A program made the position numbers and the translations under genes. The notes beneath the pieces were generated by a model. The model was not told the DNA's origin. It did not search any database and worked only from the letters and a program-made list of their open reading frames with translations. From an uncultured Flavobacteriales bacterium (GTDB lineage: Bacteria; Bacteroidota; Bacteroidia; Flavobacteriales; BACL11), in contig CAJIYM010000003.1 of assembly GCA_905181635.1 (NCBI GenBank), positions 248,001-312,000 on the forward strand: DNA of 64,000 nucleotides. Reading direction: 5' to 3'. Shown one piece after another: positions 1-64,000 of this stretch; positions within the stretch are counted from its first letter, which is position 1; every line of letters begins with the position of its first letter.

Positions 1-526
1 CCTTAAATGTCTCTTCTGATCCAATTGGAATTTGCAAAGGCAATGCGTGAGAACCTAACATCTCCTTTACTTGACGACAAACATTTAAAAAGTCAGCACC
101 TTGACGGTCCATTTTATTTACAAAACCAATTCTTGGTACATTATAGTTATCAGCTAATCTCCAATTTGTTTCTGATTGCGGTTCAACACCATCAACAGCA
201 GAAAATAAGAAAACCAAGCCATCTAAAACTCTTAATGACCTATTAACTTCTACTGTAAAATCTACGTGACCAGGAGTATCAATAATATTCACATGATAAT
301 CAGTACCTCTATACCCCCAAGTTAAAGTTGTTGCTGCAGAAGTAATTGTAATTCCTCTTTCTTGTTCTTGCTCCATCCAATCCATTGTAGCAGCACCATC
401 ATGTACTTCTCCAATTTTATGGGAAACTCCTCCGTAATAAAGAATTCTTTCTGTAGTAGTAGTTTTTCCAGCATCAATGTGAGCTGCAATACCAATATTT
501 CTTGTGTAATTTAAATCTCTAGCCAT
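1..526 (-). CDS. fusA: Translation elongation factor G, N-terminal part (truncated by window edge)
   Basis: Reverse-strand reading from the ATG at 526 gives [67 protein letters not shown]..., the canonical EF-G G-domain; next to rpsG and rpsL (str operon). Confidence 0.97.
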
Positions 527-532
527 TTCTAA

Positions 533-1003
533 TTAAAATCTAAAGTGTGAAAACGCTTTATTTGCTTCTGCCATTCTATGTACATCTTGCTTTTTCTTGT
601 AAGCAGTACCTTCTTCCTTAAAAGCAGCCATCAATTCTGCTGACAACTTAGCATCCATAGTTTTTTCATTTCTTTTTCTTGCAGCAGTAATCATCCACTT
701 CATTCCTAAAGAAACTCTTCTATCCTCCCTTACAGGATGAGGAATTTGGAAAGTTGCCCCACCAATTCTTCTTGACCTTACTTCAACATGAGGCATTACA
801 TTCTCTAGTGCTTTTTTAAACACCACTAATGCTTCTTCCTCTTCAATTTTAGCCGCAATACTATCTAAAGCGGTATAAAATACTTTAAATGCAGTATTCT
901 TTTTACCGTCTAACATTAGATTATTTACAAACCTTGTTACAGTTACACTACCGAACTTTGGGTCTGCTAATAAAATTCTTTTCTTGGCTTTTTTCTTTCT
1001 CAT
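533..1003 (-). CDS. rpsG: 30S ribosomal protein S7
   Basis: MRKKKAKKRILLADPKFGSVTVTRFVNNLMLDGKKNTAFKVFY...; str operon order. Confidence 0.97.
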   Translation of the reverse strand: MRKKKAKKRILLADPKFGSVTVTRFVNNLMLDGKKNTAFKVFYTALDSIAAKIEEEEALVVFKKALENVMPHVEVRSRRIGGATFQIPHPVREDRRVSLGMKWMITAARKRNEKTMDAKLSAELMAAFKEEGTAYKKKQDVHRMAEANKAFSHFRF

Positions 1004-1016
1004 TACTTATTATGTA

Positions 1017-1391
1017 TTATTTCTTAGGTTTCTTAGCCCCATATTTTGAACGCCTCTGAGTTCTCTCACTTACTCCTGAAGTATCTAAAGCACCCCTAAC
1101 AATGTGATACCTTACCCCAGGCAAATCTTTTACTCTTCCACCTCTAACTAACACTACAGAGTATTCCTGAAGATTATGTCCTTCCCCTCCAATGTAAGCG
1201 TTTACTTCATTACCATTTGTCAATCTCACCCTTGCAACTTTTCTAAGCGCAGAGTTAGGCTTTTTAGGTGTTGTCGTATAAACCCTAGTACATACTCCCC
1301 TTCTTTGAGGGCAGCTTTTTAAGGCTAACGATTTACTTTTTTTCTGTATATTAGTCCTTCCTTTTCTTACTAATTGTTGTATTGTTGGCAT
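1017..1391 (-). CDS. rpsL: 30S ribosomal protein S12
   Basis: [60 protein letters not shown]... Confidence 0.98.
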
Positions 1392-1416
1392 ATTATATCT
1401 TTACTAAAATGGGCGG

Positions 1417-1424
1417 CAAATATA
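1417..1424 (-). promoter_or_regulatory. Putative Bacteroidota -7 box (TATATTTG) for the str operon
   Basis: CAAATATA on + strand = TATATTTG on -, matching TAnnTTTG, 25 nt upstream of the rpsL ATG. Confidence 0.5.
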
Positions 1425-1545
1425 GTAATTTATTGATCAAAACTGAAATCACATTCATTTATTTTTACCTATTTATAAATCCTGATTTTATTCTAACAAA
1501 CAGGGGTTAATATTTTTCCTTATTAAGACAAATTTTATACCCAAC

Positions 1546-1577
1546 AAAAAAGGCACTAAACAAATAGCGCCTTTTTT
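1546..1577 (-). terminator. Intrinsic terminator downstream of the 1598-6007 adhesin gene
   Basis: AAAAAAGGC ... GCCTTTTTT inverted repeat with A/T tracts between the two minus-strand transcription units. Confidence 0.65.
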
Positions 1578-1597
1578 CTTTTTTTGGGTTTGTATTA

Positions 1598-4500
1598 TTA
1601 TTTTATAATCAATTTAAAGATTACTTTTTCTTTCTGTTCCACTTCAATTTCTATAAAGTAAATACCACTTGCTTTATTTTCTCTTTTTAGGATATGTTTA
1701 TCTGTATCTATAACATTATACTCCTCTATTAATTTACCAAACACATCTACTAACTTAATACTTGCCTGTTTTACCTGTTTCCCAAAATCAACTGTCGTCT
1801 CTTCTCTAAATGGATTAGGATAAATACTTAAAGCTATCCCAGAAGATAATTGACCAGCACCTGTTGATATATTATCAAAAATGTTTGACTCTACAGTACA
1901 TCCGTTCCCATCAGTTACAACAACATAATAAACACCATAATTAGCAACAATATATGTTACACTAGTACCTATTGAAACAAATGGATTAGACTGTTCTCTC
2001 CAAGAGTATGAGAATGGTGCTGTACCTCCTAATGGAATCCCTGAAGTTAACACATATGAACTCTCCGTAATATTCACACTTAATGCTTCTGGCTCTGTTA
2101 CACTATAAGTAAACTCACGCTCACAACCATTACCATCTGTAACTGTTAGTGTATCAACACCTACAGTTAAATTACTCGCTAATGCAGATGTTTGACCTGA
2201 ATTCCAAGTATAACTATAAGGAGGTATTGTTCCAGAAGATGAAGCCAATATACTACCCGTACTTTCCCCAAAACAATCTACGTGCTCTATTGTAACAGTA
2301 TTCGTTATTGCTGAATACTCTACAACCTCTAAAGTATCACTTACACTACAGCCAAGCGTATTATTATAATTAGCTAATAAAACATAAATACCTGCCACTA
2401 AACTATCTACCTGAACACCTGATCCAATAACAACTCCTGAATTATTTATATTCTCCCAACTGTAACTGTAACCCGGATTCAAGTTAGGATTTAAAATAGT
2501 TAACACCCCTGTTGAAGAAGCATTACAAATAGTATCCGTTAAAATAGATATAGAAGCTACAGTGTAAGTGTCATAATCAACTACCTGCTGATTTACACCC
2601 CCAGCAATAACAGAGGAAGGACAATTATTAATATCTGTTAAAGCAACTGTATAATCCCCTGAGCAAACATTTGATATATAATTATTTGCTGTAATAGAAT
2701 GAGAGGTAATAAATCCTGTCTGATTATCTGTAAGTAAAGCAGTATATAAGGCAACTCCTCCTGACAAACTATCAATCAATATAGTACCATCACAAGCACC
2801 TAAGCAGCTTTCTGAAGTACTCACGGAAATATTAAAGGTTAGGCTAGAAGGCTCAGATAAAACAATACTTCTGTTTACCATACAGTTATTTGTATCTCTA
2901 ATGGTTACTGAATAAACTCCTGAATATAAATTATTAATTGTAGCTGTAGTAGCAGAAGAACCTCCAAACCATTGATAAGCATAAGGTGCATGGCCTCCAG
3001 AAGCGGTTACCTGTGCACCACCATCATTATAACCAAAACAACTTACTTCATTACTATCCAAACCACCACTAGAATATTGATGTAAAGAGGCAACACTTGC
3101 ATCCATACTCTCTAAATAAACACGTAAGGTATCAGTACTTGCACTAGCGATACATCCCTTCGTATCTGTAACAGTAATGGTATAAGAACTATCAGATGAA
3201 TTATAATTATCTGCCAATAAAGCACTAGCAGTAGTAGTTGTTTGTGGTAAATTTAAATTGTCATCCCAAACATAAGTATAGCCTGGAGTCCCTCCATAGG
3301 CAAAAGCAGATAAACTAGCGGTATTAACACCAACACAATAAGGTAATATTGTTTGAGTATCGTCTATCTCAATCATTAATTCTGTAGGCTCATGAGTAAA
3401 TACTGTATCACTTGCACTACACCCTTTTGCATCTGTAACTACAACTATATGTAAACCTGGAGTTAGTGTATTAATCGTATCACCTACCCACTGTCCATTA
3501 TCCCAATCAAAAACATAAGGCAATGTACCTCCTACTGCTGTTGCTGCTGCTAAACCATCATTAGCACCATAACAATCTATCTGATCCAACTCAAATGCCT
3601 CCATACTCAAAGGCTCTGGCTCTGAAATATAAATACTATCAACAACCTCACAACCTAAAATATCTCTAGTAGTTACAAAATAACTACCCTGTAATAGACC
3701 TACTGCTATATCTAAATTAACACCAACAGTCTGCTGACCTTGACTCCAAAAATAAGTGTACACACTAGAAAATCCTCCAACTGAACTAATAGTAGCAATA
3801 CCATCAGCATCGCCATAACAACTAACGTTCTGAATATTAGTTAAATCAGATTCTATCAAAGGGTTCTCAGAAATATAAATACTATCAACAACCTCACAAC
3901 CCCAATCATCTGATAAAGTAACTGAATGATAACCAGAAGTTAAACCATCAGCAATAGATGAAGTCTCTCCATTATCCCATAAATAAGCATAATTAACCTG
4001 ACCACCAGTAGCATATAAAATAGCCTTACCTACACTATCACTATAACAAGCTATACCCTCAACAAGAACCAAACTATCTATACTTAAAGCATTAGAAGGC
4101 TCTGGAACATTAAAAGTATAATCAACAAAACATCCCCTAACATCATAAATATGTAATACATAAATACCTGCAAATAAATCAAATAAAGTATCGCGCTGAA
4201 AGATGTAACTAGATGAAGATTGTACAGTATCCCCCTGAGAATCTAACCAATAATAAGCATAAGGACCCCAACCACCTCCAGCATCTCCAACCAACATACC
4301 CGTATTATCCCCCTTACAAGGAATACCAAATATCTGAGCAGAAGCCTGCAAGGCAACCTGAGGCTCAATAATATTAACACTAGTAAATGTGTCACAACCA
4401 TTTGCATCCTCAACAGATAAATAATAACTACCTGCAATCAAACCAATAGCAGTATCGTTATCACTAAAACTAACAGGATTACCACTCTCATACCAAGAAT

Positions 4501-6007
4501 AAATATAACCAGGTGTACCTCCAGCAGAAGAACCAACAACAAAGCCAGAACTACCACCATAACAAACAGCAACTTTAGAGGAAGCTAAAGCCTGTAAAGG
4601 ATAAGAAGGGGAGGAAACTATTACCGTATCTCGCATCATACAATCATTATCATCTACCACTGAAATAATATAGGTGCCACCGGAAAGATTTTCAAATAAA
4701 CTATCTAAAGGGTAAGCATTAAGACTAAGAGTTCCATTTAGAAAATATGAATAATGATCATTGAGACCACCTTCAGCCAAAATACTAATTTGTCCATCAG
4801 AACCATTGTAACAATTTACACCAATAGGGAAAGAATTAACTAAAACAGGGTTTTGTATTTGCCCAACAACAATTGTATCCTGAGAATTACTTATTCCAGC
4901 AGCAACATTAACAATATATGTTCCTGGAAATAAATCTGTAAAAGTATAACTACTTACAGATAGATTAAGTGCAGATAGAACTAAAGAACCATTCATATCA
5001 AGTAATTCTGCATTCCATAATGGCAGAAGAGTATCTGGACTACAAGTTATAGTTGCATCATCACCTAAACATGAAGCCTGAGTAGTCGTTAAATCTAAAT
5101 TAAAACAAGCTGAAACAGTTATCACAACTGAATCAGAAAGAATACCAGAAGCACAAGAACCTACAATTGAAGCAAAATATGTAGTTGATGATGATATGTT
5201 AACAGGTAATGTTGGGCCTGTACCTAAAATATTTCCATTCGCATCAGTCCAAGTATTTGATCCAGCAACAACAGGAACATAAGCAATTGTATTAATGGTA
5301 TATGAATTAGCTGGTGTATTTGGTAAAAACTCCCAACCTTCATTAGTTGCTGTCCATTGTAAACCAAAATTTCTTGGAGCAGCAAGTGTAGGGTCAGTAA
5401 CAATATCCCAATTAGCTGATGTAGCATCTACTAAACCATGAACTCCATTACCACCATTCCAACCAGTACATAAAGGCTTGTCTTGAAGAAACATTTCAAT
5501 CTTATCAGACCCTTCATACAAAACAACTTGCGCTGTATATAAATCCGAGGTACAAGAAAACATTGGCACAGCACACCAAGTTACAACAAATTTTCTATTT
5601 GGCGCAATCCCAATCATACCGTAATAAACTGCTCCTCCAATTCCTGTATTTATGTCTTGCCAAGGTGCCATTATTGCATTCTCAGGCAATCCACCAGGAT
5701 TAGGTATTGCTTGACCAATATTCCAGGGGGAATAAGCACTAGCTTGAGTACCATCAAAAGTAATATAACTATTTCCAGAAACCACTAAAGAAGTGTACGG
5801 AATACCATAAAAATTAAAGGTGAAACCAATCGGAACTAGTACATCGTGCTGATCATCAACTGACATTGAACTCTGATTAGCACTTAAAGCATATAAAGTA
5901 TCTTGATAGCTACCACACACTGAAGTGTCATTAGAAATAATAATCTGTGCGTTAACTGAATTATAACCAATTAATAATATCACCAAAAAAAATAGCCCTC
6001 TTTTCAT
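1598..6007 (-). CDS. Giant secreted SprB-repeat adhesin with T9SS type A C-terminal sorting domain (1469 aa)
   Basis: Signal peptide MKRGLFFLVILLIGYNSVNAQ; repeated units like VSCFGYNDGGAQVTASGGHAPYAYQWFGG...GVYSVTIRDTNNC; C-terminal LSIYPNPFREETTVDFGKQVKQASIKLVDVFGKLIEEYN...GIYFIEIEVEQKEKVIFKLIIK. Confidence 0.88.
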   Translation of the reverse strand: MKRGLFFLVILLIGYNSVNAQIIISNDTSVCGSYQDTLYALSANQSSMSVDDQHDVLVPIGFTFNFYGIPYTSLVVSGNSYITFDGTQASAYSPWNIGQAIPNPGGLPENAIMAPWQDINTGIGGAVYYGMIGIAPNRKFVVTWCAVPMFSCTSDLYTAQVVLYEGSDKIEMFLQDKPLCTGWNGGNGVHGLVDATSANWDIVTDPTLAAPRNFGLQWTATNEGWEFLPNTPANSYTINTIAYVPVVAGSNTWTDANGNILGTGPTLPVNISSSTTYFASIVGSCASGILSDSVVITVSACFNLDLTTTQASCLGDDATITCSPDTLLPLWNAELLDMNGSLVLSALNLSVSSYTFTDLFPGTYIVNVAAGISNSQDTIVVGQIQNPVLVNSFPIGVNCYNGSDGQISILAEGGLNDHYSYFLNGTLSLNAYPLDSLFENLSGGTYIISVVDDNDCMMRDTVIVSSPSYPLQALASSKVAVCYGGSSGFVVGSSAGGTPGYIYSWYESGNPVSFSDNDTAIGLIAGSYYLSVEDANGCDTFTSVNIIEPQVALQASAQIFGIPCKGDNTGMLVGDAGGGWGPYAYYWLDSQGDTVQSSSSYIFQRDTLFDLFAGIYVLHIYDVRGCFVDYTFNVPEPSNALSIDSLVLVEGIACYSDSVGKAILYATGGQVNYAYLWDNGETSSIADGLTSGYHSVTLSDDWGCEVVDSIYISENPLIESDLTNIQNVSCYGDADGIATISSVGGFSSVYTYFWSQGQQTVGVNLDIAVGLLQGSYFVTTRDILGCEVVDSIYISEPEPLSMEAFELDQIDCYGANDGLAAATAVGGTLPYVFDWDNGQWVGDTINTLTPGLHIVVVTDAKGCSASDTVFTHEPTELMIEIDDTQTILPYCVGVNTASLSAFAYGGTPGYTYVWDDNLNLPQTTTTASALLADNYNSSDSSYTITVTDTKGCIASASTDTLRVYLESMDASVASLHQYSSGGLDSNEVSCFGYNDGGAQVTASGGHAPYAYQWFGGSSATTATINNLYSGVYSVTIRDTNNCMVNRSIVLSEPSSLTFNISVSTSESCLGACDGTILIDSLSGGVALYTALLTDNQTGFITSHSITANNYISNVCSGDYTVALTDINNCPSSVIAGGVNQQVVDYDTYTVASISILTDTICNASSTGVLTILNPNLNPGYSYSWENINNSGVVIGSGVQVDSLVAGIYVLLANYNNTLGCSVSDTLEVVEYSAITNTVTIEHVDCFGESTGSILASSSGTIPPYSYTWNSGQTSALASNLTVGVDTLTVTDGNGCEREFTYSVTEPEALSVNITESSYVLTSGIPLGGTAPFSYSWREQSNPFVSIGTSVTYIVANYGVYYVVVTDGNGCTVESNIFDNISTGAGQLSSGIALSIYPNPFREETTVDFGKQVKQASIKLVDVFGKLIEEYNVIDTDKHILKRENKASGIYFIEIEVEQKEKVIFKLIIK
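1638..4601. repeat. Copy 1 of an almost identical ~2.94 kb direct repeat (copy 2 at 9997-12960, offset 8359)
   Basis: Constant offset; identical translated segment from VAVCYGGSSGFVVG to GIYFIEIEVE; only an edge SNP noticed (1661 a / 10020 g); divergence starts around 4576. Confidence 0.9.
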
Positions 6008-6100
6008 AATTTAATATTTTATTTTATAATCAAAATTAGGTAATATCGTTAGAAACCACAATACGTTATAAAGCGTAATTTTGTTTTATCTTAATTTCTT

Positions 6101-9100
6101 TTACCTTAATAATGTTACTGAACCTTTCTTATCATAATAATAACCGTCAACACCCTTTCCTTCAAAAACATAAAAGTAAACACCCTCTGGTAAATCTTTC
6201 CCATCAATACCTTTACCCTTCCAAGATTTATCGGACCCAACCCATGTATATACTAATTGACCCCATCTATTAAAGATTTGAACATCTACTATTCCCATGG
6301 CATATTCAAAGAACAAAAACTCATCATTAATTCCATCTTGATTAGGGGTAAATACATTTTTAACTTCGGGTACACCTTGAACTTCAATAATGAATTCGAC
6401 AGAATCTTGGCAACCTGTAACTTCATTAGTTAGCATTACAAAAACATTATTAATCCCTAACTCATCTTCATCAAACTCATGATCAAAGACTTCATTATCT
6501 ATTTGATTTACTCCATTAAAATATTCTGCTAAACCATTCTGCCAAATCCATTCAAAGCCATAAGATTCTAAAGAAATAGTTGAATCAATGAAGCTAATTT
6601 TTTTGGGACCATGAAATGGACCAGCATAATTAATAGTAGTAACCTGTGCAATAAATTCAATTGGCTCAGTATAAACAACAGTTGTAGCAACATCATTACA
6701 ACCATTTGCATCATTTACACTAACAGTATAACTAAATCCTGCTGACAAATTATCTGATATAGTATCTCCAATAATTGTATTTATAGATCCTGTTGAAGAC
6801 ATACTTAGCCAAGAAATATCATATCCAAATACATTATTATTTTCAACTCCACCATCTATTGTTACTTCCGCCCACCCGTCAGCAGCAGCAAAACAAGAAA
6901 CTTGGTAGCTAGAAGATGGGTTTGATTCTGTAACAAAAATACTAAGTAAAGTTGGCTCAGTAATTTCAATTATGCCACTTCCTTCACAATTATTTGCATC
7001 AGTTGATGTAACGGTATATATACCAGCACTTAATATTGTAGGAGTATGTTGCTCATTACTTACAATATTATTTAAAGCATCAGTCCAAACAAAAGAAACA
7101 CCTGACCCTGTAGCAATAGCTGAAGCATCAGAAGCGCCATTACAACTCACATCAAAATCACCATAATATAATGAATCTACTTCAACTAAAGCTACTGGAG
7201 CATTAGGTTGTAAGATTACAATAGTATCAGTATAAGTACAACCTTGAAGATCAGTAACTATAACCGTATAATTTCCAGAAGATAAACCAGTTGCATTTTG
7301 AGTTGTTTGAGCGTTACTCCACAAATAATTAATTGTTCCCGAACCATTAACGGGATTTACAATTGCTTCACCATCACTCAAACCAAAACAACTAACATGA
7401 GTTGGAGTAATATCACTAATTATAGATGCATTTTCTGTTACTTCGTAAGATTGCGTAAAAATACAACCCTGCGCATCAATAATTTCAACCGCATAAGTTG
7501 CTGCAGTAAGATTGGATAAAATATATAATCCATTAGTATTATCTATTAATCCATTTGGATAAACGCTAGTTGTATCCCAACGCAAATCATATGGAGATGT
7601 TCCACCAGAAATATTCAAACCTATTTCACCATCATTTAAAGAATAACAGCTGACGTTTGTAATATTTTCTCCATCTATAATTGGAGTTGATCCTGGCAGA
7701 ATGGTAAATGAAAAGTTGTTATCACATCCATAATATGGAATTCCAAAAGAACTGCTATCAGCATAATGAGTAACTAACCAATAATCTCCAGGAGAAAAAG
7801 CGCCAAAGTAAGTGCCAGCTCCATTACTAATATCTGATCCAGAAGGATTTCCAGCGTTATCATTTTCCCAAGTATAAGTAAATAAAGGATTAGGATCTAG
7901 CACCTGCCCTGTACCATTATTTGTGTTGTAACAAGTTGAAGCATTTAATTCTAAAATTGGGTCAGGTATTGCTAATGAAGCATTTATATCTCTTTCAAAA
8001 CCTGGAGTACCAGCACCAAAAGTTACTGCACCCTCACAATTATTATCATCTGTAATATAAATTGAATGCGTACCTGTTGCTAAATTAAAGATCAATGAAT
8101 CATTTATTATTAAAACTTGATTTACTAAAGGAATAGGGAATGTATTGGCTTCCAAAATATCATAATAATATTCTCCTGTACCGCCATTAACATGAACCCA
8201 AAATTGTCCATTTTCAGCACCTAAACAAGTTGCATCAACTGTATTATAAATATCGTATTGTAATTGAGTTGGTTGATTCAAATATGAACCAATTGTTATT
8301 TCACAACCATTGTCATCTTCAATAACCACCGCATAACTTCCAAAATACAATGAACTGATAATATTACCTGTTCCCGTATAAGAATTTGGACCATTCCAAC
8401 TATACGAATAAGGAGGTAAACCTCCTACAACATTAGTAGCAGTTAAAGCTCCATCATATAAACCAAAACAAGATACTGAATCTCCTGTTATAATCACTGA
8501 ATCTGGATTCATACTGTTTGTAATAGAATCTAAATCAAAACTATCCTGAGCAATACAATTTCTTTCATCCATGACTGTAATCGTATACTGATCTGCTTGA
8601 AGATTATATGCACAAGCAGTAGTTTGCAATAATACGTCATTCCAAGCATAGGCATAATCTGGAGTTCCTCCACTAGCAATTGCACATAATTCACCTGAAA
8701 AAGTATTAGAACAATATGCATATATAGCTAAACTATCAATTATATCAACTACTAACTCAGTAGGCTCAGTAATTAATACAGTGTCAGATGCTGTACACCC
8801 ATTTGCATCTGTAACATAAACGGTATGTATTCCAGGACTCAAACTATCAATATTCTGACCAGTAGGTCCGTTAATACTATCCCACACGAAAGTATATCCT
8901 AATGTCCCTTGAGTAGCAGATGCAAAAGCTGTACCATCATTAAAACCATAACATTGCACTGGCTGAGTTGGTAATTGACCTGGAATTGGAGCTCCGTTAC
9001 CAATTGCATTAGCAAATAATTCATCGGGTTGAGTAATAGTAAATGTAATCGTTTTTCTACATCCAATTGCATCCTCAATCAAAACATCATGTCCTCCATA

Positions 9101-9859
9101 ACAGACGTTAAAAGCAGTATCAGGACCACTTCCATAATAAACCTGTCCGATATCCCAGCTATAAATATGAGGTAAAATACCACCTGCTGATGAAAATTGA
9201 ACATTTGCATCACAGGATCCAAAACAAGAAACTTGATTCAATATATCAGCAACTCCTGTAATAGGAGGATGAGAATTTATAATTTCAATAGAAGATTGAA
9301 ACGTACATCCATTTGTATCAGTAACAGTAACTACATGATTTGCTGCCCATAAATTAATCACTAATTGCGTATTTTGGCCATTATCCCAAGAATAAGTGTA
9401 TGGAAATGTCCCTCCAATAGCATTCTCCGCATATGCAATACCTGAAGAGTCTCCATAACAATCAACATTTGAATACAAGGTAATTAATGTACTCAACGAG
9501 TCTTGAGGCTGACTAACTGTATAAAAGGTATCCTGAAAACAAGTTGGGTTTACCAAATCTGTAATTGTAACATTATAAACACCTGTAGGCAAATTTGTAA
9601 TATCTTGAACTATGTCAGTAGTATTCCAAGCATAAGCATAAAGACCTGTACTGTCTAATAATACTAAATCTATTGCCCCACTTGTTCCTGAATAGCAACG
9701 AACATCAGTTACAATTGCGCTATCAATAATTTGACAATCCTGAGACTTCGCTGTAATTGAAAATACTAGTCCTATAAACATAAAGAGTAACGATTTGATT
9801 CTATCGGTACTTTTGGATAATTTATTTCTCATATTTTTACTGATATATTTATTCTTCAT
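6101..9859 (-). CDS. Giant secreted SprB-repeat protein with gliding motility-associated (CHU_C, type B) C-terminal domain (1252 aa)
   Basis: Repeated VSCFGxxDG...PYxYSWxxGQ...GxYxVxVTDxxGC units; C-terminal NVFTPNQDGINDEFLFFEYAMGIVDVQIFNRWGQLVYTWVGSDKSWKGKGIDGKDLPEGVYFYVFEGKGVDGYYYDKKGSVTLLR. Confidence 0.88.
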   Translation of the reverse strand: MKNKYISKNMRNKLSKSTDRIKSLLFMFIGLVFSITAKSQDCQIIDSAIVTDVRCYSGTSGAIDLVLLDSTGLYAYAWNTTDIVQDITNLPTGVYNVTITDLVNPTCFQDTFYTVSQPQDSLSTLITLYSNVDCYGDSSGIAYAENAIGGTFPYTYSWDNGQNTQLVINLWAANHVVTVTDTNGCTFQSSIEIINSHPPITGVADILNQVSCFGSCDANVQFSSAGGILPHIYSWDIGQVYYGSGPDTAFNVCYGGHDVLIEDAIGCRKTITFTITQPDELFANAIGNGAPIPGQLPTQPVQCYGFNDGTAFASATQGTLGYTFVWDSINGPTGQNIDSLSPGIHTVYVTDANGCTASDTVLITEPTELVVDIIDSLAIYAYCSNTFSGELCAIASGGTPDYAYAWNDVLLQTTACAYNLQADQYTITVMDERNCIAQDSFDLDSITNSMNPDSVIITGDSVSCFGLYDGALTATNVVGGLPPYSYSWNGPNSYTGTGNIISSLYFGSYAVVIEDDNGCEITIGSYLNQPTQLQYDIYNTVDATCLGAENGQFWVHVNGGTGEYYYDILEANTFPIPLVNQVLIINDSLIFNLATGTHSIYITDDNNCEGAVTFGAGTPGFERDINASLAIPDPILELNASTCYNTNNGTGQVLDPNPLFTYTWENDNAGNPSGSDISNGAGTYFGAFSPGDYWLVTHYADSSSFGIPYYGCDNNFSFTILPGSTPIIDGENITNVSCYSLNDGEIGLNISGGTSPYDLRWDTTSVYPNGLIDNTNGLYILSNLTAATYAVEIIDAQGCIFTQSYEVTENASIISDITPTHVSCFGLSDGEAIVNPVNGSGTINYLWSNAQTTQNATGLSSGNYTVIVTDLQGCTYTDTIVILQPNAPVALVEVDSLYYGDFDVSCNGASDASAIATGSGVSFVWTDALNNIVSNEQHTPTILSAGIYTVTSTDANNCEGSGIIEITEPTLLSIFVTESNPSSSYQVSCFAAADGWAEVTIDGGVENNNVFGYDISWLSMSSTGSINTIIGDTISDNLSAGFSYTVSVNDANGCNDVATTVVYTEPIEFIAQVTTINYAGPFHGPKKISFIDSTISLESYGFEWIWQNGLAEYFNGVNQIDNEVFDHEFDEDELGINNVFVMLTNEVTGCQDSVEFIIEVQGVPEVKNVFTPNQDGINDEFLFFEYAMGIVDVQIFNRWGQLVYTWVGSDKSWKGKGIDGKDLPEGVYFYVFEGKGVDGYYYDKKGSVTLLR

Positions 9860-9959
9860 TTTTCAATTTTAACTTTTTAACAATTTTGCAAATATACGCT
9901 TATATTAATAAGTACTTATTTAGCGGGTAATATTTAGCAACAATCAATTTTTAATAAAC

Positions 9960-12900
9960 TTATTCTATTATTATTTTATAAAACAATTTAATTCCCTCCA
10001 CTTCAATTTCTATAAAGTAGATACCACTTGCTTTATTTTCTCTTTTTAGGATATGTTTATCTGTATCTATAACATTATACTCCTCTATTAATTTACCAAA
10101 CACATCTACTAACTTAATACTTGCCTGTTTTACCTGTTTCCCAAAATCAACTGTCGTCTCTTCTCTAAATGGATTAGGATAAATACTTAAAGCTATCCCA
10201 GAAGATAATTGACCAGCACCTGTTGATATATTATCAAAAATGTTTGACTCTACAGTACATCCGTTCCCATCAGTTACAACAACATAATAAACACCATAAT
10301 TAGCAACAATATATGTTACACTAGTACCTATTGAAACAAATGGATTAGACTGTTCTCTCCAAGAGTATGAGAATGGTGCTGTACCTCCTAATGGAATCCC
10401 TGAAGTTAACACATATGAACTCTCCGTAATATTCACACTTAATGCTTCTGGCTCTGTTACACTATAAGTAAACTCACGCTCACAACCATTACCATCTGTA
10501 ACTGTTAGTGTATCAACACCTACAGTTAAATTACTCGCTAATGCAGATGTTTGACCTGAATTCCAAGTATAACTATAAGGAGGTATTGTTCCAGAAGATG
10601 AAGCCAATATACTACCCGTACTTTCCCCAAAACAATCTACGTGCTCTATTGTAACAGTATTCGTTATTGCTGAATACTCTACAACCTCTAAAGTATCACT
10701 TACACTACAGCCAAGCGTATTATTATAATTAGCTAATAAAACATAAATACCTGCCACTAAACTATCTACCTGAACACCTGATCCAATAACAACTCCTGAA
10801 TTATTTATATTCTCCCAACTGTAACTGTAACCCGGATTCAAGTTAGGATTTAAAATAGTTAACACCCCTGTTGAAGAAGCATTACAAATAGTATCCGTTA
10901 AAATAGATATAGAAGCTACAGTGTAAGTGTCATAATCAACTACCTGCTGATTTACACCCCCAGCAATAACAGAGGAAGGACAATTATTAATATCTGTTAA
11001 AGCAACTGTATAATCCCCTGAGCAAACATTTGATATATAATTATTTGCTGTAATAGAATGAGAGGTAATAAATCCTGTCTGATTATCTGTAAGTAAAGCA
11101 GTATATAAGGCAACTCCTCCTGACAAACTATCAATCAATATAGTACCATCACAAGCACCTAAGCAGCTTTCTGAAGTACTCACGGAAATATTAAAGGTTA
11201 GGCTAGAAGGCTCAGATAAAACAATACTTCTGTTTACCATACAGTTATTTGTATCTCTAATGGTTACTGAATAAACTCCTGAATATAAATTATTAATTGT
11301 AGCTGTAGTAGCAGAAGAACCTCCAAACCATTGATAAGCATAAGGTGCATGGCCTCCAGAAGCGGTTACCTGTGCACCACCATCATTATAACCAAAACAA
11401 CTTACTTCATTACTATCCAAACCACCACTAGAATATTGATGTAAAGAGGCAACACTTGCATCCATACTCTCTAAATAAACACGTAAGGTATCAGTACTTG
11501 CACTAGCGATACATCCCTTCGTATCTGTAACAGTAATGGTATAAGAACTATCAGATGAATTATAATTATCTGCCAATAAAGCACTAGCAGTAGTAGTTGT
11601 TTGTGGTAAATTTAAATTGTCATCCCAAACATAAGTATAGCCTGGAGTCCCTCCATAGGCAAAAGCAGATAAACTAGCGGTATTAACACCAACACAATAA
11701 GGTAATATTGTTTGAGTATCGTCTATCTCAATCATTAATTCTGTAGGCTCATGAGTAAATACTGTATCACTTGCACTACACCCTTTTGCATCTGTAACTA
11801 CAACTATATGTAAACCTGGAGTTAGTGTATTAATCGTATCACCTACCCACTGTCCATTATCCCAATCAAAAACATAAGGCAATGTACCTCCTACTGCTGT
11901 TGCTGCTGCTAAACCATCATTAGCACCATAACAATCTATCTGATCCAACTCAAATGCCTCCATACTCAAAGGCTCTGGCTCTGAAATATAAATACTATCA
12001 ACAACCTCACAACCTAAAATATCTCTAGTAGTTACAAAATAACTACCCTGTAATAGACCTACTGCTATATCTAAATTAACACCAACAGTCTGCTGACCTT
12101 GACTCCAAAAATAAGTGTACACACTAGAAAATCCTCCAACTGAACTAATAGTAGCAATACCATCAGCATCGCCATAACAACTAACGTTCTGAATATTAGT
12201 TAAATCAGATTCTATCAAAGGGTTCTCAGAAATATAAATACTATCAACAACCTCACAACCCCAATCATCTGATAAAGTAACTGAATGATAACCAGAAGTT
12301 AAACCATCAGCAATAGATGAAGTCTCTCCATTATCCCATAAATAAGCATAATTAACCTGACCACCAGTAGCATATAAAATAGCCTTACCTACACTATCAC
12401 TATAACAAGCTATACCCTCAACAAGAACCAAACTATCTATACTTAAAGCATTAGAAGGCTCTGGAACATTAAAAGTATAATCAACAAAACATCCCCTAAC
12501 ATCATAAATATGTAATACATAAATACCTGCAAATAAATCAAATAAAGTATCGCGCTGAAAGATGTAACTAGATGAAGATTGTACAGTATCCCCCTGAGAA
12601 TCTAACCAATAATAAGCATAAGGACCCCAACCACCTCCAGCATCTCCAACCAACATACCCGTATTATCCCCCTTACAAGGAATACCAAATATCTGAGCAG
12701 AAGCCTGCAAGGCAACCTGAGGCTCAATAATATTAACACTAGTAAATGTGTCACAACCATTTGCATCCTCAACAGATAAATAATAACTACCTGCAATCAA
12801 ACCAATAGCAGTATCGTTATCACTAAAACTAACAGGATTACCACTCTCATACCAAGAATAAATATAACCAGGTGTACCTCCAGCAGAAGAACCAACAACA

Positions 12901-14864
12901 AAGCCAGAACTACCACCATAACAAACAGCAACTTCTGAAGAAGCTAAAGCCTGTAAAGGAAATCCAGGAGCCGAAATAGTTACTGGAACTTCCAACAAAC
13001 ACCCTGAAGAGTTGTCAACAACAGTAATAATGTGAGATCCAGCGCTTACATTACTAAAAAAAGTATCTAATGGATGAGCACTAGTATTTAAAACACCGTC
13101 TAAATAAAAATCATAAAGCAATACATTAGTATAATCCTCAACGGAAACTTGTACTGAGCCATCTGTATCGTCCCAACAATTTATATTAGTATTTGAAATT
13201 GAAAAATAAATTGGTGAAATGGTATCGGAAGATAATGAATTCTCAGCGCATGTAGACTCTGAAGTTAAATAAAAGTATTTAATACCTCCAACAAGAGATG
13301 AGGCAGGAACTACATCTGATTCATAAGGGTAACTAACATCAGATAAAATAGTGTAAGGGCCTCCAATATTTTCAGATCCATAAATATGATAGACTGTTGA
13401 TGAACTAGCACCAACACTTGAATTCCAATTAAAAGTAACATCTCCATTAGGAGATTCCCAAGCACATTCAAAATCAGGAGCAGGTAAAGAATCAGCTGCG
13501 GAAACTTCAATAGTAATAGTTGCAATTGTAATTGCATTAGCAGGACAAAAATCATCAAAAGCTTTAATTGCAAAAGTATATATGTTAGAAGTAATCCCGC
13601 AACCGGCATCAGTGGCAACATGGCTACAAGCCGTTTGCCATTCAAAAACCCCCTCTACAAGTTGAAGCCCGGTTATTGGAGGTGCTAAACCAGAAGTATT
13701 AACAAAAGTAGCACAAGGAGGATTATCACAAAGAGTATTCGTAATATAATCATCAGATACTTGTCCTCCTGAAATTTCAAGAGTAATATCTTGCGATAAT
13801 CCATTAGCATATAAATCATTATCACTAGCAGTAATGTTAAATGTAACTAGGTCTCCTGCTGAAACACTTTGAAAAAATACAGAGGGTGGAGAAGTGTTCA
13901 AAATAGGAGGAAGATTAATGGTTCCATTAGGCAAAATAGGGCAGGCAATTAGAACAGACTGAATTTCCCTGTAAATTGAAGCAACTTTTTGACCACACTT
14001 GAATGCATCTACCCTAATTACTGAAGAAAAATTACCAGCTATATTTGATGCGTAATTAATCTCTCCCGTTTGCGCATTAAGTGTAACTCCTCCTGGTAAA
14101 GGATTATTAAAAGTGTAAGGTGCAACAAAAGGAATAGACAAAGGATTTAAGCCAGGATTATAAGCTGTTCCAAAACCAATGTCATCTAAAGGTTCATCCC
14201 AGGAATATGACAAACTATCTAATTCAAAATCAGAAGCGTTTGGTGTGTAAGAAAAAGAATAACCAATACATATAATTGTTTTAGGACTTTCATTAAATTT
14301 TGGAGAGTTATCATAACATGGGTCAGCAGGCAAAATATTTCCATTAGCATCTGTAAAAGGAAACATAGAAGCTCTTAGAGTAAATCCCTCACTTGGATTA
14401 GCTGGAGTAAGTATAACTAAATTAGATATTGCTCCATTTCTACAACAAGAATCCCATGTAAAAAACCAGCCCGTAGCGGGAGGAGTTCCTGGTAAAGCAA
14501 TAGGTTGTGATTCATAAAGGTATTCTTCAACTGCACCAACAGGATTTGTATTACAATCCAAACAGGCATTACCGCTATTAACGGCGTCCCCTGGAGGTGA
14601 AATATCAGTGCTAGACACATAATCAAGACTAATGTTGGATATTGGATTTACCCCACCATCCCAAACATCTATTGTCTGTGAAAAAGTAGAAAGTGTAGTA
14701 CCATCACAGTCACGATAAACTTTCATTCTAAAAATATACTTACCAACATCTGGGTTATTAGGATCTTTAATACATTCCCATGTAATTTCACCTCCCATAA
14801 TGTGAGTTGCATGAGTATTAACAAAAGCAAATAACACAACTATTAATAGTATAATTTTTTTCAT
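9960..14864 (-). CDS. Giant secreted SprB-repeat adhesin with HIMGGEITW-type N-terminal domain and T9SS type A CTD (1634 aa)
   Basis: Signal peptide MKKIILLIVVLFAFVNTHA; THIMGGEITWECIKDPNNPDVGKYIFRMKVYRDCDG head; C-terminal ~980 aa essentially identical to the 1598-6007 product; final EGIKLFYKIIIE differs. Confidence 0.88.
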   Translation of the reverse strand: MKKIILLIVVLFAFVNTHATHIMGGEITWECIKDPNNPDVGKYIFRMKVYRDCDGTTLSTFSQTIDVWDGGVNPISNISLDYVSSTDISPPGDAVNSGNACLDCNTNPVGAVEEYLYESQPIALPGTPPATGWFFTWDSCCRNGAISNLVILTPANPSEGFTLRASMFPFTDANGNILPADPCYDNSPKFNESPKTIICIGYSFSYTPNASDFELDSLSYSWDEPLDDIGFGTAYNPGLNPLSIPFVAPYTFNNPLPGGVTLNAQTGEINYASNIAGNFSSVIRVDAFKCGQKVASIYREIQSVLIACPILPNGTINLPPILNTSPPSVFFQSVSAGDLVTFNITASDNDLYANGLSQDITLEISGGQVSDDYITNTLCDNPPCATFVNTSGLAPPITGLQLVEGVFEWQTACSHVATDAGCGITSNIYTFAIKAFDDFCPANAITIATITIEVSAADSLPAPDFECAWESPNGDVTFNWNSSVGASSSTVYHIYGSENIGGPYTILSDVSYPYESDVVPASSLVGGIKYFYLTSESTCAENSLSSDTISPIYFSISNTNINCWDDTDGSVQVSVEDYTNVLLYDFYLDGVLNTSAHPLDTFFSNVSAGSHIITVVDNSSGCLLEVPVTISAPGFPLQALASSEVAVCYGGSSGFVVGSSAGGTPGYIYSWYESGNPVSFSDNDTAIGLIAGSYYLSVEDANGCDTFTSVNIIEPQVALQASAQIFGIPCKGDNTGMLVGDAGGGWGPYAYYWLDSQGDTVQSSSSYIFQRDTLFDLFAGIYVLHIYDVRGCFVDYTFNVPEPSNALSIDSLVLVEGIACYSDSVGKAILYATGGQVNYAYLWDNGETSSIADGLTSGYHSVTLSDDWGCEVVDSIYISENPLIESDLTNIQNVSCYGDADGIATISSVGGFSSVYTYFWSQGQQTVGVNLDIAVGLLQGSYFVTTRDILGCEVVDSIYISEPEPLSMEAFELDQIDCYGANDGLAAATAVGGTLPYVFDWDNGQWVGDTINTLTPGLHIVVVTDAKGCSASDTVFTHEPTELMIEIDDTQTILPYCVGVNTASLSAFAYGGTPGYTYVWDDNLNLPQTTTTASALLADNYNSSDSSYTITVTDTKGCIASASTDTLRVYLESMDASVASLHQYSSGGLDSNEVSCFGYNDGGAQVTASGGHAPYAYQWFGGSSATTATINNLYSGVYSVTIRDTNNCMVNRSIVLSEPSSLTFNISVSTSESCLGACDGTILIDSLSGGVALYTALLTDNQTGFITSHSITANNYISNVCSGDYTVALTDINNCPSSVIAGGVNQQVVDYDTYTVASISILTDTICNASSTGVLTILNPNLNPGYSYSWENINNSGVVIGSGVQVDSLVAGIYVLLANYNNTLGCSVSDTLEVVEYSAITNTVTIEHVDCFGESTGSILASSSGTIPPYSYTWNSGQTSALASNLTVGVDTLTVTDGNGCEREFTYSVTEPEALSVNITESSYVLTSGIPLGGTAPFSYSWREQSNPFVSIGTSVTYIVANYGVYYVVVTDGNGCTVESNIFDNISTGAGQLSSGIALSIYPNPFREETTVDFGKQVKQASIKLVDVFGKLIEEYNVIDTDKHILKRENKASGIYFIEIEVEGIKLFYKIIIE
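9997..12960. repeat. Copy 2 of the ~2.94 kb direct repeat
   Basis: See copy 1 at 1638-4601; offset 8359. Confidence 0.9.
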
Positions 14865-15050
14865 ATCATTCGTATTTTCTACAAAAATACAAAATTATCA
14901 GCTTAAATCGATAGTATTTTTCTGCAATCTTAGGTACTCAAACAGCAAAAAAGGAAATGCAATAGCTAAACCAATTTATATCAATAAAATTAATAATCTA
15001 TTTATCACAAAAAAAATACAAACAAGCGGCATTCAATTTAGATATAAACG

Positions 15051-15058
15051 TACTTTTG
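15051..15058 (+). promoter_or_regulatory. Putative -7 box TACTTTTG upstream of the UvrD/PcrA-like helicase
   Basis: Matches TAnnTTTG, 17 nt before the ATG at 15076. Confidence 0.45.
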
Positions 15059-15075
15059 AAATTCGAAAAAATATT

Positions 15076-17355
15076 ATGGAAGACTATTTACAAAAATTAA
15101 ACCCAGAACAAAAATTAGCTACACAACACCTTAAAGGTCCCTTAATGGTAATTGCCGGTGCAGGATCAGGCAAAACAAGAGTCCTTACTTATCGCATTGT
15201 TCACTTGCTAAAAACTGGAGTTAATCCACACAATATTTTATCATTAACCTTTACAAATAAAGCATCCAAAGAGATGCGAAACAGAATAGAAAATATTGTA
15301 GGACAAAACAATGCAAAGAGTCTATGGATGGGTACATTTCACTCAGTATTTTCAAAAATATTACGCTTTGAAGCTGATAAATTAAACTACCCTTCCAATT
15401 TTACAATTTATGACACTGATGATTCCAAAAGTTTAGTGAGAAGTATCATAAAAGAACTAAATTTAGATAAAGATATTTATAAGGTTGGCGTTATCCGAAA
15501 TAGAATTTCTTCTTTAAAAAACAACTTCATTACTCCTGTTGGATACGCAAATAAAGCAGAATTATTACAAACTGATAAAATTGCAAAGCGAACAGAATTC
15601 GGAAGGATTTATCAAAAATATGTTCAAAGATGTGAAAAAGCTTCAGCTATGGACTTTGATGATTTATTATTAAAAACATATCAACTACTAGACAATCATC
15701 CAGATGCTTTATTAAAGTACCAGCAGAAATTCAAATTCATATTAATTGACGAGTATCAGGACACCAATCACATTCAATATCTGATCATTAAAAAACTAGC
15801 TGCCCTTAACGAAAACATATGTATTGTTGGTGATGATGCACAAAGTATTTATGCATTTAGAGGCGCTAATATTCAAAATATTCTCAACTTTAAACTAGAC
15901 TACCCTGACTTCAAAACCTATAAGCTAGAACAGAACTATCGATCTACTTCCACTATTGTTGAGGCGGCTAATAGCATAATAAAAAATAATGAAAAACAAC
16001 TTGAGAAAAATATCTGGACCAACAACAGTAAAGGCCATAAAATAATTGTTTGCAAAACAGGCTCAGACAATGACGAAGGAAGATTGATTGCAAACACAAT
16101 TGGCGATATTGAAATGCGCGAACAAGCCCAGCATAAAGAATTTGCAATTTTATACAGAACAAATGCTCAGTCAAGGTCTTTTGAAGAATCATTACGAAAA
16201 AGAAACATAGCTTACAAAATTTATGGTGGACTTTCGTTTTACCAAAGAAAAGAAATAAAAGATTTACTTGCTTATTATCGTTTAGCAATTAACCCAAATG
16301 ATGAGGAGGCTTTTAAGAGAATTATAAATTACCCAGCAAGAGGTGTTGGCGCAACAACCATCCAAAAACTTAATGTTTTTGCTAACGAACATGATAAAAG
16401 TATTTGGGAGGTTATCAATAATTTAGATGAGATAGAAATTAATATAAATAAAGGAACGCAAATTAAGCTTAAAGAATTTGCGCTCATGATTAACAGCTTC
16501 ATTATAAATACTAGAAAAAAAGAAGCTTATCTTGTTGCGGAAGAAATTGCAAAACAAAGTGGATTATTTAACGATTTGTACACTGATAAAACTCCTGAAG
16601 GTGTCAGTAGGTTTGAGAATATTCAGGAGTTGTTAAATGGAATAAAGGATTTTAGTGAAACTGCTGAAAAAGGAGTTAATAAATTACCTGATTTCATGGA
16701 AGATGTTGCCTTATTGACAGATCAAGACAAAGAAACTGAGGAAGATTTTAATAAAGTAACTTTAATGACCGTTCATGCGGCAAAAGGATTAGAATTTCCA
16801 TATGTATTTGTTGTAGGGTTGGAAGAAAATCTTTTCCCTAGTATGATGAGCGGTGAAAGTCAAGAGAATTTAGAAGAAGAAAGGCGTCTTTTCTATGTTG
16901 CAATAACAAGAGCTGAGAAAAGATTATTTTTATCTTTTGCCTCATCTCGATTTAAATGGGGACAGTATATTGATTGCGAACCAAGTCGATTTATTAATGA
17001 ACTAGACGAAAGCTTTCTAGAAAAACATGAAATTACACCAAAAAATAAAAATGAGTCTAGTCCTTATAAAATTCATGCTAAAACTAAGTTTAAGAAACAA
17101 GAAAACTCTAATGTTACAAAGAAATTCATAGCGCCTAAAAACTTAACAAATATCAATAGAGCAAAAAACATTAGAATAAATGAAAGTGATCTTAGCAAAA
17201 TACAATCTGGAATGAAAGTGAAACATTCCCGATTTGGAGAAGGCGAAGTATTGACTGTTTCAGGAGAAGGAGCTGACAAAAAAGCAGGGGTATTTTTCAG
17301 TGGAATTGGACTAAAGCAACTATTACTTAAGTTTGCTAAACTGGAGATATTATAA
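15076..17355 (+). CDS. pcrA: ATP-dependent DNA helicase, UvrD/PcrA family
   Basis: LNPEQKLATQHLKGPLMVIAGAGSGKTRVLTYRI (Walker A), LIDEYQDTN, VGDDAQSIYAFRGA, TVHAAKGLEFPYVFVVGLEE, YVAITRAEKRL motifs. Confidence 0.93.
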   Translation: MEDYLQKLNPEQKLATQHLKGPLMVIAGAGSGKTRVLTYRIVHLLKTGVNPHNILSLTFTNKASKEMRNRIENIVGQNNAKSLWMGTFHSVFSKILRFEADKLNYPSNFTIYDTDDSKSLVRSIIKELNLDKDIYKVGVIRNRISSLKNNFITPVGYANKAELLQTDKIAKRTEFGRIYQKYVQRCEKASAMDFDDLLLKTYQLLDNHPDALLKYQQKFKFILIDEYQDTNHIQYLIIKKLAALNENICIVGDDAQSIYAFRGANIQNILNFKLDYPDFKTYKLEQNYRSTSTIVEAANSIIKNNEKQLEKNIWTNNSKGHKIIVCKTGSDNDEGRLIANTIGDIEMREQAQHKEFAILYRTNAQSRSFEESLRKRNIAYKIYGGLSFYQRKEIKDLLAYYRLAINPNDEEAFKRIINYPARGVGATTIQKLNVFANEHDKSIWEVINNLDEIEININKGTQIKLKEFALMINSFIINTRKKEAYLVAEEIAKQSGLFNDLYTDKTPEGVSRFENIQELLNGIKDFSETAEKGVNKLPDFMEDVALLTDQDKETEEDFNKVTLMTVHAAKGLEFPYVFVVGLEENLFPSMMSGESQENLEEERRLFYVAITRAEKRLFLSFASSRFKWGQYIDCEPSRFINELDESFLEKHEITPKNKNESSPYKIHAKTKFKKQENSNVTKKFIAPKNLTNINRAKNIRINESDLSKIQSGMKVKHSRFGEGEVLTVSGEGADKKAGVFFSGIGLKQLLLKFAKLEIL

Positions 17356-17391
17356 TGCCTAAATAAAGAAGCTTAATCGGAATTTCATAAT

Positions 17392-18348
17392 TTAATCAAA
17401 GACATTATTCTTTTCATTTATGACATCCAAATATATTTTACAATTATTTTCATCAATCTTTAGCTGACCTTGCAAATCTTCTAAAGAGTCAAACTGTTTT
17501 TCATCTCTAATTCTCTTTAAAAACTCAACTTTTATATCAGAATCATAAACATCATCTGAAAAATCAAAAATATGTACTTCTAAAGAATGCTTACTATTGT
17601 TGAGGGTTGGTTTATTACCAATATTTAACATACCAAAATACTGCTTATTTTTCAAAAATACTTTCACAATATACACACCATCACAAGGGATTAATTTCCA
17701 CTTATTTTCAATCAGAATGTTAGCAGTTGGATAAGCTATTGTTCGGCCAATTTCATTACCCTTAACTACAATACCATTTATTAAATAATTATATCCCAAG
17801 TAAGCATTTGCTTTCTCTACTGATCCATTAGATAACAACTTTCTTATTTTTGTAGAACTGACAGTAACTTCTGACTCATCTTGTGGTGGAATTTGTTCCA
17901 GTTTAAAATTATATAATTCTGAAAGTTCTTTCAATTCATTGTAAGACCCCTCTCTATTCCTTCCAAAATGATGATCATATCCTACAACCATATGTTTCAT
18001 TTTCAATTTATTTACGAGTAAATCTCTAATAAAATTAACTGATTTTGTTCTTGAAAAATCTTTTGTAAACTCATGAATAATAAAATGCTGTATTCCTGAT
18101 TTTTCTAATTCTTTTATTTTCTCATCAATCGTGTTTAACAATTTGAGCTTTTGATCCTCAGGCTGTAAAACATGCCTAGGGTGTGGATAAAAAGTAAGCA
18201 AAACGCTTTCTCCAACTTCATTTTTAGCAATTTCATTCATACGTTTCAAGACATATTTATGTCCTTTGTGCACACCATCAAAAGTGCCTAAAGTTAATAC
18301 TGACTTAATATCTGATGGAAACTGGTCTATTGAATGATAAACTTTCAC
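17392..18348 (-). CDS. ribF: Bifunctional riboflavin kinase/FAD synthetase
   Basis: LTLGTFDGVHKGHKYVL, HHFGRNREGSY, GRTIAYPTANI, DGVYIVKV, NIGNKPTLN motifs. Confidence 0.93.
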   Translation of the reverse strand: MKVYHSIDQFPSDIKSVLTLGTFDGVHKGHKYVLKRMNEIAKNEVGESVLLTFYPHPRHVLQPEDQKLKLLNTIDEKIKELEKSGIQHFIIHEFTKDFSRTKSVNFIRDLLVNKLKMKHMVVGYDHHFGRNREGSYNELKELSELYNFKLEQIPPQDESEVTVSSTKIRKLLSNGSVEKANAYLGYNYLINGIVVKGNEIGRTIAYPTANILIENKWKLIPCDGVYIVKVFLKNKQYFGMLNIGNKPTLNNSKHSLEVHIFDFSDDVYDSDIKVEFLKRIRDEKQFDSLEDLQGQLKIDENNCKIYLDVINEKNNVFD

Positions 18349-18443
18349 TTATTTTTTAATTTTAGGTATGTTGAAAAAGTGTTCAAAATTAACAATTAAT
18401 TTAAACCCATTAATATTAGCACAATACAATTTAAAAATAGTAA

Positions 18444-20003
<1,560 letters not shown>

Positions 20004-20010
20004 TTAAAGA

Positions 20011-20247
20011 ATGATATTAGAAATAATAACACCAGAAAAAAAAGTTTTTAACGGAGAAGTCTCTTCAGTGAAATTCCCTGGAGAATCAGGTGAATTTGAA
20101 GTACTCAATAATCACGCTTCTATTATTTCAACTTTAACAAGTGGAAATATAAGAGTAATTACTATTGAAGAAAAAACTGAAAATTTCACAGTAAATGGTG
20201 GTGTAATTGAAATGAAACAAAACAAAATTATTGTTTTAGCTGATTAA
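20011..20247 (+). CDS. atpC: F0F1 ATP synthase subunit epsilon
   Basis: MILEIITPEKKVFNGEVSSVKFPGESGEFEVLNNHASIISTL; directly downstream of atpD. Confidence 0.94.
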   Translation: MILEIITPEKKVFNGEVSSVKFPGESGEFEVLNNHASIISTLTSGNIRVITIEEKTENFTVNGGVIEMKQNKIIVLAD

Positions 20248-20267
20248 TTTAAAAGCATTAAATTTAG

Positions 20268-20299
20268 AAAGAGGATTACATTGTAGTCCTCTTTTTTTT
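20268..20299 (+). terminator. Intrinsic terminator after atpC
   Basis: AAAGAGGATTACATTGTAGTCCTCTTTTTTT hairpin plus T-tract. Confidence 0.85.
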
Positions 20300-20315
20300 A
20301 TGCTACTTTTGAGAA

Positions 20316-20969
20316 ATGAAAAATCACTTTTTTATAACACTTTTTTGCAGTATTCTTCTAAGTTCATGTTTACAAAAAAAAATTGAATTGCAGGAGGGTG
20401 ATTTATTATTTCAAGATTTAGACTCCTCCCCTCTTTGTGATGCGATTGAATTAGTAACACCAGGATACAAAGATGCTAATTTCTCACATATAGGCTTAGT
20501 AGTTTTAGATAATGATACTCTTAAAATTTTAGAAGCTATTCCACCAAAAGTTGTTTTAACAGACATGAAATCGTTCTTTAGTCGTTCTTATGATACAGAA
20601 GGAAAATCTAAAATAATAGCAGGAAGATTAAAAGATGAATTTCAATATACAATTAAAAATGCAATTATTTATGCTAAAAGCAAAGTAGGAATAGAGTATG
20701 ATGAAGCATTTATAATGAATAACAACTTATATTATTGTTCAGAATTAATCTTTGAAGCATTTGAAAAAGATTCTATTTTCAAACTAAAACCAATGACATT
20801 TTTACATCCAGAGACAAATGACACATTAATTGTCTGGAAAAATTACTATTCAAAACTAGGCCTTACAATTCCACAAAACGAACCAGGAATTAACCCTGGA
20901 ACTATGTCCTTATCAAACAAAATTGAAATAATATATTCATATGGAATTCCAGATGGCATGAAAAATTAA
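20316..20969 (+). CDS. YiiX/YebB-like (permuted papain, NlpC/P60 clan) lipoprotein
   Basis: Lipoprotein signal FCSILLSSC; EGDLLFQDLDSSPLCDAIELVTPGYKDANFSHIGLVV and YYCSELIFEAF catalytic-type motifs. Confidence 0.7.
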   Translation: MKNHFFITLFCSILLSSCLQKKIELQEGDLLFQDLDSSPLCDAIELVTPGYKDANFSHIGLVVLDNDTLKILEAIPPKVVLTDMKSFFSRSYDTEGKSKIIAGRLKDEFQYTIKNAIIYAKSKVGIEYDEAFIMNNNLYYCSELIFEAFEKDSIFKLKPMTFLHPETNDTLIVWKNYYSKLGLTIPQNEPGINPGTMSLSNKIEIIYSYGIPDGMKN

Positions 20970-20999
20970 CAAGCCCTATTTCCTATTTGTAAATAATTA

Positions 21000-21007
21000 T
21001 ATCTTTG
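21000..21007 (+). promoter_or_regulatory. Putative -7 box TATCTTTG for the TonB-dependent receptor
   Basis: TAnnTTTG match, 44 nt before ATG. Confidence 0.4.
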
Positions 21008-21051
21008 CAAAAGAGCATATAAACAATCATCTACAATTACATACAACTAAA

Positions 21052-22938
21052 ATGAAAATAATAATAATCATATCATTTATAATAGGTTTTGCAATGACAA
21101 CAAATGCACAAAATTCATTCAAGAAAACTCTGAATGAAGTTATTGTATCTTCAAACAGAGCACAAACTGAAGGAAGCATTACTAATATTCAAATAATTAG
21201 CCAGCAAGAAATTGAAAATGCACCTGTACAAACTATTGAAGATTTATTGGAATATGCAATGAATGTAGATGTAAGGCAAAGAGGAGGACAGGGAGTTCAA
21301 GCGGATATTAGCATGAGGGGAGGTTCCTTTGAGCAAGTACTTGTCATGTTAAATGGCATTAAACTAAATGACCCTCAAACAGGACATCATAGCATGGATT
21401 TACCGGTAAATTTAGAGCAAATTGAAAGGATTGAAATAATTACTGGAGGAGCAAGTAGAGTTTTTGGGAATTACGCATACACAGGAGCTATAAATATTAT
21501 TACAAAATCTGATATGGCTAATTCTATAAGCATTAGTACTGGCGAAAATGAATTTAAAAGCGGAAGTATTAATTACCATACTTCTACTAGAAATCTAAAA
21601 CACAATATTTCAGTAAACCAGAAAGAAAGTAATGGATATATTTTAGGGATGGATTACAAAATAAAAAACTACTATTACCAAGCAAAAGCAAATATTGATG
21701 GAATAAATGCACTCTTTAATGCAGGTTACACTAACAAAGAGTTTGGAGCATTCAGTTTTTATACACCAAAATACCCTGATCAATTTGAAAAAACACAAAC
21801 TACTTTCGCCTCATTACAACTTAGAAAAGAAGGAAAGATAACTTTAGATAATAAAATTTCATGGAGAAAACATAATGATGAGTTTATCTTGTTTAGAGAA
21901 AATCCATCTTGGTATCACAACTTTCATGAAACAAATGTATTTAGTATTGATATGAATGTGATACAGAAAACAAAAACAGGAACCAATGTAATAGGTATGG
22001 AAATAAGAACTGACAATATTATCTCTAATGTTTTAGGAAATGATCTTGAAAGTCCAATTGAAATTGATATTGATAACTTTTATTATAAAGGAGCAAGTAG
22101 AACAACAACAAATCTTTTTATAGAAAAAAATATTGACTTAAATGATTTAGCAATATCTGCAGGAATTATGATGAATATTGATTCTGAATATGGAAATGAA
22201 TATTTTCCTGGATTTGACATATTATATAATGTTAGTAGTAATATTAAATTATTCACTTCATACAACAAATCAATGAGGACTCCTAATTATACAGAATTAT
22301 ACTACAAATCCCCTACTGATACAGGTAATATTAATCTTAGGCCTGAATATTCTATCAATAAAGAAATCGGTCTAAAGTGGAATGGCCGTTCACATAAGAC
22401 TACATTTACTTACTACAAAAGAGAAGGGAGAAATATGATCGATTGGGTGTTAATAAACGGAGATAGTATCTGGAGAACTCAGAACCTTAATCAACTTACA
22501 ACGATAGGATATGAATTAAACTCTAAAATTGATATCAATAAGATGTTTAATACTAATCTGCCAATTTCAAGTTTAAGTATTAACTATGCAATAAATGAAT
22601 CTGACAAAAATTCAGATGGCTTTCAATCTAGATATGTTCTAGATCATTTAAAATCAAATTTCTCATTAACTGCAAGTCAAAATCTTAACAATAAATTAAG
22701 AATTGACTGGAGGGCATCCCATCAGGACAGAGAAGGAGGGTTCACTGATTTTCATAGCAAAGAAGAAGTTGAATATCTTCCTTTTTGGTTAATTTCAACT
22801 AGATTATCATACAAAGTATTTAACAACAGCACAATGTTCTTGGAAGTAAATAATCTGTTTGATAATGAATATCTTGATTTTGGCAATATACCTCAGCCAG
22901 GAAGATGGATGAGAGCTGGAGTCAAAATTACAATATAG
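21052..22938 (+). CDS. TonB-dependent outer membrane receptor
   Basis: Plug domain QTIEDLLEYAMNVDVRQRGGQGVQADISMRGGSFEQVLVMLNGIKLNDPQTGHHSMDLPVNLEQIERIEIITGGASRVFGNYAYTGAINIITK; C-terminal barrel. Confidence 0.9.
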   Translation: MKIIIIISFIIGFAMTTNAQNSFKKTLNEVIVSSNRAQTEGSITNIQIISQQEIENAPVQTIEDLLEYAMNVDVRQRGGQGVQADISMRGGSFEQVLVMLNGIKLNDPQTGHHSMDLPVNLEQIERIEIITGGASRVFGNYAYTGAINIITKSDMANSISISTGENEFKSGSINYHTSTRNLKHNISVNQKESNGYILGMDYKIKNYYYQAKANIDGINALFNAGYTNKEFGAFSFYTPKYPDQFEKTQTTFASLQLRKEGKITLDNKISWRKHNDEFILFRENPSWYHNFHETNVFSIDMNVIQKTKTGTNVIGMEIRTDNIISNVLGNDLESPIEIDIDNFYYKGASRTTTNLFIEKNIDLNDLAISAGIMMNIDSEYGNEYFPGFDILYNVSSNIKLFTSYNKSMRTPNYTELYYKSPTDTGNINLRPEYSINKEIGLKWNGRSHKTTFTYYKREGRNMIDWVLINGDSIWRTQNLNQLTTIGYELNSKIDINKMFNTNLPISSLSINYAINESDKNSDGFQSRYVLDHLKSNFSLTASQNLNNKLRIDWRASHQDREGGFTDFHSKEEVEYLPFWLISTRLSYKVFNNSTMFLEVNNLFDNEYLDFGNIPQPGRWMRAGVKITI

Positions 22939-23265
22939 TTAAAGGTTTAGCTTCTTATTACCATGGTGTCTATCAGCATCTCTCTTTGTTTTAAGCTGCA
23001 TCTTTTTGTCAAATGCTTTTTGTAAATCAGTATCCGTTTGATTTGCCAAACAGAGTAATACAAATAATACATCAGAGAGTTCCTCACCTAAATCCTTCTG
23101 ATCAGTTTCTTTGAAGGATTGCTCCCCATATTTTCGAGAAATTATACGCGCTACCTCTCCCACTTCTTCTGTTAGGACTGCCATATTAGTAAGCTCATTA
23201 AAATAACGAACTCCATATTTTTTTATCCAAACATCAACTTGCTCTTGTAATTCTGTAATATGCAT
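22939..23265 (-). CDS. MazG-like nucleotide pyrophosphohydrolase
   Basis: MAVLTEEVGEVARIISRKYGEQS...KDLGEELSDVLFVLLCLANQTDTDL (EExxE...ELxDVL motifs). Confidence 0.85.
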   Translation of the reverse strand: MHITELQEQVDVWIKKYGVRYFNELTNMAVLTEEVGEVARIISRKYGEQSFKETDQKDLGEELSDVLFVLLCLANQTDTDLQKAFDKKMQLKTKRDADRHHGNKKLNL

Positions 23266-23717
23266 TATTCTTTGTTTTTTGTATCAATTAGTATAGTTAC
23301 AGGACCATCATTAATAAGACTAACTTTCATATCAGCACCAAATTCTCCTGATTCCACTTGCCTGCCAATTGCTGCAGATAAGTCCTTTATTAATTGTTCA
23401 TATAAAGGAATTGATTTTTCTGGTTTTGCTGCTTTTAGATATGAGGGTCGGTTTCCTTTTTTAGTTTTAGCATGTAAAGTAAATTGACTCACAACAATTA
23501 CTTCACCACCTGAATCAATAATAGACTTGTTCATCGCTCCTTTTTCATCTGAAAAAATTCTAAGTGTTGCAATTTTACTTGCTAACCAAAAAGCATCTTC
23601 TTTAGTATCTTCAATTTCAATCCCTAACAAAACTAAAAGTCCTTGATTAATTTTTGTAATTTCTGTTTCTACAACAACAACTGATGCATTTTCTACTCTT
23701 TGGATTACGGCACGCAT
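23265..23717 (-). CDS. dtd: D-aminoacyl-tRNA deacylase
   Basis: MRAVIQRVENASVVV...GLLVLLGIE...SQFTLHAKTKKGNRPSY...GEFGADMKVSLINDGPVTI. Confidence 0.95.
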   Translation of the reverse strand: MRAVIQRVENASVVVVETEITKINQGLLVLLGIEIEDTKEDAFWLASKIATLRIFSDEKGAMNKSIIDSGGEVIVVSQFTLHAKTKKGNRPSYLKAAKPEKSIPLYEQLIKDLSAAIGRQVESGEFGADMKVSLINDGPVTILIDTKNKE

Positions 23718-23720
23718 AAG

Positions 23721-24647
23721 TTAATAATCATTTGTTCTAAAATTCTCTTCTTCTTCTACAAGCATATTTAAGTAATTTTTATATCTACTTGCAGCAATAT
23801 CTCCGTTTTCTAGAGCAGACTTCACAGCACATTGAGGTTCATTTTTATGAATACAATTATGGTATTTACATTTTAATTTTAATGCAAAAAATTCAGGGAA
23901 ATAATTAGCTATTTCAGCTGCTTCTAATTCAACAAGACCAAACCCTCTGATTCCCGGGGTATCAATAATAGATGCCCCAAAATCAAGCTCATGTAACTCA
24001 GAAAATGTGGTTGTATGCTGCCCCTGCATGTGTGTGTCAGAAACTTCCTTAGTGTTAATATGCAAATCAGGTTGCAAATAATTCACTAGTGTAGATTTAC
24101 CTACTCCAGAATGCCCTGAAATCATATTCAACTTTCCTTTCATTACTTCTTTTATTTCAGATAAATCATCATTAATAACAGAAGTAGCGAAACAAGTATA
24201 GCCAATATTTTCATACACTTTCTTTATTTTATCATGTTGAATTTTCAATTCATCACTTAGCAAATCCACTTTATTAAATAAAAGTATTACTTCAGTTCCA
24301 TAAGCATTTGCGGCCACTAAAAAACGATCAATAAATCCAGTAGTAGTAACTGGACTATTTAAGGTTATCATAAGAAGCGCTTGATCAATATTAGCAGCAA
24401 TAATATGAGTTTGCTTACTTAGGTTTACTGATTTCCTAAGGATATGATTTTTTCTGTCATATAACTTAATAATCATCCATAGTTCCGATTCTTTAATAAC
24501 CTCAACTTTATCCCCAACTACAATTGGGTTAGTACTTTTAATTCCTTGAATACGAAATTTACCCTTAAGACGACATTGCACTACTTCTCCTGAATCCGTT
24601 TTAACGTTATAGCGTTTACCAGTTGTTTTTATAACCACTCCAATCAT
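23721..24647 (-). CDS. rsgA: Ribosome small subunit-dependent GTPase A
   Basis: Circularly permuted GTPase: FNKVDLL, SGHSGVGKSTLVNYLQP, IDTPGIRGFGL; zinc ribbon CKYHNCIHKNEPQCAV. Confidence 0.95.
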   Translation of the reverse strand: MIGVVIKTTGKRYNVKTDSGEVVQCRLKGKFRIQGIKSTNPIVVGDKVEVIKESELWMIIKLYDRKNHILRKSVNLSKQTHIIAANIDQALLMITLNSPVTTTGFIDRFLVAANAYGTEVILLFNKVDLLSDELKIQHDKIKKVYENIGYTCFATSVINDDLSEIKEVMKGKLNMISGHSGVGKSTLVNYLQPDLHINTKEVSDTHMQGQHTTTFSELHELDFGASIIDTPGIRGFGLVELEAAEIANYFPEFFALKLKCKYHNCIHKNEPQCAVKSALENGDIAASRYKNYLNMLVEEEENFRTNDY

Positions 24648-24705
24648 TGTGGCAAATATACAATTAGATTTTTCTTATGTTTGCCTATAATAAAAACTAT
24701 TAATT

Positions 24706-25680
24706 ATGAGAAAAGCACTAGCTTTATTGTTCTCTCTCCCTCTTTTAGGAATTGCACAAAATACAGTTTGTTTTAATATTGAAGCTAATCCTAATCCTAA
24801 TGATTTAGCTCTTTCTCCTTTTACAAAATATGTGGATGTGTTAGGTTGTTTTAATATTTATGCGGAAAATACTATTTCAGATGCTAAAGTAAAGCATGCC
24901 GCAGCTGTTGCAGCTGAGCTTTTGGATAATGATGAAGATGGAATTGTTGACGACCCTTTAATTGCAGCTCAACTGACTAATAAAAATGCATTAATGCCGT
25001 TATTTTTTCAAGATGGAAATTCAGCAATGAATACCTTTGAATATAATTATAATGGGGATGGCGTAAGTGCAGTGCTATTCGATGATGAAATAGACCCTTC
25101 ACAAACAGGGCATTGGGGAAGTGATGCTACAGTTGAAGAAATTATGCATACAATCAATCACGTTGGACATACCAACGTTTATTCAAGTGCTTTTAGCTTG
25201 GGACCTAATTCATCTCTAATGTCAACAGCTATGGATGCCGCCAGAGGAGGTCAATTTATGACAATTCCAAACCCTTATCCTGCATCTGCTTGGTATCATT
25301 ATGATGATCAAACTTGTGATTATGAATGCATGGTGATTGAATACATGTATTGGGCTTTAGTAAGTAATATGGGAATCTTGGATAGCCCTCAAACTGCTTC
25401 TGGCATTGCAAATGAATGGGAAGCGTACAGCGCTAATCTTTTACAATCCATGGATGTATTAATGTTTAGTTTAATTACAGATGCACAATACAAATTACCT
25501 CAACTAGCTCCTGATGGAAATTACTGCCCGATTCCTTCTGCTATTAGTGAAATAAATAAAAAAAGGAAACTTATAAAAATGATAGATGTGTTTGGTAGAA
25601 ATACAATAGCTACATATAATAATCCCCTCTTCTATATTTATGACAATGGAAGTGTAGAAAAGAAAATTATTATTGAATGA
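24706..25680 (+). CDS. Secreted protein of unknown function with EF-hand-like DNDEDGIVDD segment, EEIMHTINHVGH motif and noncanonical T9SS-type tail
   Basis: Signal peptide MRKALALLFSLPLLGIAQ; motif inspection; C-terminal DVFGRNTIATYNNPLFYIYDNGSVEKKIIIE. Confidence 0.6.
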   Translation: MRKALALLFSLPLLGIAQNTVCFNIEANPNPNDLALSPFTKYVDVLGCFNIYAENTISDAKVKHAAAVAAELLDNDEDGIVDDPLIAAQLTNKNALMPLFFQDGNSAMNTFEYNYNGDGVSAVLFDDEIDPSQTGHWGSDATVEEIMHTINHVGHTNVYSSAFSLGPNSSLMSTAMDAARGGQFMTIPNPYPASAWYHYDDQTCDYECMVIEYMYWALVSNMGILDSPQTASGIANEWEAYSANLLQSMDVLMFSLITDAQYKLPQLAPDGNYCPIPSAISEINKKRKLIKMIDVFGRNTIATYNNPLFYIYDNGSVEKKIIIE

Positions 25681-27947
25681 AAAAACTGACACTAATATTT
25701 ACATGCCTTCCTTTTCTATTGCTTTCACAAAATATTAATCATTGGGAAACCGTAGTTTTTGAAGATAATTCTTGGAAATATCTGGAAGGCAATTTTGAGC
25801 CAGATACTAACTGGAGAAAATTAGCTTTTAATGATTCTAGTTGGCTACAAGGTATTGGAGGTGTAGGGTATGGTGATGGAGATGACAATACTATTATCAA
25901 TCCAGTAATATCACTTTATTTACGAAATATTTTTAATATCAATGATACTTCCGAAATTTCTGAAGCAGTTCTGCATATTGATTATGATGATGCCTTTGTT
26001 GCTTATTTGAATAATGTTGAGATTGCAAGGTCAAATATTGGAAGTATTGGTGATCACCCATTATATACTCAAGGATCATCTTCGCTTCATGAAGCCCAAA
26101 TGTATCAAGGAGGTAATCCTGATCAATTTATTATCAATACACAACTATTAAATAATATCTTACTACAAGGCAATAATGTGTTGTCCGTACAAGTACATAA
26201 TGATAATATTTCTTCTTCAGATTTAACAGCACGTATATTTCTATCATTAGGCGTTAATACTTCAACTACTAATTATTTACCTACTCCTTCCTGGTTTCAA
26301 CCTCCTCTTATTTTTACAACATCAAATCTTCCTATTGTTGTAATCAATACTAATAATCAAAACATCATGGATGACCCAAGAATTGTCTGTGATATGGGGA
26401 TTATTGACAATGGGTTTGGAACTATTAACTCAATAAATGATCCATTTAATGATTACAATGGCAAAATTAGCATAGAATACCGAGGAAGCAGTTCACAATC
26501 CTTCCCTAAAAAACCTTATGCATTAGAAACTCAAGATTCAATGGGAAACAATAATAATATTTCACTTTTGGGTATGCCCATAGAAAATGACTGGATATTA
26601 TACGCTCCTTATTCAGATAAAGCCTTAATGCGTAATTTTCTAACTTTTGATTTAGGAAGGAAAATGGGTCATTATACGCCAAGAACTGTTTATTGTGAAC
26701 TAGTCATAAATGGGGATTATAAAGGTGTGTATATATTAATGGAAAAAATAAAAAGAGATAAGGATAGAGTTGATATTGCTAAATTAGATGCTGATGATTT
26801 GTTAGGAGATAGTTTAACTGGAGGATATATAATCAAAGTAGATAAGTATACAGGAACAGGTGGTTTAGACTGGCTCTCAGACTTTCCTAATATTGGTGGA
26901 GGGATGTTATATATTCAGTATCATTATCCTGAAGCTAATGCATTACAACCTCAGCAGTTAAATTACATTGAACAATATGTAGATAGTTTTGAATATGCTT
27001 TAAATGGACCTAATTTTACTGACACTTCTATTGGATATGCTAAATATATAGATGTAAATTCTTTTATTGACTTTTATATAATAAATGAACTTTCAAAAAA
27101 TATTGATGGATACAGGTTAAGTACATATATGCATAAAGATAAAGAAAGTAAAGGAGGTAAACTAACTATGGGTCCATTTTGGGATTTTAATTTAGCATTT
27201 GGAAATGCTGACTATTGCGATGGAGGAGGTATATCAGGATGGGAAGTAGATGGTGGCTGTGGAGATAATAATCCTTTTTGGTTTGAACGACTATTGGATG
27301 ATACATTATATCAGAATAAACTTAAATGTAGATGGGAATATTTACGAGAAAAGAGTTTTAATCAAGACTCGATTTTTAACTTTATTGATAGCGTAGCCAT
27401 ATATTTAGATGATGCACAGCAAAGAAATTTTCAACAGTGGGCAACATTAGGGACTTATGTTTGGCCTAATTATTATGTTGGGAGTACTTATCAGGACGAA
27501 CTTAATTTTTTAAAAACATGGATTGGGAATAGGTTATCATGGATAGATAATAATTTGGAAGGAAATTGTTACGAAATTTTAGGATGTACCGATCCATATG
27601 CATGTAATTATAATCCACAAGTAAATACTAATGATGGAAGTTGTAATTATGATTCAGCATCATATGATACACTTTTTTCAAATATCAGTGTAAGTTGGAA
27701 TGGTTTAAATTTATTGTCATCAGGAGATTATTCCTACCCCTTAATTAATTCATCTGGATGTGATAGTATTGCAAATATTAACTTTACCATTATTATTTCA
27801 GACATATTAAATATATCTGACATTCATAATAGGTATTTGATTAAAATAACAGATATTTTAGGTAGAGAAATAAATGGTGTTAAGAACCAAACCCTTTTCT
27901 ACATCTACAATGATGGAAGTGTAGAAAAGAAAATTATTATAGAGTAA
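25677..27947 (+). CDS. CotH kinase family secreted protein with noncanonical T9SS-type tail
   Basis: IEYRGSSSQSFPKKPYALETQD, DWILYAPYSDKALMRNFLTFDLGRKMG, YKGVYILMEKIKRDKDRVDI, GGYIIKVDKY, MGPFWDFNLAFGN; GCTDPYACNYNPQVNTNDGSCNY; tail DILGREINGVKNQTLFYIYNDGSVEKKIIIE. Confidence 0.85.
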   Translation: MKKLTLIFTCLPFLLLSQNINHWETVVFEDNSWKYLEGNFEPDTNWRKLAFNDSSWLQGIGGVGYGDGDDNTIINPVISLYLRNIFNINDTSEISEAVLHIDYDDAFVAYLNNVEIARSNIGSIGDHPLYTQGSSSLHEAQMYQGGNPDQFIINTQLLNNILLQGNNVLSVQVHNDNISSSDLTARIFLSLGVNTSTTNYLPTPSWFQPPLIFTTSNLPIVVINTNNQNIMDDPRIVCDMGIIDNGFGTINSINDPFNDYNGKISIEYRGSSSQSFPKKPYALETQDSMGNNNNISLLGMPIENDWILYAPYSDKALMRNFLTFDLGRKMGHYTPRTVYCELVINGDYKGVYILMEKIKRDKDRVDIAKLDADDLLGDSLTGGYIIKVDKYTGTGGLDWLSDFPNIGGGMLYIQYHYPEANALQPQQLNYIEQYVDSFEYALNGPNFTDTSIGYAKYIDVNSFIDFYIINELSKNIDGYRLSTYMHKDKESKGGKLTMGPFWDFNLAFGNADYCDGGGISGWEVDGGCGDNNPFWFERLLDDTLYQNKLKCRWEYLREKSFNQDSIFNFIDSVAIYLDDAQQRNFQQWATLGTYVWPNYYVGSTYQDELNFLKTWIGNRLSWIDNNLEGNCYEILGCTDPYACNYNPQVNTNDGSCNYDSASYDTLFSNISVSWNGLNLLSSGDYSYPLINSSGCDSIANINFTIIISDILNISDIHNRYLIKITDILGREINGVKNQTLFYIYNDGSVEKKIIIE

Positions 27948-27974
27948 TTCTTTTCTCTTTTTTATCTTTACGCC

Positions 27975-28676
27975 ATGTCAATCAACATTAATACAGTCAA
28001 TAAATTTTACGGAAAACAACAAGCTCTGAATGATGTTTCCTTTTCGCTGAATAAAGGTGAAATAGTCGGATTCCTTGGCCCTAATGGAGCTGGGAAATCT
28101 ACCTTAATGAAAATTATAACTTGCTATTTAGAACAAGACAGTGGTAAAGTTCAAGTTTGTGATTTGGACACTTTAGAACAAAACTTAAAAGTAAAAGCAA
28201 AAATTGGTTACTTACCAGAAAACAATCCGCTTTATACTCACATGTACATTAAAGAATACCTAACTTTTGTTGGTAGAATTTATAAAGTTGAAAATCTTAA
28301 TACTCGGATTACTGAAATTATTCAGCAAACAGGTTTAACCGCTGAACAAAACAAAAAAATAGATGAACTTTCAAAAGGATTTAAACAAAGAGTTGGTTTG
28401 GCTGCAGCCCTAATTCACAATCCTGAAATTTTAATTCTTGATGAACCTACAACAGGCTTGGATCCTAATCAATTGTTAGAAATAAGAAATCTGATAAAAG
28501 AAATAGGAAAGGATAAAACTGTACTACTTTCCACACATATAATGCAAGAAGTAGAAAAAATGTGTAATCGAGTAATCATTATCAATAAAGGTAAAATTAT
28601 AGATGATAAATTAATTTCCAATTTTCAGAAAAATAATATTGACCTAGAAGAACATTTTAGGAAATTAACTAGTTAG
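27975..28676 (+). CDS. gldA: ABC transporter ATP-binding protein, GldA-like
   Basis: GFLGPNGAGKSTLMKIITCYLEQDSGKV, IGYLPENNPLYTHMYIKEYL, LSKGFKQRVGLAAALIHNPEILILDEPTTGLDPNQLLEIRNLIKEIGKDKTVLLSTHIMQEVE. Confidence 0.75.
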   Translation: MSININTVNKFYGKQQALNDVSFSLNKGEIVGFLGPNGAGKSTLMKIITCYLEQDSGKVQVCDLDTLEQNLKVKAKIGYLPENNPLYTHMYIKEYLTFVGRIYKVENLNTRITEIIQQTGLTAEQNKKIDELSKGFKQRVGLAAALIHNPEILILDEPTTGLDPNQLLEIRNLIKEIGKDKTVLLSTHIMQEVEKMCNRVIIINKGKIIDDKLISNFQKNNIDLEEHFRKLTS

Positions 28677-28729
28677 AAAAATACCCAATAAATAAAAAAT
28701 AAAAATAACAGCAATTTTATAAAATTTTA

Positions 28730-28737
28730 TAAATTTG
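28730..28737 (+). promoter_or_regulatory. Putative -7 box TAAATTTG for metK
   Basis: Exact TAnnTTTG match; predicted start about 28742-28744, just before the aptamer-like P1 strand at 28747. Confidence 0.6.
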
Positions 28738-28746
28738 CAAAGTAAA

Positions 28747-28857
28747 GTGGATAGATTTGGCCTATTGCAACCACTGAAAAAAATGCTAAAACAGTATTTC
28801 CTTTAGCGCTTATTCGCCAAATCTTCCTTAATAAAAATTAAACTTAAAATTAAGAAG
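28747..28857 (+). promoter_or_regulatory. SAM-II/SAM-V-like riboswitch candidate in the metK leader
   Basis: GTGG(28747-28750)-ATAGATTTGGCCTATTGCAA-CCAC(28771-28774)-TGAAAAAAATGCTAAAACAG resembles the SAM-II pseudoknot core (GAUUU...CC.UAUUGCAA-P1'-UGA.AAA..GCUAAAA) and sits in front of metK. Confidence 0.7.
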
Positions 28858-30117
28858 ATGTCATATTATTTCACATCAGAGTCCGTCTCAGAAGGACACC
28901 CAGACAAAGTAGCAGACCAAATTTCGGATGCATTATTAGATAATTTTTTAGCCCAAGATCCCCACTCAAAAGTAGCATGTGAAACACTAGTAACTACAGG
29001 ACTAACAGTACTAAGTGGAGAGGTAAAAACAGAAGGCTATGTTGATGTGCAAAAAGTAGCGCGCGAGGTAATTCGTAAGATTGGATATATAAAATCAGAA
29101 TACCAATTTGATGCTGATAGTTGTGGTGTTATTTCAGCAATACACGAACAATCTGCTGATATTAGACAAGGAGTAGTTGAGGGAGAAGGTCTGAATAAAG
29201 AGCAAGGTGCAGGTGACCAAGGAATGATGTTTGGATATGCAACAAATGAAACTGAAAATTTGATGCCATTGGCTTTAGATATTTCTCACAAAATATTGAT
29301 TGAATTAGCAGCGATTCGTAAAGCAGGAAAAGAAATGACTTACCTGCGCCCAGACTCCAAGTCCCAAGTTACTTTAGAGTACAATGATAACCATACCCCA
29401 AAAAGAATTACAGATATTGTTGTTTCTACGCAACATGATGATTTTGCAGATGAAAAACCAATGCAACAACAAATTGAATCTGATGTAAGAAACTTATTGA
29501 TCCCAAAAATTAAAGCACAGTTATCTATTGAAAATTCGGCTTTATTTGGAGAAGAAAAATACCATGTAAACCCTACTGGAAAGTTTGTAATTGGAGGCCC
29601 TCACGGAGATACAGGATTAACTGGAAGAAAAATTATTGTAGATACCTATGGTGGGAAAGGAGCACATGGTGGTGGTGCTTTTTCAGGAAAAGACCCAAGT
29701 AAAGTTGACCGTTCGGCAGCTTATGCTACTCGTCATATTGCAAAAAACCTAGTAGCAGCTGGTGTAGCTGAGCGTATATTGGTACAAGTAAGTTATGCTA
29801 TTGGTGTAGCTGAGCCAATGGGAATTTTTGTGGACACATATGGAACTTCAAAATTAAATTTGAAAGATGGTGAGATTGCTGAAATAGTAAAAGAAATGCC
29901 TTGCTTCAACTTGAAACCAGCTTCAATTATCAGCCGTTTAAAGTTAAAAAATCCTATTTATTCAGAAACTGCAGCTTATGGACACATGGGAAGAAAATCT
30001 GAAACTAAAATCGTTAAATTTTTAGTTGGAAAAGAAGAAAAAGAATTTGAAGTAGAAACTTTTACTTGGGAGAAATTAGATTGCCAAGAAGAAGTGAAAT
30101 CTGCTTTTGGATTATAA
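28858..30117 (+). CDS. metK: S-adenosylmethionine synthetase
   Basis: [71 protein letters not shown]. Confidence 0.98.
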
Positions 30118-30135
30118 TATAAAAAAATTATAAAC

Positions 30136-30165
30136 AAAAAGCCAAGCATTTGCTTGGCTTTTTTA
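30136..30165 (+). terminator. Intrinsic terminator after metK
   Basis: AAAAAGCCAAGCATTTGCTTGGCTTTTTT perfect hairpin with T-tract. Confidence 0.9.
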
Positions 30166-30196
30166 TATCAAAATTACTCGTCATCAGCAGTAATCT

Positions 30197-31582
30197 CTAA
30201 ATATGTATTACCTCATCATAAGCATCAGCAACTGCTTCCATAACGGCTTCACTCATTGTTGGGTGAGGGTGAATCGCTTTCAATACTTCATGCCCTGTAG
30301 TTTCTAATTTACGAGCAACTACTGCTTCAGCAATCAATTCTGTAACATTATATCCTATCATATGGCAACCTAACCATTCTCCATATTTAGCATCAAAAAT
30401 AACTTTTACAAAACCATCTTTATGTCCTGCTGCAGATGCTTTTCCAGATGCTGTAAAAGGAAATTTCCCTACTTTAATTTCATATCCTGCTTCTTTAGCA
30501 GCTGATTCAGTCATTCCTACTGATGCAATTTCTGGACTAGCATAAGTACATCCAGGAATATTACCGTAATCAATTGGCTCAGGATTCTGACCAGCAATTT
30601 TCTCTACACAAGTAATTCCTTCAGCAGAGGCAACATGAGCAAGTGAATTATTTGGCAATACATCACCAATTGCATGATATCCACTTATATTAGTATTATA
30701 GTAATCATCTACAATAATTTTACCTTTTTCTGTTTTAATTCCTACTTCTTCTAATCCTATATTCTCAATATTAGCGACAATACCAACAGCTGAAAGAACC
30801 ACATCACATTCTATAGTTTCTTCTCCTTTTTTAGTTTTTATAAGGACTTTACAATCAGAACCATTAGTATCAACTTTCTCAACTGAAGAGTTAGTCATTA
30901 CTTTAATTCCTGACTTTTTGAATGATCTTTGTAGCTGCTTAGAAATATCAACATCTTCAATAGGTACAATATTTGGCATAAACTCAACAACAGTAACATC
31001 AGTACCCATTGCATTATAAAAATAAGCAAACTCCACACCAATTGCTCCTGAACCAACGATCACCATTTTTTTAGGTGCCTTTTTCAAAACAAGCGCATCT
31101 CTATACCCAATAATTTTTTTTCCATCTTGAGGTAAATTTGGGAGCTGTCTACTTCTAGCTCCTGTTGCTACAATAATATTTTTTGCTGAATAATCAGTTG
31201 ATTTTCCATCAACAGTAACAGCTACTTTATTTCCTGGCTTTACTTTTCCAAAACCATAAATTACTTCAACTTTATTCTTTTTAAGTAAATATGCTATTCC
31301 ATTACTCATTCCATCAGCAACATCTCTACTTCTTTTAATAATTGCAGGGAAGTCAGTATGCGCCTCTTTTACAGTAATTCCGTAATCTTCAGCATGATTA
31401 ATGTATTCAAACACTTGAGCTGACTTTAATAATGCTTTAGTTGGAATACATCCCCAGTTTAAGCAAATTCCACCTAAACTTTCTTTTTCAATAACTGCTA
31501 CTTTTAATCCTAATTGTGACGCACGGATAGCTGAAACATATCCTCCAGGCCCACTTCCTAATACAATAACATCATAGTTCAT
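30197..31582 (-). CDS. lpdA: Dihydrolipoyl dehydrogenase
   Basis: VIVLGSGPGGYVSAIRASQLG; GGICLNWGCIPTKALL; HAIGDVLPNNSLAHVASAEG; HPHPTMSEAVMEA. Confidence 0.96.
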   Translation of the reverse strand: MNYDVIVLGSGPGGYVSAIRASQLGLKVAVIEKESLGGICLNWGCIPTKALLKSAQVFEYINHAEDYGITVKEAHTDFPAIIKRSRDVADGMSNGIAYLLKKNKVEVIYGFGKVKPGNKVAVTVDGKSTDYSAKNIIVATGARSRQLPNLPQDGKKIIGYRDALVLKKAPKKMVIVGSGAIGVEFAYFYNAMGTDVTVVEFMPNIVPIEDVDISKQLQRSFKKSGIKVMTNSSVEKVDTNGSDCKVLIKTKKGEETIECDVVLSAVGIVANIENIGLEEVGIKTEKGKIIVDDYYNTNISGYHAIGDVLPNNSLAHVASAEGITCVEKIAGQNPEPIDYGNIPGCTYASPEIASVGMTESAAKEAGYEIKVGKFPFTASGKASAAGHKDGFVKVIFDAKYGEWLGCHMIGYNVTELIAEAVVARKLETTGHEVLKAIHPHPTMSEAVMEAVADAYDEVIHI

Positions 31583-31822
31583 TTTACTATTTTTTTAAAT
31601 TCATATTTAAGAATACAATATTAGATAAAACATCTTAAACTGAGATATCGTTCATACATCTTTTTTCAAGGCTTTAAGACTTTCCAAAATAACATTCACA
31701 AACACTAGTAATTTTAACAACTATCTCTCTTTCGTTTAGTTCAAATTTATTAATCAGTATCTGCATCAATCGAAAGTGGTGTAAAACTTAAATTTTGTAA
31801 GTTTGTAAATAAATTCTTTAAG

Positions 31823-33529
31823 ATGATAAATTACTATATTTCTTATTCAAATCCACACAGACATTTTGTGGATTTTGAATTTACTGCCAAAACAAATGGT
31901 GCAAATAAGATGCAGTTTCAACTTCCTTCTTGGCGTCCTGGAAGATACGAACTTGCTGATTTTTCGCAAAACATCCAAAAATGGGCTGCCTTTGACGAAA
32001 ATAACAACTCACTTGCCTTTCAAAAAATCACAAAAGATTTATGGGAAGTTATTTCTGAAGATGCAATGGAAGTTACGATTACCTATAACTTTTATTCTAA
32101 TCAATTAGATGCAGGATCCTGTTATTTAGATGAACATCAATTGTATATAAACCCTGTACACTGTATGTTTTATATTGTTGGTAGGAAAGAAGAAAGCTAT
32201 ACTTTAAATCTAGAAATACCTAGCACTTATAAAATTGCTTCCTCTATGAAGCAAGAAGAAAATACTTTAACAGTAAAAGGTTATGATTTGTTAGCAGAAT
32301 CGCCAATTATTTGTTCAGATAGTTTACAGCATGGAACTTATGAAGTTGATGAAATCACATTTCACATATGGTTTCAAGGAAAATGCAATCCTGATTGGGA
32401 GAAACTTAACAAAGATTTTACAGCTTTTACAAAAAGTCAAATAAAACACTTTGGCGAATTTCCTGTTGATGAATATCATTACTTTTTTCAAATCACTCCT
32501 TACAGAAGTTATCATGGTGTGGAACATACCAAAAATACTGTTTTACTTTTAGGGCCTGGTAACGAAATAATGGACAAAAGATATGAAGATTTATTGGGAG
32601 TTTGTTCGCATGAGTTATATCATACTTGGAATATAAAGGCTATCAGGCCAGTAGAAATGTATCCATACGACTACACTAAGGAAAATTACTTTCGAACCGG
32701 ATTTGTTGCCGAAGGTGTCACTACCTACATGGGAGATATGATGCTTTATAATTCTGGAGTATTTAATTGGGAAGAGTTTATTAAAACTCAGAATCAGAAT
32801 TTAGAAAGGCACTTAACTAACTACGGAAGATATAATTTATCTGTTGCCGATAGTGGTTTTGATAATTGGTTAGATGGTTACAAATTAGGCTCTCCTAATA
32901 GGAAAACATCTATTTACCCTGATGCGGCTCTTTGTATGCTGATGGTTGATCTAGAGATTATAAGAAATACAGATGGAAGGAATAGTTTACATTCTGTAAT
33001 GAAAGAGTTGTATGAAGAGTTTGCTCAAAAAGATAAAGGATATACTGAAGATGATTTTAGAAATATCTGTGTAGCATTTGGAGGATTAAAAGTTGCTGAG
33101 ATTTTTGAAAATCATATTTATGGAACTGAGGATTACATCCCAACTTTAAAAACTGCTTTAGCAGTTGTAGGTATTGAATTAAAAGAAAAGAAAAACCCTA
33201 ACCTTTCTGCACAATATTTTGGTTTAGTTGCTGTAAAAGAGGATGGTAAAGTAATTATAAAGAAAGTAGAGCCAAACTCTGTAACAGATAAAAATAAAAT
33301 AGCTCCTGAAGATGAAATTACAAAAATAAATGGAGAGAATATAGAAGGAAAGCTTTCAGATATTTTAAAAGACTGTAAAGATGAAGTTACATTTACAATA
33401 AAAAAGAAGTTCTCAGAAAAAGCAATACCTTTAGCTATTGGAAATTATTATCAATTGTTAGAACTAATTAGAGAAGAAGATGCAACAGCTGAGCAATTAA
33501 CTTTAAGAAAAGTTTGGAGCAATAATTAA
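31823..33529 (+). CDS. M61 family metallopeptidase (glycyl aminopeptidase-like) with PDZ domain
   Basis: GVCSHELYHTWNIKAIRP (HExxH), FVAEGVTTYMGDMMLYNSG; C-terminal PDZ-like segment. Confidence 0.9.
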   Translation: MINYYISYSNPHRHFVDFEFTAKTNGANKMQFQLPSWRPGRYELADFSQNIQKWAAFDENNNSLAFQKITKDLWEVISEDAMEVTITYNFYSNQLDAGSCYLDEHQLYINPVHCMFYIVGRKEESYTLNLEIPSTYKIASSMKQEENTLTVKGYDLLAESPIICSDSLQHGTYEVDEITFHIWFQGKCNPDWEKLNKDFTAFTKSQIKHFGEFPVDEYHYFFQITPYRSYHGVEHTKNTVLLLGPGNEIMDKRYEDLLGVCSHELYHTWNIKAIRPVEMYPYDYTKENYFRTGFVAEGVTTYMGDMMLYNSGVFNWEEFIKTQNQNLERHLTNYGRYNLSVADSGFDNWLDGYKLGSPNRKTSIYPDAALCMLMVDLEIIRNTDGRNSLHSVMKELYEEFAQKDKGYTEDDFRNICVAFGGLKVAEIFENHIYGTEDYIPTLKTALAVVGIELKEKKNPNLSAQYFGLVAVKEDGKVIIKKVEPNSVTDKNKIAPEDEITKINGENIEGKLSDILKDCKDEVTFTIKKKFSEKAIPLAIGNYYQLLELIREEDATAEQLTLRKVWSNN

Positions 33530-33530
33530 A

Positions 33531-33719
33531 ATGAAAAAAATAAAAATACATAAAGGAAGAAAATATAGTATATGTTCATGTGGACTAAGTAATACACTGC
33601 CTTTATGTGATAATGCTCATAGGAAATATAATGAGGAAAATAAAACAAATTATAAATCAGTTAAGATAATATCTGAAGAAACAACTAAAATAAATATTAA
33701 TTCATCAACATGGAAATAA
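33531..33719 (+). CDS. Small CDGSH-type iron-sulfur protein
   Basis: YSICSCGLSNTLPLCDNAHRKY = C-x-C-x(8)-C-x(3)-H CDGSH signature. Confidence 0.82.
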   Translation: MKKIKIHKGRKYSICSCGLSNTLPLCDNAHRKYNEENKTNYKSVKIISEETTKININSSTWK

Positions 33720-34759
33720 AAAAAATACTATCAACTTTACTAAGCATACTATTTTGTGCAGTTTCATTTGCTCAGAATGTCCCACAAGGAATCAACTATC
33801 AAGCCCTTGCAAGAGATGCTAATGGCGATATATTGATGAATCAAACTTTAACGATTCAGTTTTCTGTTATATCAGATATTGCAGATACAACAAATACAGG
33901 TATCAGTTGGCAAGAAACCCACACAGTATCTACTAATGATTATGGTTTATATACAGCCATTATAGGACAGGGAACAGCAACATCTGTTGGTAGTTCAGTA
34001 GCATTTGATTCTATTAATTGGGGAGCCTCCAATCATTTATTAAAAGTAGAGGTAAATTATGGAGGGGGTCTTGTAGATATGGGAACCACAGCATTTATGA
34101 GTGTTCCTTATGCACTTTATTCAGGAGGAGGAGTATCTCGAATAGTTGCAGGAGTTGGAGTATTTATTAGTCCAGACGTAGGTACTGGAGAAGTAACAAT
34201 AAATACATATGGTGGTGGTGTATTTGGTGGTGCTGCCACAAGTAAAACATTTTATATTACATTTGCTACAAATCAAGATTTTAAGGTAAATCAACAGCCT
34301 TTATATGACGATGGTATTGTTAGATTTGGATGGGATGCTCCCGGAAATGATATAGAATTTTATCTTATACCTGGTTCAGAACCAAGTGGTATTAATCCAG
34401 CAACTGGTGTCCCATGGGGAAATATACCATCTCTAGGGTCGGGATTTCCTGCAAGTCAATTACAAGCAAATGTTTGGAATAATGATTCGTTTTTACCTTC
34501 AGTTAGCACTTTTATTTCTCCTGGGGTGACTTATGACTTAATGCCTACTGGTGTATTTGCTTTGGAGCGCGGTTCAGGGACAATTAGCCCTTATTATGAT
34601 CAGGCAAATCCTTATATTGCCCCAAATTTCTCAGGATTTAATTCCATCAATTCATATATTGGAAATCCTCCACCATTCCCTACTTATAATTTTATATATC
34701 ATAATTTAGGGTCATCTAGCAATACAACATTACAAATCACCAGAATATCAAATGACTAA
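33710..34759 (+). CDS. Secreted Bacteroidota protein with GINYQALARDxxG N-terminal domain, unknown function
   Basis: Signal peptide ILFCAVSFAQ; NVPQGINYQALARDANGDILMNQTLTIQFSVISD...WQETHTVSTNDYGLYTAIIGQG...SVPYALYSGG. Confidence 0.7.
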   Translation: MEIKKILSTLLSILFCAVSFAQNVPQGINYQALARDANGDILMNQTLTIQFSVISDIADTTNTGISWQETHTVSTNDYGLYTAIIGQGTATSVGSSVAFDSINWGASNHLLKVEVNYGGGLVDMGTTAFMSVPYALYSGGGVSRIVAGVGVFISPDVGTGEVTINTYGGGVFGGAATSKTFYITFATNQDFKVNQQPLYDDGIVRFGWDAPGNDIEFYLIPGSEPSGINPATGVPWGNIPSLGSGFPASQLQANVWNNDSFLPSVSTFISPGVTYDLMPTGVFALERGSGTISPYYDQANPYIAPNFSGFNSINSYIGNPPPFPTYNFIYHNLGSSSNTTLQITRISND

Positions 34760-35291
34760 GGAGATAGATATAAAAGATAAAATATTTGAGATATTTATAT
34801 CAGAAGATGAAATTTCATCTATAGTTCATTCAATGGCTAATCAGATTAACAATAGTGGAGTTAAAGATCCTCTTTTTATTGCCGTATTAAATGGATCTTT
34901 CATTTTTGCAGCAGATATCATGAGAAAAATTAATATCCCAAACTGTGAAATATCTTTTATCAAGCTTTCCTCCTATTTAGGAACTGAAACTGCAGGTAAA
35001 GTAAATGAATTAATTGGATTAGGTAAAAATATTAGAAACAGAAATGTTGTAATTTTAGAAGACATCATTGATACAGGAATTACATTAGAAAAAATAATGT
35101 CATTACTTGAAAAAGAAGAAGTAGCAGATATAAAAGTAGCTACATTATTATTTAAGCCCGAGGCTTATAAAAAAGATATTGAGATTGACTTTATAGGAAA
35201 ATCAATCCCAAATGATTTTGTTGTAGGATATGGCCTAGATTATGACGAAATTGGTCGTAATTTGCCACATATTTATAAACTAAAAGAATAG
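34752..35291 (+). CDS. hpt: Hypoxanthine phosphoribosyltransferase
   Basis: PLFIAVLNGSFIFAADIMR; VVILEDIIDTGITL; FVVGYGLDYDEIGRNLPHIYKL. Confidence 0.94.
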   Translation: MTKEIDIKDKIFEIFISEDEISSIVHSMANQINNSGVKDPLFIAVLNGSFIFAADIMRKINIPNCEISFIKLSSYLGTETAGKVNELIGLGKNIRNRNVVILEDIIDTGITLEKIMSLLEKEEVADIKVATLLFKPEAYKKDIEIDFIGKSIPNDFVVGYGLDYDEIGRNLPHIYKLKE

Positions 35292-35294
35292 AAC

Positions 35295-35867
35295 ATGTTA
35301 AACCTAGTATTATTTGGTCCTCCTGGGGCTGGAAAAGGAACACAATCCAACCTGTTAATTGATAAATATAATTTAGTACACCTATCGACAGGGGATATTT
35401 TAAGAGGAGAGATTACAGCAGGAACATCCTTAGGCCTAGAGGCAAAATTGATTATGGATAGAGGTGATTTAGTTTCAGATGAAATAGTTATCGGTATGAT
35501 ATCTTCCAAATTAGATAATAACCCAAATTCAAACGGATTTATTTTTGATGGCTTTCCAAGAACAGCAGCACAAGCTAATGCTTTAGATAATCTCTTGTCT
35601 GATAAAGGAACATCAATATCTGCAATGCTTTCATTAAAAGTAGAAGATGCAGAACTTATAAAAAGATTACTCGCAAGAGGAAAAGATTCAGGAAGAGCAG
35701 ATGACAAAAACGAAAGTATAATTGCCAATAGAATTAATGAATACAATAATAAAACAGCTCCATTAAAAGATTTCTATGCTAATCAAGAAAAACTTTCAGA
35801 AATTGAAGGCTTAGGAAGTGTAGAAGATATTGCTCATAAATTAAACTCTGTTATTGACAATCTTTAA
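35295..35867 (+). CDS. adk: Adenylate kinase
   Basis: LVLFGPPGAGKGTQSNLLIDKYNLVHLSTGDILR; GFIFDGFPRTAAQA; LARGKDSGRADD. Confidence 0.96.
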   Translation: MLNLVLFGPPGAGKGTQSNLLIDKYNLVHLSTGDILRGEITAGTSLGLEAKLIMDRGDLVSDEIVIGMISSKLDNNPNSNGFIFDGFPRTAAQANALDNLLSDKGTSISAMLSLKVEDAELIKRLLARGKDSGRADDKNESIIANRINEYNNKTAPLKDFYANQEKLSEIEGLGSVEDIAHKLNSVIDNL

Positions 35868-36866
35868 ATGAGAGTTAAAAATTCAAACTTTGTTGATTAT
35901 GTAAAAATCTTCTGCCGGTCAGGTAGAGGCGGTGCCGGTTCATCTCATTTTTTGAGAGATAAAACTACTGCTAAAGGTGGCCCTGACGGAGGTGATGGAG
36001 GGCATGGTGGAAGCATAATCATTAGAGGAAATAAACAAATGTGGACCCTACTCCACTTACGCTACAAAAAACACATTTTTGGGGAACATGGAGGAATAGG
36101 AACTGGAAATCATAGTTTTGGGAAAGATGGGAAAAGTAGCTATATTGATGTTCCTCTAGGAACAATTGGAAAAGATGCTGAAACAGGAGAAGTCCTATTT
36201 GAAATCACTGAAGAAGCAGAAGAGCATGTTATAGTTAAAGGAGGTATGGGAGGTAGAGGAAACTCTCACTTTAAATCCCCTACTAATCAATCACCAAGAT
36301 ACGCACAACCAGGAGGAGATGTGGTTGAAGGTTGGTTTGTATTAGAATTAAAAGTATTAGCAGATATTGGTTTAGTAGGCTTTCCAAATGCTGGAAAATC
36401 AACTTTACTTTCAGTAGTTTCAGCTGCAAAGCCACAAATAGCTAATTATCCCTTTACAACTTTAGTGCCAAATTTAGGAATTGTTTCCTACAGAGGGGAT
36501 AAGTCATTTATTATGGCAGATATTCCAGGAATAATTGAAGGCGCTTCAGAAGGGAAAGGATTAGGATTACGATTCTTGCGTCATATTGAAAGAAACTCCA
36601 CATTACTATTTATGGTTCCTGCAGATTCGGATGATATTGCAAAGGAATACAAAATACTTTTAGGGGAATTACAAAAATATAATCCTGAATTATTGGATAA
36701 AGATAGGATACTTGCAATTAGTAAATCAGACATGTTGGATGAAGAATTGATAGCCGAAATAAAAGAAGAATTACCAACTGACCTTCCTGCTCTATTCATT
36801 TCTTCAGTAGCACAGCAAGGAATAACTGAACTCAAAGATTTAATCTGGAAAAAACTAAATGACTAA
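35868..36866 (+). CDS. obgE: Obg family GTPase
   Basis: [25 protein letters not shown] glycine-rich OBG fold; [41 protein letters not shown]. Confidence 0.97.
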
Positions 36867-37543
36867 TGGAAAATCTGCAGAAAATAGATGAATATTTTTT
36901 CAGATTAATTAATTCTTCAGGATGGGAACAAATGGATGGATTAATGATTCTCATTTCTTCAAAATGGTTCTGGATTCCGCTTTATCTTTTCATACTATAC
37001 AAGCTCTACAGTAAATTTTCTGTTAGCTTTATTAAAATATTACTATCCTTAGGCTTGCTAATTTTTCTAGCAGATTTTGGCTCAGTTCATTTGTTTAAAG
37101 AAATTTTTCAAAGAGCAAGACCTTGTTATGCCTTAGAAGGAATAAGAATAGTAGATGGATGTGGAGGTCCGTTTGGTTTTATTAGTTCGCATGCGGCGAA
37201 CTCTTTTTCTCTTGTATTTTTTATTGCATTACTTTTTAGAAATTATTGGGGGTTTGTACATTTATTCTCTTGGGCAGTACTAGTTGGCTTTAGCAGAGTG
37301 TATTTAGGTGTTCATTATCCTTTTGATATTTTGGGTGGTATGTTTTGGGGACTATTTGTAAGTTTGCTAGTATATTATATTTATAAAATGAAAATAAAAG
37401 ATTTTGATTGGCTTTGGTTTGGTTGGCTCGTATTAGTTGTAATCTGGAATTTTGTTTGGCCTCAAGTACCACCTATTGCAGATGTACTTGTAGCTATAAT
37501 TTTATCGCTTGCTGTAATTAAAATTAAAAAAAGAAATACATGA
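36866..37543 (+). CDS. PAP2 family membrane phosphatase
   Basis: KEIFQRARPC, FGFISSHAANSFSL, GFSRVYLGVHYPFDILGG PAP2 motifs. Confidence 0.92.
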   Translation: MENLQKIDEYFFRLINSSGWEQMDGLMILISSKWFWIPLYLFILYKLYSKFSVSFIKILLSLGLLIFLADFGSVHLFKEIFQRARPCYALEGIRIVDGCGGPFGFISSHAANSFSLVFFIALLFRNYWGFVHLFSWAVLVGFSRVYLGVHYPFDILGGMFWGLFVSLLVYYIYKMKIKDFDWLWFGWLVLVVIWNFVWPQVPPIADVLVAIILSLAVIKIKKRNT

Positions 37544-39156
37544 AAAAAATACTACTAATATCCTTAGTACTTATAACAGGGTTTCAATCTTTTTCACAGA
37601 AAGGAAAAAAAGGGATTTCTATTTCTTTAGAAATTAATACAAAAAATGATTTACAAAAACCAAAACTGGTTGTTGGGATAGTAGTCGATCAAATGCGTTA
37701 TGATTACATCTACAGATTTTGGGATGATTTTGGAAACGATGGTTTTAAAAGACTTATAAATGAAGGTCATTTTTTTAGGAATGCACAGTTCGGATATGTA
37801 CCAACTTATACTGGACCAGGACATGCGAGTATCTATACAGGAACAACACCCTCCGTACATGGAATTATAGCAAATGATTGGTATGACAAGAACTCTGAAG
37901 AATATATTTATTGTGCTGGAGATGGTGATATGCATACTGTTTGTGATTGTGATCAAAAAAATACAGATGTAGTATCTGCTGATGGAAAAATGTCACCACA
38001 TCACATGCTTACAACAACTTTCAGTGACGAATTAAAGCTTTTTAATAATGAAAGTAAAGTATTTGGAATCTCGCTAAAAGATAGAGGGGCAATTTTACCA
38101 GCAGGACATTCTGCTAATGGAGCTTTTTGGCTAAGTAGTGATGGAAAGTGGATTACTTCTTCTTTTTATATGGATCAACTTCCTGATTATATTAAAACAA
38201 TAAATGATAACAATCCTTCAGAAACTTACCTTAAAGGAGAGTGGGCTGTAAAAGGAGAGTTTTCTCATAATCTTGACGCTTTATTACTAACGGGTGCAAA
38301 ATCGATAAAAAAGACGCCATTTGGGAATAGTATCTTAAAAGATCTAGCAATTGATATTATAAATAAAGAAGAATTAGGACAAGGAAAAAATACAGATATA
38401 ATTACTATTAGTTTTTCTTCTACTGATTATATTGGTCATAAGTACGGGCCACATGCTGCAGAAATTAAGGACACTTATATCCGTTTAGATAATGATATCG
38501 CAGATATTTTGAATAATCTAGACAAAGAAATTGGAGCGGAAAATGTAGTGCTTTTCATTACTGCTGATCATGGAGTTGTTTCTGAGCCACAAGAACTTTT
38601 AGAAAGAAATATTCCTGCTGGATATTTTGATGGATCTGTTATGAAAACAGAATTATCAACTTATCTAATTACTAATTATGGTGAAGGAGAGTGGATAAAA
38701 AACTATTCTAACAACCAATTATTTTTAAATCAAAAATTAATTTCAGAACGAAGCATAGATCTTCAAGAAATTGAGAGAAAATGTGCTAATTTTTTCTTAA
38801 AATATGAATGGGTTAAAAACACATATACAGCAACTCAAATAAATGAAAACGAATATAACAATTCATTTCATTCCTTAATTCAAAGAGGTTATAATCAGAA
38901 AAGATCGGGTGATGTAATTGTCAGTTTACAAACTGGTTGGCTATCGTCTTATTGGGAAAAAGGAGGTACAACTCACGGATCATCTTATAGTTATGACACT
39001 CATGTACCACTAATTTTCTGGGGAGGAAAAATACCTCAAGGACAAACGGACAGAAAAGTTAATATCCGTGATATTGCACCAACAATTTCTACAATTTTAG
39101 GAACGGCATATCCAAATGGCTGTACCGGAAATCCTTTACCAGAAGTAACTGAGTGA
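37540..39156 (+). CDS. Alkaline phosphatase family protein (PafA-like)
   Basis: VVGIVVDQMRYDYIYRFWDDFGNDGFKRL; YTGPGHASIYTGTTPSVHGIIANDWYD; SSTDYIGHKYGP; ITADHG. Confidence 0.9.
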   Translation: MKKILLISLVLITGFQSFSQKGKKGISISLEINTKNDLQKPKLVVGIVVDQMRYDYIYRFWDDFGNDGFKRLINEGHFFRNAQFGYVPTYTGPGHASIYTGTTPSVHGIIANDWYDKNSEEYIYCAGDGDMHTVCDCDQKNTDVVSADGKMSPHHMLTTTFSDELKLFNNESKVFGISLKDRGAILPAGHSANGAFWLSSDGKWITSSFYMDQLPDYIKTINDNNPSETYLKGEWAVKGEFSHNLDALLLTGAKSIKKTPFGNSILKDLAIDIINKEELGQGKNTDIITISFSSTDYIGHKYGPHAAEIKDTYIRLDNDIADILNNLDKEIGAENVVLFITADHGVVSEPQELLERNIPAGYFDGSVMKTELSTYLITNYGEGEWIKNYSNNQLFLNQKLISERSIDLQEIERKCANFFLKYEWVKNTYTATQINENEYNNSFHSLIQRGYNQKRSGDVIVSLQTGWLSSYWEKGGTTHGSSYSYDTHVPLIFWGGKIPQGQTDRKVNIRDIAPTISTILGTAYPNGCTGNPLPEVTE

Positions 39157-40142
39157 AAGAAATAAAAGCAATAGATTATTCGATTTGGATTGGAGAAAAT
39201 TCTCTTTCAAAACTTGATATTTCTACTTACTCCAAAGTTGCTATTTTGGTAGATGAAAATACCAAGAGAGATTGTTTATTCAAACTTCCACAAATAGAAA
39301 ACGCTCTTATTATTGAAATTAAATCAGGGGAGGAATACAAGAATATTAGCACATGTAATTTCATTTGGGAACAACTCACCATAAATAATTTCGACCGAAA
39401 TGCACTGCTTATCAACCTAGGAGGTGGAGTCATTGGTGATATGGGAGGATTTTGTGCTGCTAATTATAAAAGAGGTTTAGAGTTCATTCACATCCCTACT
39501 ACTTTACTTTCTATGGTGGATGCTTCTGTGGGAGGTAAATTAGGTATTAACTTCAAAGGGTTTAAAAACCAAATTGGACTTTTTAATAATCCGAATTCAG
39601 TATTAATTTATCCTAAATTTTTAGAAACACTTGAGGAAAGCGAGTTGAAGTCAGGTTTTGCAGAAGTGGTAAAACACGCCTTGATTTCAGATAACTCTCT
39701 TTGGTTAAAACTTAAGAATACGCCTTTTGCTGATTTGGATTGGAAAGATATTATTGATACCTCTGTTCACATAAAAAATAAGATTGTTTTAGCAGATCCT
39801 TTTGAAAAAGGAGAACGAAAGAAACTCAATTTTGGGCATACTTTTGGTCATGCAATTGAAAGTTATTATTTGGAAAATGGAACACCTATTTCTCATGGGG
39901 AAGCAATATTTATGGGAATGATATTAGAAACTGAAATTTCTGATTTATCAGAAATTAATAAAAATGAAATTAAGAATTATCTCCTTAGTAATTTTGCTTT
40001 ACCGTATACTCCAAAAAAAACATATCTTCATAAATTCCTATTAAACGATAAGAAAAACCAAAATGAAAAAATTAATTTCACGTTATTAAGTGGAATAGGA
40101 AATTGTTCAATTGATAATCTTTTCTCTATAAATGAATTATAA
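39153..40142 (+). CDS. aroB: 3-dehydroquinate synthase
   Basis: INLGGGVIGDMGGFCAANYKRGLEFIHIPTTLLSMVDASVGGKLGINFKGFKNQIG; HTFGHAIES; SHGEAI. Confidence 0.95.
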   Translation: MKEIKAIDYSIWIGENSLSKLDISTYSKVAILVDENTKRDCLFKLPQIENALIIEIKSGEEYKNISTCNFIWEQLTINNFDRNALLINLGGGVIGDMGGFCAANYKRGLEFIHIPTTLLSMVDASVGGKLGINFKGFKNQIGLFNNPNSVLIYPKFLETLEESELKSGFAEVVKHALISDNSLWLKLKNTPFADLDWKDIIDTSVHIKNKIVLADPFEKGERKKLNFGHTFGHAIESYYLENGTPISHGEAIFMGMILETEISDLSEINKNEIKNYLLSNFALPYTPKKTYLHKFLLNDKKNQNEKINFTLLSGIGNCSIDNLFSINEL

Positions 40143-41304
40143 AATTTCACATCCTACAAAAGTGGTGGAGTGTGAGATTGATCTACCTGCTTCAAAAAGT
40201 ATTTCAAATCGATTATTAATCATTCAAGCACTTTGCAATCAAGAATTTGTAATTTCAAATCTGTCAACCTCTGAAGATACCAAAGCTTTACAGAAAGCTT
40301 TAACAGCTAATGAAACTACAATTAATGTTGGTGCTGCAGGAACTTCTTTTCGATTCTTAGCGGCTTATCTTTCTACTTTGGTTGGTAATAGATTTATCTT
40401 GACTGGGAGTAATAGAATGAAAGAAAGACCCATTAAAGAATTAGTAGATACTTTACTAGATTTAGGAATTGAGATAAAATATTTGGAAAAAATGGGTTTC
40501 CCTCCTTTGTCCATTTTAGGCACTGAAATAACAGAGAATAAAGTAAGTATTGATGGGCAAATAAGTTCTCAATTTATTTCTGCAATTTTGTTAATTGCTC
40601 CAACTTTAAAAAATGGAATAAAACTTAAAATTCCTGGTGAAATAGTTTCTAAACCCTACATAATAATGACTTTAAAACTTATGCAAGAATTTGGAATTAT
40701 TCATACTTGGCAAAAAAATACAATTGAAATAATACCTCAGAAATATAGTGCAAAAGACTTCAATATAGAAGCTGATTGGTCGGCAGCATCTTTTTGGTAT
40801 GAAATTGCTGCACTTTCTAATGGCTGTAATATTAAACTCATGGGATTAACTGAGAATTCTATTCAGGGAGATAAAAAAGTGATTGAGCTATTTGAAAATT
40901 TAGGGGTACAAACTAAATTTAAAAATGGAAGTATTATACTCACTAAGAAAGAAGAAAATATCATTTCAAAAGAAATAAACTTAATCAGTACACCAGACTT
41001 ATACCAACCTTTAAAATGCACTCACTTGTCCAAGAATTTAACAACTAAATTTTTAGGACTACAAACTTTAAAAAACAAAGAAACAGACAGAATAAAAGCA
41101 GTAGAAAAAGAATTGTTAAAATTAAATACAACTAAAAAAATAACGACCTACAAGGACCACAGAATGGCAATGAGTTTTGCTCCTCTATGTTTAAAATATG
41201 ACACATTACAGATAAATGATGTGGATGTTGTAGGCAAATCATATCCTAACTTTTGGAATGACTTAAAAAAAGGAGGTTTTATAATAACGCCATTAACTCA
41301 CTAA
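40132..41304 (+). CDS. aroA: 3-phosphoshikimate 1-carboxyvinyltransferase
   Basis: LPASKSISNRLLIIQAL; NVGAAGTSFRFLAAYLS; GSNRMKERPIKELVDTLLDLG; SSQFISAILL; KETDRIKAVEKEL. Confidence 0.95.
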   Translation: MNYKISHPTKVVECEIDLPASKSISNRLLIIQALCNQEFVISNLSTSEDTKALQKALTANETTINVGAAGTSFRFLAAYLSTLVGNRFILTGSNRMKERPIKELVDTLLDLGIEIKYLEKMGFPPLSILGTEITENKVSIDGQISSQFISAILLIAPTLKNGIKLKIPGEIVSKPYIIMTLKLMQEFGIIHTWQKNTIEIIPQKYSAKDFNIEADWSAASFWYEIAALSNGCNIKLMGLTENSIQGDKKVIELFENLGVQTKFKNGSIILTKKEENIISKEINLISTPDLYQPLKCTHLSKNLTTKFLGLQTLKNKETDRIKAVEKELLKLNTTKKITTYKDHRMAMSFAPLCLKYDTLQINDVDVVGKSYPNFWNDLKKGGFIITPLTH

Positions 41305-41968
41305 GACAAAATATCTCATGAACTACTGCATGATCGTGAGATAACTTATTTGGGTTAAAATAAACTCCTTGCATACCAATTTTTTCAGCACCTAATATAT
41401 CAACAGGGAAGTCATCTCCAATCATAATACTTTGATCCAAATTTGCCTTTGCTTGATCTAATGCAAACTCAAATATTTTAGCATTTGGCTTCTTTACTCC
41501 TACTTGTTCGGAAGTTACAATCACATCAAAATATTGTGTTAAATCAGAATGTGCTAATTTAATATGTTGCACTTCTTCAAATCCATTAGTAATTATATGG
41601 AGTGAGTACTTTTTTTTCAAATATAATAGCACTTCATGGGTATAAGGGAAAAGAAAAGTTTTAGTTGGACATTGCTGAATGTAAGCCAAGCCAAATTGTT
41701 CTGCTAGTTCTGAATCATCAATATCGTATTCGGCTAAAGCTAGTTGAAATCTTTTTCCTCTTAACTCACCTTTCTTAATCTTGTCTTTTCGATATAAATC
41801 CCATAATTTTTCATTATGTATTTTATATTTTTTTATAAAGTTATCTGAGTTATCTATTCCTTTTTCAATTAGTTTAAAGTCCTTAATTAATTTCAACAGT
41901 GTTGTATGAGAATTTTTTTCAAAATCCCATAATGTTCGGTCTAAATCAAAAAAAATATGTTTTATCAT
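41279..41968 (-). CDS. HAD-superfamily hydrolase, YjjG-type 5'-nucleotidase
   Basis: IKHIFFDLDRTLWDFEKNSHTTL; LHIITNGFEEVQ; VGVKKPNAKIFEFAL; MIGDDFPVDILGA. Confidence 0.88.
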   Translation of the reverse strand: MIKHIFFDLDRTLWDFEKNSHTTLLKLIKDFKLIEKGIDNSDNFIKKYKIHNEKLWDLYRKDKIKKGELRGKRFQLALAEYDIDDSELAEQFGLAYIQQCPTKTFLFPYTHEVLLYLKKKYSLHIITNGFEEVQHIKLAHSDLTQYFDVIVTSEQVGVKKPNAKIFEFALDQAKANLDQSIMIGDDFPVDILGAEKIGMQGVYFNPNKLSHDHAVVHEIFCLSELMALL

Positions 41969-42067
41969 TAATATAATTTTCTTATGAAATGCATATTATG
42001 TTTCTTAATATTCTCTTCTCTTCGCTCACTAATAAAATGATTAAATACTGAATTCTGATTTCCCAAA

Positions 42068-43396
42068 TTAATTATTTCTATTTTCAATATATATTATTTT
42101 AAGCATCTCCTCATACACATTTCGCCAACCTTTCCATACCCCCATATCACTAAAAGTATCGTTATGCCAAATGCTTATTAACATTCCATCTACTTGTTTT
42201 ACTTCATTTATAATTTCACCTAATTGCTGCAATACATCTTCAGGACTTAACTGCATATTAAACTTTAATGTATCATCAACTATTGCAAAGGGATAAATTT
42301 TAATAGGCAAAACCTGCTCCACATCTAAGTTGTAGAATGTAAATGAACTAGCGATACCTGCCCTAAATCCTAAAGTAGAGGCGTAACCCATTGTATAATC
42401 ATTATTAATACCAACCTCTAATAAACGTTTATATGTTTGAGGTAATGACAGTTGTAAAAAATGTTGACGACTAAAAGTAACCTCTCTCCTTTGAATATTC
42501 TCAAGTCGTTTTATCTCAACTGCTAATTGGTTTTCTTTAATACTTGAACCAAAAGAAGGATGAATACCCACTGGAGCCAAATCAGCTAAACGTTTTACTA
42601 AAGCTTGAAATTTACTATTTGTATGAGAGATGTTTTTATCATTCAATCCATAATCCCCAAGTAGTACAAAATAACGTAAATCAAGACCATATTTCTTCTG
42701 TAAATTAAATTGAAAGGAATAAGTATCAAAAGGGTCTTTTCTTTTCTTTAAGCTAACTGCAACTGCCATTTTTAAAGAATCAATATCGAACCGCAATATT
42801 GCCTTTAATAGAAAAGCAACTGAACGTACAAAACCTTTACCTTTATACATATATGCATTGTCAATATCAATAGTTGAAATGTACTTAAATACTGGATATT
42901 TTATTTGAAAATCAGGGAACTTATTCTTAATAACACTTATTAATTGCTTAGCCCAGATATTTACAACTGGCTTTTGTAAAAAATTATTTTTAAAGGCTAA
43001 ACTCTCCTCTGCTTTAAATCTATTATAATTATCTTTTAGGTGAGGTAGATATTCCTCATATCTGGTTACTAAATAGAAACTTGCAGCAAAAATATCATAT
43101 GCAAAAGCATTTTCTCTTGAATTTTGAAAAAAAACTGGACAACTTTCGTGCTCCCCTACTTGGATTAACACTTCATTTATTCCTCGTTCATTTAATAAAG
43201 AATGAGCCTCTACAAATATTTCATTCTCACAAATTGGTAATAGTGAATAATTTAATTTTGCAGTTTGAGCAGTTAAGTAAGCTTGCTTATCTTCAGTTAA
43301 AAGATATTCTATTTGGTAAATCTCATGAAAGATTAGCGAAAAGACATACTGATGCCTGGCTGAAATCTTAGGAATATATACTAACAAGCTTTGCAT
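42068..43396 (-). CDS. Polysaccharide deacetylase family protein
   Basis: ISTIDIDNAYMYKGKG; PVGIHPSFGSS; TMGYASTLGFRAGIASSFTFYNL; LISIWHNDTFSD. Confidence 0.75.
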   Translation of the reverse strand: MQSLLVYIPKISARHQYVFSLIFHEIYQIEYLLTEDKQAYLTAQTAKLNYSLLPICENEIFVEAHSLLNERGINEVLIQVGEHESCPVFFQNSRENAFAYDIFAASFYLVTRYEEYLPHLKDNYNRFKAEESLAFKNNFLQKPVVNIWAKQLISVIKNKFPDFQIKYPVFKYISTIDIDNAYMYKGKGFVRSVAFLLKAILRFDIDSLKMAVAVSLKKRKDPFDTYSFQFNLQKKYGLDLRYFVLLGDYGLNDKNISHTNSKFQALVKRLADLAPVGIHPSFGSSIKENQLAVEIKRLENIQRREVTFSRQHFLQLSLPQTYKRLLEVGINNDYTMGYASTLGFRAGIASSFTFYNLDVEQVLPIKIYPFAIVDDTLKFNMQLSPEDVLQQLGEIINEVKQVDGMLISIWHNDTFSDMGVWKGWRNVYEEMLKIIYIENRNN

Positions 43397-43400
43397 TATG

Positions 43401-43408
43401 CAAATATA
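43401..43408 (-). promoter_or_regulatory. Putative -7 box TATATTTG, 4 nt from the ATG of 42068-43396
   Basis: CAAATATA on +; ATG complement at 43394-43396. Confidence 0.5.
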
Positions 43409-43441
43409 AAAAAAAGGGCTTATCGTAATGATAAACCCTTT
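43409..43441 (-). terminator. Intrinsic terminator after rpsT
   Basis: AAAGGGTTTATCATTACGATAAGCCCTTTTTTT on minus strand. Confidence 0.8.
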
Positions 43442-43461
43442 CTAGATAATTAAATTATTAC

Positions 43462-43716
43462 TTATGCTAATGCATTTACATGCTTAGATAATTTTGACTT
43501 TAAATTAGAAGATTTATTCTTGTGAATAATATTTCTTTTTGTCAATTTATCCAACATACCTGAAACTTTAGGAAATAAAGCAGCTGCTTCTTTTTTATCT
43601 GTTAAAGCACGCAAAGCCCTTACTGCATTTCTTACAGTTTTATGCTGATACTTATTTAACAATCTTTTTGTTTCTGATTGTCTTATTCTTTTTATTGCTG
43701 ACTTATGATTTGCCAT
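43462..43716 (-). CDS. rpsT: 30S ribosomal protein S20
   Basis: True start [38 protein letters not shown] at 43716; the 43776 start in the ORF track would lie inside the tRNA. Confidence 0.95.
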
Positions 43717-43731
43717 AGTTTTAAATTTTAG

Positions 43732-43803
43732 TAGCCCGACGGAGAATCGAACTCCGGTTACATGGATGAAAACCATGCGTCCTAACCACTAGACGACCGG
43801 GCC
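43732..43803 (-). tRNA. tRNA-Glu (anticodon TTC)
   Basis: Minus strand GGCCCGGTCGTCTAGTGGTTAGGACGCATGGTTTTCATCCATGTAACCGGAGTTCGATTCTCCGTCGGGCTA folds as a cloverleaf; no encoded CCA. Confidence 0.95.
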
Positions 43804-43827
43804 ATAATGTTCTCAAAATTGAGGGTG

Positions 43828-43835
43828 CAAATTTA
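43828..43835 (-). promoter_or_regulatory. Putative -7 box TAAATTTG for the tRNA-Glu/rpsT unit
   Basis: CAAATTTA on +; TAnnTTTG match 24 nt upstream of the tRNA. Confidence 0.5.
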
Positions 43836-43861
43836 TATTTTTTTTAATACCACACGAAAAA

Positions 43862-44536
43862 TTAATCATTATTTGTTTCAAAAGAAAATTTATAACCCAT
43901 TCTTTTAGCAGTTTTTAGTTTTTGATTGCTATTCATATCTAGTATTTGGTGAATAGAAACTACTTTAACATCGTTGAAGTTTGGCGCTTGTAAATCAAAG
44001 TTTAAAGCATAAAGCATTGTTTCGTTAATAATTTTATCAATTTGAACTGTATTTATTTGTTGATTTTTAAAGTCATTAAACAATAAACCTAATTGTTCAT
44101 CACCCTCTACAAAAAAATGTTTATCCTTATTAACAAATACACGAGCTATTAAATAACCCGCATCGTTCATACGATTATATTTAAAGGAATCAGAAAGGAA
44201 ATTATAGATATTAATCACCCCACAAAAAGATCTTAATGTATCTTCTTTAACATATTTTGTTTTATGAATTGAATGTGAGTTTTGGAAATCAAAAATATTT
44301 GAATGCATGTGAAAAAGTAAAGTGTCTCCTGAGAACTTTAATTTTGATTCAAAATCACCAGCTGAAGAATAAATAACCTGTACATCTTTATCAGTTAATT
44401 CATTATTAATAATCTCTGATTTAGCTTTTAAATACTGCTGAAATTCAGTGAAAACAGATTTCGTTTTTCGAAAAACCTCTTGCTTTGTGCTAGATTTAGT
44501 CTTTAATAGTTTAACAATTTTTTCTTTATTATTCAT
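43862..44536 (-). CDS. Conserved-looking hypothetical protein
   Basis: 224-aa ORF, normal coding composition, downstream of proS; no domain recognised. Confidence 0.6.
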   Translation of the reverse strand: MNNKEKIVKLLKTKSSTKQEVFRKTKSVFTEFQQYLKAKSEIINNELTDKDVQVIYSSAGDFESKLKFSGDTLLFHMHSNIFDFQNSHSIHKTKYVKEDTLRSFCGVINIYNFLSDSFKYNRMNDAGYLIARVFVNKDKHFFVEGDEQLGLLFNDFKNQQINTVQIDKIINETMLYALNFDLQAPNFNDVKVVSIHQILDMNSNQKLKTAKRMGYKFSFETNND

Positions 44537-44539
44537 ATT

Positions 44540-46012
44540 TCAATATGCTTTTGCAAATAATACTCTATGAGCTGATCGGTTTCCTGTAAAAATACAAAAC
44601 CCATCTTCCTGTTTGACGTCCAAAGGGATACATCTTATTGTTGCTTTAGTTTCTTGTTTAATTAATTCTTCAGTTTCAGAAGTACCATCCCAATGCGCAT
44701 ATACAAAACCACCTTTTTCTATTAACTTCATAAACTCCTCTTTGGAGTCGGCTTTATAGGTTTTTTCTTCACGGTAAGTTAATGCTTTTTTATATAAATT
44801 ATCTTGAATATTCTCTAAAAGATGTTCAACCTTATTTTCAATATCTATTATCTGGTAAGTTTCTTTTTCCAAAGTATCTCTACGAGCCACTTCAATAGTA
44901 CCGTTTTCTAAATCACGAGCCCCTAATGCTAAACGCAATGGCACTCCTTTCAATTCGTATTCTGCAAATTTCCAACCTGGCTTATGTGTATCTCTATTAT
45001 CAAATTTAACTGATATACCTTTTTCCTCTAAAGCTTTCTTCACTCTATTCGCAACCTCTGACACAGCATTTAATTGTTCTTCTCCTTTGTAAATGGGTAC
45101 AATAACTACTTGAAATGGCGCTAATCTAGGAGGTAATACTAATCCATTGTCATCAGAATGCGTCATAATTAAAGCCCCCATCAAACGAGTTGAAACGCCC
45201 CATGATGAAGCCCAAACATATTCTTTCTTCCCTTCCTTAGTTGCAAACTTCACATCAAAAGCTTTTGCAAAATTCTGGCCTAAAAAATGAGATGTACCTG
45301 CTTGTAAAGCTTTTCCATCCTGCATAAGCGCCTCAATACAGTAGGTTTCTTCAGCACCTGCAAAACGCTCATTGGCTGATTTTAAGCCTTGAACAACTGG
45401 CATTGCCATAAAGTTTTTAGCAAAATCAGCATAAATACCAATCATCTGCTCAGTTTCTTCTACAGCTTCTTTTTTAGTAGCATGAGCGGTATGTCCTTCT
45501 TGCCATAAAAACTCGGTAGTACGTAAAAACAATCTTGTACGCATTTCCCATCTAACTACATTTGCCCATTGGTTTATCAAAATTGGCAAATCACGATATG
45601 ATTGTATCCACTTTCGGTAAGTATCCCAAATAATGGTTTCAGATGTAGGGCGAACAATTAATTCTTCTTCTAATTTAGCTGTAGGATCAACTATTAACCC
45701 ACTACCATCCTCAGCATTTTTTAAACGATAATGCGTAACGACAGCACATTCTTTTGCAAATCCCTCAACATGATCAGCCTCTTTACTTAAATATGATTTT
45801 GGGATAAAAAGAGGGAAATAAGCATTCACATGACCTGTTGCTTTAAACATCCTATCAAGCTCTGCTTGCATTTTTTCCCAAATTGCAAATCCATAAGGTT
45901 TGATTACCATACAACCTCTTACCCCTGAATTCTCTGCTAAATCAGCACCTTGTACAATTTCATTGTACCATTGTGAATAATCCTCTTTACGTGATGTTAG
46001 TTTTTTTGCCAT
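44540..46012 (-). CDS. proS: Prolyl-tRNA synthetase (short archaeal/eukaryotic-type)
   Basis: [106 protein letters not shown]. Confidence 0.96.
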
Positions 46013-46127
46013 TTTGCTTTAAAAAATGTAATTTTGTAATGTTATTTTCGTTAACTTATAAAAGTTGTACAAAACTAACAAATTAAACTAGCATAAGTTT
46101 ATGCCTGTCAAACAAAAACATACTACT

Positions 46128-47105
46128 ATGAGACCTTTACTTTCTACCTCTATCGTTTTACTTTTTTTATCTTCTTGCATTACAACCACCCATATGAATT
46201 ATAGCGACCCTAATTATTTGGCTAGTACTGAATTCAGTAGTTATGATGATATTGTAACAGAACCTCTAGCTGAAATTGAACAAACACAATATACAGACAC
46301 AATAACTAATGATTATTATAGCGAACATGATGTGGCTGATGATTATTATGATTATAGTTTTTCCTCAAGAATAAGAAGATTTCATAGACCAATGTATTAT
46401 AGTAATTATTATGGTGGACTTTATACTGATTATTACTGGTATAACAATGATCCTTTCTATTGCGGAACAAGCATCTATTACGGATACAATTGGAATTCTC
46501 CTTATTACTCATACTATTCTCCTTATTACTATAACAATTACAATAGTTATTACGCTTATGGACACAACAATTACCACCATAATACACCAACTTATACTAA
46601 TTACAATACTAACAACAACCACACAACAGGACATAGAGGCTCATTATCCTCACATTTAAGCGGAAGAGGGGTAAAAACAAATGCTATTATCCCGAATACT
46701 AATATTAACATATCAACCTTAAGCATTAGGAATGGGAATACTTTAAAAAATAATACCCGCAATACAATTAGTAATACCGCAATAAAAACAAAACCTTACA
46801 GAGGAAATACGACAATTAATACAGGTAATAGCAGAGGTAATACAAGTACAAAAACAAATACCAACAGAGCTAATACTACTCCCAAAACAAACAACACTTA
46901 TAGAGGGAATACATCAAATAAGACTACTACTAAAAAAGGAAATCGCACATATACTGCTCCAAAATCAAACACAAATAACAAAAGTTATTCAACTCCAAAA
47001 TCTAACTCCAGTAATAGAAGTTATAATTCAGGAAGTAGTAAGTCTAACAGTGGAAGTAGATCCTCAGGAAATTCAAATAGAAGAAGTACAAAACCAAGAA
47101 AATAA
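46128..47105 (+). CDS. Low-complexity Tyr/Asn/Thr/Ser-rich putative lipoprotein
   Basis: Probable start MRPLLSTSIVLLFLSSCITTTHM (lipobox); YYSYYSPYYYNNYNSYYAYG and RGNTxxKTxxxRGNT repeats. Confidence 0.65.
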   Translation: MRPLLSTSIVLLFLSSCITTTHMNYSDPNYLASTEFSSYDDIVTEPLAEIEQTQYTDTITNDYYSEHDVADDYYDYSFSSRIRRFHRPMYYSNYYGGLYTDYYWYNNDPFYCGTSIYYGYNWNSPYYSYYSPYYYNNYNSYYAYGHNNYHHNTPTYTNYNTNNNHTTGHRGSLSSHLSGRGVKTNAIIPNTNINISTLSIRNGNTLKNNTRNTISNTAIKTKPYRGNTTINTGNSRGNTSTKTNTNRANTTPKTNNTYRGNTSNKTTTKKGNRTYTAPKSNTNNKSYSTPKSNSSNRSYNSGSSKSNSGSRSSGNSNRRSTKPRK

Positions 47106-47108
47106 CAA

Positions 47109-48566
47109 ATGAAAAAAGGATTATTAGCAATATCAATTATTGCACTAAGCAGTATTACTTTATTAGCTCAAAACGAGATTGATGCTTTACGTTTTTCTCA
47201 AGATGCACCATTAGGCACAGCTCGTTTTTCAGCTATGAGTGGTGCATTTGGCTCTTTGGGTGGAGAGTTTTCCGCACTAAGTCTAAACCCTGCAGGAATT
47301 GGAATGTATCAGTTTTCTGAATTTAGCTTTACCCCAAGTTTCAACTTAAATAGCAATACTTCTTACTACGGAAATAAAGTAACTGACTACGAATCAGGAT
47401 TAAAAATAGGCAATATAGGACTTGTATTTTCAAGTCCAAGAGAAAATTCAGAATGGAAAAGAATCAATTTTGCTATTGGCTGGAATCAATTAGCAAATTA
47501 TGATGGCAATATTAGAATTCAAGGTGAGAACAATACTTCCTCAATAGCTGATAATATCTTAGCGATTTCTCAAGGCAATTCTATTGATGAGTTAAATACA
47601 CTTTATTCTGCGCCTGCTTTCTGGACGAACTTAATTGATTTAGCAGACAATAGTTTAGACTCAATAACTGATTGGTATGCTCAAGATAACGGAAATTATA
47701 TTTCCCATGTTAACGGAAATTCTTCAAAAACTCAAATTAAAAATATTCATTCTATTGGAGGGAAAAATGAGTTTATTTTCTCTATCGGAGGCTCCTTTAA
47801 TGAACAATTATATTTAGGAGCTACAATAGGAATTCCTACTTTAGATTATTATGAACAATCAACTTATAGTGAAACAAATCTTGAAGATACAATTAATGGG
47901 TTGAAAGGATTTGATATACATGAGGAATTAAGCGTCTATGGAGCTGGTCTAAACTTAAAATTAGGTGCAATACTTAGAGTAAATGATAATTTAAAACTAG
48001 GTGCTGCCCTGCACACCCCAACGGCTTATAGTATTGAAGAAAATTTCAGCACAAGCTTAACAACACATTTTTCTGTAGAAAGCATTACAGAAAGTTCAAA
48101 TCCTAACTACTTTGAATACGATTTAATTACGCCATGGAAAGCAATTTTAAGCGCATCATCCTTGTTAAACAATAATATTCTATTAAGTGCCGACTATGAG
48201 TTAGTTGACTACTCTTTCTCAAGCATGCATTCTAGTCAATACACGTTTACTGACGAGAACAATGTTATTAAAGATCTATACACCCAAGCTACAAATATCC
48301 GTTTTGGTGCCGAGATAAATATAAAGCCTTTTGTAGTTAGAACTGGATACTCAAAATACGGAAGTGCATTTGCAAACAAAGATTACAGTAAAGAAAATTT
48401 CAGCTTTGGATTAGGAATAAATAATGGAGGATACTATTTGGATGCTTCTTATGTATTATCACAAGGAAATGGTGAACAGCTATTATATAGTGAAGATTAT
48501 ATTAGCCCTATTTCCACTGTAAATACAAATCATAACCTAATATTTACTATAGGATTCAGGTATTAA
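47109..48566 (+). CDS. Outer membrane beta-barrel protein, FadL/OmpP1-like family
   Basis: Signal peptide; EIDALRFSQDAPLGTARFSAMSGAFGSLGGEFSALSLNPAGIGMYQFSEFSFTPSFN; terminal NHNLIFTIGFRY. Confidence 0.8.
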   Translation: MKKGLLAISIIALSSITLLAQNEIDALRFSQDAPLGTARFSAMSGAFGSLGGEFSALSLNPAGIGMYQFSEFSFTPSFNLNSNTSYYGNKVTDYESGLKIGNIGLVFSSPRENSEWKRINFAIGWNQLANYDGNIRIQGENNTSSIADNILAISQGNSIDELNTLYSAPAFWTNLIDLADNSLDSITDWYAQDNGNYISHVNGNSSKTQIKNIHSIGGKNEFIFSIGGSFNEQLYLGATIGIPTLDYYEQSTYSETNLEDTINGLKGFDIHEELSVYGAGLNLKLGAILRVNDNLKLGAALHTPTAYSIEENFSTSLTTHFSVESITESSNPNYFEYDLITPWKAILSASSLLNNNILLSADYELVDYSFSSMHSSQYTFTDENNVIKDLYTQATNIRFGAEINIKPFVVRTGYSKYGSAFANKDYSKENFSFGLGINNGGYYLDASYVLSQGNGEQLLYSEDYISPISTVNTNHNLIFTIGFRY

Positions 48567-48726
48567 TCAATAATTTTGATGTAACTGATTTGCCGTAGAG
48601 AGTAAAAATGTAATAGTTAAAGTGACTTGTAACTCTTAAAAATCAATAACAGGAATTTATAATTTGAATAAGGGAGTTTTAGAATCTAACAATTGAATAC
48701 AAAATTGCTCAACCGAATCAGAATTC

Positions 48727-50205
48727 CTAACCTTCTAAACTAATCATTGCTCGATTAAGTCCTGATTTAGCCTTTTGATGTATTCCTCTTTCATAGTCAA
48801 AGTTTGATATAGATAAACATTTTTCAAAGTAGATTATTGCTTTTTTAGTATCATTTTTCTTTTCATAAATCAATCCTATTTGTAAAGCAGACATAGGGGC
48901 ATAGTAGTTTGTAGATTTTTTCCCTAAATCAAATGATTTCTGATATTTAGCAATTACATGTTCATCCACATAATTCAGCTTTGATTGAATACGAGCTAGA
49001 CGATAATAATACTCATCAAAAAATAATGTAAATTCTGACAAATTAATTATACTGGTAAGTTCTAAAAGTGCTTTCTCATAATATCCGCCATCATAAAGTA
49101 ATCTTGCTCTTAATAATTTTGGAGAATTCAAATGGTTTTTCTCAGCCTCTTTTAAGGCAACTTTATCTTCATCAATAAATGATCTTCCTTCTAATTTTAT
49201 TTTTTTCAAATATCCCATTTCTTCAACACTCTTTTTTTGTAAAAAAGCAATCCAAGACAATTTTTGATAGGCAGATTTTATATAATTATTTCCTTTAAAA
49301 TTCTTAAGAAACCGAATAAAATACATCTCAGATTTTTCATAATCTAATGAGTACAAATAAGAGATGCCTTGTAAATAATCTAAATAATGAAAAGGATATC
49401 TCCCTTGATCAGCTGGACGGTTTTCCAACACCTTAATACATAAAGCATTCTTACCTAAAGCATGCGAAAGACGAGCTGCAGCAAAATTTAACAGATAATT
49501 ATCGGAATACTCACTTGATATTACATCCAATAATTGCTTATAAGCTATCTCATTATTGGTCATATTTAACTGCAAGAAAGTAGTTAAGAATAAAACTTCT
49601 GAATGATACATTTCCATTTCCTCATCGTGTAACAAAGACTTCAACTCTGATAGTCCAAGCTCAACACTTCCCACCATACCTACTAAGTTAATGACCCATT
49701 GATATTTTTCAGGAATAGCCCCAACTAAAGTATGCAATAATCCTAATCCCTTTATATTGAGTTTAAAATTAGGAAATCGCTCTTGATTTTGTTCCAAAAG
49801 AGAATAGGCTTTCTGAATCTCATAAGCAGAAGTTAAGTATTCATTAAATTTTAAACGAGCAAAAGCCCATTGTAAATGCACTTCAGCCTGAGCATATAAA
49901 TAATAAGGAGAACTATTATCCCCTGCTTTAATAAAATCAATTCTATGGGATTTCAATTCCTTTGCAGTTGAGAAAAAATCTTCTTCTTCCCCAATAAGAA
50001 TCGTTAAAAAGTCAATATAATTTTGATGCAAAACAAGGATAGCATTATCAGGGTTTTCTAATTGTTCTATTTGAAGCAATTTATTAGCAGCCTCAAATTC
50101 CAAATTGATAATATGAGTGTACGATAGCTGCATTCTTTCATTCATCTGAAATGATGCAAATAAAGGGTTAGTTAAAAAAAGAAATAGTAACGTTAAAATT
50201 CTCAT
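48727..50205 (-). CDS. Tetratricopeptide-repeat protein with signal peptide
   Basis: MRILTLLFLFLTNPLFASF; TPR-like helices e.g. ALQIGLIYEKKNDTKKAIIYFEKCLSI. Confidence 0.75.
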   Translation of the reverse strand: MRILTLLFLFLTNPLFASFQMNERMQLSYTHIINLEFEAANKLLQIEQLENPDNAILVLHQNYIDFLTILIGEEEDFFSTAKELKSHRIDFIKAGDNSSPYYLYAQAEVHLQWAFARLKFNEYLTSAYEIQKAYSLLEQNQERFPNFKLNIKGLGLLHTLVGAIPEKYQWVINLVGMVGSVELGLSELKSLLHDEEMEMYHSEVLFLTTFLQLNMTNNEIAYKQLLDVISSEYSDNYLLNFAAARLSHALGKNALCIKVLENRPADQGRYPFHYLDYLQGISYLYSLDYEKSEMYFIRFLKNFKGNNYIKSAYQKLSWIAFLQKKSVEEMGYLKKIKLEGRSFIDEDKVALKEAEKNHLNSPKLLRARLLYDGGYYEKALLELTSIINLSEFTLFFDEYYYRLARIQSKLNYVDEHVIAKYQKSFDLGKKSTNYYAPMSALQIGLIYEKKNDTKKAIIYFEKCLSISNFDYERGIHQKAKSGLNRAMISLEG

Positions 50206-50211
50206 TATATA

Positions 50212-50246
50212 AAAAAAGGGACCTCAAAAATATGAAATCCCTTTAA
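50212..50246 (-). terminator. Possible intrinsic terminator after the zinc-ribbon gene
   Basis: AAAGGGA...ATCCCTTT inverted repeat with AT flanks. Confidence 0.45.
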
Positions 50247-50263
50247 ATTAAGATCGTTTATTA

Positions 50264-51025
50264 TTAAGCTTCTTGCTCTTCAAATATATTTGAGTCAACC
50301 ATAATTCTACCACAATGCTCACAAACAATTACTTTTTTGTGCATTTGAATATCTAATTGTCTTTGTGGTGGGATTTGACTAAAGCAACCTCCACAAGCAT
50401 CACGCTCAACAGAAACAACTGCCAAACCATTTGACACTTTGCTTCTAATTCTCTTATAAGCATTTAATAATCTTTCTTCAATTACTTTTTCTGCTTTTGC
50501 AGAATCCTTCATTAAAGCAACTTCTTCTTTTTCTGTTTCTTTGATTATTTCATCAAGTTCACTTTGCTTAATTTTTAATTCTTCTTTCTTTTCAGAAATT
50601 TGAGCCTTACAAGCATTGATGATTTCAGTCTTATGCAAAACGTTAGCTTCATTTTGAGCTTTATTCTTCTCAGCAATCTGAATTTCTAAGTTTTGAAACT
50701 CTACTTCCTTTGTTAAGGAAGTAAATTCACGATTATTCTTAATGTTTTTTAATTGCTTTTCATACTTTTCAATAGCATCTGCAGCTAACTCAACAGTTTT
50801 TTTGTTAGCTGTAATATTACTATTAATAGTTATTAATTCCTCATTAAATTTCTCTAATCGAGTACTTAATCCTTCCATTAAATCTTCTAAATCTTCAATT
50901 TCCAAAGGCAATTCACCTCTGATAATTCTAATTTTATCTACTTCGGTATCAATTACTTGAAGTTGGTGTAAAGCTTTCAATTTATCTTCAACAGAAGCTG
51001 TGATTTTTTTAGTTGTTTTTGCCAT
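50264..51025 (-). CDS. Coiled-coil protein with C4-type zinc ribbon
   Basis: Long coiled coil then VERDACGGCFSQIPPQRQLDIQMHKKVIVCEHCGRIMV. Confidence 0.88.
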   Translation of the reverse strand: MAKTTKKITASVEDKLKALHQLQVIDTEVDKIRIIRGELPLEIEDLEDLMEGLSTRLEKFNEELITINSNITANKKTVELAADAIEKYEKQLKNIKNNREFTSLTKEVEFQNLEIQIAEKNKAQNEANVLHKTEIINACKAQISEKKEELKIKQSELDEIIKETEKEEVALMKDSAKAEKVIEERLLNAYKRIRSKVSNGLAVVSVERDACGGCFSQIPPQRQLDIQMHKKVIVCEHCGRIMVDSNIFEEQEA

Positions 51026-51813
51026 TATATGTACTTTATCGGATTTGTATTCACTTTTGATAATCGGACGGCAAATTTAGTAAAATTTTTGACAAGCAAA
51101 TCATAAATCAAATCCTTTGTAAATTGCTCACTTTCATAGTGTCCAATATCTGCAATAACAATCTTATTTTCAGCATCAAAAAACTCATGATATTTAAAGT
51201 CAGCTGTTATAAAAACATCCGCCTTTGCCTCTATTGCATTTTCCAACAAAAAACTACCGCTACCTCCGCAAACAGCAACCCTTTTAATCTGTTTCTCAGA
51301 CAAAAGAGTATGCTTCACGCAATCTGTTTGCATATTCAATTTTAAATTTTTAAGAAATTCCTTCGCATCAATAGCTTCATTAAGCTCACCAATAATTCCT
51401 GAACCAACCAAATTTGAGTTTAAACCTTCTTTTGGTAATAAAACCTTGCAATTTTTTAACATTAATTTTTCTGCAATTTTAGCACTTACGCCATTATGCA
51501 CATTATCCAAGTTAGTATGAATAGCATATATTGCAATGTCATTCTTTATCGCTTTTATAACTGTACGCTCAATATAATTTGATCCATTTAACTTTTTAAG
51601 TCCACTAAAAATAATAGGGTGATGAGCAATTACTAGATTACATCCAGTTTCTATTGCCTCATCAATTATATCTTCTGTACAATCTAAAGTGACAAGAGCT
51701 GACTTAACTATTGCATCAGAATTTCCAATAATTAAACCACAATTATCATAGCTTTCTTGATATTCTAATGGCGCAAAAGATTCTAAAAAACTAGTTACTT
51801 CTTTTATTTTCAT
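51025..51813 (-). CDS. Nif3-like dinuclear metal centre protein
   Basis: CGLIIGNSDAIVKSALVTLDCTEDIIDEAI; LVIAHHPIIFSGLKKL; AVCGGSGSFLL; DIGHYESEQF. Confidence 0.9.
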   Translation of the reverse strand: MKIKEVTSFLESFAPLEYQESYDNCGLIIGNSDAIVKSALVTLDCTEDIIDEAIETGCNLVIAHHPIIFSGLKKLNGSNYIERTVIKAIKNDIAIYAIHTNLDNVHNGVSAKIAEKLMLKNCKVLLPKEGLNSNLVGSGIIGELNEAIDAKEFLKNLKLNMQTDCVKHTLLSEKQIKRVAVCGGSGSFLLENAIEAKADVFITADFKYHEFFDAENKIVIADIGHYESEQFTKDLIYDLLVKNFTKFAVRLSKVNTNPIKYI

Positions 51814-51817
51814 TCTT

Positions 51818-51825
51818 CAAAAATA
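51818..51825 (-). promoter_or_regulatory. Putative -7 box TATTTTTG for the Nif3-like gene
   Basis: CAAAAATA on +, 4 nt from ATG (51811-51813). Confidence 0.45.
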
Positions 51826-51873
51826 CAAAACCAAAGTCTATTCATCAATTTCTAATATCTTAAATCTAAATCT

Positions 51874-51881
51874 TATCTTTG
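51874..51881 (+). promoter_or_regulatory. Putative -7 box TATCTTTG for lpxK
   Basis: 5 nt before ATG at 51887. Confidence 0.5.
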
Positions 51882-51886
51882 CTAAG

Positions 51887-52957
51887 ATGAAATGGACCAA
51901 TTTTAATATAAGAACTTTTAAATCTCTTACACATTTTCTATTACTGCCATTATCATTCATTTACTTAAGCATTACTAGTATCCGTAATTTATTATTTGAC
52001 TTTGGATTTTTTAAAGAAAAAACACATCAAATTCCTATAATTTGCATTGGTAATTTATCAGTTGGAGGATCAGGTAAAACACCGCACACCCAATACCTTT
52101 TTGATTTATTAAAGAACAAATATAAAGTTGCTGTACTAAGCAGAGGATATGGACGTAAAAATTCCAGTTTACAACTTGTTGAAATTACAAGTCGAGCTAT
52201 AGATGTAGGTGATGAACCTTTACAACTAAAGCAAAATAACCCAGAATGCTTAGTTTTAGTGGAAAAGAACAGAAACAAGGGAGTAATTCATATTCTAAGA
52301 CATTTTCCTAAAACAGAAATTATATTACTAGATGATGGGTATCAGCACAGATGGATAAAAGCAGGATTTAACATCATTGTTACCCCATTCTCATCTCCTT
52401 TTTACGACGACTTCCTTATGCCATTTGGTAAATTAAGAGAAAGCAAGAAAGCGGTCACAAGAGCAAATGCTGTAATTTTTAGTAAATCTCCTGAAAATAC
52501 CAATCCTACTTTAAAAAAAGGAATGCTAGAAAGGTTACATCTCTTTTCTCATCAAAAAGCTTATTTTTCAGTAATTAAATATCATCAATTCAAATCTATA
52601 AAAAATAATACTGAGCTTGAAGAAATAGACCCACATAGCATTACCTTAGTGAGTGGTATTTCAAATGCAAAACCACTGATAAAATACCTTAAAGAAAAAG
52701 GGCATAGTATTAGTCATTTAAAGTACTCTGATCATCACAATTACTGCATTAATGATATTAATAATATCTTAGCTAGATACAAAGCTGAAGAAAGCGCAAA
52801 AAAACTTATCTTAACCACCGAAAAAGATGCAACAAAACTAAAGCAGTTTTCACATTACTTTAAGGATGTTAATTTTTATTATATCCCTATTGAAATAAAA
52901 ATTGACCAGTCAGAAAAATTTAAAAACCAGATACTTAATTATGTTGAAAAAAATTAA
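51887..52957 (+). CDS. lpxK: Tetraacyldisaccharide 4'-kinase
   Basis: PIICIGNLSVGGSGKTPHTQYL; AVLSRGYGRK; VGDEPLQL; EIILLDDGYQHRWI. Confidence 0.95.
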   Translation: MKWTNFNIRTFKSLTHFLLLPLSFIYLSITSIRNLLFDFGFFKEKTHQIPIICIGNLSVGGSGKTPHTQYLFDLLKNKYKVAVLSRGYGRKNSSLQLVEITSRAIDVGDEPLQLKQNNPECLVLVEKNRNKGVIHILRHFPKTEIILLDDGYQHRWIKAGFNIIVTPFSSPFYDDFLMPFGKLRESKKAVTRANAVIFSKSPENTNPTLKKGMLERLHLFSHQKAYFSVIKYHQFKSIKNNTELEEIDPHSITLVSGISNAKPLIKYLKEKGHSISHLKYSDHHNYCINDINNILARYKAEESAKKLILTTEKDATKLKQFSHYFKDVNFYYIPIEIKIDQSEKFKNQILNYVEKN

Positions 52958-53750
52958 GAAATCAGCAGAATTCTTACAAAAAAAAACAGATTTCAATCCT
53001 CAAGTAGGCATAATACTAGGCACAGGACTTGGTGGTTTAGTAAATGAAATTGAGATTGAACACTCCATTTCTTATGAAGAAATTCCTAATTTTCCGGTCT
53101 CAACAGTTGAAGGTCATTCAGGCCGATTAATTTTCGGAAATCTTGGGGGAAAAAAAGTGGTTGCCATGCAAGGTCGCTTTCATTTTTACGAAGGATACTC
53201 TATGCATAGAGTTACTTTCCCTGTACGAGTAATGAAATTACTTGGAATCAAAAACCTTATTGTTTCAAATGCAAGTGGCGGAATAAACCCTAGCTATGAA
53301 GTGGGTGATTTAATGATATTAAGTGATCACATTAACTTAATTCCTAATCCATTAATTGGTCAAAATATTGCAGAGCTAGGACCAAGGTTCCCTGACATGA
53401 GTGAAACATATTGCCCAACCCTCATCAATAAAGCTGAAATAGTAGCAAAAACTAATAACATTAATGTTCAAAAAGGAATTTATATTGCTTTAACAGGACC
53501 TACTTTAGAAACTCCTGCCGAATATAAATACATGCGCATTATTGGAGGAGATACTGTTGGAATGTCAACTGCACCAGAAGTAATTGTAGCCAGACATATG
53601 GAAATCCCTTGTTTTGCTATATCAGTAATTACTGACCTTGGTGTACATGGAAAAATAAAAAAAGTAACTCATAAAGAAATACAAGGTGTTTCAGAAATAG
53701 CAGAACCAAAACTAACCCTAATAATTAAAGAACTCATAGCCTCAATATAA
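52941..53750 (+). CDS. Purine-nucleoside phosphorylase
   Basis: Likely start MLKKIKKSAEFLQKKTDFNPQVGIILGTGLGGLVNEI at 52941 (inside the lpxK 3' end); GRFHFYEGY; VSNASGGINPSYEVGDLM; GPTLETPAEYKYMRIIGGDTVGMSTAPEVIVA. Confidence 0.93.
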   Translation: MLKKIKKSAEFLQKKTDFNPQVGIILGTGLGGLVNEIEIEHSISYEEIPNFPVSTVEGHSGRLIFGNLGGKKVVAMQGRFHFYEGYSMHRVTFPVRVMKLLGIKNLIVSNASGGINPSYEVGDLMILSDHINLIPNPLIGQNIAELGPRFPDMSETYCPTLINKAEIVAKTNNINVQKGIYIALTGPTLETPAEYKYMRIIGGDTVGMSTAPEVIVARHMEIPCFAISVITDLGVHGKIKKVTHKEIQGVSEIAEPKLTLIIKELIASI

Positions 53751-55087
53751 TGAAGAAAATTATCCTACTTTTAAGCATTTCTCTAGTTACTCTAATTAGT
53801 AATGCACAACAAACTGCAAACCTTTTATTCCATTGGCAGGACACAACACTAGTTGGCTCATGGGCATACGACAATACATATAACGAATGCTGGGGGACGG
53901 TTGTAAATAACAGAGAAATTGCAATTATTGGTTCAACTGCAGGAACACACTTCTTTGATGTAACTGACCCAGTAAATAGCACTGAAGTTGCTTTTGTATC
54001 AGGAGCCTATACCGGAGGAGGGGTAATCCATAGAGATTATCATGATTTTAATGGGTATCTATATGTAGTCTGTGATGAGGGAAGTTCATCCACATTACAG
54101 ATTATTGATGTCTCTAACTTACCAAATACTGTCAATACAGTATATGATTCTAATCAACTATTTACAAAATCTCATAATATCTTTATTGATACAGCAACCG
54201 CAAAATTATATGCTTGCGCTTCTAACTCCGCAATGGATATATATAGTCTAGCTAATCCTACAAATCCTACTTTCATTTACTCATACAATGATGTTGGTCA
54301 TGTCCATGATGCTTTTGTTAGAAATGATACTGCATTCTTAAATTGCGGAAGCCAAGGCTTAAGAGTAATGGATTTTTCAATGGTAAACACAATAGGTGAC
54401 CAACCCACACAATTAGCAACATTTACTTCTTATCCTGATGCTGGTTACAATCATTCAGGATGGCTAAATAATGATGGAACACTTTATATTATGCAAGATG
54501 AAAACCATGGCTATGATGTTAAAATACTAGATGTTGCTGATTTAAGTAATATTTCAGTTTTAGCTACTTTTAACTCTGGAGTTGACCCACAATCAATGGC
54601 ACATAATGGAATTATAAAAGGAGATTTAGCCTATATTCCTTATTACCATGATGGCTTAAGAGTTTTTGATATTTCTGACCCGAACAATCCAATTCAAACA
54701 TGGGAATACGACACTTATTCTCCTAATAGCCATGCATCCTATAAAGGAGCTTGGGGAGTTTATCCATATTTTCCTTCAGGTAATATTGTTGTTTCAGATA
54801 TGCAAACTGGACTTTATTTACTTGATTGTAAAAATACAACATCAATAATTGAAAATAAATTAACTCAAAATCTATTCCCTAACCCAGCAGCAACTCATTT
54901 TATTATTAAGAACTCAAAAGCAGAAAAATTTACTTTATACAATAGTATGGGAGCTAAAGTACTTGAGAAAGAAATTAACACAAATCAAAATACTATTTAC
55001 AGAGAAAACCTAAGTAATGGTTTGTACTTTTACACCCTTAATAAAAAAGGAGAAATAGTTGAATCAGGAAAAGTAATTTTTGAATAA
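53750..55087 (+). CDS. Secreted choice-of-anchor B / LVIVD-repeat protein with T9SS type A CTD
   Basis: Signal peptide; LVGSWAYDNTYNECWGTVVNNREIAIIGSTAGTHFFDVTDP...; C-term NLFPNPAATHFIIKNSKAEKFTLYNSMGAKVLEKEINTNQNTIYRENLSNGLYFYTL. Confidence 0.85.
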   Translation: MKKIILLLSISLVTLISNAQQTANLLFHWQDTTLVGSWAYDNTYNECWGTVVNNREIAIIGSTAGTHFFDVTDPVNSTEVAFVSGAYTGGGVIHRDYHDFNGYLYVVCDEGSSSTLQIIDVSNLPNTVNTVYDSNQLFTKSHNIFIDTATAKLYACASNSAMDIYSLANPTNPTFIYSYNDVGHVHDAFVRNDTAFLNCGSQGLRVMDFSMVNTIGDQPTQLATFTSYPDAGYNHSGWLNNDGTLYIMQDENHGYDVKILDVADLSNISVLATFNSGVDPQSMAHNGIIKGDLAYIPYYHDGLRVFDISDPNNPIQTWEYDTYSPNSHASYKGAWGVYPYFPSGNIVVSDMQTGLYLLDCKNTTSIIENKLTQNLFPNPAATHFIIKNSKAEKFTLYNSMGAKVLEKEINTNQNTIYRENLSNGLYFYTLNKKGEIVESGKVIFE

Positions 55088-56535
55088 TGAGTTTAAGAAA
55101 TAAATATGAAGTTGTCATCGGGCTAGAAGTTCACGCTCAATTACTAACTAAAACAAAAGCCTATTCTTCAGATGAAAATATTTATGGTGAAGCTCCCAAT
55201 ACTAAAACATCTGTAATTTCATTAGGACACCCAGGCACACTACCCAAAAGTAATGAAAAAGTAATTGAATATGCTGTAAAAATGGGGATAGCTGTGGGAG
55301 CTGACATAAGAGAAAGAAATGAGTATGCCCGTAAAAATTATTTTTATGCTGATTTACCAAAAGGATATCAAATCACACAAGATACTACTCCTATATGCAA
55401 TGGTGGAGTTATACAAATTAAAGACGCTGTTGGAAATCCAAAAAAGATAAAAATAACAAGAATCCATATGGAGGAGGATGCTGGAAAATCAATTCATGAT
55501 TTAGATCCCTTCCATACTTTAATTGATTTAAACAGAGCTGGAGTACCGCTAATTGAAGTTGTTTCTGAACCAGATGTCCGTTCGTCTGATGAGGCATATC
55601 AATACATAAATGAAGTTAGAAAATTGGTACGCTATTTAGATATCTGTGATGGTAATATGGAAGAAGGTTCTTTAAGATGTGACGCCAATATTTCAGTAAT
55701 GCTGAAAGGAAGTAATGAATTCGGAACAAAAGTAGAAGTTAAAAATATGAACTCGACTAGAAATGTAAAACGAGCTATTGAGTTTGAAATAGATAGACAA
55801 ATAGCTTTAGTAGAAGCCGGTAAAAAAGTAAGCCATGAAACAAGAAGTTTTAATGCAGCTAACAATTCTACTATTTCAATGCGACATAAAGAAGAAGCAA
55901 ATGACTATCGCTACTTCCCTGAACCGGACTTGCAAGCAGTAATTATTACTCGAGAATATATTGAAAAAATAAGAAATAACTTACCTCCTCTTCCAAGTGA
56001 ACTTTTCAAAAAATTTACTACTGAATTTGGTTTATCAGATTATGATGCCAATATCCTTACAGATGAGAAAGGAATTGCACTATACTTCAATGAATTATGC
56101 TGCTTAACCAAAAACTATAAGTCAGCTGCTAATTTTGTAAATGGAAGTGTCAAATCTTACTTAAATGAAAAAGCAATTAGCATTACCGAATTCAGTATAA
56201 AGCCTAAAAGATTAGCCAGCCTCATTTCTATTGTTGATGAAGGGAAAGTAAGTAATACAGTAGCCACATCAAAAGTATTCACTACAATGCTTAAATGTAA
56301 TGATATGGCTGATAAAATAGCAACTGACAATAACTGGACACAAGAAAGTGATAGCGATGCTTTAAGAGATTATATAAAACTCGCAATCGCTAAATACCCA
56401 GAAAAAGCAAAAGAATATAAAGAAGGTAAAAAAGGATTAATTGGCCTATTCATGGGAGAAGTAATGAAACTTTCTAAAGGACAAGCTGACCCAAAATTAG
56501 CTAACCAATTACTAAGAAATCAACTAGAAAAATAA
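55087..56535 (+). CDS. gatB: Aspartyl/glutamyl-tRNA amidotransferase subunit B
   Basis: YEVVIGLEVHAQLLTKTKAYS; GHPGTLPKSN; RKNYFYADLPKGYQITQ; GNMEEGSLRCDANISV. Confidence 0.97.
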   Translation: MSLRNKYEVVIGLEVHAQLLTKTKAYSSDENIYGEAPNTKTSVISLGHPGTLPKSNEKVIEYAVKMGIAVGADIRERNEYARKNYFYADLPKGYQITQDTTPICNGGVIQIKDAVGNPKKIKITRIHMEEDAGKSIHDLDPFHTLIDLNRAGVPLIEVVSEPDVRSSDEAYQYINEVRKLVRYLDICDGNMEEGSLRCDANISVMLKGSNEFGTKVEVKNMNSTRNVKRAIEFEIDRQIALVEAGKKVSHETRSFNAANNSTISMRHKEEANDYRYFPEPDLQAVIITREYIEKIRNNLPPLPSELFKKFTTEFGLSDYDANILTDEKGIALYFNELCCLTKNYKSAANFVNGSVKSYLNEKAISITEFSIKPKRLASLISIVDEGKVSNTVATSKVFTTMLKCNDMADKIATDNNWTQESDSDALRDYIKLAIAKYPEKAKEYKEGKKGLIGLFMGEVMKLSKGQADPKLANQLLRNQLEK

Positions 56536-56537
56536 TT

Positions 56538-57281
56538 TTGATTAAAGACAAAATATATTTTGCTTCCGACTTCCATTTAGGAGCACCTAATATGGCGGAA
56601 AGCCATAAAAGAGAAAAAAAGATTGTACAGTGGCTTTCTGAAATTGAAAAAGACGCAAAAGCAATTTATTTAGTTGGAGATATTTTTGATTTCTGGTTTG
56701 AATACAATAAAGTTGCTCCTAAAGGATTTGTTCGTTTATTAGGTAAGATTGCAAACTTAACCGATAAAGGAATACAAGTACATCTATTTGCAGGCAACCA
56801 TGATTTATGGATGAAAGATTATCTAGAAAAGGAAATAGGTGCTATCATACATCACGGAAACATCATTATTCAGGAAGGAGACAAAAAGATACTTATAGGA
56901 CACGGAGATGGATTAGGAAGTGGAGACAATTTATATAAAATTCTTAAAAAAATATTTACTTCAAAAATCTGTAAATGGATATTTGCTCGTTTACATCCCA
57001 ACTTTGCATTTACTTTAGCACATACTTGGAGTAACAATAGTCGTAAAGGTGTTGGTGAAGCCAAGTTTATTAGTAAGGAGAAAGAAATTCTTTTTGGCTA
57101 CTGTCAAGAACAACAGAAAATTAATCCTGTTGATTATTATGTATTTGGTCACAGGCATTTACCCCTTGAAATTAAGATAGATAAAAAAGCTACTTACATT
57201 AACCTTGGGGAATGGATAAGCCAAAAAAATTATGGGGTCCTAGAAAAGGGAATAATAAAATTAGAAACCTACAGGCAATAA
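56538..57281 (+). CDS. lpxH: UDP-2,3-diacylglucosamine diphosphatase-like metallophosphatase (TTG start)
   Basis: IYFASDFHLGAP; YLVGDIFDFWFEY; FAGNHDLWM; IGHGDGLGSGD; VFGHRHLPL. Confidence 0.88.
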   Translation: MIKDKIYFASDFHLGAPNMAESHKREKKIVQWLSEIEKDAKAIYLVGDIFDFWFEYNKVAPKGFVRLLGKIANLTDKGIQVHLFAGNHDLWMKDYLEKEIGAIIHHGNIIIQEGDKKILIGHGDGLGSGDNLYKILKKIFTSKICKWIFARLHPNFAFTLAHTWSNNSRKGVGEAKFISKEKEILFGYCQEQQKINPVDYYVFGHRHLPLEIKIDKKATYINLGEWISQKNYGVLEKGIIKLETYRQ

Positions 57282-57313
57282 AAAAGCCATCAGATATGAT
57301 GGCTTTCTTTTTA
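57281..57313. terminator. Bidirectional terminator between convergent lpxH and M43 protease genes
   Basis: AAAAAGCCATCAGATATGATGGCTTTCTTTTT hairpin. Confidence 0.85.
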
Positions 57314-57326
57314 TATTTAGATTTGA

Positions 57327-59858
57327 TTATTTTAGTATTAATTTATCCGTTATAATTACATCTCCATCAGCAACAACCTGAACAAAATAAATTCCCGTTA
57401 CAAGATGAGATAAATCAATATTATCGATCATGTAATAGTTAGTTACAATCTCATCTTCAAATAAATGAATTATCTCCTCACCTAAGATATTTATCAACTT
57501 AACCTCAACCTCTTTATTAACTAAATTATTAAGTTCAATAAACAATTTACCATCTGAAGGATTAGGGAAAATTGAAAGTCTTGAAGCAATAGTACTATTA
57601 GAAAGCATTAAATTAGCAGCTTCTCCAATTTCAATATTATCTAGATAGAAATTATTTGCACTACCATTAGTTACATATTCAAATTTGAATCTGATATTGT
57701 CATTTTTTAATTGATTCTTTGTCATAACTGTATCATTCCACTCTGATGCAGTTGGTCTAAAATTAGTTGTATACAAACCTGCATTAGCCACTTGCACATT
57801 AGTTAATGAGCCTAGAGTTCTCCATATTTCTCCACAATCATTTGAGTAATATACATTAACCTCATTCATAGGGAAAGTATTTAATGAAGCTCCTGAATAA
57901 GAAAACTTAATTGCTGGATTTGTTAAAGCACTTAAATCATATGCTATAGAGATTAACTCATCAGTTCCTAAAGTCAAATTATTTTTATTTATCATTAATC
58001 CTGCTGATCCAGAAACGGCTACTCCATTTATCCATTCCCATGAAGAGTTCTCAATTGTATTAAAATCCCAATCAGCAGAAGGAACAGCTTTACTTATTTG
58101 CCAGTCATTAGATAGTTCAGAAACATCTTCAAAATCATAAGTATAAGCTCCAGCAGTGTTTGAAGATGAGGAAGGAGAAATAATAATTATGTTTTCTTTA
58201 ACAGTTGTGGAGGAGCAAGAATTAATGTAATAAGCCACATATGTTTTTTTCTCTATTTCACCTCTATAAAAAAGTGTATCCGCAAAATAACCATTAAAAA
58301 ATAAAGTGGAATCTGTTTGAATTGTATCTATGTAAGTTGCATTTAACATACTGTCTGTATTTAATTGATTTAGCAACCAATAAGAATCAATACTGTATCC
58401 TTCATTATCAATGTGAAGGGAAATACTTGAAGCGCCAAGTGCAACTAATTCACTTTCTGAACCTTGTATAATTAATGTTTCAATAATTGAGTCATAAGAA
58501 GTTGCATCTAGCAAATTTAGATCAGATAGATTGGAAGATCTAGCCTCAGTAGTTTCATTGTATTCAATAGTTAAAGATACATCATAACTTCCTGAAGAAC
58601 TATAAGTATGAGCAACCAAATCTGCATTTGAGTTATCTGTATTACCATCACCATAATCCCAAATCATTGAGCTAACTGTACCTGAAGGAAATTGTGTTTT
58701 ATTTCCTTTTAACACTATACTTTCTCCTAAACACATTAAGTATTTTCCTGAAGAACTAATAAAATCAGTATTTTGACTACAAATTGGTGTTATAAAGCCA
58801 TCTTCCACACCAGTTAGTATAATATTTTCATCTGACCACATGTACTCTCTATACCCAATACCTGAAACACCTGATTCTTCATCATATAACCCTTCCAAAG
58901 TTTCATTCATAACTTCGTTTTGCCCCATCGTAAACATAGTAACATTAGCATCAGAAGAATAATCCATATAATTAACAAACATTTCACCAGCAGGGCTTAG
59001 AGAATCTGCTACACATCCCCAGGGCACTAGTCCAGTGCTAGGATTAACTAGACCAACATGATAAGGGAAATCTGATATGTTTATTCCATAGTTAGGTTCT
59101 CTTGCAGGAGGAGTGTCTTTTACATTATCATCACCACAAGATGCATCCCCCCAAACATGCCTTAAACCTAACCAATGTCCACACTCATGGGTTAAAGTTC
59201 CCCCAGAGACCATTTGGCTAGCTAACAATACAACTCCGTCAGTAGACATACTTCCTGTAGAAGGAAATTGTGCATAACCTAGCAAAGTATTTCCATCAGC
59301 TTGTGGTTGAAACTTTTGTAGTGTCCAGATATTAAGGTATTGATACGAGTTCCAATAGCTCAATGCTTTAACTGCATCTCTAGGCTCCGGCTCATTAGTC
59401 AATTCTGAACGCACCCTAATAATACCAGAAGTTGGGTTTCCTTGAGGATCTATTTTAGCTAAACGAAATTCAACATTCAGGTCTCCTCTTACAGAAGCAA
59501 AAATATCTGGTGTTTTATTTAAAAAATTAGAAGCTTGACCATTTATATTAGCATTTAAAATATCTAAAGCACCTTGAATAGAAACATCAGAAATATTTTC
59601 ACCACCTAAATTATGTATAACATGTACTACAACTGGAATAATTTTTTTACCATTCTCTACTTTTAAGTTCTTCATTTTACCTAAGACTGATTCATAGTCA
59701 GACTCTAAATCAGCGTTAATCCCATCAAGATTCTGATAAAATATCGGGAATTTCTGTTTTTGCTCTTCAAAAGAACCGTCATAAGTACCACATTGTTGTG
59801 CATTTACAGAAGTGACTAATGACAAAGCAAAAATTAAGAGTAAAGATATATTTTTCAT
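57327..59858 (-). CDS. Secreted M43 (pappalysin-like) zinc metalloprotease with PKD domain and T9SS type A CTD
   Basis: GGTLTHECGHWLGLRHVWG (HExxHxxGxxH); PKD segment GTVSSMIWDYGDGNTDNSNADLVAHTYSSSGSYDVSLTI; C-term LSIFPNPSDGKLFIELNN...GIYFVQVVADGDVIITDKLILK. Confidence 0.92.
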   Translation of the reverse strand: MKNISLLLIFALSLVTSVNAQQCGTYDGSFEEQKQKFPIFYQNLDGINADLESDYESVLGKMKNLKVENGKKIIPVVVHVIHNLGGENISDVSIQGALDILNANINGQASNFLNKTPDIFASVRGDLNVEFRLAKIDPQGNPTSGIIRVRSELTNEPEPRDAVKALSYWNSYQYLNIWTLQKFQPQADGNTLLGYAQFPSTGSMSTDGVVLLASQMVSGGTLTHECGHWLGLRHVWGDASCGDDNVKDTPPAREPNYGINISDFPYHVGLVNPSTGLVPWGCVADSLSPAGEMFVNYMDYSSDANVTMFTMGQNEVMNETLEGLYDEESGVSGIGYREYMWSDENIILTGVEDGFITPICSQNTDFISSSGKYLMCLGESIVLKGNKTQFPSGTVSSMIWDYGDGNTDNSNADLVAHTYSSSGSYDVSLTIEYNETTEARSSNLSDLNLLDATSYDSIIETLIIQGSESELVALGASSISLHIDNEGYSIDSYWLLNQLNTDSMLNATYIDTIQTDSTLFFNGYFADTLFYRGEIEKKTYVAYYINSCSSTTVKENIIIISPSSSSNTAGAYTYDFEDVSELSNDWQISKAVPSADWDFNTIENSSWEWINGVAVSGSAGLMINKNNLTLGTDELISIAYDLSALTNPAIKFSYSGASLNTFPMNEVNVYYSNDCGEIWRTLGSLTNVQVANAGLYTTNFRPTASEWNDTVMTKNQLKNDNIRFKFEYVTNGSANNFYLDNIEIGEAANLMLSNSTIASRLSIFPNPSDGKLFIELNNLVNKEVEVKLINILGEEIIHLFEDEIVTNYYMIDNIDLSHLVTGIYFVQVVADGDVIITDKLILK

Positions 59859-59955
59859 AACGAATGAATTTGATTAAATTTTAAGGAAACAAATATAATG
59901 ATTATCTACTATTATAGACAATATCTTACATAAAAATATAAAAAGGAATACGCTG

Positions 59956-60810
59956 TTAGCATATATGCTTTTCAGCATGATAAGAAGATCGAACTAAAGG
60001 ACTGCTCTCAACATGCTGAAAACCAAGAGAAAGACCAATATCCCTATACTTATCAAATTGAGCAGGAGTGATAAATTCGAGAACAGAAAGATGTTTTTTT
60101 GATGGCTGCAAATACTGACCAATAGTCATTATAGAAACACCCACTTCCCTTAAATCACGCATAGTTTCAACAACTTCCTCTTGAGTCTCGCCTAGTCCAA
60201 GCATAATTCCAGATTTAGTTCTAATACCACCTTCATTTAGGTACCTTAATACATCCAAACTTCTATCATATTTGGCCTGTATTCTTACCTTTTTTGTTAA
60301 TCTCCTCACTGTCTCCATATTGTGAGAAACCACTTCAGGTGCTACATCAATAATTGGTTGGATATCCTTTAGTTTGCCCTTAAAATCAGGAATTAAAGTT
60401 TCCATTGTTGTTTTAGGGTTTTCTTTTCTTATTTCATTTATAGTTTCCACCCAAATACTTGCACCACCATCTCTCAAATCATCTCGATCAACAGAAGTAA
60501 TAACAGCATGTTTCACTTTCATTAAATGAACAGAACGCGCTACTTTTTTTGGTTCTAGAATATCAACAGCTAATGGGCGTCCAGTCATTACATTACAAAA
60601 ACCACATGATCTTGTACAAATATTCCCAAGAATCATAAAAGTTGCCGTTCCAGCACCCCAACACTCCCCCATATTTGGGCAATTTCCACTTTCACAAATA
60701 GTATGTAAATCATGAGATTTAGTGATTCCCCTAACAGCCTTGTAAGCTTGACCAGTTGGTAGCTTAACCTTTAACCACTTAGGCTTTTTTATTTTTTCTT
60801 GAATCTCCAA
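59956..60810 (-). CDS. lipA: Lipoyl synthase (probable TTG start at 60810; ORF track gives 60843)
   Basis: [41 protein letters not shown] radical SAM and auxiliary cluster cysteines; [16 protein letters not shown]. Confidence 0.94.
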
Positions 60811-60817
60811 AATAAAT

Positions 60818-60940
60818 TTAAGCTGGTAAAACTGATGTTTCAACTTCAGCTACACCTGGACATTGATCAGCATTAAGCGCACAAGATGAAATAAAACTAA
60901 CTAAGACAATTGCTATTGCAAAAAACACTACTTTTTTCAT
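60818..60940 (-). CDS. Small (40 aa) putative lipoprotein, absent from the ORF track
   Basis: Reverse strand ATG at 60940: [40 protein letters not shown], with lipobox; -7 box TATTTTTG at 60957-60964. Confidence 0.7.
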
Positions 60941-60984
60941 GTTAAATAATTTTCTACAAAAATACATTTTTAAAACAGATTATC

Positions 60985-60992
60985 TATCTTTG
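60985..60992 (+). promoter_or_regulatory. Putative -7 box TATCTTTG for ung
   Basis: TAnnTTTG match 10 nt before ATG at 61003. Confidence 0.45.
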
Positions 60993-61002
60993 AAATAATA
61001 AA

Positions 61003-61683
61003 ATGACAATTAAAAAATTACATCTAAATTCAAAATGGAAAGCTTTTTTGAAGCAGGAACTAAATTCAAATAACTTTCAAGATATTATAAGTACTTTAGT
61101 AATTGAAAGAAAAAAATACTCTATTTTTCCTAAAAATGATGAAATTTTTAATGCATTCAATTTCACATTGCCTAGCGATATTAAAGTTGTGATTTTAGGT
61201 CAAGATCCTTATCATGGAAAAAGACAAGCACATGGGCTTGCATTTTCAGTACCTAATGGCATAAAAATACCACCCTCTCTTAGGAATATATTTAAAGAAT
61301 TACAAAGAGACTTAAATTATCCTATCTCGTGCAATGGAAACCTAGATTCTTGGGCAAATCAAGGGGTACTAATGCTGAATTCTTCACTAACTGTCAGAGA
61401 GAAAATTGCTGGTTCTCACCAAAAAATAGGTTGGGGGCTATTTACAGATAGTGTAATTAAAAAAATATCAGATAAAAAGGAAGGAATCATTTTTTTACTT
61501 TGGGGTGCCTTTGCTCAAAAAAAGTCAGAATTAATTGATCCAAAGAAACATCATATTTTAATTACCTCTCATCCCTCCCCTTTTTCGGCATATAGAGGTT
61601 TTTTAGGATCTAATCACTTTTCAAAAACAAATAAAATACTTTTAAAAAACAATCAACAGCCTATAAATTGGGAATTATGTTAA
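61003..61683 (+). CDS. ung: Uracil-DNA glycosylase
   Basis: VVILGQDPYHGKRQAHGLAFSVP; GVLMLNSSLTV; FLLWGAFAQKK; ITSHPSPFSAYRGFLGSNHFSKTN. Confidence 0.97.
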   Translation: MTIKKLHLNSKWKAFLKQELNSNNFQDIISTLVIERKKYSIFPKNDEIFNAFNFTLPSDIKVVILGQDPYHGKRQAHGLAFSVPNGIKIPPSLRNIFKELQRDLNYPISCNGNLDSWANQGVLMLNSSLTVREKIAGSHQKIGWGLFTDSVIKKISDKKEGIIFLLWGAFAQKKSELIDPKKHHILITSHPSPFSAYRGFLGSNHFSKTNKILLKNNQQPINWELC

Positions 61684-62267
61684 GAACCATTGCTGTTATC
61701 ATAATTAGTCTCTCAGGACTAAACGCAACAGCTCAAAATTCAATAATTGAGCGAGTTAACAATTATTTAAATAGTAAAAACGCTTTCGCTGATGAAGTAA
61801 TCTATGTGTCCATCAAAAAACAAAAGCTCTACCACATACTACTTGATAGAATTATTAAAGAATATACTATTTCAAGTTCAGTACACGGAGCAGGAAGTAT
61901 GGCAGGTAGTAACAAAACACCAACGGGGCTACACAGCATAAAGGAGAAATATGGTGAAAAAACACCATTAAATGGTATAATGATAGCAAGAGTATTTCAT
62001 GGCAATATAGCAACCATATATAATGATGAAACAAAAAGCAAAACTGATGACATCACAAGTAGAATATTATGGCTAGAGGGCTTGGAAAAAGGAAGTAATA
62101 AAGGCAAAGGAATTGATTCCTATAATAGATACATTTACATACACGGAACATCAGAAGAGGGAAGGTTAGGGAAACCTGCATCACATGGTTGTATAAGAAT
62201 GAAAAATAAAGAAGTGATTGATTTGTATAAGCTATTAGAAGTTGGTACTTTAGTCCTCATTTTATAA
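61677..62267 (+). CDS. L,D-transpeptidase (YkuD-type) family protein
   Basis: Signal peptide MLRTIAVIIISLSGLNATAQ; YIHGTSEEGRLGKPASHGCIRMKNKEVIDL (HGTxxxxxxGxxxSHGCIRM). Confidence 0.9.
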   Translation: MLRTIAVIIISLSGLNATAQNSIIERVNNYLNSKNAFADEVIYVSIKKQKLYHILLDRIIKEYTISSSVHGAGSMAGSNKTPTGLHSIKEKYGEKTPLNGIMIARVFHGNIATIYNDETKSKTDDITSRILWLEGLEKGSNKGKGIDSYNRYIYIHGTSEEGRLGKPASHGCIRMKNKEVIDLYKLLEVGTLVLIL

Positions 62268-62282
62268 TTCAAAAAAATACTT

Positions 62283-63461
62283 ATGGAATATCTATTTTTA
62301 ATCGTATTAATTGCTGGTTTTGCGTTAATTTATTTTAAAAAAGAATCTACTAACGAAGATAATTTTGAGGAAGATAGAAAAAGAATTTTAGAATTAGAAA
62401 AATCGCTTGCGACCAAAGAAAATGAGGTGAAACAACAACAACAAAACATTGATATTGCTAATGCCAAAACTACTGCTTTTGAACAAATAAAAAATGAGAA
62501 TGCTATAATCAAAGAGAGAATTTCTAATATCGAGCAAGAAAGAAATAATCTTAAAAATGATAATATCTATCTCAAAAAAGAAGAAGAAAACAGAAATGAA
62601 ACGCTAAGAAAATCAATTGAATCAACTAATACCTTACAAGAAAGTTTAACCAAAGAAAAAGAAAGGCTTAATGACGACAGGGTAAAAGAAACAGAAATTA
62701 GACTAGAAAAAATGAAATGGACGTGGGGAGAGCATGAAAAAGAGGTTGAAAATCATCTACAACTTATTTGCCGCAACCATGTCATCAAATACATTAGTCA
62801 AGAGGATTTTCCACATTCAAGAAACAAGCCTGATAATTCTATAGAAATAATGGACCAACTTATTATTTTTGACGCCAAGAGCCCCGCGAATGATGACTTA
62901 AGTAATTTTCCTAAATATATAAAGCTTCAAACAGAAAGCCTGAAAAAATATGCAAAACATGATGATGTAAAAAAGGATTTATTTTTAGTTATTCCTTCTA
63001 ATACAGTGCAAGTCATTAATCAGTTTACCTACAACATTGGTGATTATAATGTATATATAATTACTAAAGATGCTTTAGAGCCAATCATCCTAAGTTTAAA
63101 AAAAATAGAGGAATACGAATTTGCTGACAAACTAAGTCCTGAAGAAAGAGATAATGTATGCAGGATTATTGGGAAATTTGCTCATACTACAAAAAGAAGG
63201 ATACAAATTGACCAATTCTTTGCAGGGGAATTTTTGGATACTCTCAATAAAGCAGGAACACAATTACCAAGAGAAATTTTGGAGAGTGTTATTCAGTTTG
63301 AAAATGCTGAAAAACTCAATCCTCCAATGGAAAAACGAAAAAAACAGATTTTAACAAACGATTTAAAAGTTAAATCAGAAGAAATTAAAAAAGAAATAGA
63401 ACTCAGAAATATCCCTGAGATTACCACTCAAATTGAGTTTAAAAAAGATCACAATGCATAA
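62283..63461 (+). CDS. Divergent RmuC-like protein: N-terminal TM anchor, coiled coil, DAKSP-type nuclease core
   Basis: TM segment YLFLIVLIAGFALIYF, long coiled coil, IEIMDQLIIFDAKSPANDDL followed by DLFLVIPSNTVQVI, an RmuC-like layout. Confidence 0.55.
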   Translation: MEYLFLIVLIAGFALIYFKKESTNEDNFEEDRKRILELEKSLATKENEVKQQQQNIDIANAKTTAFEQIKNENAIIKERISNIEQERNNLKNDNIYLKKEEENRNETLRKSIESTNTLQESLTKEKERLNDDRVKETEIRLEKMKWTWGEHEKEVENHLQLICRNHVIKYISQEDFPHSRNKPDNSIEIMDQLIIFDAKSPANDDLSNFPKYIKLQTESLKKYAKHDDVKKDLFLVIPSNTVQVINQFTYNIGDYNVYIITKDALEPIILSLKKIEEYEFADKLSPEERDNVCRIIGKFAHTTKRRIQIDQFFAGEFLDTLNKAGTQLPREILESVIQFENAEKLNPPMEKRKKQILTNDLKVKSEEIKKEIELRNIPEITTQIEFKKDHNA

Positions 63462-64000
63462 CACAGAAGAAAAAAATTACATCTTTGGTATACGTGCCAT
63501 AATTGAAGCGATAGAAGCAGGAAAAACAATTGATAAATTATTTATCCAAAAAGGATTACATAACGATTTGTTTGCAGAACTCTGGAAATTGGTACGCGAA
63601 AAGAGAATAAACTATAAGCATGTTCCTTTAGAAAAAATTAATCGATTGACTAGGAAAAATCATCAGGGAGTTTTCGCGTTCATATCTCCTATCGACTTTC
63701 ATAATATTGAGGATGTAATCCCTAAACTCTATGAAGAAGGAAAAAATCCATTAGTATTGGTGCTGGATAGAATTACGGATGTGAGAAATTTTGGAGCTAT
63801 TGCACGTACAGCAGAATGTGCAGGTGTGGATACTATATTAATTCCTGAACAAAATGCTGCTGCTATTAATGCTGACGCTATAAAAACTTCAGCTGGTGCC
63901 TTACACAAGGTTACTGTTTGCCGAACTTGGAATTTGAAGTTGGCCTTACAATTCATGAAAGAAAGTGGTGTACAATTAATTGGGTGTACTGAAAAGACAC
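63454..64000 (+). CDS. rlmB: 23S rRNA (guanosine-2'-O)-methyltransferase RlmB-type SpoU/TrmH (truncated by window edge)
   Basis: MHNTEEKNYIFGIRAIIEAIEAGKTIDKLFIQKG...NHQGVFAFISPI...LVLDRITDVRNFGAIARTAECAGVDTILIPEQNAAAINADAIKTSAGALHKV. Confidence 0.92.
   Translation, partial: MHNTEEKNYIFGIRAIIEAIEAGKTIDKLFIQKGLHNDLFAELWKLVREKRINYKHVPLEKINRLTRKNHQGVFAFISPIDFHNIEDVIPKLYEEGKNPLVLVLDRITDVRNFGAIARTAECAGVDTILIPEQNAAAINADAIKTSAGALHKVTVCRTWNLKLALQFMKESGVQLIGCTEKT

Follow-up and report, generated by a model that had tools for sequence, protein, structure and literature searches.

A SAM-II aptamer in front of metK and its candidate anti-aptamer expression platform in Flavobacteriales

Introduction

A short element in front of the S-adenosylmethionine (SAM) synthetase gene metK of an uncultured Flavobacteriales bacterium had been read, from its letters alone, as a SAM-II/SAM-V-like riboswitch aptamer. 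The locus, which lies in a 64-kb stretch of DNA (hereafter the window, i.e., the whole stretch analysed), raises the question of which kind of SAM sensor the element is and how it could convey its signal to metK. SAM-II, studied in proteobacteria, serves as a model both for termination, known in many proteobacteria (PMC1273637, PMC2258182), and for direct occlusion, in which the ribosome-binding site is hidden (PMC10907184, PMC6061858). For the SAM-II of Bacteroidota, we found no description of an expression platform or anti-aptamer in open-access full texts, though absence there is not proof.

A catalogued SAM-II aptamer precedes metK

28730..28737 (+): TAAATTTG, Bacteroidota-type -7 box, from conservation of TAnnTTTG before P1
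28741..28799 (+): SAM-II aptamer RF01726, cmscan 66.2 bits
28858..30117 (+): metK, S-adenosylmethionine synthetase, 419 aa, with PF00438, PF02772 and PF02773

The letters quoted in the original prediction for 28747-28795 agreed with the sequence, and the scan that it had suggested, with the SAM-II, SAM-V and SAM/SAH models, returned RF01726 only. This match (SAM-II, 'SAM-II long loop') spanned the full model (1-60) at 28741-28799 on the forward strand and scored 66.2 bits, 22 bits above the gathering cut-off of 44 bits, with an E value of 1.5e-10 over the whole 64-kb window and of 7.2e-13 when the element was searched alone. Besides one tRNA, RF01726 was the only Rfam 15 family at gathering level in the window, and at relaxed thresholds over 28600-28900 neither SAM-V, SAM/SAH (RF01727) nor any other SAM model gave a match to E 1. 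The SAM-II half of the earlier label therefore stood, on the strength of the RF01726 match, and the SAM-V half did not; membership in SAM-V or SAM/SAH was dropped, as those models gave no matches. It could still be argued that the element is SAM-V or SAM/SAH and not SAM-II, given that SAM-V shares its core fold with SAM-II and occurs in marine Bacteroidetes (PMC6061858), but with RF01726 as the sole matching model and the others never reaching E 1, we regard this reading as scarcely credible.

The window's aptamer contains the words GATTT, ATTGCA and GCTAAA in their conserved order and spacing. GATTTG, ATTGC or CTTGC, and GCTAAA were retained in ~110 leaders of the order and in 40/80 metK loci from named Bacteroidota, a set of which the cmscan check covered part. 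RF01726 was present in 203 of the 298 sampled genomes of the order, and the window's genome, in an assembly that is 70% complete, held a single copy. The doubt previously voiced as to how well a Bacteroidota form had been described is settled by the publication of RF01726 as the 'SAM-II long loops' motif (Weinberg et al. 2010), with its taxa given as 'Bacteroidetes, marine' (PMC2864571); a SAM-II in Bacteroides thetaiotaomicron was listed already in 2005, in the first SAM-II paper (Corbino et al., PMC1273637).

The open reading frame at 28858-30117 (ATG at 28858) carries all three S-AdoMet_synt Pfam domains (best E 4.5e-61), bearing out SAM synthetase as the downstream gene, and metK lay downstream of the aptamer in every relative with a readable downstream gene. 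Upstream, TAnnTTTG occurred within 60 nt of P1 in 103/108 leaders (34/34 in the window's family), usually at a distance of 7-16 nt, compared to 4/223 control blocks located farther upstream. This conservation confirms TAAATTTG at 28730-28737 as a real -7 box, and because TAnnTTTG precedes P1 so much more often than it occurs in the controls, the metK transcript very probably opens with the aptamer, as the original prediction had it, at a predicted start near 28744, a few nucleotides before P1. At the sequence level, homology and conservation establish the aptamer's identity, its promoter and metK as its target, and place the aptamer as an ordinary member of the catalogued SAM-II class RF01726.

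P1 covaries in relatives, and predicted P2a pairing is reduced in the window's family

28747..28750 (+): P1 5' strand GTGG, partner CCAC 28771-28774, compensatory change
28771..28774 (+): P1 3' strand CCAC, partner GTGG 28747-28750, compensatory change
28764..28790 (+): strands of the pseudoknot helix P2, ATTGCA (28764-28769) and TGCTAAA (28784-28790), SAM site, conserved in relatives

P1 covariation, which the original prediction had proposed to look for in related metK leaders, was evident as two-sided changes: GTGG/CCAC in 98 leaders and GAGG/CCTC in 45, with a single mixed case. Along with the Rfam model, the conservation and the metK context, it bears out a SAM-II-type aptamer before metK. 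The P2 pairing of ATTGCA with TGCTAAA was assigned from the published SAM-II/SAM-V fold (PMC6061858).

P2a comprises 5 bp in 60% of SAM-II (PMC6061858). In nearly all other sampled families, the trinucleotide preceding ATTGC pairs with the tail that follows GCTAAA, as CTG/CAG (CUG/CAG in the RNA) or, in one genus, as CCG/CGG. The 12 genera of the window's family (f1) have a GGCCT loop, or else GGCTT or GGCTG, and a tail that is mismatched at the two inner positions; the outer positions hold G-C or G-U, plus C-G. In the window's aptamer, about two pairs of P2a are left, G60-U95 and C61-G94 (numbering 287xx). In terms of predicted pairing, the two inner P2a pairs are lost in the window's family and kept elsewhere.

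Such a reduction could conceivably mean that the aptamer has drifted, and that without the inner P2a pairs it binds SAM poorly or serves another ligand, since nearly all other sampled families keep CUG/CAG or an equivalent where the window's family does not. However, 12 genera conserve an intact P1, L1, ATTGC and TGCTAAA ahead of metK, the outer P2a pair changes two-sidedly (A-U elsewhere, G-C or G-U in the window's family), and a 2-bp P2a is enough for SAM-V to work (PMC6061858). We thus consider drift very improbable. The P2a length in the window's family is about the SAM-V value (PMC6061858), though the sequence belongs to RF01726.

Of note, three members of genus g8 in the same family (L044, L015 and L055) have the usual GGCTG loop and a tail without CAG, i.e., their P2a is broken from the other side. 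Four leaders (L022, L154, L162 and L180) carry an extra hairpin inserted between P1 and GCTAAA (e.g., CTGAA...TTCAG in L022), which recalls P3 of SAM-V.

A strand of the leader is complementary to the aptamer loop

28753..28761 (+): AGATTTGGC, loop L1, third strand of the aptamer and target of the putative anti-aptamer; complement of 28816-28824, paired in the minimum-energy fold
28802..28807 (+): TTTAGC, complement of GCTAAA 28785-28790, possible inner anti-aptamer hairpin, from word enrichment
28816..28827 (+): GCCAAATCT(TCC), putative anti-aptamer strand; pairs with 28753-28761, its TCC with GGA 28749-28751

The loop AGATTTGGC (28753-28761) and the downstream strand GCCAAATCT (28816-28824) are perfectly complementary. 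Fold calculations, which are blind to pseudoknot and ligand, gave for the leader a minimum-energy fold in which the aptamer does not form (-26 kcal/mol, z -2.57); this fold paired AGATTTGGC and the preceding GGA with GCCAAATCTTCC (28816-28827). When the leader was folded stepwise, the anti-aptamer helix prevailed once 28820-28826 had been made, after completion of the aptamer, with -22.9 kcal/mol vs -8.9 kcal/mol just before its formation. Given so stable an anti-aptamer fold, SAM would need to act during transcription; ligand action at this stage is common among riboswitches.

We examined whether relatives retain this strand. GCCAA-T was kept in every leader of the window's family but one. 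CAA[AG]TC was present in 10.3/12 genera of the family (0.53 expected) and in 11.5/74 genera outside it (4.7 expected), and GCAATC, which is complementary to the P2 strand GATTGC, in 14.0/86 genera overall (1.8 expected), while the control words for both, reversed and complemented, appeared in 0-1 genera. TTTAGC was found in 27/106 leaders, with 8.0 expected, and in 12.1/86 genera, with controls at 1.8-4.0. None of the simple anti-aptamer words occurred in 39/86 genera. Among leaders bearing CAAAT, the flanking base covaried with the loop (loop base-leader base, by genera: A-T 12, G-C 14, A-C 2, G-T 1; Fisher p 2e-5 on genera and 1e-8 on loci), with non-pairing combinations at about ten loci.

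We also compared the pairing of each loop with its own leader and with permuted ones, using one leader per genus (86 genera) and no choice of words. Own pairing reached about -12.5 kcal/mol (-12.4 to -12.6) and permuted pairing -10.3 kcal/mol (sd 0.23); none of 2000 permutations was as good, and the result held without the window's family. The reversed-leader control was null (own -7.47, permuted -7.55). Within the window's family alone, permutation gave -14.6 for own vs -14.0 (1104/5000), the test having no power there because the loops are nearly identical. This own-vs-foreign comparison with its reversed control was preferred over duplex scores against shuffled leaders, which were set aside because U-rich stretches pairing with GGAAA inflate them. 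Comparative statistics support the anti-aptamer helix, which we accept on comparative grounds across the group taken together; the SAM-free RNA probably forms it.

Control of metK is probably translational

28821..28832 (+): ATCTTCCTTAAT, 5' arm of the proposed start-codon hairpin (-5.5 kcal/mol), overlaps the anti-aptamer strand
28849..28859 (+): ATTAAGAAGAT, predicted 3' arm of this hairpin, includes AU of AUG; putative function

We arrived at the proposal, to which we assign a probability of roughly 0.7, that metK is governed by a SAM-II OFF riboswitch. At low SAM, the anti-aptamer strand (28816-28824) would capture the aptamer loop (28753-28761); the A-rich initiation region would stay largely open, allowing metK to be made. 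At high SAM, the pseudoknot would be locked before the anti-aptamer strand is transcribed; this strand would then be freed and, in the window's genus, could pair around the start codon and hinder translation. Of this scheme, we infer that SAM binds and represses, as well as the kinetic order of events and the pairing at the start codon.

Alternatively, SAM binding might free a strand able to build a terminator or a stretch sensitive to Rho; attenuation is common in alpha- and beta-proteobacterial SAM-II (PMC1273637, PMC2258182). Between the aptamer and metK we detected no terminator-like site, and the hairpin of the window's leader has no T-run after it, which argues against attenuation of the intrinsic type, Rho dependence being possible; attenuation appears unlikely to us. 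With no terminator, control is probably translational, and we hold translational OFF control, with moderate confidence, to be the likeliest output.

Translation could, in principle, be blocked more simply, if the ribosome-binding site were hidden by the bound pseudoknot itself, with no role for the complementarity farther downstream. Such direct occlusion is a described mechanism of the class, proposed for the metX SAM-II and SAM-V (PMC10907184, PMC6061858), and the short P2a of the window's family resembles that of SAM-V. Yet the start codon lies ~60 nt past the aptamer, and a conserved, covarying anti-aptamer strand would be without reason, making direct occlusion, in our judgment, quite unlikely.

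Under the proposed strand exchange, the freed strand in the window is predicted to form the hairpin ATCTTC-c-TTAAT / ATTAAGAAGAT with -5.5 kcal/mol. Similar start-codon hairpins were found in several members of the window's genus, as well as in genera g4 and g14, and within the window's genus the arms undergo a two-sided change from TTAAT/ATTAA to TTAAA/TTTAA. In one species group of this genus the AUG pairs with a different stretch of the same strand, and several genera of the window's family have no clear start-codon hairpin. Over 51 genera, the predicted accessibility of the start region was higher with the anti-aptamer than when the aptamer was masked (p 6e-5), beyond shuffled platforms. 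For the window's genus, the prediction gave no net difference at the start codon, since its AUG pairs with codons 6-8 as well, in a 5-bp hairpin (GAUGU...ACAUC, -2.8 kcal/mol, 28857-28878 in the window). As modelled, this pairing complicates start-codon masking for the window's genus. Start-codon sequestration as a family-wide rule found support neither in partition functions nor in the folds of each platform and was discarded; masking is a step that we infer, with partial support from the fold models, for the window's genus only.

Extended to the Bacteroidota, the proposal would be that their SAM-II has a strand-exchange platform, in which a covarying strand ~25-30 nt downstream captures the aptamer's third strand (GATTTG) or its P2 strand (GATTGC) without SAM and, once freed by SAM, helps mask the start codon, the window's family having also shed the inner P2a pairs. 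We give this wider claim an even chance.

Relation to known riboswitches

What is new here is the candidate expression platform, i.e., the anti-aptamer strand, and the reduced P2a; the aptamer class was already known. The window resembles the published RF01726 long loops (PMC2864571) in its full-model match, its Bacteroidota origin and its position in a metK leader, whereas its family lacks the two inner P2a pairs and has the downstream anti-aptamer strand. With the alphaproteobacterial SAM-II RF00521 (PMC1273637; metX structure 2QWY) it shares the pseudoknot core, including GATTT, ATTGCA and GCTAAA, but there terminators or occlusion act close to the aptamer, and in the window the start codon is ~60 nt away with no terminator. 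SAM-V (Poiata et al. 2009; structure PMC6061858) has in common the core fold, a short P2a and probably translational control; its Shine-Dalgarno sequence lies within P2a, which is not the case in the window, and the window has no SAM-V model match. The sequestor/anti-sequestor of the add adenine riboswitch (PMC10907184) works alike, through mutually exclusive helices of which one touches the start site, yet its aptamer is unrelated and it is an ON switch, whereas an OFF switch is proposed here.

If the proposal is true, the small SAM-II aptamer would use a third, strand-exchange mechanism across Bacteroidota. Bacteroidota seldom rely on Shine-Dalgarno pairing, and the switch would likewise be an example of a riboswitch gating translation where such pairing is mostly absent.

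The neighbourhood of the metK leader

Outside the window: head-to-head SAM-I + SAM-II loci L029:1501-1725, L027:1335-1559, L015:1501-1728, L117, L121, L123, L125, L127 and L128

Many relatives carry a SAM-I riboswitch (RF00162), encoded on the opposite strand, that stands head-to-head with the metK SAM-II at a distance of 48-136 nt; within the window's family the distance is mostly 64-70 nt. At least 21 of the order's genomes have this arrangement, with direct cmscan matches in many loci of the window's family, and the gene behind SAM-I in the examined loci is metH-like (homocysteine S-methyltransferase domain, E 1.6e-99 in L029). By their matches and orientation, SAM sensors of two unrelated classes, each belonging to one of the divergent genes, flank a single short promoter region and point away from it. 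Species with both SAM-I and SAM-II were absent from a 2007 survey (PMC2258182). No SAM-I was found in the window's genome, in its 70% complete assembly. There, a same-strand ABC-transporter ATPase gene upstream (27975-28676 and 28680-28740) replaces the metH/SAM-I side, and L012, a locus of another family (f9), has an upstream gene order of the same kind.

Farther upstream in the window, 24706-25680 and 25677-27947 encode adjacent proteins that look secreted; the second contains a CotH domain (PF08757). Both share a near-identical C-terminal end, ..FYIY.(D/N)GSVEKKIIIE, which, judging by its sequence, is probably a type IX secretion sorting signal.
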